The notes under the pieces are model-generated. The model was not told where the DNA came from. It did no database searches and worked only from the letters and a program-made list of their open reading frames with translations. Made by a program: the position numbers and the translations under genes. Shown here one piece after another: positions 1-64,000 of a DNA stretch of 64,000 nucleotides. How positions within the stretch are numbered: the stretch's first letter is position 1; every line of letters begins with the position of its first letter. Source of the DNA: Streptomyces violaceorubidus (lineage in GTDB: Bacteria > Actinomycetota > Actinomycetes > Streptomycetales > Streptomycetaceae); contig NZ_JODM01000017.1 of NCBI RefSeq assembly GCF_000717995.1, positions 1 to 64,000 of the forward strand, in the 5' to 3' direction.

Positions 1-86
1 GTCCGTCCTCGGAACGGCGCGGAATCGGTGGGACAGGGATCTGGAACTCCGTTGACGCGCCAACCGCTGCGGGCGGACACCCCCCG
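1..86. repeat. Short inverted-repeat element, copy 1 (cut by window start)
   Basis: These 86 bases are identical, base for base, to 13247-13332. The right end is the 13-mer CGGACACCCCCCG (74-86). In the second copy this is matched by a perfect inverted 13-mer at the other end, which here falls 8 bases outside the window. Identity stops exactly at the end of the 13-mer, which marks an element border. It contains no gene. It lies beyond the 3' end of the WYL regulator gene. Confidence 0.85.
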
Positions 87-334
87 ACACGACCCCTTCG
101 CGCCGTACGCGGCCATCCCGCCATCCCCCAGCTGCGGGCAGTCGTGCCTCCCCCAGTGCCTGAACGGCCTGGGAGGTACCCCCAGGCGGCACGGGTGGGC
201 GCAGCGGCACCCCGCTCCGCCGGGGCACCCCGCTACGCCGGGCCGCGTCCCACCCCCCCCCGGCCCACACCCACGCCGGGTGACCAGGAAACCCCGGTCC
301 GCGGCCCCCACCCCGCGCCGACCCACCCCGTGCC
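87..334. other. Intergenic region with a branched hairpin
   Basis: I see no convincing gene here. At 141-195 the DNA can fold: CGTGCC (143-148) pairs with GGCACG (188-193), and inside it CCTCCC-type and GGGAGG-type arms (147-156 and 168-176) pair. This may end transcription of the WYL gene, which reads leftward into it. At about 205-240 a 17-18 bp unit beginning GGCACCCCGCT is repeated in tandem with one change. Confidence 0.4.
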
Positions 335-1318
335 TCAGCCCCCGTACAACCCCGCCAACCGCCGCGCATCCCGCGCGAAGCGCTCCCGCAGTGTCGGTGG
401 TGACAGCACCTCCACCTCCGGCCCGAGCCCGCGGAGCTGCTCGTGCGCGACGTCCTCCGACTCCACCGGCAGCGCCACCGTCACCCAGCCCGCCGCGTCC
501 GGCGCCCCCGCGGCCGCCAGCCCCTCCCGGGCGGCCGGCGCGTCGACGGTGTGCGGCAGCGCGCGTACGCCCCGCTCCGACAGCCGCACCACGACCTCGG
601 CCCGCAGGATCGAGCGCGCGAACTGCTCGGCCCGCTCCGCCCAGAACGCGGGCAAATCGAAGGCGTCGTCCCGGACGAAGCGGTCCCCGCCCGGGTCCAC
701 CGCCGTGAAACGGTCGATGCGGTACACACGGAAGGGCCCGTCGCCGCCCGCCCCCGCGACCCGCGCGCACAGGTACCAGACCCCCGCCTTCAGCACCAGG
801 CCGTACGGCTCCAGTTCGCGGACGACCTCGTCCGTGCCGCGCCTGTAGCGTGCGGTGACGCGCCGGTCGTCCCAGACCGCGTCCGCCACCGCGGGCAGCA
901 GCTCGGGTGTCTCCGGCTCGCGGAACCAGTTCGGCGCGTCCAGGTGGAAGCGCTGGGCCGCCGTACGGGAGGCGTCCCGCAGGGAGGGGAGCAGAGCCGC
1001 CGACACCTTCAGGCGGGCCGCCGACGCGGCGTCCTCCAGGCCCATCTCGCGCAGCGGCCCAGGGACTCCGGAGAGGAACAGCGCCTCCGCCTCGCCCCGG
1101 GCCAGCCCGGTCAGGCGGGTGCGGTAGCCACCGATCAGGCGGTAGCCGCCGGCCCGGCCCCGCTCCGCGTACACCGGCACGCCCGCCTCCGACAGCGCCT
1201 GCGCGTCCCGCGTCACGGTCCGCTCCGACACCTCCAGCTCCCGGGCCAGCTCGGCGGCGGTCATCGTCGGACGGGACTGGAGGAGCAGCACCATCTTGAT
1301 CAGGCGGGCAGCACGCAT
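335..1318 (-). CDS. WYL-domain HTH transcriptional regulator
   Basis: Cytoplasmic DNA-binding regulator of 327 residues, normal for the family. An N-terminal winged helix of the HTH_11/DeoR type spans about residues 1-60 (AELARELEVSERTVTRD is the recognition region). A WYL domain with GVWYLCAR follows at about 130-210, then a C-terminal WCX-like extension. WYL domains bind nucleic acid or small ligands, but the signal here is unknown. I chose the ATG at 1318, giving the usual MRAARLIKM start; a GTG lies two codons upstream. No strong ribosome site is visible. The gene is separated from aceE by a perfect terminator palindrome, so it has its own promoter or depends on read-through. Target genes cannot be deduced. 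Confidence 0.85.
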   Translation of the reverse strand: MRAARLIKMVLLLQSRPTMTAAELARELEVSERTVTRDAQALSEAGVPVYAERGRAGGYRLIGGYRTRLTGLARGEAEALFLSGVPGPLREMGLEDAASAARLKVSAALLPSLRDASRTAAQRFHLDAPNWFREPETPELLPAVADAVWDDRRVTARYRRGTDEVVRELEPYGLVLKAGVWYLCARVAGAGGDGPFRVYRIDRFTAVDPGGDRFVRDDAFDLPAFWAERAEQFARSILRAEVVVRLSERGVRALPHTVDAPAAREGLAAAGAPDAAGWVTVALPVESEDVAHEQLRGLGPEVEVLSPPTLRERFARDARRLAGLYGG

Positions 1319-1341
1319 CCCCACATGATGCAGGAGGACGC

Positions 1342-1371
1342 GGAAGGCCCCCGCCGCGGCGGGGGCCTTCC
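1342..1371. terminator. Perfect palindromic terminator after aceE
   Basis: GGAAGGCCCCCGCC (1342-1355) and its exact complement (1358-1371) form a 14 bp GC stem around GC. It sits 15 bases past the aceE stop codon in the direction of transcription. There is no U-tract, as is common in Streptomyces. Confidence 0.75.
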
Positions 1372-1386
1372 GACGACGCGTGACCT

Positions 1387-4092
1387 CTACAGGCCGTAGC
1401 GCTCGCGCGCCTCCTTCACGGCCGTCGCCTTGACCTCGCCGCGCCTGGCGAGCTGGGCCAGGGCCGCGACCACGATGGACTCGGCGTCCACGCCGAAGTG
1501 GCGGCGGGCGGCGTCACGGGTGTCCGACAGGCCGAAGCCGTCGGCACCGAGCGACGAGTAGTCCTGCTCGACCCACTGCGCGATCTGGTCCGGTACCTGG
1601 CGCATGTAGTCGGAGACCGCGAGGACCGGACCCTCGGCGCCCTGGAGCGCCCGGCGGAGGTACGGCACCCGCTCCTCGCCGCGCAGCAGCGCCGCGTCGG
1701 CGTCCATGGCGTCCCGGCGCAGCTCCGTCCAGGAGGTCGCGGACCACACGTCGGCGGCCACGCCCCACTCCTCGGCGAGCAGCCGCTGCGCCTTGAGCGT
1801 CCAGTGGATCGCCGTGCCGGAGCCGAGCAGCTGGATGCGCGGGGCGTTCGCGGCCGGGGCCAGGCCCGCGGTCTCCGCCGTGTTGAAGCGGTACAGGCCC
1901 TTGACGATGCCCTCGTCGACGCCGGGCGCGGACGGCTTGGCCGGCTGCGGCATCGGCTCGTTGTAGACCGTCAGGTAGTAGAAGACGTTCGGGTCCTCGC
2001 CCGGGGCCGCCTCGCCGTACATGCGGCGCAGACCGTCCTTGACGATCGCCGCGATCTCGTACGCGAACGCCGGGTCGTAGGAGAGGGCGGCGGGGTTGGT
2101 CGCCGCGATGGCCGGGGAGTGGCCGTCCGCGTGCTGGAGGCCCTCACCGGTGAGGGTGGTGCGGCCCGCGGTGGCGCCGACCAGGAAGCCGCGGCCGAGC
2201 TGGTCGCCGAGCTGCCACATCTGGTCGGCCGTGCGCTGCCAGCCGAACATCGAGTAGAAGATGTAGAACGGGATCATCGCCTCGCCGTGCGTCGCGTACG
2301 CGGTGGACGCGGCGATGAAGTCGGCCATCGAGCCGGCCTCGGTGATGCCCTCGTTGAGGATCTGGCCGTTCGTGGCTTCCTTGTAGTACATCAGCTGGTC
2401 GCGGTCGACCGGCTCGTACGTCTGGCCCTTGGGGGAGTAGATGCCCAGGGACGGGAAGAGGCTCTCCATGCCGAAGGTGCGCGCCTCGTCGGGGACGATC
2501 GGCACCCAGCGCTTGCCGGTCTCCTTGTCGCGGACCAGGTCCTTGACCAGGCGGACGAAGGCCATGGTGGTGGCCACGTTCTGCGAACCGGAGCCCTTGT
2601 CGAAAGAGGCGAACGCCTTGTCGGCGGGCGCGGGCAGCGGCGCGAGCGGGTGGACGCGGCGGGCCGGGGCCGGACCGCCGAGGGCGGCGCGGCGCTCCTG
2701 GAGGTAGCGCACCTCGGGGGAGTCGGCGCCCGGGTGGCCGTAGGGCACCACGCCGTCGACGAAGTCGCTGTCCTTGATCGGCAGGCCGAGGAGGTCGCGC
2801 ATCTCCTTGAACTCGTCCACCGAAAGCTTCTTCATCTGGTGGTTGGCGTTCTTGGACGCGAAGCCGCGGCCGAGGGTGTGGCCCTTGACCGTCTGGGCCA
2901 GGATCACGGTCGGCGCGCCCTTGTGGGCGAGGGCGGCCTTGTACGCGGCGTACACCTTGCGGGACTCGTGACCGCCGCGGGAGAAGTGGAAGCAGTCGAG
3001 GATCTTGTCGTCGGACAGGAGCTTCGCCATCTCGGCGAGCTGCGGGTCCTTGTTGAAGAAGTCCTCGCGGATGTAGGCGGCGTCGCGCGTCTGGTACGTC
3101 TGGACCTGGGCGTCCGGTACCTCGCGCAGGCGGCGTACGAGCGCGCCCGTGGTGTCGAGCTGGAACAGCTCGTCCCAGGCGGTGCCCCAGAGCGACTTGA
3201 TCACGTTCCAGCCGGCACCCCGGAACAGGGCCTCCAGCTCCTGCACGATCTTGAAGTTGGCGCGGACCGGACCGTCGAGGCGCTGCAGGTTGCAGTTGAT
3301 GACGAAGGTCAGGTTGTCCAGGCCCTCGCGGGAGGCGAGGGTGAGCGCGGTGGTGGACTCCGGCTCGTCCATCTCGCCGTCACCGAGGAACGCCCACACG
3401 TGGGAGTTCGTCAGGTCCTTGATGCCGCGGCTGGTCAGGTAGCGGTTGAACCGCGCCTGGTAGATCGCGGAGATCGGGCCGAGGCCCATGGAGACGGTGG
3501 GGAACTCCCACAGCCAGGGCAGCCGGCGCGGGTGCGGGTAGGACGGCAGGCCGTTGCCGCCGGCCTCGCGGCGGAAGTTGTCCAGCTGCTCCTCGGACAG
3601 GCGGCCGTCGAGGAAGGCACGGGCGTAGATGCCGGGGGAGGCGTGGCCCTGGATGTAGAGCTGGTCGCCGGAGCCGTCACCCTCCTTGCCCTTGAAGAAG
3701 TGGTTGAAGCCGGTCTCGTAGAGCCAGGCCGCGGAGGCGAAGGTGGCGATGTGGCCGCCGACGCCGTACTTGCTGCCGCGGGTCACCATCGCCGCCGCGT
3801 TCCAGCGGTTCCAGGCGGTGATCCGCTGCTCCATCGCCTCGTCGCCGTCCACGGTGGGCTCGTCGGCGGTCGGGATGGAGTTGACGTAGTCGGTCTCCAG
3901 CAGCTTCGGCAGCGCCAGGCCCGCGCCCTCGGCGCGCTCCAGCGTGCGGCGCATCAGGTACGCGGCACGGTGCGGCCCGGCCGCCTGGGTGACGGCGTCC
4001 AGGGAGGCCCGCCATTCGGCGGTCTCCTCGGGGTCGCGGTCCGGGAGCTGGTCGAGCTCGCTCGGCTGGATGGCTTTGGAGTCGGTCGTCAT
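1387..4092 (-). CDS. aceE: Pyruvate dehydrogenase E1 component (homodimeric)
   Basis: Thiamine diphosphate-dependent E1 of the pyruvate dehydrogenase complex. It decarboxylates pyruvate and passes the acetyl group to the lipoyl domain of E2. The 901 residues match the single-chain (alpha2) E1p family rather than the alpha/beta type. The thiamine diphosphate motif begins GDGEMDEPES at about residues 237-246 and ends at the NCN of FVINCN; the transketolase-like central and C-terminal domains follow. I chose ATG 4092 (MTTDSKAIQP), preceded by GGAAGG, rather than the longer frame from 4134. The gene is followed by a perfect terminator. It lies downstream of a GntR-type regulator gene on the same strand, with a promoter and palindrome at 4200-4229. 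The acceptor E2 is probably the sucB product nearby, as in other actinobacteria. Confidence 0.95.
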   Translation of the reverse strand: MTTDSKAIQPSELDQLPDRDPEETAEWRASLDAVTQAAGPHRAAYLMRRTLERAEGAGLALPKLLETDYVNSIPTADEPTVDGDEAMEQRITAWNRWNAAAMVTRGSKYGVGGHIATFASAAWLYETGFNHFFKGKEGDGSGDQLYIQGHASPGIYARAFLDGRLSEEQLDNFRREAGGNGLPSYPHPRRLPWLWEFPTVSMGLGPISAIYQARFNRYLTSRGIKDLTNSHVWAFLGDGEMDEPESTTALTLASREGLDNLTFVINCNLQRLDGPVRANFKIVQELEALFRGAGWNVIKSLWGTAWDELFQLDTTGALVRRLREVPDAQVQTYQTRDAAYIREDFFNKDPQLAEMAKLLSDDKILDCFHFSRGGHESRKVYAAYKAALAHKGAPTVILAQTVKGHTLGRGFASKNANHQMKKLSVDEFKEMRDLLGLPIKDSDFVDGVVPYGHPGADSPEVRYLQERRAALGGPAPARRVHPLAPLPAPADKAFASFDKGSGSQNVATTMAFVRLVKDLVRDKETGKRWVPIVPDEARTFGMESLFPSLGIYSPKGQTYEPVDRDQLMYYKEATNGQILNEGITEAGSMADFIAASTAYATHGEAMIPFYIFYSMFGWQRTADQMWQLGDQLGRGFLVGATAGRTTLTGEGLQHADGHSPAIAATNPAALSYDPAFAYEIAAIVKDGLRRMYGEAAPGEDPNVFYYLTVYNEPMPQPAKPSAPGVDEGIVKGLYRFNTAETAGLAPAANAPRIQLLGSGTAIHWTLKAQRLLAEEWGVAADVWSATSWTELRRDAMDADAALLRGEERVPYLRRALQGAEGPVLAVSDYMRQVPDQIAQWVEQDYSSLGADGFGLSDTRDAARRHFGVDAESIVVAALAQLARRGEVKATAVKEARERYGL

Positions 4093-4199
4093 GTCGCCGC
4101 CTTCCTCAGTCGAAGGGGGTTCCCTCATCGGCAAGGGTTCGGGGGTGCCCTAGGTCTTTGGCAGGACAGGGCTGGGGCTCGGGTGGAAGCCCGTCTGTG

Positions 4200-4229
4200 A
4201 CTGTAACTCCCTGATCGATGATCGATCAA
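4200..4229 (-). promoter_or_regulatory. Predicted aceE promoter with embedded palindromic operator
   Basis: Read on the minus strand, TTGATC (4224-4229) and TACAGT (4200-4205) are 18 bp apart, a good fit to a HrdB-type promoter, with a leader of about 100 nt. TGATCGAT-G-ATCGATCA, a perfect 8-1-8 palindrome (4212-4228), overlaps the -35 box and spacer. A repressor bound there would block RNA polymerase. The adjacent GntR/FCD gene is the obvious candidate binder. Confidence 0.55.
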
Positions 4230-4384
4230 AGGGTTGAGGACCAAAAACTCTTGATCACGAGAAAGTCGGCACGGGGTGCCTTCGGTGATGGCACGGAGTG
4301 ACCTTGAAGTGGGGGGTTTGTGCAGGTGAGGCAGGGTGCGCGCGGATGAGCTCGGGGGGAGCGGTGGTAGGGCGGCCGCGGCTC

Positions 4385-4443
4385 AGCCGTGGCTGATCGC
4401 GCAGTTCCCCGCGCCCCTTTCAGGGGCGCGGGGAACTGCGCGA
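4385..4443 (-). repeat. Dispersed intergenic repeat, copy A (22 bp hairpin)
   Basis: Bases 4397-4418 and 4422-4443 are perfect 22 bp inverted arms around TTC. The core GGGGCGCGGGGAACTGCGCG and the following CAGCCAC recur at four other intergenic sites in this window. It lies past the 3' end of the GntR gene and may end its transcript. Confidence 0.75.
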
Positions 4444-4452
4444 ATCGGGGGT

Positions 4453-4471
4453 CTGGGGGCGGAGCCCCCAG
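4453..4471. terminator. Small hairpin after the GntR gene
   Basis: CTGGGGGC (4453-4460) and GCCCCCAG (4464-4471) form a perfect 8 bp stem with loop GGA. It lies about 35 bases past the stop codon of the GntR regulator, so it is a likely terminator together with the larger hairpin at 4397-4443. Confidence 0.5.
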
Positions 4472-4505
4472 GGTCGGGAAGGGTAGGGGCGGCGGGGGCG
4501 AAGAA

Positions 4506-5129
4506 CTACGCCCGGGGTGCGCAGCCGAGGACGTGGGCCTTCACGATCTCCGGGATGCGCGGATCGCGGCGGCGGAAGGCCGCGACCAGCTCCTCGTGCT
4601 CCTCCGCGTACGACTGCTGCACCGTCCCCAGCCACCGTATCGACAGGGCCGTGAACACCTCGATCCCCAGCCCCTCCCACGTGTGCAGCAGCACCGAGTT
4701 GCCCGCCGCCCGCACCAGCTCCCGGTGGAAGGCCACCGTGTGCCGCACCTGGCCGGTGCCGTCGGAGACCCGGTCGGCCTCGTACAGCGCGGCGACGTGC
4801 GGCTCCAGGGCCGAGCAGTCCACTGCGAGGCGGTCCGCCGCCAGCTCGGCCGCGATCGCCTCCAGGCCGGCCCGGACGGGGTAGCTCTCCTCCAGGTCGG
4901 CGGCGGTCAGGTTGCGCACCCGCACGCCCTTGTTCGGCGCCGACTCGATCAGCCGCAGCGACTCCAGCTCCCGCAGCGCCTCCCGCACCGGCGTCTGGCT
5001 GACCTCCAGCTCGGTCGCGATCCGGCGCTCCACGATCCGCTCGCCCGGCTGCCAGCGTCCGCTGATGATCCCTTCCAGGATGTGCTCGCGGATCTGTTCG
5101 CGCAGCGAGTGGACGACGGGCGCGGTCAT
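4506..5129 (-). CDS. GntR-family regulator with FCD domain
   Basis: Repressor or activator of the FadR subfamily, 207 residues. The N-terminal winged helix covers about residues 5-72 (ERIVERRIATELEVSQTPVR, then EALREL). The all-helical FCD domain follows at about 80-200; its His residues in HTVAFH and HVLG fit the metal-binding pocket that usually holds a carboxylic acid effector. The ATG at 5129 has AAGGAG seven bases upstream. It lies between sucB and aceE on the same strand and is closed off on both sides by hairpins, so it is probably transcribed alone. By position and by the FadR-like palindrome in the aceE promoter, it may sense pyruvate or another organic acid and control aceE; this is inference. 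Confidence 0.88.
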   Translation of the reverse strand: MTAPVVHSLREQIREHILEGIISGRWQPGERIVERRIATELEVSQTPVREALRELESLRLIESAPNKGVRVRNLTAADLEESYPVRAGLEAIAAELAADRLAVDCSALEPHVAALYEADRVSDGTGQVRHTVAFHRELVRAAGNSVLLHTWEGLGIEVFTALSIRWLGTVQQSYAEEHEELVAAFRRRDPRIPEIVKAHVLGCAPRA

Positions 5130-5279
5130 GAGAGCTCCTTCGGGAGGGTCCCCTTCGGACCCCGGGGCGGCTGACGTTGAGAAACAATACGGCCGTCACG
5201 GTGGGCGGGAAGGGCGCACGGGGGCGCTTTGACGCAGGTGAGACGAGACTTACACAGGGTGCCCCGGCCGGAACGCGGT

Positions 5280-5315
5280 GATGCCCCCGCCCGGATATTT
5301 CCGGGCGGGGGCATC
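5280..5315. terminator. Perfect 15 bp terminator after sucB
   Basis: GATGCCCCCGCCCGG (5280-5294) pairs exactly with 5301-5315 around the loop ATATTT. It begins 25 bases past the sucB stop codon and separates the lpd-sucB unit from the GntR gene. Confidence 0.85.
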
Positions 5316-5339
5316 ACAGAAGTCCTCTGAAGGGGGGAA

Positions 5340-7118
5340 CTACAGGCCGAGCTCGACCTCGAACTCGCCCGCCTCCAGGATCGCCTTGACCGCCGTCAGG
5401 TAGCGGGCGGCGTCGGCGCCGTCCACCAGACGGTGGTCGTAGGACAGGGTCAGGTACGTCATGTCGCGGACGCCGATGACCGGGCCGTCCTCCGTCTCGA
5501 TGACGGCCGGACGCTTGACCGTGGCACCGATGCCGAGGATGGCGACCTGGCCCGGCGGCACGATGATCGTGTCGAACAGCGCGCCGCGCGAACCGGTGTT
5601 GCTGATGGTGAAGGTCGCACCGGCCAGCTCGTCCGGGCTGATCTTGCTGGCCCGCACCTTGCCCGCCAGGTCGGCGGTCGCCTTGGCGATGCCGGCCAGG
5701 TTCAGGTCGCCGGCGTTCTTGATGACCGGGGTCATCAGGCCCTTCTCGGAGTCCACCGCGATACCGATGTTCTCGGTGTCGAAGTAGGTGATGGTCCCCT
5801 CGGCCTCGTTGATCTTGGCGTTGACCGGGGCGTGGGCCTTGAGGGCCTGGGCCGCGGCCTTGACGAAGAACGGCATCGGGGAGAGCTTGACGCCCTCACG
5901 GGCCGCGAACGCGTCCTTGGCCCGGGCGCGCAGCTTCATCAGCCGGGTGACGTCGACCTCGACGACCGACGACAGCTGGGCCTGCTCGTGCAGCGCCTTG
6001 ACCATGTTGTCGCCGATGACCTTGCGGATGCGCGGCATCTTGACGGTCTGGCCACGCAGCGGGGAGGCCTCCAGGACGGGGGCCTTCTTCGCGGCGGGCG
6101 CCGCGGGGGCGGCGGCCGGGGCCGGGGCGGCCTTCGCGGCCTCGGCGGCGGCGACGACGTCCTGCTTGCGGATACGGCCGCCGACGCCGGTGCCCTTGAC
6201 GGTGGACAGGTCGACGCCGTTCTCGGCGGCGAGCTTGCGCACCAGCGGGGTGACGTAGGCGCCGTCGTCCACCGGCTGGGCGGCGGCCGGGGCGGCCGGA
6301 GCGGCGGCCGGGGCCGGCGCGGGCGCCGGGGCGGCGGGCTGCGGAGCCGGAGCCGGCGGCGCCTGCGGGGCAGGGGCGGCCGGAGCCGGAGCGGCCTGCG
6401 CGGGAGCCGGGGCCGGAGCCGCCGGAGCCGGGGTGGGCTCGGGCTGGGCCGGGGCGGCGGGGGCGGCGGGGGCGGCCGGGGCAGCCGCCGGGGCGGCACC
6501 CGCGGCGCCGATGACGGCGAGCTTGGCGCCGACCTCGGCGGTCTCGTCCTCGCCGACCACGATCTCCAGCAGGGTGCCGGAGGCGGGGGCCGGGATCTCG
6601 GTGTCGACCTTGTCGGTCGAGACCTCGAGCAGCGGCTCGTCGGCCTCGACGCTGTCACCGACCGACTTCAGCCAGCGGGTGACGGTGCCCTCGGTGACGG
6701 ACTCGCCGAGCGCGGGCAGGACCACGTCCGTGCCCTCGGCGGAGCCACCGGCGGCGGCCTCGGCCGTCGGAGCGGGCGCCGGGGCGGCCTGCTCGGTGGA
6801 GGGGGCGGCCGGGGCGGGCTCGGGAGCCGGCTCGGCGACCTGCTCGGCCTGCGGGGCCGGAGCGGCGGCGGGGGCGCCGGAACCGTCGTCGATCAGCGCC
6901 AGCTCGGCGCCGACCTCGACGGTCTCGTCCTCGGCCACCTTGATGGAGGACAGCACGCCCGAGGCGGGGGCCGGGATCTCGGTGTCGACCTTGTCGGTCG
7001 AGACCTCGAGCAACGGCTCGTCGGCCTCGACGCGCTCACCCTCGGCCTTCAGCCAGCGGGTGACGGTGCCCTCGGTGACGCTCTCGCCGAGCGCCGGAAG
7101 GGTTACGGAAACCGCCAT
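5340..7118 (-). CDS. sucB: Dihydrolipoamide acyltransferase E2 with two lipoyl domains
   Basis: E2 core of a 2-oxoacid dehydrogenase complex, 592 residues. Two nearly identical lipoyl domains carry the TDKVD lipoylation site at K43 and K170. They are joined by Ala/Pro-rich swinging linkers. An E3-binding domain starts near residue 288 ([17 protein letters not shown]). The C-terminal catalytic domain ends with [10 protein letters not shown] (His about 562). Annotators usually call it the succinyltransferase SucB. In mycobacteria and corynebacteria the equivalent protein serves pyruvate dehydrogenase, and no other E2 lies next to aceE here. The lpd gene is immediately upstream with a 62 bp gap, probably one operon. 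Confidence 0.93.
6580..7035. repeat. Internal direct repeat encoding the duplicated lipoyl domain
   Basis: A stretch of about 70 bp around 6582-6652 recurs almost unchanged at 6962-7032 in the same frame, coding [20 protein letters not shown] in both lipoyl domains. The near identity at DNA level points to recent gene conversion or duplication between the two domains. Confidence 0.7.
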
Positions 7119-7180
7119 GGTTTCGGTTGCTCCTTACGAATTGCGGAAGTCTGTGTCGTCGCGCCCGAAGACCGAAGCGG

Positions 7181-8569
7181 TCAGTCGTGCATGTGGAGCG
7201 GCTTGCCGGCCAGCGCCAGGTGCGCCTCGCCGAGCGCCTCGTTCTGCGTCGGGTGGGCGTGGATGAGCTGGGCCACCTCGGCCGGCAGCGCCTCCCAGTT
7301 GTAGATCAGCTGCGCCTCGCCGACCTGCTCGCCCATACGGTCGCCGACCATGTGGACGCCGACCACGGCCCCGTCCTTGACCTGGACCAGCTTGATCTCG
7401 CCCGCGGTCTTCAGGATGCGGCTCTTGCCGTTGCCGCCCAGGGGGAACTTGATCGAGACGACCTTGTCCGCGCCGTAGACCTCCTTCGCCTTGGCCTCGG
7501 TGAGACCGACGGAGGCGACCTCCGGGTGGCAGTACGTCACCCGCGGCACGCCGTCGTAGTCGACCGGCACGGTCTTCAGGCCGGCGAGCCGCTCCGCCAC
7601 CAGGATGCCCTCGGCGAAGCCGACGTGGGCGAGCTGGAGGGTGGGAACGAGGTCACCGACGGCGGAGATGGTCGGGACGTTGGTCCGCATGTACTCGTCG
7701 ACGAGGACGAAGCCGCGGTCCATCGCGACGCCGTTCTCCTCGTAGCCCAGGCCCTGCGAGACCGGGCCGCGGCCGATGGCGACGAGCAGGATCTCGGCCT
7801 CGAACTCCTTGCCGTCGGCGAGGGTGACCTTGACGCCGTCCTGGGTGTACTCGGCCTTCTGGAAGAAGGTGCCCAGGTTGAACTTGATGCCCCGCTTGCG
7901 GAAGGCGCGCTCCAGGAGCTTGGAGCTGTTCTCGTCCTCGACCGGGACCAGGTGCTTGAGGCCCTCGATGACCGTGACCTCGGAACCGAAGGACTTCCAC
8001 GCGGAGGCGAACTCGACGCCGATGACACCGCCGCCGAGGACGATGGCGGACTTCGGCACCCGGTCGAGCGTGAGGGCGTGGTCCGAGGAGATGATCCGGT
8101 TGCCGTCGATCTCCAGGCCCGGCAGGGTCTTCGGCACGGAGCCGGTCGCCAGCAGGACGTGGCGGCCCTGGACACGCCGGCCGTTGACATCGACGGAGGT
8201 GGGGGAGGAGAGCCGGCCCTCACCCTCGATGTAGGTGATCTTGCGGGAGGCGACCAGACCCTGCAGACCCTTGTACAGGCCGGCGATCACCTCGTCCTTG
8301 TACTTGTGCACACCGGCCATGTCGACGCCCTCGAAGGACGTCTTGACGCCGAACTGCTCGCTCTCGCGGGACTGGTCGGCGACCTCGCCCGCGTGGAGCA
8401 GGGCCTTGGTGGGAATACAGCCGTTGTGCAGGCAGGTGCCGCCAAGCTTGTTCTTCTCGATCAGGGCGACGTCCAGGCCCAGCTGCGCCCCGCGCAGGGC
8501 CGCGGCGTAACCACCGCTGCCACCGCCGAGGATCACTAGGTCGAAAACGGTGCTGGCGTCGTTCGCCAC
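7181..8569 (-). CDS. lpd: Dihydrolipoamide dehydrogenase (E3)
   Basis: FAD enzyme that reoxidises dihydrolipoamide on E2 and makes NADH. Length 462 residues, standard for the family. The FAD-binding GGGSGG lies at about residues 15-20. The redox disulfide is C46/C51 (GGTCLHNGCIPTK). A central NAD-binding GGGVIG follows, and the C-terminal active-site HPTQNE comes from the dimer interface. I chose GTG 8569 (VANDASTVFDLVI), preceded by GGAGG at a good distance; the open frame continues upstream but has no family resemblance. It is the first gene of an apparent lpd-sucB operon read leftward. Confidence 0.95.
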   Translation of the reverse strand: MANDASTVFDLVILGGGSGGYAAALRGAQLGLDVALIEKNKLGGTCLHNGCIPTKALLHAGEVADQSRESEQFGVKTSFEGVDMAGVHKYKDEVIAGLYKGLQGLVASRKITYIEGEGRLSSPTSVDVNGRRVQGRHVLLATGSVPKTLPGLEIDGNRIISSDHALTLDRVPKSAIVLGGGVIGVEFASAWKSFGSEVTVIEGLKHLVPVEDENSSKLLERAFRKRGIKFNLGTFFQKAEYTQDGVKVTLADGKEFEAEILLVAIGRGPVSQGLGYEENGVAMDRGFVLVDEYMRTNVPTISAVGDLVPTLQLAHVGFAEGILVAERLAGLKTVPVDYDGVPRVTYCHPEVASVGLTEAKAKEVYGADKVVSIKFPLGGNGKSRILKTAGEIKLVQVKDGAVVGVHMVGDRMGEQVGEAQLIYNWEALPAEVAQLIHAHPTQNEALGEAHLALAGKPLHMHD

Positions 8570-8826
8570 GTCACGTCCTCCATGCATGTGCGCCACGCCG
8601 GTCTCCAGTGACCGGTCGGCGGCTGGTGTCCGGCCGCTCTTTGTTCTCGGCCCTTGGGGTGGGCCCTGTCCTGCCGGGCTCCATCTTCGCACCTGTGAGA
8701 GGCGAACGAGACGTGGGGCCGGGGTGTGAGACGCCCCACGTCCACGTGAGCGGGCCTTCACCCGGGCCGCGGTTCACCTCGCGACGCCCTGCGGTTCGTG
8801 TGGGCCGACGCAGGGACAGCCAACCC

Positions 8827-8898
8827 AGGGGCGCGGGGAACCGCGCGACAAGCCACGACGGGCCCGCAGCCGCGCAGTCACCCGCACCCCCGAGTTCT
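8827..8898 (+). repeat. Dispersed intergenic repeat, copy B
   Basis: Starts AGGGGCGCGGGGAACCGCGC, then GACAAGCCAC, and ends ACCCGCACCCCCGAG. The same pieces occur at 37880-37950 and 60356-60410, and in part at 4385-4443 and 50921-50979. It lies past the 3' end of pepA. Confidence 0.7.
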
Positions 8899-8899
8899 C

Positions 8900-8919
8900 A
8901 GAGGGCGGAACCGCCCTCT
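8900..8919. terminator. Hairpin after pepA
   Basis: AGAGGGCGG (8900-8908) pairs with CCGCCCTCT (8911-8919) around AA. It sits 10 bases past the pepA stop codon. Confidence 0.6.
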
Positions 8920-8929
8920 CAGGCGTACG

Positions 8930-10471
8930 TCAGCCGAGATCGCCGAGGGCAACCCGCTCGGCGACCCGCACCAGCGTCCGCACCGCCGTACCCGTGCCGC
9001 CCTTCGGGGTGTACCCGAACGGCGCGCCCTCGTTGAAGGCCGGACCCGCGATGTCGAGGTGCGCCCAGGTGATGCCCTCGCCGACGAACTCCCGCAGGAA
9101 CAGACCGGCCACCAGGCCGCCGCCCATCCGCTCGCCCATGTTCGCGATGTCCGCGGTCGGGGAGTCCATGCCCTTGCGCAGGTGCTCCGGCAGCGGCATC
9201 GGCCACGCCGGCTCGCCGGACTCCTCCGCCGCCTCGTGCACCGCGGAGCGGAACGCGTCGTCGTTCGCCATGATCCCGTACGTACGGCTGCCCAGCGCGA
9301 GCATCATCGCGCCGGTCAGGGTCGCCACGTCGATGATCGCGTCCGGCTTGTCCTGCGAGGCCGCCCACAGCGCGTCGGCGAGCACGAGCCGGCCCTCGGC
9401 GTCGGTGTTGAGCACCTCCACCGTCTTGCCGCTGTACATCCGCAGCACGTCACCCGGGCGGGTGGCGGAACCGGACGGCATGTTCTCGGCCAGCGCCAGC
9501 CAGCCGGTCACGTTGACCTCCAGGCCGAGCCGCGCGGCGGCGACGACCGCGGCGAACACGGCGGCGGCACCGGCCATGTCGCACTTCATCGTCTCGTTGT
9601 GCCCGGCCGGCTTGAGGGAGATGCCGCCCGAGTCGTAGGTGATGCCCTTGCCGACGAAGGCGAGGGACTTCTTCGCCTTGGGCGAGGTGTACGACAGCTT
9701 GACCAGCCGCGGACCCGACGCCGAACCGGCGCCGACGCCGAGGATGCCGCCGTAGCCGCCCTTGACGAGCGCCTTCTCGTCGAGCACCTGCACCTTGATG
9801 CCGTGCTCCTTGGCGGCCGTCTGCGCCACCGCCGCGAACGCCTCCGGGTTGAGGTCGTTCGGCGGGGTGTTGACCAGGTCGCGGGCGCGGTTCAGCTCCT
9901 CGGCGACCGCCGCGGCACGCTCGACGGCCGCCTTGTACGCCTTGTCGCGGGGCTTGCCGCCGAGCAGCGCGGCCTCCGCCAGCGGGGCCTTGCCGTTGCC
10001 CTTGGCGCCCTTGCCGTCCTTGGTGTCCTTCGCGGACTCCTTGTACGCGTCGAAGGAGTACGCGCCGAGCAGCACGCCCTCGGCGACGACACCGGCGTCG
10101 GCGGCCTCGGCGAGCGGCAGGGCGAAGGCGGCCTTCTTGGCGCCGGCCAGGGCACGGGCGGCCGCGCCGGCGGCCCGGCGCAGGGCCTCGGGGTCGAAAC
10201 CGGCGTCCTTCTCGGGCTCGGCACCGAGGCCCACCGCCACCACGACGGGGGCCTTGAAGCCGGACGGCGCGGGCAGCTTCGTCACCTCGCCCTCGGAGCC
10301 GGAGGCGCCGAGGGTCTCCAGGACGGCGGCGAGCCGGCCGTCGTACGCCTTGTCCACGGCTTCGGCGCCCGGGGCGACCAACGGGCCGCCTGCGCCCTTG
10401 GCGACGCCGATCACGATCGCGTCGGCCCGGAGGCCGGGCGCCGCGGCGGTGGAGAGAGTGAGAGCAGTCAC
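8930..10471 (-). CDS. pepA: Leucyl aminopeptidase, M17 family
   Basis: Cytosolic two-metal aminopeptidase that removes N-terminal residues from peptides. It has 513 residues, slightly long because of a Lys/Gly-rich insert near residues 150-165 (ESAKDTKDGKGAKGNGKAP). The C-terminal catalytic domain contains the metal-binding KGITYDSGGISLKP, the KCDMAGAA segment and the signature NTDAEGRLVLADAL. The N-terminal domain is the variable M17 type. It is a single-gene unit with a hairpin at its 3' end and diverges from the GH114-like gene. In some bacteria PepA also binds DNA; nothing here shows that. Confidence 0.95.
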   Translation of the reverse strand: MTALTLSTAAAPGLRADAIVIGVAKGAGGPLVAPGAEAVDKAYDGRLAAVLETLGASGSEGEVTKLPAPSGFKAPVVVAVGLGAEPEKDAGFDPEALRRAAGAAARALAGAKKAAFALPLAEAADAGVVAEGVLLGAYSFDAYKESAKDTKDGKGAKGNGKAPLAEAALLGGKPRDKAYKAAVERAAAVAEELNRARDLVNTPPNDLNPEAFAAVAQTAAKEHGIKVQVLDEKALVKGGYGGILGVGAGSASGPRLVKLSYTSPKAKKSLAFVGKGITYDSGGISLKPAGHNETMKCDMAGAAAVFAAVVAAARLGLEVNVTGWLALAENMPSGSATRPGDVLRMYSGKTVEVLNTDAEGRLVLADALWAASQDKPDAIIDVATLTGAMMLALGSRTYGIMANDDAFRSAVHEAAEESGEPAWPMPLPEHLRKGMDSPTADIANMGERMGGGLVAGLFLREFVGEGITWAHLDIAGPAFNEGAPFGYTPKGGTGTAVRTLVRVAERVALGDLG

Positions 10472-10648
10472 GGTGGTGAAATCTCGCTTCCGTATGAAGT
10501 CTGGTGTGGCCGAATGCGGGTGGGTCGACCGGGCCCGACATCCGACCCTAGATCCCTCCTGCGATGCGGTCCTCGCCTGGGCAGGCGAACACTCGGCACG
10601 AGCCTACGCTCGCGCCCCGCCGGGCTCCCTCCCGCGGGGCCGCGGTTT

Positions 10649-10664
10649 CCCCGCGTCTGCGGGG
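10649..10664. other. Small hairpin in the pepA-GH114 divergent region
   Basis: CCCCGC-GTCT-GCGGGG forms a 6 bp stem (7 with flanking T/A), about 60 bases before the GH114-like start. It could be a leader hairpin of that gene. The rest of 10472-10722 shows nothing recognisable. Confidence 0.35.
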
Positions 10665-10722
10665 ATGGGAGATCATTCCGGGGGTACGCCGCACACCCCT
10701 CCCGCACCCTGGAGCACTTTCC

Positions 10723-11535
10723 GTGAGACGCCCGGTCCCGTCGACAGCCCTCCTCCTGCTGCCGCTGCTGCTGCTCGCGGGCTGTACGTCGGCCCCCGGC
10801 GGCGGCGACGACGGCGACGGCGGCGGCGCCGCCGCGGACCGCTGGCGGCCCACGCCCGGCACCGCCTGGCAGTGGCAGCTCAGCGGCAGGCTCGACACGT
10901 CCGTCGACGTACCCGTCTACGACATCGACGGCTTCGACCACGGCGAGGCCACCGTCGCCCGGCTGCACGAGGACGGACGCAAGGTCATCTGCTACGTCTC
11001 CACCGGTGCCTGGGAGAACTTCCGGCCGGACGCCGACGAGTTCCCGGCGGCGGTGCTGGGCAAGGGCAACGGCTGGGAGGGCGAGCGGTGGCTGGACATC
11101 CGCGCGACGGACGTCCTGGAGCCGCTGATGGCTGAACGCCTCGACATGTGCCGCGAGAAGGGCTTCGACGCGGTCGAGCCGGACAACATGGACGGCTACA
11201 AGAACGAGACCGGCTTCCCGCTCACCGGCGAGGACCAGCTCCGCTACAACCGGCTGATCGCGAAGCTCGCCCACGACCGCGGGATGTCCGTCGGGCTGAA
11301 GAACGACCTGGACCAGATCCCGGAGCTGGTGGACGACTTCGACTTCGCCGTCAACGAACAGTGCGCCCAGTACGGCGAGTGCGCCGAGAACCAGCCGTTC
11401 ATCGACGCGGACAAGGCCGTCTTCCACGTCGAGTACGAGCTGCCGACGGAACGCTTCTGCGGCGATTCCCGTGCGCTGCGGCTCAGTTCGATGCTGAAGA
11501 AGTACGAACTGGATGCGTGGCGTGAGGCCTGCTGA
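10723..11535 (+). CDS. Secreted lipoprotein, GH114-like glycoside hydrolase
   Basis: A 270-residue exported protein. The signal peptide ends in the lipobox LLAGC (about residues 19-23), followed by an acidic Gly/Asp linker. The rest resembles the GH114/TM1410 TIM-barrel family: WQWQLSGRLD at the start, DIDGFD, VICYVSTGAWE, and the acidic pair in VEPDNMDGY that should be catalytic. Characterised GH114 members are endo-alpha-1,4-polygalactosaminidases; the substrate here is unknown, perhaps a galactosaminogalactan. I chose GTG 10723 with GGAG 8 bases upstream. It diverges from pepA and converges on cobS, so it looks monocistronic. Confidence 0.82.
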   Translation: MRRPVPSTALLLLPLLLLAGCTSAPGGGDDGDGGGAAADRWRPTPGTAWQWQLSGRLDTSVDVPVYDIDGFDHGEATVARLHEDGRKVICYVSTGAWENFRPDADEFPAAVLGKGNGWEGERWLDIRATDVLEPLMAERLDMCREKGFDAVEPDNMDGYKNETGFPLTGEDQLRYNRLIAKLAHDRGMSVGLKNDLDQIPELVDDFDFAVNEQCAQYGECAENQPFIDADKAVFHVEYELPTERFCGDSRALRLSSMLKKYELDAWREAC

Positions 11536-11545
11536 ACGCTGACGC

Positions 11546-11584
11546 CGGGTTCGGTTCGGGGTCGGTTCGGGTCGGGTTCGGTTG
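11546..11584. repeat. Short tandem GGTTCGG-type repeat
   Basis: About five imperfect copies of a GGTTCGGG/GGTCGGTTC unit fill the gap between two convergent genes, right up to the cobS stop codon. Slippage is a likely source. Confidence 0.6.
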
Positions 11585-11588
11585 TGGG

Positions 11589-12371
11589 TCAGCCCAGGAC
11601 CAGCACGACCAGCGCGGTCGTGGCCGCCGTCTCCGCTACTCCGCCGAAGACGTCGCCGGTGACGCCGCCGAAGCGGCGGACGCAGTGGCGCAGCAGGAGT
11701 TCGGCCGCCGCGGCGGCGCCCACCACGGCCAGTGCGGTGCGCAGCGCTTCGTACGGGCCCAGGTACGCGCCCGCCGCCGCGCCGGCCAGGGTGACGACCG
11801 CCGCCGCGGCCAGCGCCCCGCCGGCCGGGACCACTCCGGCGACCGCCGCGCCCAGGCCCTCCGGACGGGCGGCGGGCACCCCGGCCCGGGCCGCCGTCGT
11901 GAGCGCCAGCCGGGCGGCGGTCGCCGAGACCACGGCGGCCAGCGCGCCCCGGGCCCACGAGTCGCCGTAGGCCTGGGCGAGGGCGGCCACCTGGGCGAGC
12001 AGCGTGAACAGCAGGGTGAGGACGCCGAACGGTCCGATGTCGGACTGCTTCATGATCCGCAGGGCGTCCTCGGCGGGCTTGCCGCTGCCCAGTCCGTCGG
12101 CGGTGTCGGCCAGCCCGTCCAGGTGCAGCCCGCGGGTGAGTACGGCCGGGACGGCGGCCGTGGCGACCGCCGCGAGGAGGTTTCCCGCGCCCAGGAACAG
12201 CAGCAGGAGCCCGGTGCCCGCGGCGGCGACACCGACGGTCAGTCCGGCCAGCGGCGCCCACAGCATGCCGCCGCGCGCGGCGTCCCGGTCCCAGCGGGTG
12301 ACGTTGACCGGGAGCACGGTGAGGGTGCCGAAGGCGAAACGGAGGCCGTCGGGGGAGGGGGTCCTGAGCAC
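11589..12371 (-). CDS. cobS: Adenosylcobinamide-GDP ribazoletransferase
   Basis: Integral membrane enzyme that joins adenosylcobinamide-GDP to alpha-ribazole (or its phosphate), the last assembly step of adenosylcobalamin. The 260 residues form mostly hydrophobic helices. The family features are the N-terminal FAFGTLTVLPV and the acidic segment GLHLDGLADTADGLGSG at about residues 85-100, which binds metal and substrate. Start MLRTPSPDG at 12371. It is separated by one divergent gene from cobT and lies near cobU, so three late B12 genes sit within 5 kb. No cobalamin riboswitch is visible upstream, so regulation is unclear. Confidence 0.93.
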   Translation of the reverse strand: MLRTPSPDGLRFAFGTLTVLPVNVTRWDRDAARGGMLWAPLAGLTVGVAAAGTGLLLLFLGAGNLLAAVATAAVPAVLTRGLHLDGLADTADGLGSGKPAEDALRIMKQSDIGPFGVLTLLFTLLAQVAALAQAYGDSWARGALAAVVSATAARLALTTAARAGVPAARPEGLGAAVAGVVPAGGALAAAAVVTLAGAAAGAYLGPYEALRTALAVVGAAAAAELLLRHCVRRFGGVTGDVFGGVAETAATTALVVLVLG

Positions 12372-12419
12372 CGGCGCAGACTACCCGGCGGTCGGAGGGG
12401 CGTTGACGGGCCTCGGGGA

Positions 12420-12425
12420 TAAAGT
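12420..12425 (+). promoter_or_regulatory. Possible -10 box of a leaderless transcript
   Basis: TAAAGT fits TAnnnT and ends 6 bases before the ATG at 12432. No ribosome site is visible, which together suggest a leaderless mRNA. TTGACG lies at 12402-12407 but the spacing (12 bp) is too short for a standard -35 box. Confidence 0.35.
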
Positions 12426-12431
12426 GCGCAT

Positions 12432-13172
12432 ATGGGAGATTGGTGGCAGCGCAACATCGTGGAACCGGGCAAGCTGCCGCTGCTCCTCGCGCTGAGCGCG
12501 TTCGTGCTGACCTTCGTGGTCACCCGGGTGATCACGCGGCTGATCCGGGCGGGCAAGGGGCCCTTCGGGAACGTCAAGGCGGGCGGGGTGCACATCCACC
12601 ACGTGGTCCCGGGGGTCGTGCTCACCGTCATCGGCGGCTTCTGCGCGGTGGCGGGGGGCCGATACGGGTTCGGGTCGGCGCTCGCGGCGGTGGTCTTCGG
12701 GATCGGGGCGGGGCTCGTGCTGGACGAGTTCGCGCTGATCCTGCACCTCGACGACGTGTACTGGACCGAGGCGGGGCGCAAGAGCGTGGAGGTCGTGGTG
12801 CTCACCGCGGCCCTGGTCGGGCTGGTCCTTGCGGGGTTCACGCCGTTCGGCGTCGACGGGATGTCCCAGGAGGAGTTGCAGGACCGCGCGAACGTCATCG
12901 CGACCGTCGCGGGGAACTTCTTCTTCTCCCTCCTCGCCCTGGCCAAGGGCAAGGCACGGCTGGCGATCTTCGGGGTCATCGTTCCCGTGATCGCCCTGAT
13001 CGGCGCGGTCCGCCTGGCCCGGCCGGGGTCCCCGTGGGCCCGCCGGTTCTACGCCCGTCGCCCACGCGCCCGCGCGAGGTCCAGGCTGCGTGCCTACCAC
13101 CACGACCGCCGCTGGTCCGGGCCGCGCCGGGTCGTCCAGGACTGGATCGGGGGGCGTCCGGACCCGCGATGA
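12432..13172 (+). CDS. Actinobacterial integral membrane protein of unknown function
   Basis: 246 residues with about five membrane helices: residues 16-38, 55-80, 85-105, 120-140, and one near 175-195. The first loop has a striking HIHHVVPGV motif, and LDEFALILHLDDVYW follows the third helix. This His/Asp pattern could bind metal or a lipid head group. The C-terminal 50 residues are very Arg-rich and should lie in the cytoplasm. I know it only as a conserved hypothetical in Streptomyces and relatives. It diverges from cobS, and an inverted-repeat element sits past its 3' end. Function not assigned. Confidence 0.8.
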   Translation: MGDWWQRNIVEPGKLPLLLALSAFVLTFVVTRVITRLIRAGKGPFGNVKAGGVHIHHVVPGVVLTVIGGFCAVAGGRYGFGSALAAVVFGIGAGLVLDEFALILHLDDVYWTEAGRKSVEVVVLTAALVGLVLAGFTPFGVDGMSQEELQDRANVIATVAGNFFFSLLALAKGKARLAIFGVIVPVIALIGAVRLARPGSPWARRFYARRPRARARSRLRAYHHDRRWSGPRRVVQDWIGGRPDPR

Positions 13173-13238
13173 GGGTGCCTGCGGCTCCGGTGGGGGTGCG
13201 GGTGGCGCGGTGGGTTCGGTGGTGGGTCGGGGACGCGC

Positions 13239-13332
13239 CGGGGGGTGTCCGTCCTCGGAACGGCGCGGAATCGGTGGGACAGGGATCTGGAACTCCGTTG
13301 ACGCGCCAACCGCTGCGGGCGGACACCCCCCG
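13239..13332. repeat. 94 bp inverted-repeat element, copy 2 (complete)
   Basis: A complete element bounded by perfect 13 bp inverted repeats: CGGGGGGTGTCCG (13239-13251) and CGGACACCCCCCG (13320-13332). Bases 13247-13332 are identical to 1-86. Within it, GGCGCG can pair with CGCGCC and CGGT with ACCG in a crossed, pseudoknot-like order. It lies between the membrane protein gene and the cobT 3' end and could end transcription from both sides. It has no coding capacity, like a miniature inverted-repeat element. Confidence 0.85.
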
Positions 13333-13338
13333 CCGCGT

Positions 13339-14397
13339 TCACTCGCCCCCGTCGGAGACCTCCGGCAGCTCCGCCGCCAGCGACGCCGCCGCCTGGACCA
13401 GGGGGAGCGCCAGCAATCCGCCCGCGCCCTCGCCGACCTTCACGCCCTGGGACAGCAGCGGTTCCATGGCCATCCGGTCCAGCGCCTTCGCCTGGCCCGG
13501 CTCCCCGCTGTCGTGCGAGGCCAGCCACCAGTCCGGTGCCCGGAAGGCGACCCGCTGGCCGACCAGCGCGCACGCCGCCGTCACGACGCCGTCCAGGATC
13601 ACCGGCATCTTCCGCACCGCGCTCTGCAGCAGGAAGCCCGTCATGGCGGCCAGGTCCGCGCCGCCGACCGTGGCGAGGAGTTGCAACTGGTCGCCGAGAA
13701 CGGGCCGTGCGCGGCGCAGCGCGTCACGGATCGCCGCGCACTTGCGCATCCAGGCGAGGTCGTCGATCGGCACCCCGCCCCGGCCGGTGACGACCGACGC
13801 GTCCGTCCCGCACAGCGCGGCGACCAGTACGCCCGCCGCGGTCGTACCACCCACGCTCACATCCCCGAGCACCACCAGATCCGTGCCCGAGTCGGCCTCC
13901 TCGTCGGCCACCGCCATCCCGGCCCGGAAGGCGGCCTCCGCCGCCTCGAGGGTCAGCGCGTCCTCGATGTCGATGCGGCCGCCGCCGCGCCGCACCCGGT
14001 GTCCCGCGACCTCGGCCGGCAGCGTTTCCGGGTCGCAGTCCAGGGCCATGTCGACGACGCGTACGGGGACGTCCAGGCGCCTGGCGAGCACCGACACCGG
14101 CCGGCCGCCCTCCAGCACCTCGCGCACCAGCTCACCGGCGCCGCCCGCGGGCCGCGCCGACACGCCCAGCTCGGCGACCTTGTGGTCACCGGCGAACAGC
14201 ACCACCCGGGGGCGTACGACGGGGCGTACCGGTACGGCGGCCTGGGCGGCCGACAGCCACTCGCCCAGGTCGTCGAGGCGGCCCAGCGATCCGGGCGGAA
14301 CGACCTGACGCTCCCGGCGTGCCTCCGCGTCGCGGCGTACCCCGCCGTCGGGCCGCTCGATCAGGTCGGTGAAGTCGTCGAGATTCAGCGAGCTCAT
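13339..14397 (-). CDS. cobT: Nicotinate-nucleotide--dimethylbenzimidazole phosphoribosyltransferase
   Basis: Makes alpha-ribazole phosphate from nicotinate mononucleotide and dimethylbenzimidazole for the lower ligand of B12. Length 352 residues, typical for the family. Family features: the N-terminal PPGSLGRLDDLGEWL, the Gly-rich GDVSVGGTTAAGVL in the middle, and the C-terminal GMEPLLSQGVKVGEGAG-type loop (MAMEPLLSQGVKVGEGAGG here) with the catalytic Glu. I chose ATG 14397 (MSSLNLDDFTDLI). The methyltransferase gene diverges from it 139 bases away. The stop codon lies 6 bases from the inverted-repeat element. Confidence 0.94.
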   Translation of the reverse strand: MSSLNLDDFTDLIERPDGGVRRDAEARRERQVVPPGSLGRLDDLGEWLSAAQAAVPVRPVVRPRVVLFAGDHKVAELGVSARPAGGAGELVREVLEGGRPVSVLARRLDVPVRVVDMALDCDPETLPAEVAGHRVRRGGGRIDIEDALTLEAAEAAFRAGMAVADEEADSGTDLVVLGDVSVGGTTAAGVLVAALCGTDASVVTGRGGVPIDDLAWMRKCAAIRDALRRARPVLGDQLQLLATVGGADLAAMTGFLLQSAVRKMPVILDGVVTAACALVGQRVAFRAPDWWLASHDSGEPGQAKALDRMAMEPLLSQGVKVGEGAGGLLALPLVQAAASLAAELPEVSDGGE

Positions 14398-14536
14398 TCG
14401 CCGAACAGTACCGGCCCCGCACGAACCCGACGGAGGGCCCGTGGGCAGCACGCTCCGGCGGCGTCGCTGCACCCCGGAGCGCGCTCACGTACGTAACGTT
14501 TTGTCTGGAATTGCCGTCTCGTGTCGGGAGCCGCCC

Positions 14537-15250
14537 GTGTCCGGAACCTCCGTCGTGCCTCCGGTCCCCCCGTACGGGCCGTACCGCGAGGACTGCCCCT
14601 GGTGCGGCTCGCGGCGGCTGCGGGCCCGGCGGCGCGGTGACGGGCCGCGGCAGGGAGCGCCCCACCGGTCTCCGGTCGAGCGGTGCTGCGACTGTCGGCA
14701 CGTCTTCCGGAATCCGCCGCTCACCCCTGGTCCCGAACACCCCGTGGTCCGGGCCGGTGTCCGGATCGGGCACCTGCTGGCCGCCCGGGCCATGGTCCGC
14801 CACTGCCCCGAGCCCGAGAGCTGGCTGGACGTGGGGACGGGAGACGCCGACTTCCCGCGGGTGGCCCGCGCCTACTTCCCGTACACCTCGTTCGACGGCC
14901 TGGACCCCACCCCCCGGGTGCTGCGGGCCCGCGTCGTCGAGCGGGTGGAGGAGGCGATCGTCGGGCGCCTCACGGACCGTCACGTCACGGCCCGGGTGCG
15001 GGAGCGCTACGACGTCGTCAGCCTCTTCCAGTACCTGGAGCGGGTCGCGGACCCGCGGGCGGAACTGCGGGCCGCGCTGGGAGCGCTGCGGCCCGGCGGG
15101 CATCTGCTCGTCGACGTGGCCGACCCGCGCCGCCTGGTGCCGGTGCACCCCGTCGGGCTGGGCGCCGAACTCGTGGCCCAGGGCTGCACGGTCCTCACCG
15201 GCGCCCGGGGGCACCGCGTCATCGCGCGCAAGGACGCCTCAGCCCCGTAG
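14537..15250 (+). CDS. SAM-dependent methyltransferase with N-terminal zinc ribbon
   Basis: About 237 residues. Near the N-terminus CPWCGS and CCDC form a likely zinc ribbon at about residues 17-53. A class I Rossmann fold follows, with the SAM motif SWLDVGTGDADFPRVA and the later motifs YDVVSLFQYLERV and RPGGHLLVDVADP. This layout resembles small-molecule or polyketide-type methyltransferases with a Cys-rich head; the substrate is unknown. I chose GTG 14537 with GGGAG 6 bases upstream; the open frame extends back to 14369 but would overlap the cobT start. Its end overlaps the end of the convergent cobU gene by 12 bases. Confidence 0.75.
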   Translation: MSGTSVVPPVPPYGPYREDCPWCGSRRLRARRRGDGPRQGAPHRSPVERCCDCRHVFRNPPLTPGPEHPVVRAGVRIGHLLAARAMVRHCPEPESWLDVGTGDADFPRVARAYFPYTSFDGLDPTPRVLRARVVERVEEAIVGRLTDRHVTARVRERYDVVSLFQYLERVADPRAELRAALGALRPGGHLLVDVADPRRLVPVHPVGLGAELVAQGCTVLTGARGHRVIARKDASAP

Positions 15251-16438
15251 CACCAGCGCCTGGCCCGCCACCACCAGCAGCACCTGCTCGCACTCGGCGG
15301 CGAACGCCGTGTTCAGGCGGCCGAGTTCGTCGCGGTAGCGGCGGCCGGACGCCGTGGCCGGGACGATGCCCGAACCGACCTCGTTCGACACCGCCACCAG
15401 CGTGCGCCTCGTGGTGCGGACCGCCTCCGTCAGCTCCCGCACCCGGTCCCGGAGCGCCCGTTCGCCGCTGTCGGCCCACTCCGCGTCGTCCCACGCGCCG
15501 ACCGCGTCCATCGCGTCCGTCAGCCACAGGGACAGGCAGTCCACGAGGAGGGGCGGGCCCTCCTCCTTCAGGAGCGGGACGAGGTCGCAGGTCTCGGTGG
15601 TGCGCCAGGACCCGGGGCGGCGCTCCCGGTGGGCGCGGACCCGGGCCGCCCACTCGGTGTCCCCGTTCCGGGAGCCGCCGGTGGCGACGTAGAGCACACC
15701 GGGGAAGGACTCCAGCCGGCGTTCCGCCTCCACCGACTTGCCCGACCGGGCGCCGCCCAGCACGAGGGTGCGCCGCGGTACGTCGGGCACGTCCTCGTAC
15801 GAGCCCACCGCCAGCGTCGTCCCGTCCGGTACCGCCCTGGCCCCGGCCGCCGCGAGCCGTCGCGCCAGCTCCCGGCCCGGGGGCACGTCGTGGTCCAGGT
15901 GGACCGCCACGACGTCCGTCGTCGGGCCCGCCGCGCCCACCGCCCGCAGCTTCGCCAGCGCGTCCGGCCGCCCCACGACGTCCGCCAGCACCAGGTCGTA
16001 CGGTTCCGCCGGCTCCTCCAGGCCCGCCGGGGCGCCTCCCGGCGGCAGGTACAGGAACCGCCCGCCGTCCGGTCCCGTCACCGCGTACCCGGTGCCGGGC
16101 GCGTCCAGCGCCACCGCCCGCACCCGGTGCCCGGTGAGCAGCGCCAGCTCCCGCCCGTCCGGCACCCGGCCCGGCTGCGGCAGCCCGGCCGGCACCTCCA
16201 CGGCGGGCCCGTCGTGCGGGTGGGAGAGCAGCACCTGCCGTACGCCGGCCAGGGAGCGCCCGGCCCGCGCGGCGGCGAACGCGGCGCCGGGCGTCAGGTC
16301 GAGCAGCAGCGCCCCGTCCACCAGCAGCGCGGTCGCCGCGCGCGCCTGCTCGCCCTGTGCGGCGGCACACGCCGCGCAGGGACAGTCGGGGCGGGGCAGT
16401 CCCGCGGGGGCACCGGTGCCGAGCAGAGTCACGTCCAC
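15239..16438 (-). CDS. cobU: CobU-type adenosylcobinamide kinase/guanylyltransferase with extra N-terminal domain
   Basis: The C-terminal half (about residues 222-399) is a CobU/CobP enzyme that phosphorylates adenosylcobinamide and transfers GMP. It has the P-loop GGARSGKS (228-235), the YVATG strand, the LLVDCLSLWLTDAM motif and VSNEVGSGIVP. The N-terminal 220 residues look like a metallo-beta-lactamase fold (MDVTLLGTGAPAGLPRPDCPC), but the usual HxHxDH reads HPHDGP (73-78), so a full metal site is doubtful. Usual CobU is about 180 residues; this is a 399-residue fusion. It converges on the methyltransferase gene. Together with cobT and cobS it completes nucleotide loop assembly. Confidence 0.9.
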   Translation of the reverse strand: MDVTLLGTGAPAGLPRPDCPCAACAAAQGEQARAATALLVDGALLLDLTPGAAFAAARAGRSLAGVRQVLLSHPHDGPAVEVPAGLPQPGRVPDGRELALLTGHRVRAVALDAPGTGYAVTGPDGGRFLYLPPGGAPAGLEEPAEPYDLVLADVVGRPDALAKLRAVGAAGPTTDVVAVHLDHDVPPGRELARRLAAAGARAVPDGTTLAVGSYEDVPDVPRRTLVLGGARSGKSVEAERRLESFPGVLYVATGGSRNGDTEWAARVRAHRERRPGSWRTTETCDLVPLLKEEGPPLLVDCLSLWLTDAMDAVGAWDDAEWADSGERALRDRVRELTEAVRTTRRTLVAVSNEVGSGIVPATASGRRYRDELGRLNTAFAAECEQVLLVVAGQALVLRG

Positions 16439-16634
16439 GCACCGATTTTCACCGGTCGTCCGGCGACATGCGCGTCCGAGTCCCCCCCGGAGGGCGGGCG
16501 ACCGGGCCGTTCCCGTCGCCGGATCAGGTCTCCCGGCCTTCTACGGAGTGCCCGGCCGAACGCATAGGCTGCGGGCGGGGGCCGGACCAAGATCCGGCTT
16601 CCGCTCTGCATGTGCTCACATCTTGGAGGCGTAC

Positions 16635-16874
16635 ATGGCGGCATGGACGTGGCGGTTCGAGACGGCCGGCGGGACGGAGGTCCAGCCCGCGGTGCAGCCC
16701 GAGGAATTCACCACGCAAGGGGACGCCGAGTCCTGGATCGGGGAGCACTGGAAGGACCTCCAGGAGGGCGGTACCGACCAGGTGCGGCTCTTCGAGGACT
16801 CCACCGAGATCTACGGCCCGATGAGCCTGCACGCCGAGGAGGCGGAGGCCGAGGAGGCGGGGACCGAGGCCTGA
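16635..16874 (+). CDS. Small acidic conserved hypothetical protein
   Basis: 79 residues, starting MAAWTWRFETAGG and ending in an Ala/Glu-rich tail (EEAEAEEAG). The body, with WIGEHWKDLQEGG and a predicted beta-alpha-beta pattern, is a small soluble protein seen widely in Streptomyces. No known domain is recognised. The ATG has a strong TTGGAGG 4 bases upstream, which supports a real, well translated gene. It stands alone, diverging from cobU and converging on the HtrA-like gene. Confidence 0.75.
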   Translation: MAAWTWRFETAGGTEVQPAVQPEEFTTQGDAESWIGEHWKDLQEGGTDQVRLFEDSTEIYGPMSLHAEEAEAEEAGTEA

Positions 16875-16909
16875 GGGCCGTGGGCGTGACGGGGGCGGCC
16901 TCGCTCCCG

Positions 16910-17998
16910 TCACTGCTCGCCCAGCGTCACCTCGGCGGTGTGCTCGGCTCCGTCGCGGGTGTACGTCACCTTCGTCCGCTCGCCCGGCCGCATCGCCGCC
17001 AGCGCCTCGGACAGCGAGGTGATGGTGGTGATGTCCGTGTCCCCGAGCCTGGTGACGACGTCCCCGGCGCGCAGCCCGGCGTCGTCGGCGGCCCCGCCGT
17101 CGCTCACCTCGACGACGGCCACGCCGGCGGGCCGGTAGCTGTCGTCGACGACCGTGCGGGCGACGATGCCCAGCGCGGCCCGGCCCGAGTCGGTGACCTT
17201 GCCGTCCTTGATGATCTGCCCGGCCACCGTCGACACCATCGACGCCGGGATCGCGAACCCGATGCCCGGTGCCGCGCTGTCGCCCAGGCCCGGATCGGTG
17301 GCCGCCAGGGTCGGGATGCCGATCACCAGTCCGTCCAGGTTCACCAGGGCGCCCCCGCTGTTGCCGGGGTTGATGGCCGCCGAGGTCTGCACCATGTCGG
17401 CGATGGTCGCGCCCGTGCCGCCCCCGCTGCCGCTCTCCGTCACGGTCCGCCCGGTGCCCGACACGATGCCCTGCGTCACGCTGGAGGACAGGCCGAGCGG
17501 CGAACCCATCGCCAGCACGATCTGCCCGACCTCGACCTTCGCGGAGTCCCCGAAGCGGGCCGCCCTCAGACCCTCGGGCACCTTGTCCAGCCTGACGACC
17601 GCCAGGTCCTGCTCCGGGTAGGAGGAGACCAGCTTCGCGGTCAGGACGCCCTCCGCGCGGGCCGTCGTCACCCGGAAGGACTTGCCGTCCCCGACGACGT
17701 GCGCGTTGGTGACGATGTGCCCCTTGTCGTCGTACACGACCCCCGACCCCAGCGCGTCGCCCGCCTGGATCTGCACGACCGAGGGCAGGACGTCCTTGAT
17801 CACCCGCTCGTAGTCGGCCTGCAGATCACTCGCCGCGCGCGGGGCCGCGGCCTGCGCCGTGTCGCCCTCCCGCGCGCTCCCGGACCCCCGGTCGGCGCCC
17901 GAACCGGCGTCGGAACATCCGGTTGCGAGCAGCAGGGAGCAGACCGGCACGGCCACCGGGGCGAGCAGACGGCGCAGACGGGCGCGGGAAGTGTCCAT
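16910..17998 (-). CDS. HtrA/DegP-like S1C serine protease, lipoprotein
   Basis: 362-residue exported protease. The signal peptide ends in LLATGC, so it is probably lipid-anchored at C28 outside the membrane. Trypsin-like domain at about 75-265 with His100 (VTNAHVV), Asp131 (EQDLAVVRLD) and Ser214 (NPGNSGGAL). One PDZ domain is C-terminal (GLRAGDVVTRLGDTDI). All three catalytic residues are present. Such proteases degrade misfolded envelope proteins or cut signalling proteins. Actinobacterial HtrA proteins usually have a cytoplasmic N-terminus and a transmembrane helix; this one instead looks like a lipoprotein. I chose ATG 17998 (MDTSRARLRR), after which the signal peptide begins directly. 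Confidence 0.9.
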   Translation of the reverse strand: MDTSRARLRRLLAPVAVPVCSLLLATGCSDAGSGADRGSGSAREGDTAQAAAPRAASDLQADYERVIKDVLPSVVQIQAGDALGSGVVYDDKGHIVTNAHVVGDGKSFRVTTARAEGVLTAKLVSSYPEQDLAVVRLDKVPEGLRAARFGDSAKVEVGQIVLAMGSPLGLSSSVTQGIVSGTGRTVTESGSGGGTGATIADMVQTSAAINPGNSGGALVNLDGLVIGIPTLAATDPGLGDSAAPGIGFAIPASMVSTVAGQIIKDGKVTDSGRAALGIVARTVVDDSYRPAGVAVVEVSDGGAADDAGLRAGDVVTRLGDTDITTITSLSEALAAMRPGERTKVTYTRDGAEHTAEVTLGEQ

Positions 17999-18143
17999 GG
18001 CCCGAGTCTCACCGCGCCCCCGGCACCCGGCCCCCGGTGAACACCCGAACGGGCGCCGGAGCCGGGGCACCAGAACCCGCTCACCGGCGCCGAGAGGTGC
18101 CGTGTGCCGTGCCCTTCCCGCGACCTGCTTCGCCGGGCGGGCC

Positions 18144-18932
18144 TCAGCCGCGCACCCCGCACAGATGCAGCAGCGCCGCGACCGAGCGGTACGGGTCGGT
18201 CCGGCCGGCCCGTTCCTCGGCGGCCAGCAGGGTGTCGAGGTCGTCGGGCGGCGTGGTGCCGTCGGGCGCCGTGTCCGTGAAGACCCGCACGCCGTACCAG
18301 GTGTGCAGGGGGGCGCCGATGCCCGCGAGTTTCGCCGTCAGCGTGGACAGGCGGTCCGCGCGGACGTCGAGGCCCAGGCGGTTGCGGTAGTTCGTGGTGT
18401 CGAAGGAGGCCAGCGCGCCCGCCCAGTCACCCTGCATGCCGGGGCGCAGCGCGAGCGCGTCGCCGTTGCGCACCACGAGCGACAGCAGGCCGCCGGGCGC
18501 GAGCATCCGGGCCAGCCCCGCGAGCAGGGGATCGGGCTCCTCGACGTACATGAGCACGCCGTGGCACAGCACCACGTCGAAGCTGCCCGGCAGGAAGTGC
18601 ACGCCGGTGTCCCGGCCGTCGCCCTCGACGATCCGCATCCGGTCCCGGATGCCCTCCGGCTGCCCGCCCAGCGCCTCGCGCGCCGCCGCGATCATCGTCG
18701 CGTCCCGCTCCACGCCGGTCACCTGGTGCCCGGCCCTGGCCAGCCGCAGCGCCTGGGTGCCCTGGCCCATCCCGACGTCGAGCACGCGCAGCCGCCGGCC
18801 CACGGCGAAGCGCCCGGCTATCTGCTCGTCCAGCTGCCGGGCCACCAGCTCCTGCCGTACGACGTTGCGAAGCCCGGACAGTCCCGCTGTCCAGGCCTCG
18901 GCCGCGCCCTTGGTGAACGGCGTCGTGCTCAG
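18144..18932 (-). CDS. SAM-dependent methyltransferase coupled to DUF3043 gene
   Basis: About 262 residues, class I methyltransferase: RVLDVGMGQGTQALRLARAG is the SAM-binding loop (about residues 45-65), then VTGVERD, GSFDVVLCHGVLMYV and LAPGGLLSLVVRNG. The substrate is unknown. The natural start appears to be a CTG codon at 18932-18930 (LSTTPFTKGAAEAW) that overlaps the stop of the upstream DUF3043 gene as CTGA. No in-frame ATG or GTG lies near this boundary. An upstream start would have to lie deep inside the DUF3043 gene; a downstream one would cut into the fold. The two genes are thus translationally coupled. It converges on the HtrA-like gene. Confidence 0.8.
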   Translation of the reverse strand: MSTTPFTKGAAEAWTAGLSGLRNVVRQELVARQLDEQIAGRFAVGRRLRVLDVGMGQGTQALRLARAGHQVTGVERDATMIAAAREALGGQPEGIRDRMRIVEGDGRDTGVHFLPGSFDVVLCHGVLMYVEEPDPLLAGLARMLAPGGLLSLVVRNGDALALRPGMQGDWAGALASFDTTNYRNRLGLDVRADRLSTLTAKLAGIGAPLHTWYGVRVFTDTAPDGTTPPDDLDTLLAAEERAGRTDPYRSVAALLHLCGVRG

Positions 18933-19528
18933 GGCCGCTCTCCACGCTTGACCTGGGGCTTGGGCAGGCGCAGGCGGCGCATCTGGAGCGAGCGCATCAG
19001 CGCGTAGGCCACCGCGCCGCGCCGGCGCTCGTCCGGGAAGCGCTCGGCGAGCCGCTTCTTCAGCCGGAAGCCGCTGACGATCGAGTCCAGCACGATCAGC
19101 ACGATCACGACCAGCCACAGCAGCAGCGCGATGTTCTGCAGCGAGGCCACCCGGATCAGGCTCAGCACGAGGATGATCACGGCCATCGGCAGGAAGTACT
19201 CCGCGATGTTGAACCGCGAGTCGACGAAGTCGCGCGCGAACCTGCGCACCGGGCCCTTGTCACGGGCGGGCAGGTAGCGCTCGTCGCCCTTCGCGAGGGC
19301 CTCGCGCTGCCGGGCCATCGCGGTCCGCCGCTCCTCGCGCTGGCGCTTGGCGGCGTCCTTGCGCGTCATCGGCGTATGGGCGACGCTGCGGCGCTGGGAC
19401 TGGGCCGCACTGCGCTTGGGCGTGGGCCTGCCCTTCGGGGCCTGCGGGTCGCGGGGCTGCTTGGAGTCGGTCACCGGCGCGCTGACGGCGCTCTGGGCCT
19501 TCTCATCCTTGGCACGGCTACGGAACAC
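18929..19528 (-). CDS. DUF3043 membrane protein
   Basis: 199 residues. The N-terminal 90 residues are highly basic with many Arg/Lys and two potential helices (MTRKDAAKRQREERRTAMAR), then RYLPARDKGPVRRFARDFVDSRF. Two close membrane helices follow at about 118-160 (YFLPMAVIILVLSLIRVAS, NIALLLWLVVIVLIVLDSIV), then a short basic tail. This matches the actinobacterial DUF3043 family, whose function is unknown. I chose GTG 19528 (VFRSRAKDEKAQ). Its stop overlaps the putative start of the methyltransferase gene. Divergent from pspA, so a shared envelope-related promoter region is possible. Confidence 0.85.
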   Translation of the reverse strand: MFRSRAKDEKAQSAVSAPVTDSKQPRDPQAPKGRPTPKRSAAQSQRRSVAHTPMTRKDAAKRQREERRTAMARQREALAKGDERYLPARDKGPVRRFARDFVDSRFNIAEYFLPMAVIILVLSLIRVASLQNIALLLWLVVIVLIVLDSIVSGFRLKKRLAERFPDERRRGAVAYALMRSLQMRRLRLPKPQVKRGERP

Positions 19529-19575
19529 AAAACCCAAGGGTACGGGGTGCCGGGGTGTGGACCCCAGTCCGGTGG

Positions 19576-19602
19576 GGAACGATCCGGCAACGCCGGTCGT
19601 CT
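19576..19602 (+). promoter_or_regulatory. Candidate SigE-type promoter of pspA
   Basis: GGAAC (19576-19580), 17 bp, CGTCT (19598-19602) matches the Streptomyces SigE envelope-stress consensus (GGAAC-N16/17-CGTC-type). It faces pspA, whose start is 225 bases downstream. SigE is the cell-envelope stress sigma factor, which fits PspA. The rest of the 298-base gap 19529-19826 shows no other clear signal. Confidence 0.5.
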
Positions 19603-19826
19603 CCAAGGGGACAGAGGGGACGTTGCGTACAGCCCCGGCCACCGGGACTTTCCGGACAACCCCGGGGAGCACCTACTCCCTGCGCCGGACGGGGAAGGTA
19701 CGCAGTCGTCCTTGGGGATGAGCGCATCCGTCCCCGAACAGTGCGGTAATGGATGCAGGGCCCGTACTGTGGGTTCTGTTGCAGTCGCTGGAGCTGGAGT
19801 CGGTCAGAAGGGGGCGCGCGAAGCCC

Positions 19827-20636
19827 ATGAGCGGTGTCATGAAGCGTATGGGGATGATCTTCCGCGCGAAGGCCAACAAGGCCCTTGACCGGGCCGAGGA
19901 CCCGCGCGAGACCCTCGATTACTCGTACCAGAAACAGCTGGAGCTGCTCCAGAAGGTGCGCCGCGGCGTCGCCGACGTGGCGACCAGCCGCAAGCGGCTG
20001 GAGCTTCAGCTCAACCAGCTCCAGTCCCAGTCCGGCAAGCTGGAGGACCAGGGCCGCAAGGCGCTGGCGCTGGGCCGCGAGGACCTGGCCCGCGAGGCGC
20101 TGTCCCGGCGCGCCGCGCTCCAGCAGCAGGTCACCGACCTGGAGACGCAGCACGCCACGCTCCAGGGCGAGGAGGAGAAGCTCACTCTGGCGGCCCAGCG
20201 CCTCCAGGCCAAGGTGGACGCCTTCCGCACCAAGAAGGAGACCATCAAGGCCACCTACACGGCCGCCCAGGCGCAGACCCGCATCGGCGAGGCGTTCTCC
20301 GGCATCTCCGAGGAGATGGGCGACGTCGGCCTGGCCATCCAGCGGGCCGAGGACAAGACCGCCCAGCTCCAGGCCCGGGCCGGTGCCATCGACGAGCTGC
20401 TCGCCTCCGGCGCCCTCGACGACCAGTCCGGCATGCACAAGGACGACATCCAGGCCGAGCTGGACCGGCTCTCCGGTGGTACGGATGTAGAGCTGGAACT
20501 GCAGCGCATGAAGGCCGAGCTGGCCGGGGGCTCCACCTCCGACCGGCAGGCCATCGAGGGCGGCCAGGGACAGGGGCAGGCCCCGTCGCAGTCCCAGCAG
20601 CAACCGCAGGACACCCCGCGCTTCGACAAGCAGTAG
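19827..20636 (+). CDS. pspA: Phage shock protein A (PspA/IM30 family)
   Basis: 269-residue peripheral membrane protein that coats and stabilises stressed membranes. An amphipathic N-terminal helix (MSGVMKRMGMIFRAKANKAL) is followed by about 200 residues of coiled coil with many Gln, Glu and Arg heptads (ETLDYSYQKQLELLQKVRRG). The C-terminal tail is Gln/Ser-rich (GQGQGQAPSQSQQQPQ) and disordered. I chose ATG 19827; the frame is open from 19749 but that extension is not family-like. Followed 21 bases later by pspAA, so an operon. A SigE-like promoter upstream suggests induction by envelope damage. No pspF-type regulator is present, as expected in actinobacteria. Confidence 0.93.
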   Translation: MSGVMKRMGMIFRAKANKALDRAEDPRETLDYSYQKQLELLQKVRRGVADVATSRKRLELQLNQLQSQSGKLEDQGRKALALGREDLAREALSRRAALQQQVTDLETQHATLQGEEEKLTLAAQRLQAKVDAFRTKKETIKATYTAAQAQTRIGEAFSGISEEMGDVGLAIQRAEDKTAQLQARAGAIDELLASGALDDQSGMHKDDIQAELDRLSGGTDVELELQRMKAELAGGSTSDRQAIEGGQGQGQAPSQSQQQPQDTPRFDKQ

Positions 20637-20657
20637 CCCACGGCTAGGAGGGCCGAC

Positions 20658-20942
20658 ATGATCGTACGGATCATGGGGGAGGGACAGCTGACGCTGGCCG
20701 ACGGCCGGCTCGGTGAGCTGAACAAGCTGGACGACGAGCTCCTGGCCGAGATGGAGAACGGCGACGGCCCCGGCTTCCGCGCGACCCTCCAGGCCCTCCT
20801 GGCCAAGGTCCGCGAACTGGGCGAGTCCCTCCCGGACGACAGCCTGGAGCCGTCCGACCTCATCCTCCCGTCCCCGGACGCCACCCTGGAGGAGGTCCAG
20901 GAGCTACTGAGCGACGACGGCCTCATTCCTGGGAGTGCCTGA
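20658..20942 (+). CDS. pspAA: PspA-associated protein PspAA
   Basis: 94 residues. It starts MIVRIMGEGQLTLAD, the pattern of the PspA-associated domain protein found next to pspA in many actinobacteria, archaea and other groups. The middle DELLAEMENGD region and a C-terminal acidic segment (LILPSPDATLEEVQELL) follow. Cytoplasmic and probably bound to PspA. The ribosome site AGGAGG lies 6 bases before the ATG. Second gene of the pspA operon; a long-loop inverted repeat follows it. Confidence 0.85.
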   Translation: MIVRIMGEGQLTLADGRLGELNKLDDELLAEMENGDGPGFRATLQALLAKVRELGESLPDDSLEPSDLILPSPDATLEEVQELLSDDGLIPGSA

Positions 20943-20944
20943 GA

Positions 20945-21002
20945 GGTGTCTTGTCGGCGCAGGCCGGCGACATCGGCCCGCGGCAGCCCCCAGCAAGACA
21001 CC
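20945..21002. terminator. Long-loop inverted repeat after pspAA
   Basis: GGTGTCTTG (20945-20953) is exactly complementary to CAAGACACC (20994-21002). The 40-base loop is GC-rich and can fold further. Possible terminator of pspA-pspAA. Confidence 0.35.
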
Positions 21003-21057
21003 CACCGCGTGCGGACCCCCTCATAAGGCACCGCCATTCCGGCTACCGTAAAAAACC

Positions 21058-22308
21058 GTGAGCACCCTCGCCCGCGCCCGCTGCACCATCGGCGCCCACC
21101 CCTGCGCCCTGGACGCAGCCCTCGCCGCGGCCGTCCTCCTGTGCATGGTGGCCGGCTCCTTCGTGGACCCGCACGGCCCGGAGGGCATCAGCTGGGGCCT
21201 GCGGACCCCCGACGTGCTCAGCCTCACCCTCATGACCGCGGGCGCCGCCGCGCTCGCCTTCCGGCGCCGCCGGCCGCTGACGGTCCTCGTCGTCACGGGC
21301 TGCGTCTCCGTCGTCGAGAGCGTCACCGGCGACCCGCGCGCCCCGGTGGTCATGTCCGCCGTCATCGCCCTCTACACCGTCGCCGCCTCCACCGACCGGC
21401 CCACCACCTGGCGGGTCGGCCTGCTCACCATGACGGTGCTCACCGGCGCCGCCATGCTGGCCGGCCCCCTGCCCTGGTACGCGCAGGAGAACCTCGCCGT
21501 CTTCGCCTGGACCGGCATCGGCGCCACCGCCGGGGACGCCGTCCGCAGCCGCCGCGCCTTCGTCCAGGCCATCCGGGACCGGGCGGAGAAGGCCGAGCGC
21601 ACCCGGGAGGAGGAGGCGCGCCGCCGGGTCGCCGAGGAGCGGCTGCGCATCGCCCGCGACCTGCACGACGTCGTCGCCCACCACATCGCCCTGGTCAACG
21701 TGCAGGCCGGGGTCGCCTCGCACGTCATGGACAAGCGGCCCGACCAGGCCAAGGAGGCGCTCGCCCACGTACGGGAGGCCAGCCGGAGCGCGCTGGACGA
21801 GCTGCGGGCCACCGTCGGGCTGCTGCGCCAGTCCGGCGATCCCGAGGCACCGACCGAGCCCGCCCCGGGCCTCGCCCGCCTCGACGAACTCGTGGGCACC
21901 TTCCACCACGCCGGACTGCGGGTCGAGGTGGCCCGCACCGACCAGGGCACCGAGCTGCCGGCCGCCGTCGACCTGGCCGCCTACCGCATCATCCAGGAGG
22001 CGCTGACCAATGTGCAGAAGCACGCGGGGCGGCAGGCGAAGGCCGAGGTGAGCGTCGTGCGGGTGGGGCCGAACATCGAGGTGACCGTGCTCGACGACGG
22101 CACCCCCGGGGGCGAGGCCGCCGACACCCCGGCCGAGGGCGGCGGGCACGGTCTGCTCGGCATGCGCGAGCGCGTCACCGCCGTACGCGGCACCCTCACC
22201 ACCGGTCCCCGCTACGGGGGCGGTTTCCGCGTGCATGCGATCCTTCCGGTCAGGAACCGCACCGAGGCCACCGCCGAAGCCGCCGCAGCCACCAAGGACC
22301 CCGTATGA
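21058..22308 (+). CDS. Sensor histidine kinase, NarL/NreB type
   Basis: 416 residues. The N-terminal 150 residues hold four to five membrane helices without a large external loop. A HisKA_3 dimerisation domain follows with the phosphorylated His in ARDLHDVVAHHIALVNVQ (about residues 198-215), then a HATPase domain with N-box LTNVQKHAG and G-box GGGHGLLGMRERV. Partner response regulator follows with a 4-base ATGA overlap. The GTG at 21058 has no ribosome site; TACCGT (21044-21049) lies 8 bases upstream, so a leaderless transcript is possible. The input signal is unknown, but few external residues suggest membrane-derived signals. The RND transporter gene just downstream is a natural target. 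Confidence 0.92.
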   Translation: MSTLARARCTIGAHPCALDAALAAAVLLCMVAGSFVDPHGPEGISWGLRTPDVLSLTLMTAGAAALAFRRRRPLTVLVVTGCVSVVESVTGDPRAPVVMSAVIALYTVAASTDRPTTWRVGLLTMTVLTGAAMLAGPLPWYAQENLAVFAWTGIGATAGDAVRSRRAFVQAIRDRAEKAERTREEEARRRVAEERLRIARDLHDVVAHHIALVNVQAGVASHVMDKRPDQAKEALAHVREASRSALDELRATVGLLRQSGDPEAPTEPAPGLARLDELVGTFHHAGLRVEVARTDQGTELPAAVDLAAYRIIQEALTNVQKHAGRQAKAEVSVVRVGPNIEVTVLDDGTPGGEAADTPAEGGGHGLLGMRERVTAVRGTLTTGPRYGGGFRVHAILPVRNRTEATAEAAAATKDPV

Positions 22309-22988
22309 CGATCCGTGTCCTGCTCGCCGACGACCAGGCGCTGCTGCGCAGCGCCTTCCGGGTGCTGGTCGACTCCGAGCCCGACATGGAGGTGGTGGGG
22401 GAGGCGTCCGACGGCGCGGAGGCGGCCCGGCTGGCCGCCGAGCGGCGGGCCGACGTGGTGCTGATGGACATCCGGATGCCCGGCACGGACGGTCTCGCCG
22501 CCACCCGCATGATCAGCGCCGACCCGTCCCTGGCCCACGTCCGCGTGGTCATACTGACCACCTTCGAGGTCGACGACTACGTGGTGCAGTCGCTGCGCGC
22601 CGGGGCCTCCGGCTTCCTCGGCAAGGGATCGGAGCCCGAGGAACTGCTCAGCGCGATCCGGGTCGCGGCCGGCGGCGAGGCGCTGCTGTCGCCGACCGCC
22701 ACCAAGGGGCTGATCGCCCGTTTCCTCGCCCAGCAGGACACGGCCGACCAGGAGCGCGACCCGGCCCGCGCCGAGCGCCTGGAGTCGCTGACCGTGCGGG
22801 AGCGCGAGGTGCTGGTCCAGGTCGCCGGCGGGCACTCCAACGACGAGATCGCCGAACGCCTGGAAGTCAGCCCGCTCACCGTGAAGACCCACGTGAACCG
22901 GGCCATGGCCAAGCTGGGCGCCCGCGACCGCGCCCAGCTGGTCGTCGTCGCGTACGAGTCAGGGCTGGTCCGTCCAAGGGTGGAGTGA
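22305..22988 (+). CDS. NarL/LuxR-type response regulator
   Basis: 227 residues. Receiver domain at 1-120 with the acidic pair in LLADDQALLRSAF, phospho-acceptor Asp in VVLMDIRMPGTDG and conserved Lys in GFLGKGSEPEELL. The C-terminal LuxR helix-turn-helix (LTVREREVLVQVAGGHSNDE, then IAERLEVSPLTVKTHV) binds DNA. All the key receiver residues are present. Translated with the kinase by stop/start overlap. It may control itself and the RND gene 154 bases further on; this is inference from position. Confidence 0.94.
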   Translation: MTIRVLLADDQALLRSAFRVLVDSEPDMEVVGEASDGAEAARLAAERRADVVLMDIRMPGTDGLAATRMISADPSLAHVRVVILTTFEVDDYVVQSLRAGASGFLGKGSEPEELLSAIRVAAGGEALLSPTATKGLIARFLAQQDTADQERDPARAERLESLTVREREVLVQVAGGHSNDEIAERLEVSPLTVKTHVNRAMAKLGARDRAQLVVVAYESGLVRPRVE

Positions 22989-23142
22989 CCCCTTCCCGCG
23001 TGTACTGCGGTGGGAGTAGGCGCGGGAGCGGCAAATAGACCTGGGGCCTACGAAACCGGGGCGATCATGGACCAGGGTGTGGGGTGGGCGTACAGATGTG
23101 CCCGTCCCCTCCGCCCGGCCACAGATAGAGAGACCCTGATCC

Positions 23143-26100
23143 ATGTCCTGGCTGTCGAGATTCAGCCTCGCGCAACGGGCCCTGATAGGCCTGATGTCGA
23201 TCGTCGCGCTCGTCTTCGGGGCGATCGCGATCCCCCAGCTCAAGCAGCAGCTGCTGCCCACCATCGAACTGCCCGTGGTGTCGGTGATCGCCCCCTACCA
23301 GGGGGCCTCGCCGGACGTCGTCGAGAAGCAGATCGTCGAGCCCATCGAGAACAACCTCGAATCGGTCGACGGTCTTACTGGGGTCACCTCCACGGCCAGC
23401 GAGGGGAACGCCGTGATCATGGCGTCCTTCGACTACGGCCCCGACACCCAGCAGCTCGTGGCCAACGTCCAGCAGGCCGTCAACCGGTCCCGTGCCCAGC
23501 TCCCGGACGACGTCGACCCGCAGGTCGTGGCCGGTTCCACGGACGACATCCCCACCGTGGTGCTGTCCGTCACCTCGGACAAGGACCAGCAGGCGCTGGC
23601 CGACCAGCTCGACGGGTCCGTCGTGCCCGAGCTGGAGGACATCGACGGCGTCGGCCAGGTCACCCTCGACGGCGTCCGGGACCTCCAGGTCGCCGTCACG
23701 CCCGACGACGCGAAGCTGGCCAAGGCCGGCGTCACGACGCAGACCCTGCTCCAGTCGCTCCAGGCCGGCGGCGCGAGCGTCCCGGCGGGCTCCTTCGACG
23801 AGGGCGGCGCTAACCGCACGGTCCAGGTCGGCGGCGGCTTCACCTCGCTGCAGCAGATCCAGGACCTGAGGATCACCGGCGAGGGGGTGGACAAGCCGGT
23901 CCGTCTCGGCGATGTGGCCACCGTGGAGGAGCGGGAGGCCAGGGCCGACTCGATCACCCGGACCAACGGCAAGCCCAGTCTGGCCGTGGCGGTGACCCTG
24001 GACCACGACGGCAGCGCGGTCGCGGTCTCCAAGGCCGTCGAGGACAAGCTCCCCGACCTGCGCGAGGCACTCGGCTCCGGTGCGACCCTCACCGTCGTCA
24101 GCGACCAGGGCCCGGCGGTGTCGAAGGCCATCGAGGGCCTGACCACCGAGGGCGCGCTCGGCCTGCTCTTCGCGGTCGTCGTGATCCTGGTCTTCCTGGC
24201 CTCGATCCGCTCCACCCTGGTCACGGCCGTCTCCATCCCGTTGTCGGTGGTGCTGACGCTGATCGTCCTGTGGACGCGCGATCTGTCCCTCAACGTTCTG
24301 ACGCTGGGCGCGCTCACCATCGCCATCGGCCGGGTCGTCGACGACTCGATCGTGGTACTGGAGAACATCAGGCGGCACCTGAGCTACGGCGAGGAGCGCC
24401 GGGAGGCCATTCTCAAGGCGGTTCGCGAGGTCGCGGGCGCCGTGACGTCCTCCACCCTCACCACGGTCGCCGTGTTCCTGCCCATCGGCCTGGTCGGTGG
24501 CCTGGTCGGCGAGCTGTTCGGCTCCTTCAGCCTCACCGTCACCGTCGCGCTGCTGGCGTCCCTGCTGGTGTCGCTGACGGTCGTGCCCGTCCTGTCGTAC
24601 TGGTTCCTGCGCGCCCCCAAGGGAACGCCCGAGGACGCCGACGAGGCCCGGCGCCTGGCGGAGGAGAAGGAGGCGAAGAACCGCCTCCAGCGGTTCTACG
24701 TCCCCGTCCTGCGGTTCGCCACCCGCCGCCGCCTCACCAGTGTGGCCATCGCGGTCGTCGTACTCCTCGCCACCTTCGGCATGGCTCCGCTGCTCAAGAC
24801 CAACTTCTTCGACCAGGGCGACCAGGAAGTCCTCAACGTCAAGCAGGAGCTGAAGCCCGGCACCAGCCTCGCGGCCACCGACGCGCAGGCCAAGAAGGTC
24901 GAGAAGCTCATCGCGGGCATCGACGGCGTCAAGGACTACCAGGTGACCGTCGGCTCCTCCGGCTGGATGGCCGCCTTCGGCGGCGGCACCGACACGAACC
25001 AGGCGTCCTACCAGATCGCGTTGGAGGACTCGGCGTCCCTCGGGGACGTCCAGGACGAGATCAAGGCGGGTCTCGACAAGCTCGACGGGATCGGCACCAC
25101 CACGGTCTCCGCCGGTGACGGCTTCAGCAGTCAGGACCTGAGCGTCGTCGTCAAGGCGTCCGACCCCCGGACGCTGCGCGCCGCCGCCGAGGAGGTCCGC
25201 AAGACCGTGGCCGCCCTCGACGACGTCACCGACGTCGCCAGCGACCTGTCGCAGAGCGTGCCGCGCATCTCGGTCAAGGCCAACGACCGCGCCGCCGCGG
25301 CCGGTTTCACCGAACAGACCCTCGGCGCCGCCGTCGCCCAGGCGGTGCGCGGCACCACGGCCGGCAAGGCGGTCCTCGGCGACACCGAGCAGGACGTCGT
25401 CGTCACCCCGGCGAAGCCCGCCGCCACGCTCGCCGAGCTGAAGGCGCTGCGCCTCGGCCCGGTCGAGCTCGGCGACATCGCCACCGTGCGGCTGGTGGAC
25501 GGCCCCGTGTCGACCACCCGCATCGACGGCCAGCGCGCGGCCACCATCACGGCACGGCCGACCGGTGACAACACCGGCGCCATCAGCACCCAGCTCCAGT
25601 CGGACATCGACAGCCTGGACCTGCCGGCGGGTGCCACCGCCACCATCGGCGGAGTCTCCGCCGACCAGGACGACGCGTTCAAGAACCTGGCCCTGGCCCT
25701 GCTGGCGGCCGTCGCGATCGTCTTCATGCTGCTGGTCGGCACCTTCCGCTCCCTCGCCCAGCCGCTGATCCTGCTGGTGTCGATCCCGTTCGCGGCGACC
25801 GGCGCGATCGGCCTGCTGGTGCTGACGGGCACCCCGCTGGGTGTTCCTGCGATGATCGGCCTGCTGATGCTGATCGGCATCGTGGTCACCAACGCCATCG
25901 TGCTGATCGACCTGATCAACCAGTACCGCAAGCAGGGCTACGGTGTCGTCGAAGCGGTGATCGAGGGCGGGCGCCACCGTCTGCGGCCCATCCTCATGAC
26001 GGCCCTGGCGACGATCTTCGCCCTGCTCCCGATGGCGCTGGGCGTCACCGGCGAGGGCGGCTTCATCGCCCAGCCGCTCGCGGTGGTCGTGATCGGCGGT

Positions 26101-26256
26101 CTGATCACGTCGACGCTGCTGACCCTGCTCCTGGTCCCGACGCTCTACGCCATGCTGGAGCTGCGCAAGGAGCGCCGCGCCAAGAAGCGGGCCGAGAAGA
26201 AGGGCCTGCCCGGGCAGGCGCAGCCCACGGAGGAACCGGAGCCGGCCCAGGTCTGA
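23143..26256 (+). CDS. RND-family multidrug efflux transporter (AcrB/SwrC-like)
   Basis: 1037 residues with the RND layout: one N-terminal helix, a large porter loop, six helices (about residues 335-510), a second loop, and six helices at the C-terminus. The proton-relay acidic pair is in IGRVVDDSIVVLENIRRHL. The duplicate GIVVTNAIVLIDLINQYR lies in the second half. Its HAE-like sequence is closer to AcrB/YerP-SwrC than to the MmpL type that is common in actinobacteria. No membrane-fusion protein or outer channel gene is adjacent, so it must act alone at the membrane or with a distant partner. Same strand as the preceding two-component system, gap 154 bases. A 14 bp terminator follows. Confidence 0.93.
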   Translation: MSWLSRFSLAQRALIGLMSIVALVFGAIAIPQLKQQLLPTIELPVVSVIAPYQGASPDVVEKQIVEPIENNLESVDGLTGVTSTASEGNAVIMASFDYGPDTQQLVANVQQAVNRSRAQLPDDVDPQVVAGSTDDIPTVVLSVTSDKDQQALADQLDGSVVPELEDIDGVGQVTLDGVRDLQVAVTPDDAKLAKAGVTTQTLLQSLQAGGASVPAGSFDEGGANRTVQVGGGFTSLQQIQDLRITGEGVDKPVRLGDVATVEEREARADSITRTNGKPSLAVAVTLDHDGSAVAVSKAVEDKLPDLREALGSGATLTVVSDQGPAVSKAIEGLTTEGALGLLFAVVVILVFLASIRSTLVTAVSIPLSVVLTLIVLWTRDLSLNVLTLGALTIAIGRVVDDSIVVLENIRRHLSYGEERREAILKAVREVAGAVTSSTLTTVAVFLPIGLVGGLVGELFGSFSLTVTVALLASLLVSLTVVPVLSYWFLRAPKGTPEDADEARRLAEEKEAKNRLQRFYVPVLRFATRRRLTSVAIAVVVLLATFGMAPLLKTNFFDQGDQEVLNVKQELKPGTSLAATDAQAKKVEKLIAGIDGVKDYQVTVGSSGWMAAFGGGTDTNQASYQIALEDSASLGDVQDEIKAGLDKLDGIGTTTVSAGDGFSSQDLSVVVKASDPRTLRAAAEEVRKTVAALDDVTDVASDLSQSVPRISVKANDRAAAAGFTEQTLGAAVAQAVRGTTAGKAVLGDTEQDVVVTPAKPAATLAELKALRLGPVELGDIATVRLVDGPVSTTRIDGQRAATITARPTGDNTGAISTQLQSDIDSLDLPAGATATIGGVSADQDDAFKNLALALLAAVAIVFMLLVGTFRSLAQPLILLVSIPFAATGAIGLLVLTGTPLGVPAMIGLLMLIGIVVTNAIVLIDLINQYRKQGYGVVEAVIEGGRHRLRPILMTALATIFALLPMALGVTGEGGFIAQPLAVVVIGGLITSTLLTLLLVPTLYAMLELRKERRAKKRAEKKGLPGQAQPTEEPEPAQV

Positions 26257-26276
26257 CACCTGCCGGCCCCGACGAA

Positions 26277-26309
26277 GGGCGCCCCCGTGGACCGACCACG
26301 GGGGCGCCC
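26277..26309. terminator. Perfect 14 bp bidirectional terminator
   Basis: GGGCGCCCCCGTGG (26277-26290) and CCACGGGGGCGCCC (26296-26309) around ACCGA. It lies between the end of the RND gene and the end of the convergent 51-residue ORF and can stop both. Confidence 0.85.
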
Positions 26310-26324
26310 GCGTGTCTGCCCGCG

Positions 26325-26480
26325 TCACTGCCCGGACAGCGCGGCGATGCCGCCGAACAGGACCAGCGCCACCAGGATCACCAGAGCCAGCAGCACCCCC
26401 ACGCAGAACCCGCACCCCTGTCCCGCCCCGCGGCCGAACGAACTCTCGCCCCCGCCGGGAACCGGTCTCTGACCTGCCAT
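26325..26480 (-). CDS. 51-residue single-pass membrane peptide
   Basis: Short ORF of 51 codons. It starts MAGQRPVPGGGESSFGRGAG, continues QGCGFCVGV into one strong membrane helix (LLALVILVALVLFGGIAALS) and ends SGQ. The ATG has GGGAGG 5 bases upstream, and a terminator lies just past its stop. Codon usage has the Streptomyces GC3 pattern. CGFC just before the helix is notable and could bind metal or form disulfides. It converges on the RND transporter gene; a role as a small transporter-associated peptide is possible but unproven. Confidence 0.6.
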   Translation of the reverse strand: MAGQRPVPGGGESSFGRGAGQGCGFCVGVLLALVILVALVLFGGIAALSGQ

Positions 26481-26610
26481 GACAGCCTCCCGTCTCTCCC
26501 GGGCCCCACCGTCGCACAGGCGCCCGCGCGGGCCAACGAGTCAGCTGCAGATGTGCGCTCAGGGCCTCACCTTCCTGCGCGAATCGAGAAGACCGCGAGG
26601 ACGGGAGGCC

Positions 26611-26644
26611 GAGGGGACGGGGTGAACGAGGGGACCGGGTGAAC
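26611..26644. repeat. 17 bp tandem repeat (two units)
   Basis: GAGGGGACGGGGTGAAC (26611-26627) is followed directly by the same unit with one change (26628-26644). It lies in the gap past the nadA 3' end. Confidence 0.6.
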
Positions 26645-26650
26645 GAGAAG

Positions 26651-26689
26651 GGCCCCGACCGAGCACCGGAGGGGTGATCGGGCGGGGCC
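26651..26689. terminator. Hairpin after nadA
   Basis: GGCCCCGACCGA (26651-26662) pairs with TCGGGCGGGGCC (26678-26689) with one mismatch. It is 16 bases past the nadA stop codon in the direction of transcription. Confidence 0.6.
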
Positions 26690-26704
26690 GCGCGCGGGGG
26701 CCGG

Positions 26705-27889
26705 TTACGGCAGCGCCAGCATCCGCTCCAGCGCCAGCTTGGCGAACGCCTCGGTCTCCTGGTCGACCTCGATGCGGTTGACCAGCGTGCCCTCGGCCAG
26801 CGACTCCAGCGTCCAGACCAGGTGCGGGAGGTCGATGCGGTTCATGGTCGAGCAGAAGCAGACCGTCTTGTCGAGGAAGACGATCTCCTTGTCCTCGGCG
26901 GCGAAACGGTTCGCCAGTCGCCGGACCAGGTTCAGTTCGGTCCCGATGGCCCACTTGGACCCGGCCGGGGCCGCCTCCAGGGCCTTGATGATGTACTCGG
27001 TCGAGCCGACGTAGTCCGCCGCCGCGACGACCTCGTGCTTGCACTCGGGGTGCACCAGGACGTTCACGCCCGGTATGCGCTCGCGCACGTCGTTCACCGA
27101 GTCGAGGCTGAAGCGGCCGTGCACCGAGCAGTGCCCCCGCCACAGGATCATCTTCGCGGCGCGCAGCTCCTCGGCCGTCAGCCCGCCGTTCGGCCGGTGC
27201 GGGTTGTAGACGACGCAGTCCTCCAGGGACATGCCCAGGTCCCGCACCGCGGTGTTGCGGCCGAGGTGCTGGTCCGGCAGGAAGAGGACCTTCTCGCCCT
27301 GCTCGAAGGCCCAGTTCAGGGCGCGCTCGGCGTTGGAGGAGGTGCAGATGGTGCCGCCGTGCCTGCCGGTGAACGCCTTGATGTCCGCGGACGAGTTCAT
27401 GTACGACACGGGCACCACCTGCTCGGCGATCCCGGCCTCGGTCAGCACGTCCCAGCACTCGGCGACCTGCTCGGCGGTGGCCATGTCCGCCATGGAACAG
27501 CCGGCGGCCAGGTCGGGCAGGACCACCTTCTGGTCGTTCGAGGTGAGGATGTCGGCCGACTCCGCCATGAAGTGCACACCGCAGAAGACGATGTACTCGG
27601 CCTCCGGGCGCGCGGCCGCGTCCCGGGCCAGCTTGAAGGAGTCGCCCGTGACGTCGGCGAACTGGATGACCTCGTCGCGCTGGTAGTGGTGACCGAGGAC
27701 GAAGACCTTGTCACCGAGCTTCTCCTTGGCCGCACGGGCGCGCGCGACCAGGTCCGGGTCGGAGGCCGCGGGCAGGTCCCCGGGGCACTCCACGCCGCGC
27801 TCGCTCCTCGGGTCGGCCTCGCGGCCGAGCAGCAGCAGGGCGAGGGGCGTCGGCTGTACGTCGAGCTCCTGGGTTTGGGCGGTGGTCAC
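26705..27889 (-). CDS. nadA: Quinolinate synthase
   Basis: Fe-S enzyme that condenses iminoaspartate with dihydroxyacetone phosphate to quinolinate for NAD synthesis. 394 residues, the long actinobacterial/Gram-positive-like type. Family motifs: LGHHYQRDEV, the cluster cysteine in AAGCSMADMA (about C131), HPECKHEV, and CFCSTMNR near the end. Start GTG 27889 (VTTAQTQELD) with GAAAGGG upstream; two more in-frame codons with GTG exist. nadB and nadC are not adjacent. It diverges from erpA, whose product loads Fe-S clusters into such enzymes. Confidence 0.92.
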   Translation of the reverse strand: MTTAQTQELDVQPTPLALLLLGREADPRSERGVECPGDLPAASDPDLVARARAAKEKLGDKVFVLGHHYQRDEVIQFADVTGDSFKLARDAAARPEAEYIVFCGVHFMAESADILTSNDQKVVLPDLAAGCSMADMATAEQVAECWDVLTEAGIAEQVVPVSYMNSSADIKAFTGRHGGTICTSSNAERALNWAFEQGEKVLFLPDQHLGRNTAVRDLGMSLEDCVVYNPHRPNGGLTAEELRAAKMILWRGHCSVHGRFSLDSVNDVRERIPGVNVLVHPECKHEVVAAADYVGSTEYIIKALEAAPAGSKWAIGTELNLVRRLANRFAAEDKEIVFLDKTVCFCSTMNRIDLPHLVWTLESLAEGTLVNRIEVDQETEAFAKLALERMLALP

Positions 27890-27932
27890 GACACGCACCC
27901 TTTCTACTTTCGTCGACCCTTTTCGTCGAACT

Positions 27933-27984
27933 GACACTATATATCATAACCGGTTCATGTCACTTTGACGATGCTCATAGTGTC
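27933..27984. promoter_or_regulatory. AT-rich nadA promoter region with an inverted repeat
   Basis: GACACTAT (27933-27940) and ATAGTGTC (27977-27984) are exact inverse complements 36 bp apart, in a locally AT-rich stretch unusual for this genome. Between them, on the minus strand, TATGAT (27943-27948) could be the nadA -10 box. The paired sites could be operators for a NAD-, redox- or iron-sensing repressor. I cannot name the regulator. Confidence 0.4.
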
Positions 27985-28165
27985 GGTGTGACGTGAATCC
28001 CGGTGCCCGAGCGGTCCTCCCCAGCCGCTGACCGTCGGCCGGGGCGTGTGCGAGCATGAAAGGGGACGCCGAGGACAAAGACTCGGCCCTGCCCGGAATG
28101 AATCCGCGGCTCCGTCGGTTGACACCGTCGGCAAGCAGTCTCCGTACAACCCGGGAGAGATGTAG

Positions 28166-28522
28166 ATGTCCGTATCGGACGAGACCACCACCGTCACCGG
28201 CGGCATCATCCTGACCGACGCCGCCGCGGCGAAGGTCAAGGCGCTGCTCGACCAGGAAGGCCGTGACGACCTCGCGCTGCGCGTCGCCGTCCAGCCCGGC
28301 GGCTGCTCCGGCCTCCGGTACCAGCTCTTCTTCGACGAGCGCTCGCTCGACGGCGACGTGGTGAAGTACTTCGACGATGTGAAGGTCGTCACCGACCGCA
28401 TGAGCGACCCGTACCTCGACGGCGCCGTCATCGAATTCGAGGACACGATCAAGAAGCAGGGCTTCACGATCGACAACCCGAACGCGACGGGTTCCTGCGC
28501 CTGCGGCGACTCCTTCAGCTGA
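28166..28522 (+). CDS. erpA: A-type Fe-S cluster carrier (HesB/IscA/ErpA family)
   Basis: 118 residues. It binds and hands over [Fe-S] clusters to client enzymes. The three invariant cysteines are C47 (GGCSG) and C111, C113 (SCACGDS). Length and tail are normal for the family. Ribosome site GGGAGAG upstream. TTGACA at 28119-28124 may be a -35 box, with a poor -10 match TACAAC 20 bp further. It diverges from nadA and ends at a perfect 15 bp terminator, so it is monocistronic. The adjacent nadA and the bc1 Rieske protein are plausible clients. Confidence 0.93.
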   Translation: MSVSDETTTVTGGIILTDAAAAKVKALLDQEGRDDLALRVAVQPGGCSGLRYQLFFDERSLDGDVVKYFDDVKVVTDRMSDPYLDGAVIEFEDTIKKQGFTIDNPNATGSCACGDSFS

Positions 28523-28559
28523 CCGGCCGGGGCCGCGGCGCGGCACCGAGCGTGCGAAA

Positions 28560-28594
28560 GGCGGTGGCCCGGGGGAGAACCCCGGGCCACCGCC
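28560..28594. terminator. Perfect 15 bp bidirectional terminator
   Basis: GGCGGTGGCCCGGGG (28560-28574), loop GAGAA, and exact complement (28580-28594). Between the ends of erpA and the convergent large membrane protein gene. Confidence 0.85.
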
Positions 28595-28625
28595 CGTGTG
28601 CCGTGTCCGCGCCCCGCCGTCGGCG

Positions 28626-30158
28626 TCACCGGCTCCCGGACGGAGCCGGCAGCCGCGCGCCCGGCCTGTGCACGGGGATGTCCTTGCCGTCCGTGCCCAC
28701 GACCGTCCGGTCGCCGAGCGGCCTGTCGAGCGGCACCGTCCGCTCGTACTCCTTCGCGATCAGGATGCAGACCTTGTCCGGGTGCGGCGTCTCGGTCACC
28801 GTGACGGTCACCTTCCCGCCGCTCTCCTCGGCCCGGGCGTCGTAGTCGGAGCACACGCCGCCCGTGAAGTGCACGGTCAGCTCGCCGTCGGCGGCCGTGT
28901 AGCCGCTCACCCGCACGTCGCGCGGCTCCCCGGGCTTCGAGGCCGGATCCTCGGACGGGGCCGGGGACGGCTCGGCGGGGGCCGTGGTGGTCAGATACCT
29001 CGGCTCGACCGCCGGATACGTGACCGTCACCGTGTCCCGCGCCCCCGGCGCCCGCACCTCGAACAGCCAGGACGGCACCAGCGTCCGGCGGCCCCGCACC
29101 GGATGCGCGGCCAGCCCGAACACCGCGTCCTCGACGGTGGCGACCTGCTTCTTCCCCGTCCCGGGCCGCTCCGCAGCGCCGGTCGGCGGCGCGCACGGCG
29201 GGCCCGCACGGTCCTGGTCCGGTACGGGAGTGGCGCAGCCGCCGATGCCGCCGAGGTCCGCACCGCTCCCGGCGCCCGGCGCGTTCAGCAGCGCCAGCGT
29301 CTCCCCGGCGTCCAGGACGGGATACGTGTCCCCCTTGACCGGCGCCTTCACCTGACCGCTGCCGCCGACCACCTCGCCCCGCGCGTCGACGACCACCCCG
29401 GTCGTCCAGCCGTACGTGGGCAGCCCACCGACCTCCGGTTCCGCGTTCACGGCCCGCCGGGCGCCCATGACCCGGCTCGCGTCCAGCTTGGCGTCGTCCT
29501 GGCCCAGCGCCTTCAGCACCGGCGCCGCCGCCTTCCTCGCCGCCGCCTCGCCCACCGGGTCCCCGTCGGCGGAGGGCCCCTTGCAGACGGCGCCCTTCTT
29601 GCAGTTGTCGGTGCCGGGCGCGTAGCGGTGGAAGGTCCAGGTGCCCGGCGCCTGCCGGCCCACCGTGAGCAGCGGCCCAAACCCGTCCTCGGCGTTGCCG
29701 ACCTTCCACGCCCCGCCCTGGGTGCGGGGAGCGCCCTCGACCCCCAGCGCCTCGGCCAGCCGGGCCACCTCGGCCTCGGTGACGTCGCCCTCCGCCCGGT
29801 ACACCGGCGCCGAGCCGGGACCCTCGGGGAGCGGCCCCTCGGCGCGGTAGGTGACGCCGTACGGGTCGGGCTCGCCCGGCGCGATGCCGGTCGTGCCGCC
29901 CTGGGACTTCCCGTGGTCGTCGAGGGGGAGCGGCGGGGGAGTGTCGTCGCCCGGGGCGCCGGACGCCGTACCGCCGTCCGTGTCGTCCCCCGCGGCGGAC
30001 GTGGCCAGGTAGGCACCGCCGCCGCCCAGCAGCAGGACGGCGGTCGCGACCGACGCGACCGCGACCGCCCGGGGGCGCCGCCGTGCCGGACGCCCGCCGA
30101 CGGCCTCGTCGTCGGCTGCGGCGGTGGCGTCGTCGTTGTCGGGTCGCTCGGGGTTCAC
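28626..30158 (-). CDS. Large membrane-anchored extracytoplasmic protein, unknown function
   Basis: 510 residues. A short acidic cytoplasmic head (NPERPDNDDATAAADDEAVG) and Arg cluster are followed by one membrane helix (about 33-56, AVAVASVATAVLLLGGGGAY) and a long outside part. The outside part has a Pro/Asp linker, a mixed domain with VYRAEGDVTEAEVARLAEAL, possible disulfides (CKKGAVC; CATPVPDQDRAGPPC), a Pro/Ser hinge (APAEPSPAPSEDPASKPGEP) and a beta-rich C-terminal domain with two more cysteines. I recognise it only as a Streptomyces large membrane protein. GTG 30158 has GAAGGAG 8 bases upstream. A role in ligand sensing or cell-wall interaction is possible but not shown. Confidence 0.8.
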   Translation of the reverse strand: MNPERPDNDDATAAADDEAVGGRPARRRPRAVAVASVATAVLLLGGGGAYLATSAAGDDTDGGTASGAPGDDTPPPLPLDDHGKSQGGTTGIAPGEPDPYGVTYRAEGPLPEGPGSAPVYRAEGDVTEAEVARLAEALGVEGAPRTQGGAWKVGNAEDGFGPLLTVGRQAPGTWTFHRYAPGTDNCKKGAVCKGPSADGDPVGEAAARKAAAPVLKALGQDDAKLDASRVMGARRAVNAEPEVGGLPTYGWTTGVVVDARGEVVGGSGQVKAPVKGDTYPVLDAGETLALLNAPGAGSGADLGGIGGCATPVPDQDRAGPPCAPPTGAAERPGTGKKQVATVEDAVFGLAAHPVRGRRTLVPSWLFEVRAPGARDTVTVTYPAVEPRYLTTTAPAEPSPAPSEDPASKPGEPRDVRVSGYTAADGELTVHFTGGVCSDYDARAEESGGKVTVTVTETPHPDKVCILIAKEYERTVPLDRPLGDRTVVGTDGKDIPVHRPGARLPAPSGSR

Positions 30159-30272
30159 CGCATCGCTCCTTCGGCTGTTACTGGGGACAGCGATGGGACG
30201 CGGCGGGCCGGGGTCCGGTTCCCGGTGACGGAGCACGTCGCCCGAACGGCCCAGCGACCGCCCGGGAGCCGC

Positions 30273-30482
30273 TCAGTCGCCGTAGTCCGACATCGCGTCC
30301 AGCAACCGTGCCGAGGCCGGCGGCACCCGGACGCCGTGGATGAGGGTGAGGGGCACCGGCCGGGGGGAGGCGTCGGCGGGCGCCGACCAGCGCGGGGTCA
30401 TCCGGGCGCAGTCGCCGCGCAGCGACGCCAGGTCGCCGTCCAGGTCGGCCGGAGCGGGGTCGACGGTCCTCGGGTTCGTCAT
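30273..30482 (-). CDS. Small conserved hypothetical protein (69 residues)
   Basis: Starts MTNPRTVDPAPADLDGDLAS and ends LLDAMSDYGD. No membrane helix, no Cys pair except one Cys; the middle is PRWSAPADASPRPVPLTLIH. It looks like a small soluble Streptomyces protein. The ATG has no ribosome site, but TACGGT lies 6 bases upstream, as for leaderless genes. It diverges from the PfkB kinase gene and shares its promoter region, including the palindrome at 30524-30536. Function unknown; the coding call rests on codon bias and placement only. Confidence 0.55.
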   Translation of the reverse strand: MTNPRTVDPAPADLDGDLASLRGDCARMTPRWSAPADASPRPVPLTLIHGVRVPPASARLLDAMSDYGD

Positions 30483-30523
30483 AACAGAACCGTAGGCACG
30501 TCCCGTATCACGGCGAAAGTTGT

Positions 30524-30536
30524 ACTACCGGGTAGT
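30524..30536. promoter_or_regulatory. 13 bp palindrome in a divergent promoter region
   Basis: ACTACC-G-GGTAGT is a perfect 6-1-6 inverted repeat, flanked by AT-richer bases (GTTGT and TTTCG). It sits 42 bases before the small hypothetical start and 79 bases before the kinase start, where an operator for a TetR- or GntR-type repressor would be expected. Confidence 0.45.
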
Positions 30537-30614
30537 TTCGCCTGCTTCAGCCTGGCGGCACCGCCGGGTAGCGTGAACCGTCAACCCGCCTCCCCTCAGG
30601 AGAGAGTCCACGCC

Positions 30615-31589
30615 GTGCGCATCGCAGTCACCGGCTCCATCGCCACCGACCACCTCATGACCTTCCCCGGCCGCTTCTCCGACCAGCTCGTCGCGGACCA
30701 GCTGCACACGGTCTCGCTCTCCTTCCTGGTCGACCAGCTGGACGTACGCCGGGGCGGCGTCGCCGCGAACATCGCCTTCGGCATGGGTCAGCTCGGCACC
30801 CGGCCCGTCCTGGTCGGCGCGGCCGGCGCGGATTTCGACGAGTACCGGGCCTGGCTGGACCGGCACGGCGTCGACACCGACTCGGTCCGCATCTCGGAGA
30901 CCCTGCACACCGCCCGCTTCGTCTGCACCACCGACGCCGACCACAACCAGATCGGCTCCTTCTACACGGGCGCGATGAGCGAGGCCCGCCTCATCGAGCT
31001 GAAGACCGTCGCCGACCGCGTGGGCGGCCTCGACCTGGTCTCCATCGGTGCCGACGACCCGGAGGCGATGCTCCGGCACACCGAGGAGTGCCGCGCGCGG
31101 TCCATCTCCTTCGCCGCGGACTTCTCCCAGCAGATCGCCCGGATGAACGGCGACGAGATCCGGATACTGCTGGACGGGGCGACCTACCTCTTCTCCAACG
31201 AGTACGAGAAGGGACTCATCGAGACCAAGACCGGCTGGAGCGACGCCGAGATCCTCGACCGCGTCGGCCACCGGATCACCACCCTCGGTGCCCGGGGCGT
31301 GCGCATCGAGCAGGCCGGCGGGGAGACCATCGAGGTCGGCGTCCCGGACGAGGAGCGCAAGGCCGACCCCACCGGCGTCGGCGACGCCTTCCGCGCCGGG
31401 TTCCTGTCCGGGCTGGCGTGGGGAGTCTCGCTGGAGCGGGCGGCGCAGGTCGGGTGCATGCTGGCGACCCTCGTCATCGAGACGGTGGGGACGCAGGAGT
31501 ACCAGTTGCGGCGCGGGCACTTCATGGAGCGCTTCACCAAGGCGTACGGGGACGAGGCGGCGGAGGAGGTTCAGGCGCACCTGCGCTGA
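30615..31589 (+). CDS. PfkB-family carbohydrate/nucleoside kinase (adenosine kinase-like)
   Basis: 324 residues. Ribokinase fold: N-terminal RIAVTGSIATDHLMTFPGRF, the substrate-binding GGVAANIAFGMGQLG at about residues 56-70, and the C-terminal PfkB signature DPTGVGDAFRAGFLSGL with the catalytic Asp (about residue 258). The lid LSFLVDQLDVRRGG is close to that of mycobacterial AdoK, whose gene also lies next to ctaC, so adenosine kinase is the best guess; other sugar kinases cannot be excluded. GTG 30615 has AGGAGAG upstream. The palindrome at 30524-30536 may control it. Confidence 0.87.
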   Translation: MRIAVTGSIATDHLMTFPGRFSDQLVADQLHTVSLSFLVDQLDVRRGGVAANIAFGMGQLGTRPVLVGAAGADFDEYRAWLDRHGVDTDSVRISETLHTARFVCTTDADHNQIGSFYTGAMSEARLIELKTVADRVGGLDLVSIGADDPEAMLRHTEECRARSISFAADFSQQIARMNGDEIRILLDGATYLFSNEYEKGLIETKTGWSDAEILDRVGHRITTLGARGVRIEQAGGETIEVGVPDEERKADPTGVGDAFRAGFLSGLAWGVSLERAAQVGCMLATLVIETVGTQEYQLRRGHFMERFTKAYGDEAAEEVQAHLR

Positions 31590-31642
31590 GGCGGCGGGCT
31601 CGCGGCGCCGCACATCGACGGCGCCACGCGCCCCCGGGCGGG

Positions 31643-33028
31643 TCAGCTCGTCCGGCGGACCAGGTAGGCCGTTCCCCTGTCCGCCGGTTCCTCGCCCACG
31701 TACTCCTGTCCCCGCATCTCGCACCACGCCGGGATGTCCAGGCGGGCCGCCTCGTCGTCCGAGAGGACGCGGACGGTGCCGCCCACGGGGACGTCCCCGA
31801 TGACCTTGGCCAGTTCGATCACCGGAATGGGGCAGCGCCGGCCCAGCGCGTCCACGACGAGGTCGCGGCCGGCCGCGCGGACGGTCTCCGGCGCGGCCGG
31901 CGCCCCCAGCTTCTCGCGCACCGCGGCCACCGTGCCCGGCAGCACCTCCAGGAACCGCTCGACGTCGCGCGCCGGGGTCCCCGGCGGCAGCGACATCCGG
32001 ACGTTGCCCTCACTGAGCACCCCCATCGCCCTCAGGACGTGGCTCGGCGTCAGCGTGCTGCTCGTGCAGGACGATCCGGAGGACACGGAGAAACCGGCGC
32101 GGTCCAACTCGTGCAGCAGAGTCTCCCCGTCGACATAGAGACACGAGAAGGTGACGATCCCGGGCAGCCGGCGCGACGGATCCCCGACCACCTCCACATC
32201 GGGCACCAGGTCGGGCACCCGGGACCGGATCCGCTCCGTCAGCTCCCGCAGCCGGGCCGCCTCCGCCGCCGCCTCGGCCCGCACCGCCCGCAGCGACGCC
32301 GCCGCGGCCACGATCGCCGGCAGGTTCTCGAACCCGGGCGCCCGACCCGACTCCCGCTCGTCCCCGGGCCCTTGCGGAGCGAACCGGACCCCCTTGCGCA
32401 CGACGAGCAGGCCCACCCCCGAGGGCCCGCCCCACTTGTGCGCGCTGCCCGTGAGCAACGACCAGTCGCCCTCCACCCGGCCCCAGCCCAGCGACTGGGC
32501 CGCGTCCACCAGCAGCGGCACACCGGCGGCCCGGCAGGCCTCCGCCACCCGGGACACCGGCTGCTCGGTGCCCACCTCGTGGTTGGCCGACTGGAGGCAG
32601 GCCAGTGCCGTGTCCTCGCGCAGGGAGGCCGCGTACGCCTCCGGGGCCACCGCGCCCGTCCGGTCCACGGGGACCCGGGTGACGCTCCCGCCCTCGGCCG
32701 CCTCGTGCGCCTCGGCCGCGTGCAGTACGGAGGAGTGTTCGACCGCTGACACGATCAGGTGGCGTCCGACGCGCCGCCGCCCGGCCAGCGCCCCCGCCAC
32801 CCCTGAATGCACCGCCCGGGTCCCCGAAGGAGTGAACACCAACTCGTCCGCCCGGCACCCCACACACTCGGCCGCCGCCTCCCGGGCGGCGTCGAGCAGC
32901 ATCCGGGCCCGTCGTCCTTCCCGGTACAACCGGGCGGGATCGGCCCACCCCTCGTCGAGGGCGGCCAACAGGGCTTGCCGGGCAACGGGGTGAAGGGGAG
33001 CGGCGGAAGCCGCGTCGAAGTAGGCCAC
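31643..33028 (-). CDS. Cysteine desulfurase fused to a TusA-like domain
   Basis: 461 residues in two parts. The NifS/IscS-like part (1-375) has the PLP-binding lysine K198 (GSAHKWGGPSG) and an active-site cysteine C321 (SSGSSCTSSTLTPSH) on the mobile loop. The C-terminal part (about 385-461) is a TusA/SirA-type sulfur carrier with the persulfide cysteine C399 (DALGRRCPIPVIELAKVI). Sulfur would pass from C321 to C399 within one chain. Usual partners are separate proteins. The acceptor could be tRNA thiolation, molybdopterin or another thio-cofactor. It diverges from ctaC and converges on the PfkB kinase; no Fe-S assembly operon is adjacent. Confidence 0.9.
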   Translation of the reverse strand: MAYFDAASAAPLHPVARQALLAALDEGWADPARLYREGRRARMLLDAAREAAAECVGCRADELVFTPSGTRAVHSGVAGALAGRRRVGRHLIVSAVEHSSVLHAAEAHEAAEGGSVTRVPVDRTGAVAPEAYAASLREDTALACLQSANHEVGTEQPVSRVAEACRAAGVPLLVDAAQSLGWGRVEGDWSLLTGSAHKWGGPSGVGLLVVRKGVRFAPQGPGDERESGRAPGFENLPAIVAAAASLRAVRAEAAAEAARLRELTERIRSRVPDLVPDVEVVGDPSRRLPGIVTFSCLYVDGETLLHELDRAGFSVSSGSSCTSSTLTPSHVLRAMGVLSEGNVRMSLPPGTPARDVERFLEVLPGTVAAVREKLGAPAAPETVRAAGRDLVVDALGRRCPIPVIELAKVIGDVPVGGTVRVLSDDEAARLDIPAWCEMRGQEYVGEEPADRGTAYLVRRTS

Positions 33029-33355
33029 GGGCCAACGCTAGAACGCCGGGGACGCCGGCGCCCCACCAGGGGAGCGGGGCCGTGGCACGTGCGGCCGCGC
33101 CACGCGGGCGCGACCCTCCACGACGCACCGTCAGCCGCCGAACACCCCCGGGCCCCACCCCCGTAGGCGCCCCGTCCCACCCTTAAAGAGTGACCCCCGG
33201 CGCGTATGCCACCCTCCCCGCGACCCCCCGGAGGGCGTCGGCTAGGGTTTGGTCCGCATAAACATCAAACCCCTGCCCGACGCAGGGCGGCGACCGACCA
33301 GCGAGAAGGCAGGCCGCAGCCAACCGCGCGGGCGAGACTCTCGGGAAGGCGCTAC
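33029..33355. other. Divergent region between the desulfurase gene and ctaC
   Basis: 327 bases without a gene. GGTTTGGTCCGCATAAACAT near 33243 is the most AT-rich patch and may hold the ctaC promoter, but no clear -35/-10 pair is found. The long frame running into ctaC from 33206 lacks family-like sequence before 33356. Confidence 0.5.
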
Positions 33356-34315
33356 GTGAGTCCCAACGGCTCCGACCGCTCGCCGCGGCGCCCGATGCGG
33401 CGGAAGCTGCTGCAGGCACTGACCGCGGGCCTGGTCCTGGCGACCGCCACCGGTTGCACATACGAGGACTTCCCCCGCCTCGGCATGCCCACCCCAACCA
33501 CGGAAGAGGCTCCGCGGATCCTCTCCCTGTGGCAGGGCTCCTGGGCTGCCGCGCTGGCCACCGGCGTGCTGGTGTGGGGCCTGATCCTGTGGAGTGTCTT
33601 CTTCCACCGGCGCAGCCGCACCAAGGTCGAGGTCCCTCCGCAGACCAGGTACAACCTGCCCATCGAGGCGCTGTACACCATGGTTCCGCTCGTCATCGTC
33701 TCGGTGCTGTTCTACTTCACCGCGCGTGACGAGTCGGACCTCTTGAGCCTCAAGAAGAAGCCCGACGTCACGGTCAACGTGGTCGGCTTCCAGTGGAGCT
33801 GGTGCTTCAACCACATCGAGGACGTCCCGGGCTCCACCGGCGACGCCAAGACCTCCAAGGAACTGGCCGGCATCCCGGACCGGTTCGTCGAGGACTTCCC
33901 GGCGAACGCCGGCGGTGTCTACGACTGCGGTACCCCCGGTACGCGGAACCCGCAGACCAACAACCCGGGCCCGACCCTCTGGCTCCCCAAGGGCAAGACG
34001 GTCCGCTTCGTCCTGACCTCGCGTGACGTCATCCACTCCTTCTGGGTGGTGCCGTTCCTCATGAAGCAGGACGTGATTCCGGGCCACACCAACGCCTTCG
34101 AGGTGACCCCCAACAAGGAGGGGACCTTCCTGGGCAAGTGCGCCGAGCTGTGCGGCGTGGACCACTCCCGGATGCTGTTCAACGTCAAGGTCGTCTCCCC
34201 GGAGCGCTACGAGCAGCACCTCCAGGACCTCGCGAAGAAGGGGCAGACCGGTTACGTTCCCGCGGGCATCGCTCAGACGAGCCACGAGAAGAACCGGGAG
34301 ACGAACAACCTGTGA
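33356..34315 (+). CDS. ctaC: Cytochrome c oxidase subunit II (aa3 type)
   Basis: 319 residues. Exported lipoprotein-type N-terminus (lipobox-like ATATGC), two membrane helices (about 60-85 and 100-125), then the outside CuA cupredoxin domain. CuA ligands are in SRDVIHSFW and [12 protein letters not shown] near the C-terminus. It accepts electrons from the bc1 complex (in actinobacteria directly from cytochrome cc of QcrC). GTG 33356 with GGAAGG upstream. It overlaps ctaD by GTGA, so translation is coupled in ctaC-ctaD-ctaF. Confidence 0.95.
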
Positions 34316-36048
34316 GCATCCTCAACGAACCCCAGGGTGCCTCGGCAGCGGAGGACTCGTACGAGAACGAGCTGCCGGTACGGCGCAAGCAGCCCGGCAA
34401 CGTCGTGATCAAGTGGCTCACGACCACTGACCACAAGACGATCGGCACGATGTACCTGGTGACGTCGTTCGCGTTCTTCGTGATCGGCGGCGTGATGGCG
34501 CTCTTCATGCGCGCCGAGCTCGCCCGGCCCGGTCTGCAGATCATGTCGAACGAGCAGTTCAACCAGGCGTTCACGATGCACGGCACGATCATGCTGCTGA
34601 TGTTCGCGACGCCGCTGTTCGCGGGCTTCGCGAACTGGATCATGCCGTTGCAGATCGGCGCGCCCGACGTGGCGTTCCCCCGGCTGAACATGTTCGCCTA
34701 CTGGCTGTACCTGTTCGGCTCGAGCATCGCGGTGGGCGGGTTCCTGACCCCGCAGGGCGCGGCCGACTTCGGCTGGTTCGCCTACTCGCCGCTGTCCGAC
34801 GCGGTGCACTCGCCCGGTATCGGCGGCGACCTGTGGATCATGGGTCTGGCCTTCTCCGGCTTCGGCACCATCCTCGGCTCGGTCAACTTCATCACCACGA
34901 TCATCTGCATGCGCGCGCCCGGCATGACCATGTTCCGCATGCCGATCTTCACCTGGAACGTGCTGCTGACCGGTGTGCTGGTCCTGCTGGCCTTCCCGGT
35001 GCTGGCCGCGGCCCTGTTCGCGCTGGAGGCCGACCGCAAGTTCGGTGCCCACATCTTCGACTCGTCCAACGGCGGGGCGTTGCTGTGGCAGCACCTGTTC
35101 TGGTTCTTCGGGCATCCAGAGGTGTACATCATCGCGCTGCCGTTCTTCGGCATCGTGAGTGAGATCATCCCGGTCTTCTCCCGCAAGCCGATCTTCGGCT
35201 ACATGGGTCTGATCGGCGCGACGATCGCGATCGCGGGTCTGTCGGTGACGGTGTGGGCCCACCACATGTACGTCACGGGCGGCGTCCTGCTGCCGTTCTT
35301 CTCCTTCATGACCTTCCTGATCGCGGTCCCGACCGGTGTGAAGTTCTTCAACTGGATCGGCACCATGTGGAAGGGCTCGCTGTCCTTCGAGACACCGATG
35401 CTCTGGTCCACCGGCTTCCTGATCACCTTCCTCTTCGGTGGTCTGACCGGTGTCATCCTGGCCTCGCCGCCGCTGGACTTCCACGTGTCCGACTCGTACT
35501 TCGTGGTGGCGCACTTCCACTACGTGGTGTTCGGCACCGTGGTGTTCGCGATGTTCGCCGGCTTCCACTTCTGGTGGCCGAAGTTCACCGGCAAGATGCT
35601 GGACGAGCGCCTGGGCAAGATCACCTTCTGGACGCTGTTCGTCGGCTTCCACGGCACGTTCCTGGTCCAGCACTGGCTCGGCGCCGAGGGCATGCCGCGT
35701 CGCTACGCCGACTACCTGGCCGCGGACGGCTTCACCGCCCTGAACACGATCTCGACGATCAGCTCGTTCCTGCTGGGCATGTCGATACTGCCGTTCTTCT
35801 ACAACATCTGGAAGACCGCCAAGTACGGCAAGAAGATCGAGGTGGACGACCCGTGGGGCTACGGCCGTTCGCTGGAGTGGGCGACCTCCTGCCCGCCGCC
35901 GCGGCACAACTTCCTCACGCTGCCGCGCATCCGCAGTGAATCCCCCGCCTTCGACCTGCACCACCCCGAGATCTCCGCGATCGACCAGTTGGAGAACGTC
36001 GGCCACGGTGAGAAGGCCCTCGCCGGCGGCAAGGAGGCCGGGAAGTGA
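34312..36048 (+). CDS. ctaD: Cytochrome c oxidase subunit I (aa3 type)
   Basis: 578 residues, 12 membrane helices. Heme and copper ligands: His in [24 protein letters not shown] (CuB His and cross-linked Tyr), WAHHMYV, and [10 protein letters not shown] for the two heme ligands. Proton-channel residues are of the aa3 type. It reduces O2 to water and pumps protons. The GTG start overlaps the ctaC stop and its own stop overlaps the ctaF start. The C-terminal tail ([18 protein letters not shown]) is soluble. Confidence 0.97.
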
Positions 36049-36443
36049 AGATCCAGGGCAAGATGTTCATCTGGTTGAGCGTCTTCATCCTCGTCGTGGC
36101 GGTCGTCTACGGCTACTGGTCCAAGGAGCCGGCCGGTACCACGGCCCTGTTCCTGGCCTTCGGCCTGGCCATCATGATCGGCTTCTACCTCGCCTTCACG
36201 GCGCGGAGGGTCGACGCCGGGGCGCAGGACAACATGGAGGCGGACGTCGCGGACGACGCCGGCGAGGTCGGGTTCTTCAGCCCGCACAGCTGGCAGCCGC
36301 TGTCCCTCGCCGTCGGTGGCGCCCTCGCCTTCCTGGGCATCGCCGTCGGCTGGTGGGTCATGTACTTCTCGGCACCGATCCTCATGGTCGGCCTGTTCGG
36401 CTGGGTCTTCGAGTACTACCGCGGTGAGAACCGCACCCAGTAG
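36045..36443 (+). CDS. ctaF: Cytochrome c oxidase subunit IV, actinobacterial type
   Basis: 132 residues with three to four membrane helices; it starts [20 protein letters not shown]. This is the short actinobacterial subunit IV found directly after ctaD; it is not related to mitochondrial subunit IV. It stabilises the oxidase in the bc1-aa3 supercomplex. GTG start overlaps ctaD's stop by 4 bases. Last gene of the ctaCDF operon, closed by a 13 bp terminator stem. Confidence 0.93.
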
Positions 36444-36458
36444 CACGCGTCGAGCGCC

Positions 36459-36498
36459 AAGGGGCCCGGACACTCCGTCAGGAGCGTCCGGGCCCCTT
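36459..36498. terminator. Terminator after ctaCDF
   Basis: AAGGGGCCCGGAC (36459-36471) pairs perfectly with GTCCGGGCCCCTT (36486-36498); the 14-base loop can form a further CTCC/GGAG stem. It starts 16 bases past the ctaF stop. Confidence 0.85.
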
Positions 36499-36573
36499 CG
36501 TCTGCCGTACCGTCCCTCACCCTTCCGGCTTACCCGCCGTGCCGCCCTTGACGTCTCTCCCTAGCGTGAGGCC

Positions 36574-37851
36574 ATGAGCATCACGGTTCACTTCCAGGCG
36601 CGGGGGCGTACGGTCGTCGGCTGCACCCTGCTGGTGATCGCCCTCGGCGCGAGCGGCACCGCCTGCCTCGGCGACGACGACAACCCGCTGTCCGCCACGC
36701 CCTACGACGCGGCCGGCCAGATCTCCTTCAACGGCCCCACGGACGCCGGGAAGAAGGCCGACCCGGACAAACCCCTGGAGGTGGTCGCCGAGGGCGCCGA
36801 CGGGCGCATCACGGACGTCACGGCCACGGACGCGACCGGACGCCACGTCGCGGGCGAGCTGTCCGCCGACGGCGCCCGCTGGCACAGCACCTCGCCGCTG
36901 GCGGCCAACGCCAGCTACACCGTGCGCGTCAGCACCGAGGACGGGGACGGGGCGCCCGGCCGCAAGGTGCTCACCTTCGAGACCGGCAAGCCCGGCGCGA
37001 AGAAGACCCTGGACGTCACCTTCGGGCCCAAGGCGGGCGCGTACGGCGTCGGTCAGCCCATCACGGCGGAACTGAGCCAGCCGGTCCGGGACCCGGCGCA
37101 GCGGGCCATAGTGGAGCGCGGCCTGAAGGTCGAGTCCACCCCCGCGGCGCAGGGCGCCTGGTACTGGGTGGACGACAAGAAGCTCCACTACCGGCCCCAG
37201 GAGTACTGGCCCGCGCACGCCACCGTCAAGGTCCGCAGCACCCTGGACGGCATCAAGATCGGCGACCGGATGTGGGGCGGCAGAACCAAGCCCCTGAAGA
37301 TCACCACGGACGACCGCGTCGTGGCCGTCACCGACGCCGCCGCGCACACCCTGACCGTCTACCAGGACGGCGAGGCGATCCGGGAGATCCCGGTCACCAC
37401 CGGCAAGCCCGGCTTCGAGACCCGCAACGGCGTCAAGGTCGTCCTCGGCAAGGAATCCTTCGTACGCATGCGCAGCACCACCGTCGGCATCGCCGAGGGC
37501 TCCTCGGAGGCGTACGACCTGCCGGTCCACTGGGCCACCCGGGTGACCTGGAGCGGCGAGTACGTGCACGCCGCCCCCTGGTCCGTCGGCTCCCAGGGCA
37601 TCGCCAACGTCAGCCACGGCTGCGTCGGCATGAGCACCGACAACGCGGAGTGGTTCTTCAACGCGGTCCAGGAGGGCGACCTCGTCGAGGTCGTCAACTC
37701 GGACGGCGAGACGATGGAAGCCTTCGGCAACGGCTTCGGCGACTGGAACATGGACTGGGCGAAATGGCGCACGGGCAGCGCCCTGACGGGCGGCACGGGC
37801 AACGCGTCCGGCACGGCGGAACAGGCGAGGCTGAGGCCGGAGAGCGTCTAG
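36574..37851 (+). CDS. L,D-transpeptidase (YkuD) with Ig-like domains
   Basis: 425-residue exported cell-wall cross-linking enzyme. Signal peptide with a weak lipobox (ASGTAC, Cys about residue 29), then two Ig-like beta domains (about 45-145 and 150-245). The YkuD catalytic domain (about 250-380) has the active motif SHGCVGMS with Cys350 and His348. It forms 3-3 links between meso- or LL-diaminopimelate residues. The C-terminal tail resembles the mycobacterial LdtMt2 layout. It lies between the two respiratory operons but is not part of them; repeats and terminators separate it on both sides. Confidence 0.92.
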   Translation: MSITVHFQARGRTVVGCTLLVIALGASGTACLGDDDNPLSATPYDAAGQISFNGPTDAGKKADPDKPLEVVAEGADGRITDVTATDATGRHVAGELSADGARWHSTSPLAANASYTVRVSTEDGDGAPGRKVLTFETGKPGAKKTLDVTFGPKAGAYGVGQPITAELSQPVRDPAQRAIVERGLKVESTPAAQGAWYWVDDKKLHYRPQEYWPAHATVKVRSTLDGIKIGDRMWGGRTKPLKITTDDRVVAVTDAAAHTLTVYQDGEAIREIPVTTGKPGFETRNGVKVVLGKESFVRMRSTTVGIAEGSSEAYDLPVHWATRVTWSGEYVHAAPWSVGSQGIANVSHGCVGMSTDNAEWFFNAVQEGDLVEVVNSDGETMEAFGNGFGDWNMDWAKWRTGSALTGGTGNASGTAEQARLRPESV

Positions 37852-37879
37852 AGGCGCCTGGAGCAGCGAACCTCAGTCA

Positions 37880-37950
37880 GGGGGGGCGGGGAACTGGGCG
37901 ACGAGCCACGGGGGCGCCGCACTCGCCACAAGGACCCGCACCCCCGAGCT
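37880..37950 (+). repeat. Dispersed intergenic repeat, copy C
   Basis: Degenerate copy: AGGGGGGGCGGGGAACTGGG, then CGACGAGCCAC, ending ACCCGCACCCCCGAG. It lies between the convergent L,D-transpeptidase and receiver-like genes. Compare 8827-8898. Confidence 0.65.
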
Positions 37951-37961
37951 GGAAGGCGCCC

Positions 37962-38363
37962 CTAGACGCCCTGCAGCCTCTTCTCCCGCAGCAAAGCGGC
38001 CAGCGCCCCCGCGAACTCCACCGGCTCCACCGGCAGCGTCACAGCCGCCTCCGCGCGGCTCCACGTGGCCAGCCAGGCGTCCTGCGGCCGTGCGATGAGG
38101 AGCAGCACCGGCGGGCACTGGAAGACCTCGTCCTTGATCTGGCGACACATGCCCATGCCGCCCATGGGCACCGCCTCGCCGTCCAGCACGCAGACGTCGA
38201 TCCCGCCCTTGTCCAGCTCCTTGAGCACCGCGGCCGGGGTGGCGCACTCCACGAACTCGACCACGGGCACGTCCGGAGCCGGCCGGCGGCCGGTCGCGAG
38301 CCGCACCTGTTCGCGGGTGTTGGAGTCGTCGCTGTAGACCAGCACCGTGGCGGTCGCCTGCAT
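37962..38363 (-). CDS. Stand-alone degenerate receiver-domain protein
   Basis: 133 residues with the fold of a CheY-like receiver and no output domain. It keeps the acidic pair (YSDDSNT, D12/D13) and an Asp at the phosphorylation site (D61 in VCVLDGEAVP). The switch Thr/Ser and Lys are replaced: the segment after strand 4 reads LLLIARPQDAW and the strand 5 KP motif reads LPVEPVEF. It is thus a pseudo-receiver or depends on a different switch. It lies between the L,D-transpeptidase and ctaE, divergent from ctaE. I recognise a conserved Streptomyces hypothetical but no known partner. Confidence 0.75.
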   Translation of the reverse strand: MQATATVLVYSDDSNTREQVRLATGRRPAPDVPVVEFVECATPAAVLKELDKGGIDVCVLDGEAVPMGGMGMCRQIKDEVFQCPPVLLLIARPQDAWLATWSRAEAAVTLPVEPVEFAGALAALLREKRLQGV

Positions 38364-38561
38364 GCTTCCTCCGATACGCGGTGAGACCGGTGAAGGCTGT
38401 CGTAGCCCGTTGGGGCGGATGCTACTCCCTCGAACGTCCCGTCAGCACTGGTTCGGACAGGGCTTCGACGGGCCGTTCGATGGGCCATCCGGGCCGTACA
38501 AGCAGGGGGAACACACCGAACGGCACCCCCCGGGGTGAGGGCGGGATAAGCGACCGACATA

Positions 38562-39182
38562 ATGTCGGTCGTGGCGACAGCAACGACAGTAGAAACCGGG
38601 CACGCGCACCCGTCGGTCAACCGGCCGAACCTCACCAGCGTCGGAACCATCATCTGGTTGAGTTCCGAGCTGATGTTCTTCGCGGCCCTCTTCGCGATGT
38701 ACTTCACCCTGCGATCGGTGACGGGCCCGGACTTCTGGTCCGAGAAGGCCCACGCGCTGAACGTCCCGTTCTCCGCGACGAACACCACGATCCTGGTGCT
38801 CTCCTCCCTCACCTGCCAGCTCGGCGTGTTCGCGGCCGAGCGCGGTGACGTGAAGAAGCTCCGGATGTGGTTCATCGTCACCTTCGTGATGGGTGCGATC
38901 TTCATCGGCGGTCAGGTGTTCGAGTACACCGAACTGGTCAAGAAGGACGGGATCTCCCTGTCCTCCGACCCGTACGGCTCGGCGTTCTACCTGACCACCG
39001 GCTTCCACGGACTGCACGTGACGGGCGGACTGATCGCCTTCCTGCTGGTCCTCGGCCGCACCTACGCGGCCAGGAGGTTCACCCACGAGCAGGCGACCGC
39101 CGCCATCGTCGTGTCCTACTACTGGCACTTCGTCGATGTGGTCTGGATCGGCCTGTTCGCCACGATCTACCTGATCAAGTAG
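38562..39182 (+). CDS. ctaE: Cytochrome c oxidase subunit III
   Basis: 206 residues, five membrane helices (short actinobacterial form). Starts [20 protein letters not shown]; typical segments are [30 protein letters not shown] ([16 protein letters not shown]) and the last helix [19 protein letters not shown]. It is the first gene of ctaE-qcrC-qcrA-qcrB. The gap to qcrC is 65 bases. Separating subunit III from I/II and joining it to the bc1 genes is the usual actinobacterial arrangement and reflects the obligate bc1-aa3 supercomplex. Confidence 0.95.
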
Positions 39183-39247
39183 TCGCGGCACGCACCCGCG
39201 CAATACCAGAAGCATCGACGCAGAAGATCCTGACACCGGGGTAATCC

Positions 39248-40057
39248 GTGAAAAAGCTCTCCGCACGACGACGCCATCCGCTGGCGGCCCTCGTCGTCCT
39301 ACTCCTCGCGCTGGCATGCACAGGGGGGCTGTACGCCGCGTTCGCACCCGCGAGCAAGGCGCAGGCCGATGAATCCGCCCAGTCCCTTGCCATCGACGAG
39401 GGCAAGAAGCTCTACGCCGTCGGCTGTGCCAGTTGCCACGGCACCGGAGGGCAGGGCACCAGCGACGGTCCGAGCCTGGTCGGCGTAGGCGCCGCGGCCG
39501 TCGACTTCCAGGTGGGCACCGGCCGCATGCCCGCCCAGCAGCCCGGCGCGCAGGTCCCGAAGAAGAAGGTCATCTACTCCCAGGCGGAGATCGACCAGCT
39601 CGCGGCCTACATCGCGTCGCTGGGCGCCGGTCCGGCCATCCCCTCGGAGGAGAAGTACGGCCCCGAGGGCGCGGACATCGCCAAGGGCGGTGAACTGTTC
39701 CGCACCAACTGCGCGCAGTGCCACAACTTCACCGGCAAGGGTGGCGCCCTGACGCACGGCAAGTTCGCGCCGAGCCTCGAGGGTGTCGACCCGAAGCACA
39801 TCTACGAGGCCATGCAGACCGGCCCGCAGAACATGCCCTCCTTCCCCGACACCACGCTGTCGGAGCAGAACAAGAAGGACATCATCGCCTACCTGGACGC
39901 GGTCAACGGTGACGACACCGAGAGCCCCGGTGGTCTCAGCCTCGGCGGACTCGGCCCGGTCAGTGAGGGTCTGTTCGCCTGGGTGTTCGGACTGGGCGCC
40001 CTGATCGCCGTCGCCGTCTGGGTCGCCGCTCGGACCGCAAAGGCCAAGAAGTCATGA
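39248..40057 (+). CDS. qcrC: Diheme cytochrome c subunit of the bc1 complex
   Basis: 269 residues. An N-terminal membrane anchor (LALACTGGLYAAF) puts two cytochrome c domains outside: C60-x-x-C63-H64 (GCASCHG) and C155-x-x-C158-H159 (NCAQCHN). A C-terminal helix anchors the end. The two hemes pass electrons from the Rieske protein directly to CuA of the oxidase, so no soluble cytochrome c is needed. GTG start at 39248; stop overlaps qcrA start by 4 bases. Confidence 0.95.
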   Translation: MKKLSARRRHPLAALVVLLLALACTGGLYAAFAPASKAQADESAQSLAIDEGKKLYAVGCASCHGTGGQGTSDGPSLVGVGAAAVDFQVGTGRMPAQQPGAQVPKKKVIYSQAEIDQLAAYIASLGAGPAIPSEEKYGPEGADIAKGGELFRTNCAQCHNFTGKGGALTHGKFAPSLEGVDPKHIYEAMQTGPQNMPSFPDTTLSEQNKKDIIAYLDAVNGDDTESPGGLSLGGLGPVSEGLFAWVFGLGALIAVAVWVAARTAKAKKS

Positions 40058-41115
40058 GTAGCCAAGACATTCCAGAAGAGAACCTGCCGGCAGCGCAGGA
40101 CCGCCCGCACGGCGCGGCCGCCCGGCCCGCGGACGAGACCAACCCGTTCGCCGACCCGGGGCTGCCGCCCCACGAGCCGCGGGTCCAGGACGTCGACGAG
40201 CGGGCCGCCAAGCGGTCCGAGCGCACGGTCGCCCTGCTGTTCACGCTGTCGATGCTGGCCACCATCGGCTTCATCGCCTCGTTCGTGGCGATCGACGTCG
40301 ACAAGTCGGTCTACATCTTCCCGCTCGGTCACATCAGTGCGCTGAACTTCGCGCTCGGCATGACGCTCGGCGTCGCGCTGTTCGCCATCGGCGCCGGCGC
40401 GGTCCACTGGGCCCGCACCCTGATGTCCGACGAGGAGGTCGCCGACGAGCGTCACCCGATCGAGGCGTCCCCCGAGGTCCGTGCCAAGGTCCACGCGGAC
40501 TTCAAGCAGGGTGCCAAGGAGTCCGTGATCGGGCGCCGCAAGCTGATCCGCAACACGATGCTGGGCGCGCTCACCCTGGTGCCGCTCTCCGGCGTCGTGC
40601 TGCTGCGCGACCTCGGCCCGCTGCCCGGGACCAAGCTCCGCCACACCCTGTGGTCCAAGGGCAAGCTCCTCGTCAACATGAACACCAACGAGCCGCTGCG
40701 TCCCTCCGACGTCGCGGTGGGCTCGCTCACCTTCGCCATGCCCGAGGGCCTGGAGGAGCACGACGAGGACTTCCAGAACGAGATCGCCAAGGCGGCCCTG
40801 ATGATCATCCGGCTGGAGCCGGACTCCATCAAGGACAAGCGCGAGCTCGAGTGGTCGCACGAGGGCATCGTGGCGTACTCGAAGATCTGCACCCACGTCG
40901 GTTGCCCGATCTCCCTGTACGAGCAGCAGACGCACCACGCGCTCTGCCCCTGCCACCAGTCCACCTTCGACCTTGCCGACGGCGCCCGGGTCATCTTCGG
41001 TCCCGCCGGTCACGCCCTGCCGCAGCTGCGCATCGGCGTGAACGACGAGGGTTACCTCGAAGCGCTCGGCGACTTCGAAGAGCCCGTCGGTCCTGCTTTC
41101 TGGGAGCGCGGATGA
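40054..41115 (+). CDS. qcrA: Rieske iron-sulfur subunit of the bc1 complex
   Basis: 353 residues with a long charged N-terminal cytoplasmic part, three membrane helices (about 55-165) and an outside Rieske domain. The [2Fe-2S] ligands are C-T-H in ICTHVGCPISLYEQQ and C-P-C-H in HALCPCHQSTF. The extended three-helix N-terminus is typical of actinobacteria. Start ATG 40054 overlaps the qcrC stop; end overlaps the qcrB start, so qcrCAB is tightly coupled. Confidence 0.96.
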   Translation: MSSQDIPEENLPAAQDRPHGAAARPADETNPFADPGLPPHEPRVQDVDERAAKRSERTVALLFTLSMLATIGFIASFVAIDVDKSVYIFPLGHISALNFALGMTLGVALFAIGAGAVHWARTLMSDEEVADERHPIEASPEVRAKVHADFKQGAKESVIGRRKLIRNTMLGALTLVPLSGVVLLRDLGPLPGTKLRHTLWSKGKLLVNMNTNEPLRPSDVAVGSLTFAMPEGLEEHDEDFQNEIAKAALMIIRLEPDSIKDKRELEWSHEGIVAYSKICTHVGCPISLYEQQTHHALCPCHQSTFDLADGARVIFGPAGHALPQLRIGVNDEGYLEALGDFEEPVGPAFWERG

Positions 41116-42749
41116 GTACTGCAGCCAACGAAGCGCCCCGCTCACGCGGGAAGGCACCGGCCGGCGAGCGCGTCGCCGACTGGGCCGACGGCCGGCTGGG
41201 GATCTACTCCCTGGCCAAGGCCAACATGCGCAAGATCTTCCCCGACCACTGGTCGTTCATGCTGGGTGAGGTCTGCCTCTACAGCTTCATCATCATCATC
41301 CTCACGGGTGTGTACCTGACGCTGTTCTTCCACCCGTCGATGGCCGAGGTCGAGTACCACGGCTCGTACGTGCCCTTGCAGGGCCAGATGATGAGTGAGG
41401 CGTACGCCTCCACTCTGGACATCAGCTTCGACGTCCGCGGCGGTCTGCTGATCCGGCAGATCCACCACTGGGCCGCGCTGGTGTTCCTGGCCGGCATGTT
41501 CGTGCACATGATGCGCGTCTTCTTCACCGGCGCGTTCCGCAAGCCGCGCGAGATCAACTGGCTGTTCGGCTTCCTGCTGCTCGTCCTCGGCATGTTCACC
41601 GGCTTCACCGGTTACTCGCTCCCGGACGACCTGCTCTCGGGCACCGGCATCCGCTTCATGGAGGGCGCGATCCTGTCCGTGCCGATCGTCGGCACGTACA
41701 TCTCGTTCTTCCTCTTCGGCGGGGAGTTCCCCGGACACGACTTCGTGTCCCGGTTCTACTCGGTCCACATCCTGCTGCTGCCGGGCATCATGCTCGGCCT
41801 GCTGGTGGGCCACCTGATCCTGGTCTTCTACCACAAGCACACGCAGTTCGCGGGTCCCGGCAAGACGAACAAGAACGTCGTCGGCATGCCGCTGCTGCCG
41901 GTGTACACGGCGAAGGCCGGAGGCTTCTTCTTCCTGGTCTTCGGTGTGATCTCGGTGGTGTCGGCCATCGCCACGATCAACCCGATCTGGGCCATCGGCC
42001 CCTACCGGCCGGACCAGGTCTCCACCGGCGCCCAGCCGGACTGGTACATGGGCTTCTCCGAGGGCCTGATCCGTGTGATGCCGGGCTGGGAGATCAACGC
42101 CTGGGGCCACACACTCGTCCTGGGCGTGCTCATCCCGCTGATCATCTTCCCGCTGGTCCTGGCGGCGATCGCGGTCTACCCGTTCATCGAGTCCTGGGTC
42201 ACCGGCGACAAGCGCGAGCACCACATCCTGGACCGCCCGCGCAACGCCCCGACCCGTACGGCCTTCGGTGTAGCCTGGCTGACCGTCTACTTCGTGCTGC
42301 TGATCGGTGGCGGCAACGACCTGTGGGCCACGCACTTCCACCTGTCGATCAACGCGATCACCTGGTTCGTCCGCGTCGCGTTCTTCGTCGGACCGGTCGT
42401 CGCCTTCATCGCCACCAAGCGGATCTGCCTCGGCCTCCAGCGCCGGGACAAGGACAAGGTGCTGCACGGACGCGAGTCCGGCATCATCAAGCGCCTGCCG
42501 CACGGTGAGTTCATCGAGGTGCACGAGCCGCTCAGCCAGGAGCAGCTGCACACGCTCACGGCGCACGAGCAGTACAAGCCGGCCGAGATCGGCCCGACGG
42601 TCGACGAGAACGGCGTCGAGCGCAAGGTGAGCGGCACGCAGAAGCTCCGTGCCAAGCTCAGCGAGTCGTACTACGGCGAGGAGTCGCAGATTCCGAAGCC
42701 GACCGTCGAGGAGTACAAGGAGATCACGAGCGGCCACGGCCACCACTGA
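41112..42749 (+). CDS. qcrB: Cytochrome b subunit of the bc1 complex
   Basis: 545 residues. Eight membrane helices bind two b hemes through His pairs ([10 protein letters not shown] for one pair; [20 protein letters not shown] for the other). The quinol site has the [11 protein letters not shown] variant of PEWY. A long soluble C-terminal tail of more than 100 residues ([20 protein letters not shown]) is typical of actinobacteria. It oxidises menaquinol. ATG start overlaps the qcrA stop. Last gene of the operon; a 13 bp terminator follows. Confidence 0.96.
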
Positions 42750-42774
42750 CCCTCCAGCGTCGCCACACCACGGT

Positions 42775-42812
42775 CGAAGGGCCCCGTTCCGGTCTGCGGA
42801 CGGGGCCCTTCG
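42775..42812. terminator. Terminator after ctaE-qcrCAB
   Basis: CGAAGGGCCCCGT (42775-42787) pairs exactly with ACGGGGCCCTTCG (42800-42812); the 12-base loop can form TCCG/CGGA. It starts 26 bases past the qcrB stop. Confidence 0.85.
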
Positions 42813-42882
42813 CCGTGCCCGGGGCTGGATAGGGTGGGAGCACGATCCCCGTCGACGACACAGACACGATTCAGGAGCGGCT

Positions 42883-43947
42883 ATGAGCGCTGTGACCCCC
42901 GCTGGAGGCGACACCACGGCGGACCGCTCCTGGCCCGTCCTGCTGAACGGCCTGCTGGACGGCCGCGACCTGAGCGCCGACGACACCGCCTGGGCGCTGG
43001 ACGTGATCATGCGCGGCGAGGCGACCGACGCGCAGATCGCCGCCTTCGCGGTGGGCCTGCGGTTCAAGGGCGAGACGGTCGAGGAGATCTCCGGACTCGT
43101 CCGCACCATGTACGAGCACGCCAACGTGATCGAGGTGCCGGGGGCGACCGTCGACATCGTCGGCACCGGCGGCGACGGCGCCAAGACGGTCAACATCTCC
43201 ACCATGTCGGCGATCGTGGTGGCCGGCACGGGGGCGAAGGTCGTCAAGCACGGCAACCGGGCCGCCTCCTCGGCGTCCGGGGCCTCGGACGTGCTGGAGA
43301 AGCTCGGGGTCAATCTGGAGCTGACGCCGAAGCGGGTGGCGGAGGTCGCCGAGGAGGCCGGCATCACCTTCTGCTTCGCCGTGAAGTTCCACCCGGCGCT
43401 GCGCCACGTGGCGGCGGCGCGCGGTCAGCTCGGCATCCGCACGGTGTTCAACTTCCTGGGCCCGCTGACCAACCCCGCCCGGGTCAGGGCCCAGGCGATC
43501 GGGGTCGCCCACGCCCGGATGGCGCCGATCATCGCCGGTGTCTTCGCCGAGCGCGGCCACTCGTCGCTGGTCTTCCGGGGCGACGACGGCCTCGACGAGC
43601 TGACCACCACCTCCACGTCCCGGGTCTGGACCGTGCGCGACGGCCGGGTGACCGAGGAGACCTTCGACCCGCGCGAGGTCGGCATCGAACTGGTGCCGGT
43701 CGAGGCGCTGCGCGGCGCCGACGCCTCCTACAACGCCGACGTCGCCCGCCGCCTGCTGGCCGGCGAGACGGGTCCGGTACGGGACGCCGTCCTGCTGAAC
43801 TCGGCGGCGGCCCTGGTGGCCCTGGACCCCGGTGAGGGGCCGCTGGCGGCGCAGTTGCGGGCCGGGATGGACCGGGCGGCCGAGGCGATCGACTCCGGGG
43901 CGGCCCGACGGGTGCTGGAGCGTTGGGTGGCCGTCAGCAACGCCTGA
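42883..43947 (+). CDS. trpD: Anthranilate phosphoribosyltransferase
   Basis: Second step of the tryptophan branch: anthranilate plus PRPP. 354 residues. PRPP and metal site [19 protein letters not shown] (about 88-106), [20 protein letters not shown], the anthranilate-side [11 protein letters not shown], and the acidic [22 protein letters not shown] lies 6 bases before the ATG. It stands alone here, away from other trp genes, directly after the bc1 operon as in mycobacteria; the terminator between suggests independent transcription. Confidence 0.95.
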
Positions 43948-43995
43948 GCGGCACTGCGGCCGCGTGTGACGTGCGTCCCGCGATCCGGACTCGGG

Positions 43996-44025
43996 TTGCG
44001 GGGCGCCGATCTCTTCCCCTAGGTT
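43996..44025 (+). promoter_or_regulatory. Predicted promoter of the SAM-IV riboswitch transcript
   Basis: TTGCGG (43996-44001), 18 bp, TAGGTT (44020-44025). The predicted start near 44032 falls directly in front of the riboswitch, which makes this pair more convincing. Confidence 0.6.
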
Positions 44026-44033
44026 TTTCCACA

Positions 44034-44150
44034 GGTCATGAGTGACAGTCATGAGGCCCCGGCCGACTGTCCGGCAACCCTCCGTCCGTGGCGGGGTGCC
44101 CCGGGTGAAGACCAGGTCGTGGACAGCAAGGTCCACGGCAAGCGCGGACC
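44034..44150 (+). ncRNA. SAM-IV riboswitch
   Basis: The run GGTCATGAGTGACAGTCATG, CCGGCAACCCTCC, GGCGGGGTGCCCCGGGTGA, AGACCAGG and GGCAAGCGCGG follows the conserved core of the actinobacterial SAM-IV (S-box-like) family. GGTCA (44034-) closes with the GACC of AGACCAGG, the binding core is CCGGCAACCC/GGGTGCCCCGGGTGA, and the 3' GTGGACAG-AAGGTCCAC stem (about 44119-44136) is the extra hairpin that marks SAM-IV. The aptamer should sense S-adenosylmethionine and lower expression of the class V aminotransferase, 232 bases downstream. Such switches usually control methionine and sulfur genes. Confidence 0.85.
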
Positions 44151-44176
44151 CCTCGCGAAACCAGGGGTCCTGGGTC

Positions 44177-44231
44177 GTCCGAGGGAGTCTCCCGTGAACC
44201 AGCGAATGCGATAGGGCCTGTCCCCTCGGAC
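44177..44231 (+). promoter_or_regulatory. Possible expression platform after the riboswitch
   Basis: GTCCGAGGG (44177-44185) is exactly complementary to CCCTCGGAC (44223-44231). The 37-base loop holds GGGAGTCTCCC (44183-44193), itself an inverted repeat covering a ribosome site, and a six-codon ORF. These pairings could switch translation or termination downstream of the aptamer. Confidence 0.4.
44194..44214 (+). CDS. Candidate six-codon leader ORF
   Basis: GTG-AAC-CAG-CGA-ATG-CGA-TAG reads (M)NQRMR. GGGAG precedes it but is inside a small inverted repeat. It may be a leader peptide acting with the SAM-IV switch; it carries one internal Met codon. Such short ORFs arise by chance, so the call is weak. 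Confidence 0.25.
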   Translation: MNQRMR

Positions 44232-44381
44232 GGGCCCGACCCCTCCCAGCGGTGCTTCATGCCCCCGCGGCCCCGGTCCGGGCCGAGGAACAGGCCCCTG
44301 GCCGCAGAGCCCCGCTTCCGCATACCCCCTTCTTCTCTTTCACAGCGCCCCGCCGCGCGCTGGTCCTCACGGGAGTCCGCC

Positions 44382-45773
44382 ATGTCCGTACCCACCGCTG
44401 TCGCCACCCCGCTGCCCGTCCTCGGCCGGGACGTCACCGTGCCGCTCGTCACCGGCGGGGAGGTCACCTACGCCGCCCTCGACTACGCCGCCAGCGCACC
44501 CGCCCTCCAGCGGGTCTGGGACGACGTGGCCGCCTACGCCCCCTACTACGGCAGCGTCCACCGGGGCGCCGGGTACCTCTCGCAGCTGTCGACCGACCTG
44601 TTCGAGAACGCCCGCGGGACGGTCGCCGAGTTCCTCGGCTGCCGGGACGAGGACCAGGTGGTCTTCACCCGGTCCACCACCGACTCCCTGAACCTGCTCG
44701 CCGCCGCGCTGCCCGCCGGCTGCCGGGTCTTCGTCTTCGAGACCGAGCACCACGCCTCGCTGCTGCCCTGGCGGGACGCGCACGTGACCTACCTCGACGC
44801 CCCGCGCACCCCCGCGCAGGCCGTCGAGACCCTGGAGCGCGCCCTGGCCGCCCGCGAGCCGTACGGGCCCGCCCTGGTCTGCGTCACCGGCGCCTCCAAC
44901 GTCACCGGCGAGCTGTGGCCGGTGCGGGAGCTGGCCGCCGCCGCCCACGCGCACGGCGCCCGCATCGTGCTGGACGCCGCCCAGCTCGCCCCGCACCACC
45001 CGGTGAGCGTGCGCGACCTGGACGTCGACTGGGTCGCCTTCTCCGGGCACAAGCTGTACGCGCCCTTCGGCTCCGGCGTGCTGGCCGGGCGGGCCGACTG
45101 GCTGCGCGAGGCCGAGCCGTACCTGGCCGGCGGCGGCGCCAGCCGCAGCGTCTCCCGGCGCGCGGACGGCGGTGTGGACGTGGCGTGGCACGACAGCGCC
45201 GCCCGGCACGAGGCCGGGTCGCCCAACGTCATCGGCGCGTACGCGATCGCCTCCGCCTGCAAGGCCCTCACCGAGGCCGGGTTCGACACCCTGGTCGCCC
45301 GCGAGGAGTACCTGATCGGCAAGGTGCGCGAGGGCCTCGCCGAGGTGCCCGAGGTGCGGGTCCTCTCCCTCTTCGGGGACGACGCGCCGCGGGTCGGGGT
45401 GCTCTCGTTCGTCGTCGAGGGCTGGAACAGCTCGCACTTCGCCGCCGCGCTCTCCGCCGAGTACGGCATCGGCGTGCGCGACGGCCTGTTCTGCGCCCAC
45501 CCGCTGGTGCGCACCCTGCTCGGCAGCGACCCGCAGACGCAGGGCGAGTGCGGGGCGCCCGAGGCGGCGCCCGGCGAGAAGTCCCTCAACGCCATCCGCG
45601 TCAGCTTCGGCGCGGGCACCCCCGACGAGCACGTCGAGCGGTTCGTGGGCGCCGTCAAGGAGCTGGTGAGCGAGGGCGCCCGCTGGAACTACCGCACCGA
45701 GGACGGCCGCTGCGTGCCCGACACCACCTCCACCTCCACCGCCTCCGCCTCCACGGCCGGTACCGGCGCCTGA
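44382..45773 (+). CDS. Class V aminotransferase / cysteine desulfurase-like enzyme
   Basis: 463 residues. PLP enzyme of the class V fold with the PLP lysine K224 (FSGHKLYAPFG), the Asp in IVLDAAQLAPHHP, and Arg/His contacts in SVHRGAGYLSQLST. A loop with GLFCAHPLVRTLLG carries a cysteine that may be catalytic, as in desulfurases, though no typical SGSxC motif is present. The C-terminus ends with Thr/Ser repeats (TTSTSTASASTAGTGA). The upstream SAM-IV riboswitch strongly suggests a sulfur amino acid role (desulfuration, or a cysteine-sulfoxide or lyase reaction). The last 85 bases overlap the convergent glycerate kinase gene. Exact substrate unknown. Confidence 0.85.
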   Translation: MSVPTAVATPLPVLGRDVTVPLVTGGEVTYAALDYAASAPALQRVWDDVAAYAPYYGSVHRGAGYLSQLSTDLFENARGTVAEFLGCRDEDQVVFTRSTTDSLNLLAAALPAGCRVFVFETEHHASLLPWRDAHVTYLDAPRTPAQAVETLERALAAREPYGPALVCVTGASNVTGELWPVRELAAAAHAHGARIVLDAAQLAPHHPVSVRDLDVDWVAFSGHKLYAPFGSGVLAGRADWLREAEPYLAGGGASRSVSRRADGGVDVAWHDSAARHEAGSPNVIGAYAIASACKALTEAGFDTLVAREEYLIGKVREGLAEVPEVRVLSLFGDDAPRVGVLSFVVEGWNSSHFAAALSAEYGIGVRDGLFCAHPLVRTLLGSDPQTQGECGAPEAAPGEKSLNAIRVSFGAGTPDEHVERFVGAVKELVSEGARWNYRTEDGRCVPDTTSTSTASASTAGTGA

Positions 45774-46948
45774 GCCGCCCGGCCCGGCAGCCGCGACCCC
45801 AGCACCACCATCCGCAGCGCCCGCTCCGTGGCGTCCGTGAGGAGCTCGGAGGCGCGCAGCAGCGCGTCCGCGAGGGCCATCGGCGCCGGGACGATGCCGT
45901 GGCAGGCGTCCACCCCCGGCACCTCGTGCGCGCCCTCGCCGAGGGTGCCGGCCAGGGCGAGGACGGGCCGGCCGGAGAGCTTGGCGCGGCGGGCCACCTC
46001 GGCCGGGACCTTGCCGCGCGGCGTCTGGTGGTCCAGGGCGCCCTCGGCGGTGAGCACCAGGTCGGCGCGGGCGAGGCGGGCGTCCAGGTCGACATGGTCC
46101 AGGAGCACGTCGAAGCGGGGCAGCAGCCGGGCTCCGACGGCGGCGAGCCCCGCGCCGAGACCGCCGGAGGCGCCGGTCCCCGGGCCCGTACGCAGGTCGG
46201 TGCCGACGACACCGAGGTCGCGGGTGAGGACGCGCGCCCAGTTCTCCAGTCCGGCGGACAACTCCTCGACCTGCGCGGGCGTCGCACCCTTCTGCGGTCC
46301 GAACACCCGGGCCACGCCCTGCACTCCGCACAGCACGTTGTACGGGTTGCAGGCGACCAGCAGTTCGGTGTCCTTCAGCCGGACGTCCAGACCGGACGGG
46401 TCGATGCGGACGAGGCGGTTCAGCTCCCGTCCGCCGGGCGCCAGTTCGAAGCCGTCCGCGTCCAGCAGCCGGGCCCCGAGCGCCTGGAGCGCGCCTGCGC
46501 CCCCGTCGGAGGTGCCCGAGTCGCCGCAGCCCACCAGGACCCGCCGCACCCCGGTGCCGAGCGCGGCGCGGAGCAGCTCGCCGACCCCGTACGTGGTCGT
46601 GGCGCCGGGGTCGCGCAGGGCGCGGGGGACCAGGGACAGGCCCGCGACGGCCGCCATCTCCACCACCGCCGTGTCCCGGGAGCCGAGCAGCGCGAAGTGG
46701 GTGCCGACCCGGTCGCCGACCGGACCAGTGGCGGCCAGCGCGACCAGGCGCCCGCCGGTCGCCGTCGCCAGCGCCACCGCGGTGCCCTCGCCGCCGTCGA
46801 CCAGGGGGATCCGGTCGATCTCGGCGTCCGGCAGCACCCGGCGGACGCCCGCCGCGATGGCGTCGGCGGCGGCCTGGGCGGACAGGGATTCCTTGAAGCC
46901 GCTGGGGGCGACGACGACACGGTTCAGCACAGGGGGAGGAGAGGACAT
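45689..46948 (-). CDS. Glycerate 2-kinase, GlxK type
   Basis: 419 residues. It phosphorylates glycerate using ATP in glyoxylate/glycerate use. Family motifs: VVVAPSGFKESLSAQAAADA, IPLVDGGEGTAVAL, the GCGDSGTSDGGAGALQALGA loop, ACNPYNVLCGVQGVARVFGP, and GASGGLGAGLAAVGARLLP. The C-terminal 35 residues (EAEAVEVEVVSGTQRPSSVR) are an extension that overlaps the end of the convergent aminotransferase gene. The first 12 bases after the DASS transporter stop separate the two genes, so transporter and kinase form a unit: uptake of an acid followed by its use. Confidence 0.9.
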   Translation of the reverse strand: MSSPPPVLNRVVVAPSGFKESLSAQAAADAIAAGVRRVLPDAEIDRIPLVDGGEGTAVALATATGGRLVALAATGPVGDRVGTHFALLGSRDTAVVEMAAVAGLSLVPRALRDPGATTTYGVGELLRAALGTGVRRVLVGCGDSGTSDGGAGALQALGARLLDADGFELAPGGRELNRLVRIDPSGLDVRLKDTELLVACNPYNVLCGVQGVARVFGPQKGATPAQVEELSAGLENWARVLTRDLGVVGTDLRTGPGTGASGGLGAGLAAVGARLLPRFDVLLDHVDLDARLARADLVLTAEGALDHQTPRGKVPAEVARRAKLSGRPVLALAGTLGEGAHEVPGVDACHGIVPAPMALADALLRASELLTDATERALRMVVLGSRLPGRAAQAPVPAVEAEAVEVEVVSGTQRPSSVR

Positions 46949-46959
46949 GGCGGGCTCCT

Positions 46960-48390
46960 TCAGCGGGTCACGGGCACGCCGAGCAGCGGCCAGACCGCGG
47001 CGGCGAAGAACAGCACGAGCAGGGCGGTCAGCGGCGCCAGGACGGCGGACAGCCGCAGCAGGTCGCGCGGGGTGTAGGTGGGGACGCCGGGGACGTCGGC
47101 GAAGAGCGTGACCGGCTTGGCGGAGGCCGGCAGCGTGTGGCAGAACCCGGCCGCCGCCGTGGAGGCGAGCGCGGCGGCGACCGGGTTGACCCCGGCGCCG
47201 ACGGCCGCCGCGACCACCAGCGGGACCAGGACGGAGGAGCGGGCGGAACGGGACTGGAGGACCAGGTGGGCCGCCGTGCTCACCGCGACCACCACGCCGA
47301 GGAACACCCCCGGGGCGACGTCCGCGGGCAGGCCCGACACCAGCCACCTCGCCGCGCCGGAGTCGGCCAGCGCCACGCCCATGGCCATCGTGGCCGCCAT
47401 GAACAGCAGCAGCGACCACGGCACGGTCCTCAGCGCGTCCTTGAGCCGTACGGTGCCCAGCGCGGGGGAGGAGGCGACGACCGCGCCGATCAGCGCCACG
47501 ACGGCGGGGGAGACCTGGTGCAGGGGCTCGCTGCACCACAGCGCCACCACCGTGGCCAGCAGCAGCGCGCAGCGCTTCTCCGCCTGTGTCCACGCCCCGG
47601 TGACCGGGCTCTCGCTGTGCCGCTGCATCTCCTCGGCGGTGACGCGGACGGGGCCCGCGCGGTCCGCGCGCCGCGTGGTCGTCAGCAGGACCGTCTCGGC
47701 GGCGAGGTGGGAGGAGGCGAGGGCCGGCGGCAGGCCGAGCAGCAGCCACTGGGTGAAGCCGATCCGGTCCCCGGTCGCCTCCCACAGCACCGACACCGTG
47801 ATCAGATGCGCGCCCGCACCGATCAGGGTCGCCACCGCCGACAGCAGGATCACGGTCGGGAAAAGCAGCGCCAGCATCACGACCAGTCGCTTCCGGTCGG
47901 CGAGCGCCTTGGCGAGGGCGAGGAAGACCGGCAGCGCGAGCGCCGCCCGGCCCGAGGTGGCCGGCACCGCGAAGGCAGTGACGACCAGCGCGGCCGTCGT
48001 CAGGTGCACCAACTGCCGCACCGTGCGCGCCCCGCCCACCAGGAACACCGCCGCCCGCCCCGCGAGCCCCGTCCGGGCGACCGCGGCCGCCAGTACGAAG
48101 GCGCAGATCAGCAGCCACACGGTGGCCTCGCCCAGGGTGCCGAAGAGGGTGTCGCTGCTGATGACGCCGGTCGCGGTCAGCGCGAGTCCGGCACCCAGCG
48201 CGATGTACGTGTCGTCGACCGGCGTACCGATCCAGGCGCAGGTGGCCAGCGCGAACACGGCGAGGGTGAGGCGCGCGTCGCCGCCCAGGGCGGGGAAGTT
48301 GGCGGGGACCGCCAGCAGCGCGCACAGGGACAGCGCCACGCACAGGGCCGCCGCGAGGCGGAGGTTCGACGTCACGCATCGAGCGTCCAC
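46960..48390 (-). CDS. DASS/SLC13-type anion transporter
   Basis: About 476 residues with 11-12 membrane helices. Divalent anion:Na+ symporter-like: repeated SNT-like segments (VPATSGRAALALPVFLAL; CHTLPASAKPVTLFADV). The substrate could be a dicarboxylate, sulfate or glycerate; its position directly before glycerate kinase (11 bases apart) suggests a two- or three-carbon hydroxy acid. Start uncertain: GTG 48390 (VDARCVTSNLRL, GGAGGG 12 bases upstream) or GTG 48375; I took the longer one. Close to the two-component system that diverges in function but reads the same way. Confidence 0.82.
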   Translation of the reverse strand: MDARCVTSNLRLAAALCVALSLCALLAVPANFPALGGDARLTLAVFALATCAWIGTPVDDTYIALGAGLALTATGVISSDTLFGTLGEATVWLLICAFVLAAAVARTGLAGRAAVFLVGGARTVRQLVHLTTAALVVTAFAVPATSGRAALALPVFLALAKALADRKRLVVMLALLFPTVILLSAVATLIGAGAHLITVSVLWEATGDRIGFTQWLLLGLPPALASSHLAAETVLLTTTRRADRAGPVRVTAEEMQRHSESPVTGAWTQAEKRCALLLATVVALWCSEPLHQVSPAVVALIGAVVASSPALGTVRLKDALRTVPWSLLLFMAATMAMGVALADSGAARWLVSGLPADVAPGVFLGVVVAVSTAAHLVLQSRSARSSVLVPLVVAAAVGAGVNPVAAALASTAAAGFCHTLPASAKPVTLFADVPGVPTYTPRDLLRLSAVLAPLTALLVLFFAAAVWPLLGVPVTR

Positions 48391-48431
48391 GGGCGCGGTG
48401 AGCCCTCCATGAGGGTCACATGAAGGAAACC

Positions 48432-49097
48432 TCACCGGGTCGGCAGTCGGTAGCCCATCCCGCGCACGGTCTCCACCTGCTGGGCGCCGAGCTTCTTGCG
48501 CAGGGCCCGCACGTACACGTCCACGATGTTGGAGCCCGGGTCGAAGTCGTAGCCCCACACGTGCGACAGGATCTGCTCGCGGGACAGCACCTGTCCCGGG
48601 TGCCGCAGGAACAGCTCCAGCAGCACGAACTCACGGGCCGTCAGGTCCACCGTGCGGCCCTGGGCGCGGGCCCGGCGGGTGCGCAGGTCGAGGCTGAGCG
48701 AGCCCGACCTCAGCACCGTCACCTCCGGCGCCCTGGCCGCCGTACGCAGCCGCAGCCGCACCCGGGCCAGCAGTTCCTCGAAGCGGAACGGCTTGGTCAT
48801 CCAGTCGTCGGCGCCGCCCTCCAGACCGGCCACCGTGTCCCGTACCGAGTCCCGGGCGGTCAGCACGATCACCGGGGTCGTCACCCGGGCCTCACGCAGC
48901 TGTCGCAGGACCGTGAAGCCGTCCCGGCCGGGCAGCCCGATGTCCAGGACGACGAGGTCGAAGCCGCCGGTGAGCGCGTACTCGCAGGCGGCGTCGCCGT
49001 CGGCGACCGCGGTGGTGGTGAAGCCGTTGGCGCGCAGGCCCTTCTCGACGAAGGAGGCGATGCGCTCCTCGTCCTCGACGATGAGGATGCGGTTCAT
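48432..49097 (-). CDS. OmpR-family response regulator
   Basis: 221 residues. Receiver domain: acidic pair in ILIVEDEERIASF, phosphorylated Asp in DLVVLDIGLPGRDGFTVL, Thr in VLTARDS, Lys in DWMTKPFRFEELL. Winged-helix output domain with LTAREFVLLELFLRHPGQVL and the recognition helix DPGSNIVDVYVRALRKKL. All key residues are intact. The paired kinase is directly upstream (20-base gap). It resembles the CutR-type regulators of Streptomyces. Its targets may include the DASS transporter on the same strand. Confidence 0.93.
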   Translation of the reverse strand: MNRILIVEDEERIASFVEKGLRANGFTTTAVADGDAACEYALTGGFDLVVLDIGLPGRDGFTVLRQLREARVTTPVIVLTARDSVRDTVAGLEGGADDWMTKPFRFEELLARVRLRLRTAARAPEVTVLRSGSLSLDLRTRRARAQGRTVDLTAREFVLLELFLRHPGQVLSREQILSHVWGYDFDPGSNIVDVYVRALRKKLGAQQVETVRGMGYRLPTR

Positions 49098-49117
49098 GGG
49101 AGCCTCTTCTTCGGGAT

Positions 49118-50599
49118 TCAGTGAAGGGTGAGTACGAAGGTGGCGCCGCCGCCCTCGGTGGTGCGCAGGTCCACCCGGCCGCCGTGGCCCTCGGCGATCG
49201 CCCGGACGATCGACAGCCCGAGCCCGGCGCCCGTGCCGCGCACCCCGCGCCGGGCCGTGCCGCGCCGGAACCGCTCGAAGATCACCTCGGCGTCCTGCGG
49301 CAGGACGCCGGGGCCGGAGTCGGCGACGTACAGCTCGACGCGCGGGCCGTCGGCGCGGGACCCCATGCGGATCCGCTGGCCGGCCGTGGTGTGCTGCACG
49401 GCGTTCTGCGCGAGCTGCACCATGGCCTGGGTGATCCGCTGGGGGTCGAGCCGGGCCTCCCGGTCGGCGACCGCGTCCAGCACCCACTCCCGGTCGCCCA
49501 GGGTGCGAGCCTTGACGTAGACGTCGGCGGTGAGTTCGGCCAGCCGCACCGGCTCGGGGGTGACGAAGTCGGGGCGTTCGGCCTTGGCGAGCAGCAGCAG
49601 GTCCTCGACGATGCGGCTCATCCGGTCCAGCTCGTCGGTGACGAGGCGGACGGTCTCCTCGCGCTCGGCCGGATCGTCGCCCATCAGCTCCAGGTGGCCG
49701 CGCACGATGGTGATCGGGGTGCGCAGCTCGTGGCCAGCGTCGTCGACGAACCGGCGCTGGGTGGCGAAGGCCCGCTCCAGCCGGTCCAGCATGGCGTTGA
49801 ACGTCTCGGCGAGGGCCGCCACGTCGTCGTGGCCGTGCACCGGGATGCGCCGGGTCAGGTCCTGCTCGGTGAGCTGGGCCGCGGTCGTGCGCACCAGCCG
49901 CACCGGTTTCAGGATGCGGCCCGCCACCACCCAGGCGATGCCGGTCGTCATCAGCAGGGCGACGCCGGAGATGGCGAGCAGGACCCGGAACACCTCGTCC
50001 GCGCGCGCCTGTTCGCGCCCCGGGTGGAAGGCGACCACGAAGGCGGCCGCCGGTTCGCCGCCGTAGCGGGCCACGGTGACCTTGGCCCAGCGGATCTCGC
50101 CCTCGGGCCGGTCCAGCACGCCGGTGGAGTCGGGGGAGGCGTAGATGCGGCGCCGGGCGTCGGCGTCCTCGTGCAGGGGCCGGCCGACCGGGATCTCGCG
50201 CTGCTGGATGATCTGCGTGGGCCTGCTGCCCACCTCGCCGACCAGCCCGACCAGCTCCTCGTCCAGGTCGGCGTACTGCCGCTCCAGGAAGACCCGCAGC
50301 AGCCGGCCCGGGTCGGTGAAGGGGCGGCCCGTCTGCGGGTCGAAGCCCTGCTCCTCGAAGTTGGCGAACTCACCGGCCTCCTGCGCGAGCAGGCCGTTGA
50401 TCCGCTGGTCGGTGTCGCGCAGCAGGATCGAGCGGGTGGTCGCCGCCACCGAGGCCAGCGCGACGGCCATCACGAGCAGCAGCCACAGCAGGATGCGGAC
50501 CCGGGCCGAGACCCGGCGGCGTTCGCGCTCACCCGTCGCCCGCTCCGTCGCCGGGTCCGTCGTCGGCGTCCTGCCCCCGGTCGTCGTCATCGTCGTCAT
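49118..50599 (-). CDS. Sensor histidine kinase of the OmpR class
   Basis: 493 residues. First membrane helix at about 35-57, an extracytoplasmic sensor of about 150 residues (with LLAQEAGEFANFEEQGFDP), second helix at about 205-225, HAMP (RILKPVRLVRTTAAQLTEQD), then HisKA with the phosphorylated His in FVDDAGHELRTPITIV, and HATPase (NAVQHT, ADSGPGVL, GTGAGLGLSIVRAIA). Start MTTMTTTGGR at 50599 overlaps the preceding acidic exported protein gene by 71 bases. No clear ribosome site is visible at this start, so a later start is possible. Forms a pair with the response regulator. Confidence 0.9.
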   Translation of the reverse strand: MTTMTTTGGRTPTTDPATERATGERERRRVSARVRILLWLLLVMAVALASVAATTRSILLRDTDQRINGLLAQEAGEFANFEEQGFDPQTGRPFTDPGRLLRVFLERQYADLDEELVGLVGEVGSRPTQIIQQREIPVGRPLHEDADARRRIYASPDSTGVLDRPEGEIRWAKVTVARYGGEPAAAFVVAFHPGREQARADEVFRVLLAISGVALLMTTGIAWVVAGRILKPVRLVRTTAAQLTEQDLTRRIPVHGHDDVAALAETFNAMLDRLERAFATQRRFVDDAGHELRTPITIVRGHLELMGDDPAEREETVRLVTDELDRMSRIVEDLLLLAKAERPDFVTPEPVRLAELTADVYVKARTLGDREWVLDAVADREARLDPQRITQAMVQLAQNAVQHTTAGQRIRMGSRADGPRVELYVADSGPGVLPQDAEVIFERFRRGTARRGVRGTGAGLGLSIVRAIAEGHGGRVDLRTTEGGGATFVLTLH

Positions 50600-50825
50600 C
50601 CGCGGGGCCGTCGGTGACCGGCGGCCGTGTCACCACCTGGTCGCTGGGCGTCGGCTCGGGCGAGGAGGAGGCCGGCTTCGGGGTGGGGGAGCCGCTCTCC
50701 AGCTCCACCTTGGCCGGGACCCTCGGTTCCTGCGGGCTGTCGGTCAGGGCGAAACTGGTCGCGGCGATGCCGAGCGGGATCAGGACGACGGCCGCGAGGG
50801 CCGCCATGCGGCGGGAGAAGACCAT
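50529..50825 (-). CDS. Small exported protein with an acidic tail
   Basis: 98 residues. A signal or anchor helix at about 7-27 (MAALAAVVLIPLGIAATSFA), a Pro/Ser/Thr spacer (SGSPTPKPASSSPEPTPSDQ), then an acidic tail with seven Asp in a row and more Asp/Gly. It starts MVFSRRMAALAAVV at 50825. It precedes and overlaps the histidine kinase gene on the same strand, so both are expressed together. An acidic outside tail could bind Ca2+ or other cations and affect the sensor; this is speculation. No known domain. Confidence 0.7.
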   Translation of the reverse strand: MVFSRRMAALAAVVLIPLGIAATSFALTDSPQEPRVPAKVELESGSPTPKPASSSPEPTPSDQVVTRPPVTDGPADDDDDDDRGQDADDGPGDGAGDG

Positions 50826-50920
50826 GCCTTGGATTCTGCGCGAGGATTTTGGCGGGCCGGATGAGTAGCGGGTGAAGAACTCTTCATCCGGTGCCTCGGC
50901 TCGTTCTTCGCCTGCCGCTG

Positions 50921-50995
50921 CGTCGTGGCTGGTCGCGCCCACGCGGCGGAGCCGCACATCGATACAGCCCCGCGCCCCTTCGGGGCGCGTCCGGC
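50921..50995 (-). repeat. Dispersed intergenic repeat, copy D
   Basis: On the minus strand it reads GGGGCGCGGGGCTGTATCGA, then TGTGCGGCTCCGCCGCGTG, then GGCGCGACCAGCCACGACG. It shares GGGGCGCGGGG and GCGCGACCAGCCAC with copies A and E, with a different middle. It lies past the Lrp-type gene. Confidence 0.65.
50971..50989. terminator. Hairpin after the Lrp-type gene
   Basis: CGCGCCCC (50971-50978), loop TTC, GGGGCGCG (50982-50989). It begins about 20 bases past the stop of the Lrp-type gene and is part of repeat copy D. Confidence 0.6.
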
Positions 50996-51008
50996 TCGGC
51001 GCGATCGG

Positions 51009-51290
51009 TCAGTTGTCCAGGCCGATGGCGAACGCCGCCTCCAGGTCGTGCTGGGAGTAGGTGCGGAACGCCACGTGGGTGTCGGTGCCCTCCACGCCCG
51101 GGATCTTGCTGATCCGGCCGGGGATGACCTCGGCCAGGTCCTCGTGCTTGCTCACCCGCACCATGGCGATCAGGTCGTAGGTGCCGGTGACGGAGAAGAC
51201 CTCGCTGACGCTCTCCAGCGCGGCGATCTGCTCCGCGATCTCGGGGATGCGGTCCACGCTGGTCTTGATGAGGACGATCGCGCTGATCAC
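51009..51290 (-). CDS. Lrp/AsnC-type ligand-binding domain protein
   Basis: 93 residues: an RAM/AsnC ligand-binding domain alone (MISAIVLIKTSVDRIPEIAE, SVTGTYDLIAMVRV, FRTYSQHDLEAAF) without the usual N-terminal helix-turn-helix. Such stand-alone domains bind amino acids or partner proteins and usually form dimers or octamers. It cannot bind DNA by itself. The GTG start overlaps the stop of the rhomboid gene by 4 bases, so the two are coupled. Confidence 0.9.
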   Translation of the reverse strand: MISAIVLIKTSVDRIPEIAEQIAALESVSEVFSVTGTYDLIAMVRVSKHEDLAEVIPGRISKIPGVEGTDTHVAFRTYSQHDLEAAFAIGLDN

Positions 51291-52063
51291 GGCTGGTTCT
51301 CTCCCTCGGGCGCCGCCACTGGAACGCCACCAACTCTAGTCGTACGCCCGAACCGCACCCAGGCGAAGGCGAAGCCCAGCCCGAAGCCCACCAGGTGCGC
51401 GAGGTACGCCACCCCCGGCCCGTCCCCGGCCCGCCCCGCCGCCATCCACTGCAGGGCCGCCCAGAACGGCAGCACCACCCAGGCCGGGAAGCGCAGCGGC
51501 AGGAAGAAGAGGAAGGGCAGCAGGCTGGTCACCCGGGCCCGCGGGAAGAGGAACAGGAACGCGCCGAGGATCGCGGAGATCGCCCCCGAGGCCCCGACCA
51601 GGGACTCCTGGGAGTGGGCGTTGGCGCCCGCGTAGCCCAGCAGGGCCAGGTAGCCGCAGCCGAGGTAGAACAGGGCGAACTGGAGCCGGCCCATCCGCTC
51701 CTCGGTCATCGCGCCGAAGACGTAGAGGAAGAGCATGTTGCCCAGCAGGTGCACCCAGCTGCCGTGGACGAACAGCGCCGTGGCCGGGGTGAGCGCCGAG
51801 CCGGGGGAGTCCTCGAACAGTTCTGCGGGGATCACGCCCCAGCGCCGGAAGTAGGCGCGCTGCGCCGCCAGCAGCTCCTCCCCGGTGCCGTACACCGGGT
51901 TCAGGCCCGCCGCCGGGCTGATCAGGAACAGCAGACAGCACAGCGTGATCAGCGTGTACGTCACCGGCGCCGCCCGGCGCCGCGACGAGCGCCCGCCGAC
52001 GAGCGCCCCGACCGCCGTGACCGTTCCGCGGACCGACTTGCTCCAGTTCCGGATCATGGACAC
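51287..52063 (-). CDS. Rhomboid-family intramembrane serine protease
   Basis: 258 residues with six membrane helices. The catalytic Ser159 lies in the GASG motif (LVGASGAISAILGAF) and the His223 in AYLAHLVGFGLGFAFAW; HGSWVHLLGNMLFLYVFGAM is the conserved His-Asn region. It cleaves membrane proteins inside the bilayer; targets unknown. Start at 52063 or two codons later (MIRNW). It precedes and overlaps the Lrp-type gene. Confidence 0.9.
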   Translation of the reverse strand: MSMIRNWSKSVRGTVTAVGALVGGRSSRRRAAPVTYTLITLCCLLFLISPAAGLNPVYGTGEELLAAQRAYFRRWGVIPAELFEDSPGSALTPATALFVHGSWVHLLGNMLFLYVFGAMTEERMGRLQFALFYLGCGYLALLGYAGANAHSQESLVGASGAISAILGAFLFLFPRARVTSLLPFLFFLPLRFPAWVVLPFWAALQWMAAGRAGDGPGVAYLAHLVGFGLGFAFAWVRFGRTTRVGGVPVAAPEGENQP

Positions 52064-52213
52064 AGAGCATGACGTAACGGACGCGAGGGCTCATAGCGCC
52101 TCGCCGCCGTGGACACGCGGGCGTCGGGTACCCGCCAGGCCGTAGGGTTACGTGCCACACGTACCGGGGGATCCCGGCGCGTCACCGACACTGGAAGAGA
52201 GCGAACAGCCACG

Positions 52214-52453
52214 ATGACGGTTCCCCTGCCGACCGACACGACGCGGTGGCGCTGCACCCTCTGCGGCAACCTCACCCGCTTCGACGTGACCCGGGCCTCG
52301 AAGGTCGTCGAGTACGTGCACCTCGATCTGGCCGGTGAGCCGACGGTGGAGGAGCGCGAGGTGCTCAGTGAGACCGTCGAGTCGGTGCGGTGTCGCTGGT
52401 GCAACGCCGTGGACCAGGTGGAACTCGTGGACAGGCCGGGTGCCGACTCCTGA
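52214..52453 (+). CDS. Small zinc-ribbon protein
   Basis: 79 residues with two Cys pairs (CTLCGN at about 15-20 and CRWCNA at about 61-66), which should bind one zinc. The middle forms a short beta/helical segment (FDVTRASKVVEYVHLDLAGE). It is a conserved Streptomyces hypothetical. ATG 52214 with a weak GGAAGAGAG-type ribosome site (near 52192). It diverges from the rhomboid gene and lies 62 bases before the NYN protein gene on the same strand, so it may be its partner in RNA metabolism. Confidence 0.8.
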   Translation: MTVPLPTDTTRWRCTLCGNLTRFDVTRASKVVEYVHLDLAGEPTVEEREVLSETVESVRCRWCNAVDQVELVDRPGADS

Positions 52454-52515
52454 GGGGAGCGGCCCCGCACGAGGCGATTCCGGTCCGGGATCGCCCTGAG
52501 ACTTTGGGGTGAGGG

Positions 52516-53859
52516 ATGGTGGAGACACACGGCGGGGGGCCGGGCGACGGCGCCGCTGAGGTGCTCGACCGCCCGCTGCCCGACGGCGTGCGCCGCCGGG
52601 TCGTGCAGATCGTGTCCGACGGTTTCGGCTCGCTCACCCTCGGCGAGCTGCCCGCGCAGCTCAGGCAGTACGCCAGGTTCGCCCCGAACCGCAGGGCCAA
52701 GTTCGCCGGCAACGCCATGGCGGCTGCCGTGGAGACCGATCCGCTCTTCCGCCAGCGCATCGGCGAGAAGTTCCGCGACGCCCAGCCCGAGCTGGCCGAC
52801 GCGCTGGAGGCCGGGGCCGCGCTCCCGGCCGCCGACCCGCTGGACGTGGCCGCGGCGGCCTACGTACTGCGCCCGCTCGGCTGGGTGAAGCTGGTCACCG
52901 CCGCCGGCGAGGAGGCGCAGCGCGCGGACGCCGAGCGCGCCGACGAGGAGAACCGCGCGGAGCTGGAGCGGCTGCACGAGGAACTGGCCCGGGCCCGGGA
53001 CCACACCAGGACCGAGACCGAGCGGCTGCGCACCGAGCTGGAGGCGGCGAAGCGGGAGGCCGAGTCGCTGCACCGCAAGCTGCGCTCCGCCCTCAGCGAC
53101 GTCAAGCGCGGCGAGGCGGCGCTGCGCAAGGTCCAGGCCGAGCTGGACACCGTACGGGCCGAGGGGCAGACCCAGCTGTCCGCCGCCGAGAGCGAGGCCC
53201 GGCGGCTCAAGGGCCGGCTGGGGGAGGCCGAGGCGGCCCTGGAGGCCACCCGCAAGGCCGCCCGCGAGGGCCGCAGCGTCGAGGACATGCGCGTACGGCT
53301 GCTCCTGGACACCCTCCTCGACGCGACCCAGGGGCTGCGGCGCGAGCTGGCGCTGCCCCCGGTGTCCGTGCGGCCCGCCGAGACCGTGGACGCGGTCGAG
53401 CCGGGCCGGATGACGCCGAAGGACATCGCCAACCGGGCCCTGTCGGAGCACGACCCGGCGATCCTCGACCAGTTGCTGGCGCTGCCCCAGGCGCACCTCG
53501 TCGTCGACGGCTACAACGTCACCAAGACCGGCTATCCGCAGATGCCGCTGGAGAAGCAGCGGCTGCGGCTGCTCGGCCAGCTCTCCCAGCTCGCCGCGCA
53601 GACCGGCGCCGAGACGACCTGCGTCTTCGACGGGGCCGAACTGGCGGCGCCGGTGCTGCTCGCGCCGCCGCGCGGGGTGCGGGTGCTGTTCTCCAAACCC
53701 GGTGTCACCGCCGACGAGCTGATCCGCCAGCTGGTGCGGGCCGAGCCGCCGGGGCGGCCGGTGATCGTCGTCTCCACCGACCGCGAGGTCGCCGACGGCG
53801 TGGCGCGCGCCGGCGCACGCCCGGTGGCGTCCGTGGTGCTCCTCAAGCGGCTTTCGTAG
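52516..53859 (+). CDS. NYN-domain nuclease with coiled coil (YacP-like)
   Basis: 447 residues. The N-terminal 120 residues are helical (TLGELPAQLRQYARFAPNRR). A long coiled coil spans about 130-270 with many Glu/Arg/Ala heptads. The C-terminal NYN/PIN-like domain (about 320-447) has the acidic motif LVVDGYNVTKTG, CVFDGAEL, VLFSKPGVTADELI and STDREVADGVARAG, matching YacP/Rae1-type ribonucleases. It probably cuts RNA on or near ribosomes. The coiled coil should make it a dimer. It starts at ATG 52516, read together with the zinc-ribbon gene. Confidence 0.85.
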   Translation: MVETHGGGPGDGAAEVLDRPLPDGVRRRVVQIVSDGFGSLTLGELPAQLRQYARFAPNRRAKFAGNAMAAAVETDPLFRQRIGEKFRDAQPELADALEAGAALPAADPLDVAAAAYVLRPLGWVKLVTAAGEEAQRADAERADEENRAELERLHEELARARDHTRTETERLRTELEAAKREAESLHRKLRSALSDVKRGEAALRKVQAELDTVRAEGQTQLSAAESEARRLKGRLGEAEAALEATRKAAREGRSVEDMRVRLLLDTLLDATQGLRRELALPPVSVRPAETVDAVEPGRMTPKDIANRALSEHDPAILDQLLALPQAHLVVDGYNVTKTGYPQMPLEKQRLRLLGQLSQLAAQTGAETTCVFDGAELAAPVLLAPPRGVRVLFSKPGVTADELIRQLVRAEPPGRPVIVVSTDREVADGVARAGARPVASVVLLKRLS

Positions 53860-54109
53860 CCTGTCCCGGCTTCCGGCCACTTCTCTTCACTTCCGTACCA
53901 ACCGTAACGTAGGCGCTCTATGCCCGAATTGACGGAAGCGTCACGCAACGTAGCGTCAAAACGGTGTCACTGCAGGTGAGTTGTGGCGAAAAACGCGGTG
54001 CGTAACCGTGATTTTTCGGCGGAGGATTTGAACTGATCACGAGTGGGTCACTAGGGTCACCCTTCGAACCCTCGAACGGGTGATCCCTCTCAAGAAGGAG
54101 CTCGTCTCC
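53860..54109. other. Upstream region of the first NlpC/P60 gene
   Basis: No gene. Several GTAACG- or GTCACG-like words (CCGTAACGTAGG near 53899, GTCACGCAACGTAGCGTC near 53940, CGTAACCGTGA near 54001) resemble the direct-repeat half sites of the response regulator MtrA, which controls many peptidoglycan hydrolase genes in actinobacteria. No c-di-AMP (ydaO) riboswitch core is recognised. Confidence 0.35.
54053..54088 (+). promoter_or_regulatory. 5' leader hairpin of the first NlpC/P60 gene
   Basis: AGGGTCACCC (54053-54062) pairs with GGGTGATCCCT (54078-54088) with one bulge. It ends 5 bases before GAAGGAG, the ribosome site, so folding could affect translation. Confidence 0.4.
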
Positions 54110-55153
54110 GTGGCGTCCCACCGTCGTCCCAAGCAGCCGAGCCGCACGCGCGTGACCGTGCTCACCACCGCTGCCGCCGCCGCCGTCGTTCTCAGCTCCC
54201 AGGCCGCCAATGCCGCCCCGAGCGAGAAGCCGGGCAAGGACGAGGTCAAGGCCAAGGTCGACAAGCTCTACGAGGAGGCCGAGCAGGCCACCGAGAAGTA
54301 CAACGGCGCCAAGGAGAAGCAGGAGAAGCTCCAGAAGGAGATCTCCACCATCCAGGACAACGTCGCCCGCGGCCAGGAGGAGCTCAACGAGCTGCGCGAC
54401 GGCCTCGGTTCGATGGCCAGCGCCCAGTACCGCTCCGGCGGGATCGACCCCTCCCTCCAGCTGTTCCTGTCCGCCGACCCGGACAACTACCTGGACAAGG
54501 CCTCCACCCTCGACCAGCTGAGCGGTCAGCAGGTCGAGGCGCTGAAGAAGATCCAGGTCAAGCAGCGCGACCTCGCCCAGCAGCGTTCCGAGGCCTCCGA
54601 GAAGCTCAAGGACCTCTCCGCCACCCGCACCGAACTGGGCAAGAAGAAGAAGGAAGTCCAGGGCAAGCTCTCCTCCGCGCAGAAGCTGCTCAACACGCTC
54701 ACCGCGCAGGAGAAGGCCGCCCTCCAGGAGGAGGAGCAGCGCGCCAACCGCACCAGCGAGCGCCAGGTCCTCTCCGGCGGCAACTCCGCCCCCGCCTCCG
54801 GCCGCGCGGGCGAGGCCTTCGCCGCCGCCCAGAGCAAGATAGGCACGCCCTACGTCTACGGCGCCACCGGCCCGTCCTCCTTCGACTGCTCGGGCCTGAC
54901 CTCCTGGGCGTACGCGCAGGCCGGCGTCGGCATCCCGCGCACCTCCCAGGCGCAGGCCAACTACGGCACCCGCATCTCCTCGGTGAGCCAGTTGCAGGTC
55001 GGCGACCTCGTCTTCTTCTTCAACGACCTGCACCACGTCGGCCTCTACGCCGGTAACAACCAGGTCCTGCACGCGCCGCGCACCGGCACGAACGTCCGCT
55101 ACGAGTCGATGAGCACCATCGGCGGCCCGTTCATGTTCGGCGTCCGGGTCTGA
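54110..55153 (+). CDS. NlpC/P60 peptidoglycan endopeptidase
   Basis: 347 residues, exported. The signal peptide ends SSQAANA-AP (about residue 36). An N-terminal coiled-coil domain of about 190 residues (EEAEQATEKYNGAKEKQEKL) is followed by a flexible Ala/Ser linker and a C40 domain with catalytic C260 (SFDCSGLTSWAYAQ) and H309 (HHVGLYAGNNQVLHAP). It cuts stem peptides of peptidoglycan like RipA-type proteins. GTG 54110 with GAAGGAG 9 bases upstream. The following gene is a paralogue with the same layout. Confidence 0.94.
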   Translation: MASHRRPKQPSRTRVTVLTTAAAAAVVLSSQAANAAPSEKPGKDEVKAKVDKLYEEAEQATEKYNGAKEKQEKLQKEISTIQDNVARGQEELNELRDGLGSMASAQYRSGGIDPSLQLFLSADPDNYLDKASTLDQLSGQQVEALKKIQVKQRDLAQQRSEASEKLKDLSATRTELGKKKKEVQGKLSSAQKLLNTLTAQEKAALQEEEQRANRTSERQVLSGGNSAPASGRAGEAFAAAQSKIGTPYVYGATGPSSFDCSGLTSWAYAQAGVGIPRTSQAQANYGTRISSVSQLQVGDLVFFFNDLHHVGLYAGNNQVLHAPRTGTNVRYESMSTIGGPFMFGVRV

Positions 55154-55368
55154 TCCCGACGTCCTCCGCGCCACCCGAAGTCACCCCCGCCGTGCCGCCC
55201 GTTCGGGCGAATCGCGTCCGGGCCCTGTGACCCCCCGCCCCGCCGGTGACCTGCGTCAGCGGCGGGGCGCCGTGTTGCGCGGCCCCCGAGGTCGTTGGCC
55301 GGTGCCCCGCCGCGGGGTTACTGTCTGCCGCGTTTCCCCGTCCGCCAGCGGAAGGAGTGCGGCTTCCC

Positions 55369-56385
55369 GTGGGGTCCCATCGCCGCCTTGCACCATCCGG
55401 GTTCGACCGCGGCTCCACCGCCGCCGTCGGCCTGCTCTCCGTGGCCGCCGCGCTCCTGGGCGCCGTACCGGCCGCGGCCGCTCCGCACGACGACCGGCGG
55501 GCGGAGGTGGACCGGCTCCACACCGAGGCGGAGCAGGCGACCGAGGCCTACAACAAGGCCGACGCGCGCACCGACGCGCTGCGCGAGGAGGTCTCGACCG
55601 CGCAGGACTCCATCGCCCGGCAGCAGCAGCGCGTCAACACCATGCGGGACGCGCTCGGTTCGCTGGCCGGGGCCCAGTACCGCTCCGGCGGCATCGACCC
55701 GTCGCTGGCGCTGCTGCTGTCCGCCGGACCGGACGACTACCTCGACCGGGCGTCCGTGCTCGACCGGATCACCACCCGCCAGGCGGGTGAGCTGAGGGAG
55801 CTCCAGCAAGCGATGCGCGACCTCGCCCAGGACCGTGCCGAGGCGGCCCGCAAGCTCACCGAGCTGGAGAAGGGCCGCAAGGCCGTCGCCGCCCACAAGA
55901 AGACCGTGGAGCGCAAGCTCGCCAAGGCCCGCGCGCTGCTCGCCGCCCTGCCCGACGACGAACGCGCCGTCTACCAGCGCGGGTCCCGCTCCGGCCGCGA
56001 GGACCTCACCGCCCTCGCCGGGGCCGCCGCTCCCGCCTCCGGCCGGGCCGCGGCCGCCTTCGCCGCCGCCCGCTCCGCCCTCGGCAAGCCCTACGTCTGG
56101 GGCGCCAACGGCCCCTCCGGCTTCGACTGCTCGGGCCTGACCCAGTGGTCCTACGCGCAGGCCGGAGTCGGCATTCCGCGCACCTCGCAGGCGCAGTCCG
56201 GCGCCGGGCGGCGGGTGTCCCTGGCCGAGGCACGGCCCGGAGACCTGGTCGCCTACCGCGACGACGCCAGCCACATCGGCATGTACGCCGGCAACGGCCA
56301 GGTGATCCACGCGCCCTACCCCGGCGCTCCGGTGCGCTACGACCCGGTCGGCATGATGCCGATCTCCTCGATCACCAGGGTGTGA
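55369..56385 (+). CDS. Second NlpC/P60 peptidoglycan endopeptidase (paralogue)
   Basis: 338 residues. Signal peptide region AAVGLLSVAAALLGAVPAAA, then a coiled coil (EAEQATEAYNKADARTDALR) and a C40 domain with C254 (FDCSGLTQWSYAQ) and H302 (SHIGMYAGNGQVIHAP). Very similar to the preceding protein along its length, so the pair arose by tandem duplication. GTG 55369 with GAAGGAG 11 bases upstream. The 215-base gap between them suggests separate promoters, though read-through cannot be excluded. Confidence 0.92.
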   Translation: MGSHRRLAPSGFDRGSTAAVGLLSVAAALLGAVPAAAAPHDDRRAEVDRLHTEAEQATEAYNKADARTDALREEVSTAQDSIARQQQRVNTMRDALGSLAGAQYRSGGIDPSLALLLSAGPDDYLDRASVLDRITTRQAGELRELQQAMRDLAQDRAEAARKLTELEKGRKAVAAHKKTVERKLAKARALLAALPDDERAVYQRGSRSGREDLTALAGAAAPASGRAAAAFAAARSALGKPYVWGANGPSGFDCSGLTQWSYAQAGVGIPRTSQAQSGAGRRVSLAEARPGDLVAYRDDASHIGMYAGNGQVIHAPYPGAPVRYDPVGMMPISSITRV

Positions 56386-56461
56386 CCCCACGGCCCCGCC
56401 GGGCCGCCGCGTCCTCCTCGCCCGGTGCCCTCCGCGGTCCCGCGCCCGTACGATCGGGAAC

Positions 56462-57655
56462 GTGGCTGGTCGAAGGCGGGTGTCGGGTTCCTCGGTGGTG
56501 GCACTGTGCCTGTTGCTCGTCGCGCTGGTGGCCTGCGGGGGCCGGACCGCGGCCGACCCCGCCCGGGCGGACGTCCAGCGGGTCCTGGACCGGCGCGCTG
56601 CGGCCGTCCTCGCCCACGACGCGGCGGCCTACGCGCGCACCGGCACCGGCACCGGCTTCGACCGCCTGAGCGCGGTCCCGCTGGCCGACTGGTCCTACCG
56701 GGTGCGGGACGTGGAGCGCGCCGGCGACACCGCCACCGCCGAGGTGGAGCTGCGCTACCGCGTCGACGGCTACGACCGGGGCCCCGTCACCGCGGGCCGC
56801 ACCGTGCGCCTGAGCCGGGACGGCAGCGGCGGGACGTGGGCCGTCGACTCCGACCGCCCCGCCAAGGGGTCCGGCCAGCAGCCCTGGGACCAGGGCGCGG
56901 TCCAGGTCGTCCGGGGCACGCACAGCCTCGTCCTCGGCGTCGGGCAGTCCACCGGGGCGCTGCGCCGCTTCGCCGGCCTGGCCGACCGGGCGGTGCCCGC
57001 CGTCTCGGACGCCTGGGACGGGGACTGGTCCCGCCGGGTGGTCGTGGTCGTCCCCCGGTCGGTGGAGGGCATGGCGGGCCTGCTCGGCTCCCCGGCCTCG
57101 TCCTACCGGGGCATCGCCGCGGTCACCACCGGGGAGACGGGCGGCCGGGAACACGCCCCCGCGGACCGGATCATCGTCAACCCCGACGCGTACGGGCTGC
57201 TCGGCGGCCTCGGCAGACAGGTCGTGCTCACCCACGAGACCACCCACGTCGCCACCCGGGCCGACACCACCTCGGCCACGCCGCTGTGGCTCTCCGAGGG
57301 CTACGCAGACTGGGTCGGCTACCGCGGCAGCGGACGCACCGCCGCCGAGGCCGCCCCCGAACTGGCCGCCGCGGTCGCCGAGGGCCGGGTGCCCGCGCGG
57401 CTGCCGACGGACGAGGACTTCGGCTTCACCGCCGAGGCGGAGGAACTGGCCCGCGCGTACGAGGGCGGCTGGCTGGCCTGCCGGATGATCGCCGAGCAGT
57501 GGGGCGAGGACCGGCTGGACGCCTTCTACCGCGCGGTGGGCGCCCACGACGAACGCGCCGGCGCGGTCGAGGCCGCACTCCACGAGGTGCTCGGCACGAC
57601 GCCGGAGGCCTTCACGGCACGCTGGCGGGAGTTCCTGCGGACACGGCTCGGGTGA
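56462..57655 (+). CDS. Gluzincin-like metallopeptidase lipoprotein
   Basis: 397 residues. Lipobox LVALVAC near residue 25. A cystatin/NTF2-like part (about 35-135) comes first. The C-terminal domain carries HETTH (258-262), followed by ATPLWLSEGYADWVGYRG, where the Glu is the third zinc ligand of a peptidase MA-like (gluzincin) fold. The whole zinc site is intact, so it should be active outside the membrane. Start GTG 56462. It converges on the GT87 gene; a 9 bp triplet repeat lies between. Confidence 0.85.
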   Translation: MAGRRRVSGSSVVALCLLLVALVACGGRTAADPARADVQRVLDRRAAAVLAHDAAAYARTGTGTGFDRLSAVPLADWSYRVRDVERAGDTATAEVELRYRVDGYDRGPVTAGRTVRLSRDGSGGTWAVDSDRPAKGSGQQPWDQGAVQVVRGTHSLVLGVGQSTGALRRFAGLADRAVPAVSDAWDGDWSRRVVVVVPRSVEGMAGLLGSPASSYRGIAAVTTGETGGREHAPADRIIVNPDAYGLLGGLGRQVVLTHETTHVATRADTTSATPLWLSEGYADWVGYRGSGRTAAEAAPELAAAVAEGRVPARLPTDEDFGFTAEAEELARAYEGGWLACRMIAEQWGEDRLDAFYRAVGAHDERAGAVEAALHEVLGTTPEAFTARWREFLRTRLG

Positions 57656-57719
57656 GGGGGGCCTCCGCGGCGGGGCCGGGGTGGGGCGCCGACCCGGTGT
57701 GCGGCCCTCGGAGCCGCGA

Positions 57720-57746
57720 GTGCCGGTGGTGCCGGTGGTGCCGGGG
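57720..57746. repeat. 9 bp tandem repeat, three units
   Basis: GTGCCGGTG, GTGCCGGTG, GTGCCGGGG lie in the 94-base gap between two convergent genes, just before the end of the GT87 gene. Confidence 0.6.
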
Positions 57747-57749
57747 GCT

Positions 57750-59015
57750 TCATGGCGCGCCGGCGGGGGTCTCCGAGGGCGCGGCTCGGCCGGGGCGGGC
57801 CGGGGCGCCGGTCGGGGCCGGGGCGGCGCGGCGCCCCGGGCCTCGCCACAGGGCGCGGGCGCCGAGGAGGGCGGCGGTCACCAGGAGGCCGTTGCGGACG
57901 AACAGGAGGGTGACGCCGAGCGGGGTGCTCGCCACGACGTCCGCGAACAGGAGCGGGAAGTCCAGCAGCGTCACCGGCGCCGCCACCAGCACCAGGGCGA
58001 CCGGCACCCGCATCCGGCTCGCCCTGAAGCACCGGCAGACCGCGCCGAGGCCCACCAGCCACACCAGGTACTGCGGGCTGATCACCCGGCTGGTCACCGT
58101 GAACATCAGCACCGCCACGAAGGCCGCGTCCGCCGCTGTGTGCGCCGCGAACCGGGGTGCCGCCGGCCGCGAGGCCCTCAGCCGCCACAGCAGCAGCCAG
58201 CCGAACGCCACCGCGCTCAGCCCCAGTGAGACCGTGCCCACCGTGTCCACGTGCGGGCCCAGGAACTCCATCGAGCCGTAGTTCAGCAGCACCCCGCCGT
58301 CCCAGCCGAAGTGCCGGGCGACGTGGAAGACCAGCGAGCCCAGCGACTCCACCTCGACGCCCCGCTCGCGCTGGAACGTCAGGAACGCGAACGCCCCCGG
58401 CATCGACACGGCGAACAGCGCGGCCAGCCCGGCCCCGCTCACCGCGGCGGCGATCCAGGGGCGCCGCCCCCGCATCCCGACGAGCACCAGCGCCGGCCAC
58501 ACCTTCAGCAGCGCCCCGAGGGCCGCCAGGGCCCCCGCCACCCGCGGATGCCGCCCGGCGGCGAGCAGCGCGGCCACCGCGACCGCCGTGACCATCACGT
58601 CGTAGCGGGCGTACACCGTCGGCCCGAGCAGCGGCACGCCCGCCACCCACACCCACGCCCCGTGCGGCGACCGGCCCGCCCCCCGGCCCGCGTGCCACAG
58701 CAGCGCGAGGACGGCGGCGTCCGTGGCACAGGCGAGGACGAAGAACGCCGTCGCGTACTCCAGGAAGGGCAGCAGGCCGGGGGAGAGGACCGCGAGGGCC
58801 GCCGCCGGCGGGTACTGCCAGGTGACGTCCTCCAGCGGAAACGTTCCGGTGCGCAGGACCTCGGACCAGTCCCGGTAGATGACCGACACGTCCGCCGTGA
58901 CGTCGGGGCCGGGGAGGACCAGCACCTTCAGCACGAACAGCAGCAGCACCAGCCGCGTGGCGCCCCAGACCGTCGCCGGCCACAGCGGTGACCGCCCCGC
59001 GTCCCTCGTCTCCAC
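57750..59015 (-). CDS. GT87-type polyprenyl-phosphate glycosyltransferase (DUF2029)
   Basis: 421 residues with about ten membrane helices (ATRLVLLLFVLKVLVLPGPD, WVWVAGVPLLGPTVYARYDVMVT, RVISPQYLVWLVGLG). The first outside loop has an acidic pair (DVSVIYRDW), the sign of GT-C folds. Such proteins are polyprenol-phosphomannose-dependent mannosyltransferases in mycobacterial phosphatidylinositol mannoside/lipomannan assembly. It lies next to a PimB-like GT4 with which it may share that pathway. I chose GTG 59015 (VETRDAGRSPLW); GGGAG upstream is close. The C-terminus is Pro/Ala/Arg-rich. Confidence 0.85.
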   Translation of the reverse strand: METRDAGRSPLWPATVWGATRLVLLLFVLKVLVLPGPDVTADVSVIYRDWSEVLRTGTFPLEDVTWQYPPAAALAVLSPGLLPFLEYATAFFVLACATDAAVLALLWHAGRGAGRSPHGAWVWVAGVPLLGPTVYARYDVMVTAVAVAALLAAGRHPRVAGALAALGALLKVWPALVLVGMRGRRPWIAAAVSGAGLAALFAVSMPGAFAFLTFQRERGVEVESLGSLVFHVARHFGWDGGVLLNYGSMEFLGPHVDTVGTVSLGLSAVAFGWLLLWRLRASRPAAPRFAAHTAADAAFVAVLMFTVTSRVISPQYLVWLVGLGAVCRCFRASRMRVPVALVLVAAPVTLLDFPLLFADVVASTPLGVTLLFVRNGLLVTAALLGARALWRGPGRRAAPAPTGAPARPGRAAPSETPAGAP

Positions 59016-59172
59016 GTGCTCCCTGCCCGTCCGCGACCGCCTCGTACCTGCCCGTCCCCGCCTGCGCCTGCTTGTCCGCCGGTGCGGCCATGATGACCCG
59101 GACCCCTGTGGGCGTGCCACAGGACGCGGCCGGGCCCCGGCACCCGCCGGCCGGTTCGGTAGGGTCGGCGGC

Positions 59173-60315
59173 GTGCGCAAGACCTTGATCGTGACGAACG
59201 ACTTCCCGCCCCGCCCGGGCGGCATCCAGGCCTTCCTGCACAACATGGCGCTACGGCTGGACCCCGAGCGGCTGGTCGTCTACGCCTCCACCTGGAAGCG
59301 CGGCCGCGAGGGCGTCGAGGCCACCGCCGCCTTCGACGCCGAGCAGCCCTTCACCGTCGTACGGGACCGCACGACGATGCTGCTGCCGACGCCGGGCGCC
59401 ACCCGGCGGGCGGTGGGCCTGCTGCGCGAGCACGGCTGCACGTCCGTGTGGTTCGGCGCGGCCGCGCCGCTCGGCCTGATGGCCCCGGCCCTGCGCAGGG
59501 CGGGCGCCGAGCGCCTCGTCGCCACCACCCACGGCCACGAGGCGGGCTGGGCCCAGCTGCCCGCCGCCCGGCAACTGCTGCGCCGGATCGGGGAGTCCAC
59601 GGACACGATCACCTACCTCGGCGAGTACACCCGCTCCCGCATCGCGGGCGCGCTCACGCCCGGGGCGGCCGCCCGCATGGTGCAACTGCCGCCCGGCGTC
59701 GACGAGAAGACCTTCCACCCGGCCAGCGGCGGCGACGAGGTCCGTGCCCGCCTCGGCCTGACCGAACGCCCCGTGGTCGTCTGCGTGTCCCGCCTCGTCC
59801 CGCGCAAGGGCCAGGACACCCTGATCCGCGCGATGCCGCGCATCCTCGCCGCCGAGCCGGACGCCGTCCTGCTGATCGTCGGCGGCGGCCCCTACGAGAA
59901 GGACCTGCGCCGCCTGGCCGTCGAGACGGGCGTCGCCGCGTCCGTCCGCTTCACCGGCGCCGTGCCCTGGTCCGAGCTGCCCGCGCACTACGGCGCCGGG
60001 GACGTGTTCGCCATGCCCTGCCGCACCCGACGGGGCGGCCTGGACGTGGAGGGCCTGGGCATCGTCTACCTGGAGGCCTCCGCGACCGGCCTGCCCGTCG
60101 TCGCCGGCGACTCGGGCGGCGCCCCCGACGCGGTCCTCGACGGCGAGACGGGCTGGGTGGTCCGGGGCGAGGACCCGAACGAGTCCGCCGACCGCGTCAC
60201 CGCCCTCCTCGCCGACCCCGGACTGCGCCGCAGGATGGGCGAGCGGGGCCGCTCCTGGGTCGAGGAGAAATGGCGCTGGGACCTCCTGGCGGAGCACCTG
60301 AAGGCGTTGCTGTGA
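59173..60315 (+). CDS. pimB: GT4 glycosyltransferase, PimB-like mannosyltransferase
   Basis: 380 residues, GT-B fold, peripheral membrane. N-terminal TLIVTNDFPPRPGGIQAFLHNMA (acceptor site), central LVVYASTWKR, and the donor site CVSRLVPRKGQDTLIRAMP and EGLGIVYLEASATGLPVVAG. In actinobacteria this family adds the second mannose to phosphatidylinositol mannoside, using GDP-mannose. Same gene order (pimB-fadD) as in M. tuberculosis. The GTG at 59173 diverges from the GT87 gene and the end converges on fadD. Confidence 0.88.
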   Translation: MRKTLIVTNDFPPRPGGIQAFLHNMALRLDPERLVVYASTWKRGREGVEATAAFDAEQPFTVVRDRTTMLLPTPGATRRAVGLLREHGCTSVWFGAAAPLGLMAPALRRAGAERLVATTHGHEAGWAQLPAARQLLRRIGESTDTITYLGEYTRSRIAGALTPGAAARMVQLPPGVDEKTFHPASGGDEVRARLGLTERPVVVCVSRLVPRKGQDTLIRAMPRILAAEPDAVLLIVGGGPYEKDLRRLAVETGVAASVRFTGAVPWSELPAHYGAGDVFAMPCRTRRGGLDVEGLGIVYLEASATGLPVVAGDSGGAPDAVLDGETGWVVRGEDPNESADRVTALLADPGLRRRMGERGRSWVEEKWRWDLLAEHLKALL

Positions 60316-60355
60316 CGCGGGGAGCCCTGTGAAGCGGGGGTGAGTGTGTGCCGCC

Positions 60356-60410
60356 CAGGGCGCGGGGAACTGCGCGACCAGCCACAGGGAACCCGCACCC
60401 GCCCACGGCG
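60356..60410 (+). repeat. Dispersed intergenic repeat, copy E
   Basis: AGGGCGCGGGGAACTGCGCG, then ACCAGCCACAGGG and ACCCGCACCCGCCCACGG. It lies between the convergent pimB-like and fadD genes. Confidence 0.7.
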
Positions 60411-60419
60411 ACCAAGAGG

Positions 60420-60442
60420 CACCCCACTGGCCACCCCACTGG
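60420..60442. repeat. 12 bp tandem repeat, two units
   Basis: CACCCCACTGG occurs at 60420-60430 and again at 60432-60442, a 12 bp unit repeated. It overlaps no gene; fadD ends at 60448. Confidence 0.6.
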
Positions 60443-60447
60443 GCGCC

Positions 60448-62244
60448 CTACTTGGAATAGATCGCCTCGATCTCGTCCGCGTAATCCTTCGCCACGACAT
60501 TCCGCTTCAGCTTCAGCGAAGGCGTCAAGTGCCCCGAGTCCTCGGTGAACTGAGCCCCCAGCACCCGGAACTTGCGCACCGACTCCGCCTTGGACACGGC
60601 CGCGTTCCCGTCGTCGATCGCGTCCTGGACCGCCGCGAGCAGATCCGGGTCCTCGCGCAGCGACATCGCCGTCGAACCGGCCGGCTTGCCGTGCTCCGCG
60701 CACCAGCGGTCCAGGAACTCCTCGTCCAGGGTGACCAGCGCGCCGACGAAGGGCCGCCCGTCGCCGACCACCATGCACTCCGCCACCAGGGCGTGCGCGC
60801 GGATGCGGTCCTCCATGACGGCCGGGGCGACGTTCTTGCCGCCGGCCGTGACGATGATCTCCTTCTTGCGACCGGTGATCCGCAGATAGCCGTCCTCGTC
60901 GAGGGTGCCGATGTCGCCGGTGTGGAACCAGCCGTCGGCCAGCGCCTCCGCGGTGGCGCCCGGGTTGTTCCAGTACTCCTTGAACAGGTGCTCGCCGTGC
61001 AGCAGCACCTCCCCGTCGTCCGCGATGCGCACCACGGAGCCGGGCAGCGGCTGGCCGACCGTGCCGATCTTCTGCCGGTCCCAGGGGTTGAAGGCGGTGG
61101 CCGCGCAGGACTCGGTGAGGCCGTAGCCCTCCAGGACCGTGAAGCCGATGCCGCGGAAGAAGTGACCGAGCCGCTCGCCGAGCGGGGCGCCGCCGGAGAT
61201 GGCGTACTCGCCGCGGCCGCCGAGGACCGTACGGAGCTTGCCGTAGACGAGTTTGTCGAAGACCTTGTGCTTGAGCTTCAGGCCGACGGACGGGCCCGAC
61301 GGGGTGTCCAGGGCCTTGCTGTACGCGATCGCCGTGTCCGCGGCCCTGTCGAAGATCCTGCCCTTGCCGTCGGCCTGCGCCTTGGCGCGCGCCGAGTTGT
61401 AGACCTTCTCGAAGACGCGCGGCACGCCGAGGATCAGCGTGGGCCGGAAGGCGGCCAGCTCGTCGGTGAGGTTCTTGATGTCGGGGACGTTGCCCAGCTT
61501 GATCGGCGCGATCATCGGCGCGACCTGCACCAGCCGTCCGAAGACATGGGCGAGCGGGAGGAAGAGGAGGACCGAGCACTCGCCGGTGCGGAAGAGCGGG
61601 CGCAGCCGCTCGACGACGTTCCCGCACTCCGCGAAGAAGCTGCGGTGGGTCAGGACACAGCCCTTGGGACGGCCCGTGGTGCCGGAGGTGTACACGATGG
61701 TCGCGGGATCGTCGGCCTTCGCGATCGAGCCGCGCTCCTCGACGGTGCGGTCCGTGACGTCCTGGCCCAGACGCCCCAGCTCCTCCACGGCGCCGGCGTC
61801 GATCTGCCAGACGTTCTTGAGGGCGGGCAGCTGCTCGCGCACCGACTCGACGACGACGGCGTGCCCGGCCGACTCCACGACGCACGCCGTGGCACCCGAG
61901 TCGCTGAGGATCCACTGCACCTGCTCCGGCGAGCTGGTCTCGTACACCGGCACGGTGATCGCGCCCGCGCTCCAGATCGCGAAGTCCAGCAGCGTCCACT
62001 CGTAGCGCGTGCGGGACATCAGACCGACCCGGTCGCCCGGCTGGACACCGGAGGCGATGAGGCCCTTGGCGGCGGAGTGCACCTCGGCGAGGAAGGCGCG
62101 TGCGGTCACGTCCTGCCAGGCGCCCGACACCTTGCGGGCGATGACGGCGACGTCCGGATGCTGCGCGGCGTTTCTGCGGACGATGTCGGTCAGGTTTCCG
62201 TCCGCGGGGACCTCGTACAAGGCCGGAAGGCTGAACTCGCGCAA
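60448..62244 (-). CDS. Long-chain acyl-CoA synthetase (FadD15-like)
   Basis: 598 residues of the ANL superfamily; makes acyl-CoA from fatty acid, ATP and CoA. P-loop VYTSGTTGRPKGCVLTHRSF (about 178-197), GYGLTES with the adenylate contacts, GWFHTGDIGTLDEDGYLRIT and the C-terminal lysine region (LKLKRNVVAKDYADE). The length and family-wide pattern match the FadD15-type synthetase that follows pimB in mycobacteria. Start at 62244 (MREFSLPALYEV). Probably monocistronic. Confidence 0.93.
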   Translation of the reverse strand: MREFSLPALYEVPADGNLTDIVRRNAAQHPDVAVIARKVSGAWQDVTARAFLAEVHSAAKGLIASGVQPGDRVGLMSRTRYEWTLLDFAIWSAGAITVPVYETSSPEQVQWILSDSGATACVVESAGHAVVVESVREQLPALKNVWQIDAGAVEELGRLGQDVTDRTVEERGSIAKADDPATIVYTSGTTGRPKGCVLTHRSFFAECGNVVERLRPLFRTGECSVLLFLPLAHVFGRLVQVAPMIAPIKLGNVPDIKNLTDELAAFRPTLILGVPRVFEKVYNSARAKAQADGKGRIFDRAADTAIAYSKALDTPSGPSVGLKLKHKVFDKLVYGKLRTVLGGRGEYAISGGAPLGERLGHFFRGIGFTVLEGYGLTESCAATAFNPWDRQKIGTVGQPLPGSVVRIADDGEVLLHGEHLFKEYWNNPGATAEALADGWFHTGDIGTLDEDGYLRITGRKKEIIVTAGGKNVAPAVMEDRIRAHALVAECMVVGDGRPFVGALVTLDEEFLDRWCAEHGKPAGSTAMSLREDPDLLAAVQDAIDDGNAAVSKAESVRKFRVLGAQFTEDSGHLTPSLKLKRNVVAKDYADEIEAIYSK

Positions 62245-62556
62245 GACTGCTGCTCCTCATAGGGCGCCGGCGCCACGACGTTGTGTGATGCGACGGTGCG
62301 GTCCAAGGCTCGGGCTGTGGGCTCCGGAGGACTCATGCGGGATTCACATGTCGAAATCCAGAGCACGACTGGACTGCCCGGACGTTACCCGCCGGTATGC
62401 GTTCTCCGACAGGGGGTCCCCGCGAGATGTTCGCTGCGTCACACGGTTGGGGGTTTGCATTGCGCACAGTAGTCGACGCATCAACGGACCAGCCAGTAAC
62501 CGCAGGTCCGGCCGCCACTGTTCACATCACGCGCGCGCTGCTTACGCTTGATCGCC
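62245..62556. other. Divergent region between fadD and the phosphoesterase
   Basis: 312 bases without a gene. The most AT-rich part (about 62430-62500, GGGTTTGCATTGCGCACAGT) may hold promoters for both sides, but I see no clear -35/-10 pair or palindrome. Confidence 0.45.
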
Positions 62557-63354
62557 ATGGCACCCACACCGCCCCGCAACACGAGCACGCGTGTCCACGT
62601 GGTCAGCGACGTCCATGGCAACGCCCGCGACCTGGCCAGGGCCGGCGAAGGCGCCGACGCCCTGATCTGCCTCGGGGACCTGGTCCTCTTCCTCGACTAC
62701 GCCGACCACTCGCGCGGCATCTTCCCCGATCTGTTCGGCATCGCGAACGCCGACCGCATCGTCGCGCTGCGCACCGCCCGCCGCTTCGACGAGGCGCGGG
62801 AGTTCGGGGCACGGCTGTGGGCCGGCGTCGACGGGGACCGGCGGGAGCTGATCGAAGGGGCGGTGCGCAAGCAGTACGCCGAGCTCTTCGCGGCCTTCCC
62901 CACCCCGACGTACGCCACCTACGGCAACGTCGACGTGCCCACGCTGTGGCCCGAGTACGCCCGCCCCGGCACCACCGTGCTCGACGGGGAGCGGGTGGAG
63001 ATCGGCGGCCGCGTCTTCGGCTTCGTCGGCGGCGGGCTGCGCACCCCGATGCGGACGCCGTACGAGATCAGCGACGAGGAGTACGCCGCGAAGATCGAGG
63101 CGGTCGGCGAGGTGGACGTGCTGTGCACCCACATCCCGCCCCAGGTGCCGGAACTGGTCTACGACACCGTGGCCCGGCGCTTCGAGCGGGGCAGCCGCGC
63201 GCTGCTGGACGCGATCCGCCGCACCCGCCCCCGCTACGCCCTGTTCGGGCACGTCCACCAGCCGCTGGCCCGGCGGATGCGCGTCGGCGCGACCGAATGC
63301 GTGAATGTCGGCCACTTCGCGTCGACGGGACGGCCGTGGGCGCTGGAGTGGTGA
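62557..63354 (+). CDS. Calcineurin-like metallophosphoesterase
   Basis: 265 residues. All metal motifs are present: VVSDVHGNARDL (D-x-H), CLGDLVLFLDY (GD), ATYGNVDVPTLW (GN[HV]D-like), CTHIPPQVPE and FGHVHQPLA (GHxH). It belongs to a bacterial class often annotated as metallophosphoesterase or phosphodiesterase of unknown substrate. I chose ATG 62557 (MAPTPPRNTSTRVHV); a TTG three codons upstream also is in frame. It precedes the SRPBCC gene on the same strand with a 137-base gap. Confidence 0.88.
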   Translation: MAPTPPRNTSTRVHVVSDVHGNARDLARAGEGADALICLGDLVLFLDYADHSRGIFPDLFGIANADRIVALRTARRFDEAREFGARLWAGVDGDRRELIEGAVRKQYAELFAAFPTPTYATYGNVDVPTLWPEYARPGTTVLDGERVEIGGRVFGFVGGGLRTPMRTPYEISDEEYAAKIEAVGEVDVLCTHIPPQVPELVYDTVARRFERGSRALLDAIRRTRPRYALFGHVHQPLARRMRVGATECVNVGHFASTGRPWALEW

Positions 63355-63491
63355 CGGTGCGCGGCGTACCCGCCCAGGTGGGTGGTGGCGGGCGCCCTCC
63401 CCGTGCGCGGTAGCCTGCACGCGGCACACACGTGCGCGCGACGGGCGCACGACCACCTCAGTAGCGGCCCGCACCCGGAGGAGCCACGGCG

Positions 63492-63926
63492 ATGGCGGAA
63501 CACACCAGCTCGAGCATCACCATCGAGGCGGCACCGGCCGACGTCATGGCGGTCATCGCCGACTTCGCCCGCTACCCGGACTGGACCGGCGAGGTGAAGG
63601 AGGCCCAGGTCCTCGGGACCGACGCGCAGGGGCGCGCCGAGCAGGTACGGCTCGTCATGGACGCCGGGGCGATCAAGGACGACCAGACGCTGGCCTACAC
63701 CTGGACCGGCGAGCACGAGGTCTCCTGGACGCTGGTCAAGTCCCAGATGCTGCGCTCCCTCGACGGCTCCTACCTCCTGCGCCCGGCGGGCACGGGCACG
63801 GAGGTCACCTACCGGCTCACGGTGGACGTCAAGATCCCGATGCTCGGCATGATCAAGCGCAAGGCGGAGAAGGTCATCACGGACCGCGCCCTGGCGGGCC
63901 TGAAGAAGCGGGTCGAGTCGAAGTAG
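63492..63926 (+). CDS. SRPBCC (polyketide cyclase/START-like) protein
   Basis: 144 residues of the START/SRPBCC fold: SITIEAAPADVMAVIADFAR, YPDWTGEVKEAQVLG and a long C-terminal helix (KRKAEKVITDRALAGLKKRV). It has a deep pocket for a hydrophobic ligand; the ligand is unknown. The mycobacterial neighbour of fadD15 (TB16.3) has the same fold. GGAGG lies 8 bases before the ATG. Confidence 0.88.
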   Translation: MAEHTSSSITIEAAPADVMAVIADFARYPDWTGEVKEAQVLGTDAQGRAEQVRLVMDAGAIKDDQTLAYTWTGEHEVSWTLVKSQMLRSLDGSYLLRPAGTGTEVTYRLTVDVKIPMLGMIKRKAEKVITDRALAGLKKRVESK

Positions 63927-63948
63927 CGCGGCCGCGGGCACCCGGCAC

Positions 63949-64000
63949 CGTCGGGCCGCGCCCCCCGTCGGGCCGCGCCCCCCCTCGGGCCCGCGCCCCC
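63949..64000. repeat. 17 bp tandem repeat at the window end
   Basis: CGTCGGGCCGCGCCCCC (63949-63965) is repeated exactly at 63966-63982, and a third, diverged unit runs to the last base. It lies past the SRPBCC gene and may continue outside the window. Confidence 0.7.

Follow-up and report, generated by a model that had tools for sequence, protein, structure and literature searches.

A family of dispersed hairpin repeats in Streptomyces, probably old, settled, and homogenized by recombination between copies

REP and BIME elements of enterobacteria and pseudomonads are short, intergenic, multi-copy imperfect hairpins of genome-specific types, and hairpin repeats scattered through genomes are commonly regarded as mobile debris. 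The enterobacterial sequences RU-1, RU-2, and RU-3 are presented, in the accessible part of the report, as small mobile sequences of 103–168 bp (PMC2759123), and repeated stem-loop sequences of bacterial genomes have been treated as families in a paper whose main text, by a term search, does not mention Streptomyces (PMC2267715). In E. coli, the dispersed rRNA operons undergo gene conversion and evolve in concert via intragenomic recombination (PMC8022953, accessible part), and template switching, inferred from RNA genes, is held to maintain RNA hairpins (PMC8794818, accessible part).

The Streptomyces element described here is likewise an intergenic, multi-copy, imperfect hairpin, and differs from REP and BIME in its longer unit, its conserved frame, its several exchangeable hairpin classes, and the absence of any Y1 match in its own genome. 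With RU-1, RU-2, and RU-3 it shares size, intergenic position, dispersal, and a MITE-like appearance; however, its sites are settled, its copies appear homogenized in place, and its genus is another, the two being compared by description only (PMC2759123, accessible part). It is also a family of repeated stem-loops, as are those of PMC2267715 in the portion consulted. A literature search, run largely without subscription papers, yielded no description of this hairpin family, and the accessible text of PMC1590033, PMC2267715, PMC3765725, and PMC2422843 contains none.

The window is a 64,000-nucleotide stretch of Streptomyces violaceorubidus DNA, bases 1–64000 of contig C17 in an assembly of 282 contigs (genome G000). 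It was originally predicted to hold, twice, a 94-bp element with perfect 13-bp terminal inverted repeats (TIRs). The TIRs are as claimed, with CGGGGGGTGTCCG at 13239–13251 and its exact inverse complement at 13320–13332, and window bases 1–86 do equal bases 13247–13332 with 0 mismatches. The spacing from TIR to TIR in the 94-mer is 68 bp, and a pattern search for two TIRs 20 to 50 nt apart, shorter than this true spacing, gave no match. The two copies, A and B, and their neighbors are laid out as follows.

13239..13332, minus strand: copy A, hairpin core (the predicted 94-mer); imperfect pairs are mostly G.U, not A.C, on this strand
13239..13251: stem P1, 3′ arm as read on the minus strand (one predicted TIR), from sequence and covariation
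13320..13332: stem P1, 5′ arm as read on the minus strand (the other predicted TIR), from sequence and covariation
13222..13238, minus strand: conserved 3′ frame of copy A, with CCCCGACCCAC at 13222–13232
13173..13221, minus strand: conserved 3′ module of copy A, ..ACCCGCACCCCCACCG..CCGCAGGCACC
13333..13357, minus strand: place of the 5′ frame of copy A; the frame is gone, fused to the cobT 3′ end
1..86, minus strand: hairpin core of copy B, truncated where the contig ends at window base 1
87..112, minus strand: intact 5′ frame of copy B, CCGCGTACGGCGCGAAGGGGTCGTGT
13339..14472, minus strand: cobT-type phosphoribosyltransferase (PF02277), stop codon at 13339–13341, with copy A 6 bp after the stop
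12432..13172, plus strand: gene without a Pfam match, convergent with cobT and ending beside copy A
335..1324, minus strand: HTH/WYL-domain regulator, upstream of copy B in the RNA sense

Copy A occupies a 166-bp gap between the stop codon of the plus-strand gene (13170–13172), which its slightly shortened 3′ module abuts, and the cobT stop codon. In intact copies the 3′ frame pairs with the 5′ frame, and the 5′ frame missing from copy A is intact or nearly so in four of its orthologous copies.

The element was said to be present twice, but a search with the 94-mer places it at 11 positions in its own genome, with E values from 4.8e-43 to 3.9e-16, far above chance. Three of the 11 copies are cut by contig ends (the start of C17 and the ends of C27 and C65), and two are internally truncated. 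Because window base 1 is the start of contig C17, copy B is cut by the assembly and not at a boundary of the element. The claim that identity stops precisely at the terminal repeat is borne out on the right side and fails on the left, where the stop at base 1 is the contig start. The element explains part of the assembly breaks in this draft genome. As a separate observation, another match to the 13-mer begins contig C50 at its first base.

The flanks of the copies, predicted to differ, are in fact shared among copies in this genome on the left and on the right, and recur in other species. The left flank (gtgggtcggggncgcgc and further, about 80 bp) is common to 9 of the 10 own copies that are uncut on that side, the exception being L007, which has a deletion. 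The right flank (acacg.ccccttc..cgccgtacgcgg) is common to 7 of the 9 copies that no contig end interrupts; it has been lost from the cobT copy, and L011 is truncated. These frames beyond the TIRs are conserved both within and between Streptomyces species. The 94-mer is thus the hairpin core of one class, class I, in a Streptomyces family of dispersed, structured intergenic repeats. The full unit is about 160–220 bp long and comprises three parts: a conserved 5′ frame (on the minus strand CCGCGTACGGCG.GAAGGGG), a long hairpin whose apical loop varies, and a conserved 3′ frame with a module (CCCCGACCCAC .. GCGCACCCCCACCG .. CCGCAGGCA on the minus strand). The module ends in CCGCAGGCA and is absent from some copies.

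A BLAST match was found in 55 of 199 genomes of the genus, and the covariance model R1 identifies the element in 37 of 121; in an order-wide sample, R1 matches occur in 67 of 197 genomes, all from one genus of six. One sequence titled Kitasatospora aureofaciens (L145) has the 5′ half and by its name contradicts the limit to a single genus. Seven carriers hold 6 to 19 copies each with an E-value limit of 1e-8; when the limit is relaxed to 1e-3, the R1 matches include weak reverse-strand echoes of the same copies. Collections of plasmids and phages gave no match. No Rfam covariance model matches the window element at its gathering score, and six loci that between them carry hairpins of classes I, II, and III likewise have no match at E up to 1.

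Covariation among the copies is strong in the hairpin. In an alignment (A1) of 53 non-redundant copies (95% cut-off, from 71 distinct copies), the proposed structure is paired in 94.3% of cells compared with 90.3% in shuffled alignments, and 11 pairs have changes on both sides compared with 5.8. The covariation score is 0.136, against 0.071 for shuffles and 0.010–0.045 for slid partners, so the compensatory changes exceed both controls. Columns 25-129, 27-127, and 55-103 alternate among U.G, C-G, G-C, and U-A, and the outer stem as well as stem P2 vary with compensation. Two internal pairings had been predicted to cross each other. The GGCGCG/CGCGCC stem has compensatory changes, but the crossing CGGT/ACCG pairing is not supported: it is paired in 66.0% of cells compared with 65.2% in shuffles, 138 of 500 shuffles reach this value, and it has no covariation. 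A nested alternative, columns 51-54 with 104-108, also lacks covariation and was kept in model R1 as a conserved, putative pairing. Between species, the outermost stem varies as one block, ccgcgc/acacgt against ccgggg/ccccgt (L030, L037, L054–L058), with pairing kept in the copies shown.

The minus strand is favored as the folding strand, as RNA or as single-stranded DNA, because imperfect pairs are mostly G.U when read there. Over 33 class I pairs, G.U accounts for 82 cells and A.C for 14 on the minus strand, a count that omits two weak inner pairs, one of which has 11 C.A cells. In class II, the corresponding numbers are 47 and 3 on the minus strand, and 5 and 12 on the other. For class I, 62 of the 82 G.U cells come from three pairs, and the strand argument there depends on few variable pairs, since counting by pairs gives 11 against 9 (p 0.82).

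Positions were compared in a set of seven genomes, from which 77 of 78 copies were used (L270 has no core by the regular expression, and 13 of 19 matches in G251 are included). Apart from singletons, the 77 copies form 14 groups that share a site, and all six full own copies that were used share their site with another genome. Orientation is the same in 144 of 144 orthologous pairs. Copy A has orthologs in G118, G190, G277, and G328, where cobT is 94–96% identical, and in the same four genomes proteins 89–92% identical to the regulator beside copy B lie upstream of copies. The distance from A to B in these relatives is 13.2–13.4 kb, as in the window. In more distant genomes the cobT site is free of the element. 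From 60 matching genomes, the own locus and 29 others were taken. One of the 29, L131, ends 56 nt past the gene, which leaves 28 assessable, and none of these has a class I core or frame within 700 nt. As a side observation, the cobT of related genomes has a long, variable, often Glu-rich C-terminal tail (L115–L131, DNA reading); the window cobT ends shortly before the element (13339–13360).

A second site, between the PNP and PMM genes, was examined in 80 named genomes. By a strict count, which leaves out a relaxed re-scan that gave several false frame matches, a class I core is present in 20 of them. Neither core nor half is present in 43, although two of these, L183 and L195, have hairpins of other kinds; the remaining 17 have halves (L145, L182, L184), contig ends, or an unrecognized next gene. 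L195, from a distant species, is the one case of reversed orientation, and its hairpin belongs to another class. Five of the 80 named contigs end in or just past the PNP gene. The original prediction held that copies confined to orthologous positions, with no empty sites, would be a fixed repeat and not a mobile one. Within the clade the sites are indeed settled; further out, element-free sites exist, so that by this rule the family falls in between. Its alternative of a conserved mobile hairpin under selection is half right, in that the hairpin is real, multi-copy, and covarying, with sites filled or empty by lineage.

Copies within a genome tend to resemble each other more than they resemble their orthologs, and the unique flanks, apart from the upstream one, do not behave in this way; this is concerted evolution. 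With the outer 10 nt of the core removed, the 406 pairs of copies from one genome have an identity of 0.896, the 144 pairs that occupy one site in different genomes 0.862, and the remaining 2376 pairs 0.836. In 101 of the 144 orthologous pairs, the mean within the genome is higher than the identity to the ortholog; in the other 43, the ortholog equals or surpasses the paralogs. In the apical part of the hairpin, the mean for orthologs is 0.764 compared with 0.756 after permutation (reached by 97 of 2000 permutations), and 0.820 within genomes. Beyond the 3′ module, the flank has an ortholog identity of 0.670 against 0.549 permuted (0 of 2000), and the module itself has a small signal, 0.800 against 0.787 (0 of 2000). 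In the repeat-rich upstream flank, orthologs are no more alike than after permutation (0.599 against 0.600), and the homogenization or turnover is therefore not confined to the unit. Within five genomes, copies A and B differ from each other at 0, 2, 1, 13, and 0 bases, while copies at the same site differ between genomes by 3–15 bases. The exact identity of A and B that was first noticed in the window is an instance of this within-genome homogenization. The process is incomplete, since A and B differ by 13 bases in G277 and the ortholog is equal or closer in those 43 pairs. Identical copies within one genome need not mean recent insertion; here the sites are stable, and the sequences turn over in concert.

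A single genome, G405, shows reshuffling among copies. It holds 32 copies by the frame pattern, with two alleles of stem P1. The arms match in 28 of 30 scorable copies and are mismatched in 2; in the others, one arm is unreadable and one copy is of another class. Each of five apical alleles is combined with either P1 allele in different copies. Conversion over short tracts within the loop would produce such reshuffling of loop and stem, and template switching between arms could restore the two mismatched stems. The concerted evolution of dispersed copies is the feature shared with gene conversion of rRNA operons in E. coli (PMC8022953, accessible part). Template switching is a candidate route by which both stem arms change together, although it was described for RNA genes and is proposed here between dispersed repeats (PMC8794818, accessible part). 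With arms that stay paired while loops recombine, the family lends itself to measuring, in nature, both short-tract gene conversion and the compensatory evolution of hairpins. Its units are some 30 times shorter than rRNA operons.

Other hairpins lie in the same frame. A search with the frame only matched 57 of 295 genomes of the genus, with 3 matches in a backward control. Class II or similar hairpins were found in G040, G301, G385, G392, G405, G416, G432, and G441, as well as in L183 and L195, and L347 is class IIa by sequence. Class III is represented by two copies in G381 (L307). In hairpins of classes II and III, the stem is long and interrupted by a small asymmetric bulge or loop, and the apical loop is variable. 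One further locus, L322 (G058), fits the frame pattern and falls in none of the classes. Classes I and II coexist in G432, G040, and G385, and at the PNP-PMM site a class II-like hairpin in L183 takes the place where 20 other species hold class I. In G432, class I (..GCCGGAACGTCC) and part of class II (..GCCGGTACGTCC) have a similar stem. These patterns would fit a modular system, in which one conserved frame at fixed sites receives exchangeable hairpins of at least three kinds and stems are similar across classes within a genome, as though the stem were recognized by a partner specific to each genome and hairpins were exchanged genome-wide by recombination. We regard this as a speculative and rather unlikely extension; if true, the family would represent a novel type of RNA or single-stranded DNA element, dispersed and evolving in a coordinated way.

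How the units reached their sites bears on three alternatives to an old, settled family. The first reading of the element, a 94-bp non-autonomous DNA transposon (MITE) moved in trans by a transposase that recognizes the 13-bp TIRs, accounts for the perfect TIRs, the several copies, the patchy presence between species (37 of 121 genomes of the genus by R1), and the sites filled in some species and element-free in others. It is nevertheless very improbable, as the TIRs are not the ends of the repeated unit, conservation running past both in most copies, and as copies are settled at shared sites in the same orientation in near relatives, with compensated variation in the outer stem and P2. Among 94 exact 13-mers in four genomes, inverted pairs lie about 80 bp apart and none from about 0.1 to 13 kb. 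The predicted transposase with the same terminal repeats did not appear in these four genomes, with no inverted pair of the exact 13-mer at transposon length and no longer element between such TIRs, the own genome being in 282 contigs. Empty and filled sites were compared for target duplications, the nearest pairs being only 94% identical in the neighboring gene and their gaps aligning poorly.

A REP-like element, its single-stranded hairpin mobilized by a Y1 transposase of the RAYT type, is slightly less remote than the MITE, though still improbable. A one-strand hairpin, intergenic, in many copies and of genome-specific types, is what it would leave, but the Y1_Tnp domain (PF01797) has 0 matches in the own genome and in the carriers G001, G007, G009, and G014, and the 32 of 121 genomes of the genus that have it include both carriers and non-carriers. 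A lost helper or another enzyme of single-stranded DNA may have acted in place of a Y1 transposase. Independent re-insertions at hotspots, instead of conversion, might also make within-genome copies alike at shared sites, and some sites, such as PNP-PMM, do recur in distant species. Yet identical orientation in all 144 orthologous pairs, loops and stems reshuffled within one genome, and an ortholog signal kept in the downstream flanks leave that account little credence, about as little as the MITE.

The position of the folding strand relative to genes was surveyed at 60 independent sites, collapsed from 163 locus entries that include some duplicates. Copies inside called open reading frames were skipped; in a separate set of copies, four lay inside such frames, probably through errors of the simple gene caller. 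Of these sites, 25 lie between convergent genes and 6 between divergent ones; in tandem arrangements the element is in sense at 21 and antisense at 8 (p 0.024), and so the folding strand lies downstream of a gene on that gene's own strand at 46 of 60. At the other 14 sites (8 antisense, 6 divergent) it is not in a neighbor's 3′ UTR. Tandem sense outnumbers antisense by only 9 to 4 sites in the seven-genome set, and the convergent excess is only indicative because the background for it was drawn from 39 gaps of these loci, of which 27 are tandem, 12 divergent, and none convergent. On these sequence data, the hairpin is a putative RNA 3′-end structure, acting in termination or in protection of the mRNA end. 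This is the least certain step of the argument, and we hold it only tentatively. Its main rival on function is an element that matters as DNA, either a binding site or a hairpin in replication or chromosome structure, where a cruciform or one DNA strand is what counts. Such an element could stand on either strand relative to its neighbors, as this one does, and would explain a frame conserved in sequence and not only in pairing; moreover, G.T wobbles are tolerated in single-stranded DNA. The excess of convergent and tandem-sense sites fits transcripts better, and a DNA-level role seems unlikely, although less so than any of the transposition accounts.

Taken as a whole, we consider it probable that this is an old, settled repeat family, homogenized by recombination, whose hairpin is kept for a putative role at RNA 3′ ends. 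The units would have spread in ancestors by some route, the searches for a Y1_Tnp gene and for an element with the same TIRs having found no spreading agent, and would now be mostly settled. Short-tract gene conversion between copies would then keep them alike, possibly aided by template-switch repair between the arms, and the hairpin would be retained on the transcribed strand downstream of genes as an RNA 3′-end structure.

Several other features were observed in the window. A second dispersed repeat (cagctgcgggcagtcgtgcc .. ggcacgggtgggcgcagcggcacc) adjoins copy B at about 113–235 and is also found upstream of units of this family in several own copies and in other species. Within 54336–56199 lie direct repeats about 1.25 kb apart, one 280 nt long and 71% alike, the other 117 nt long and 86% alike. 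Finally, a SAM-IV riboswitch lies at 44034–44150 on the plus strand, scoring 114.8 bits against a gathering score of 38.
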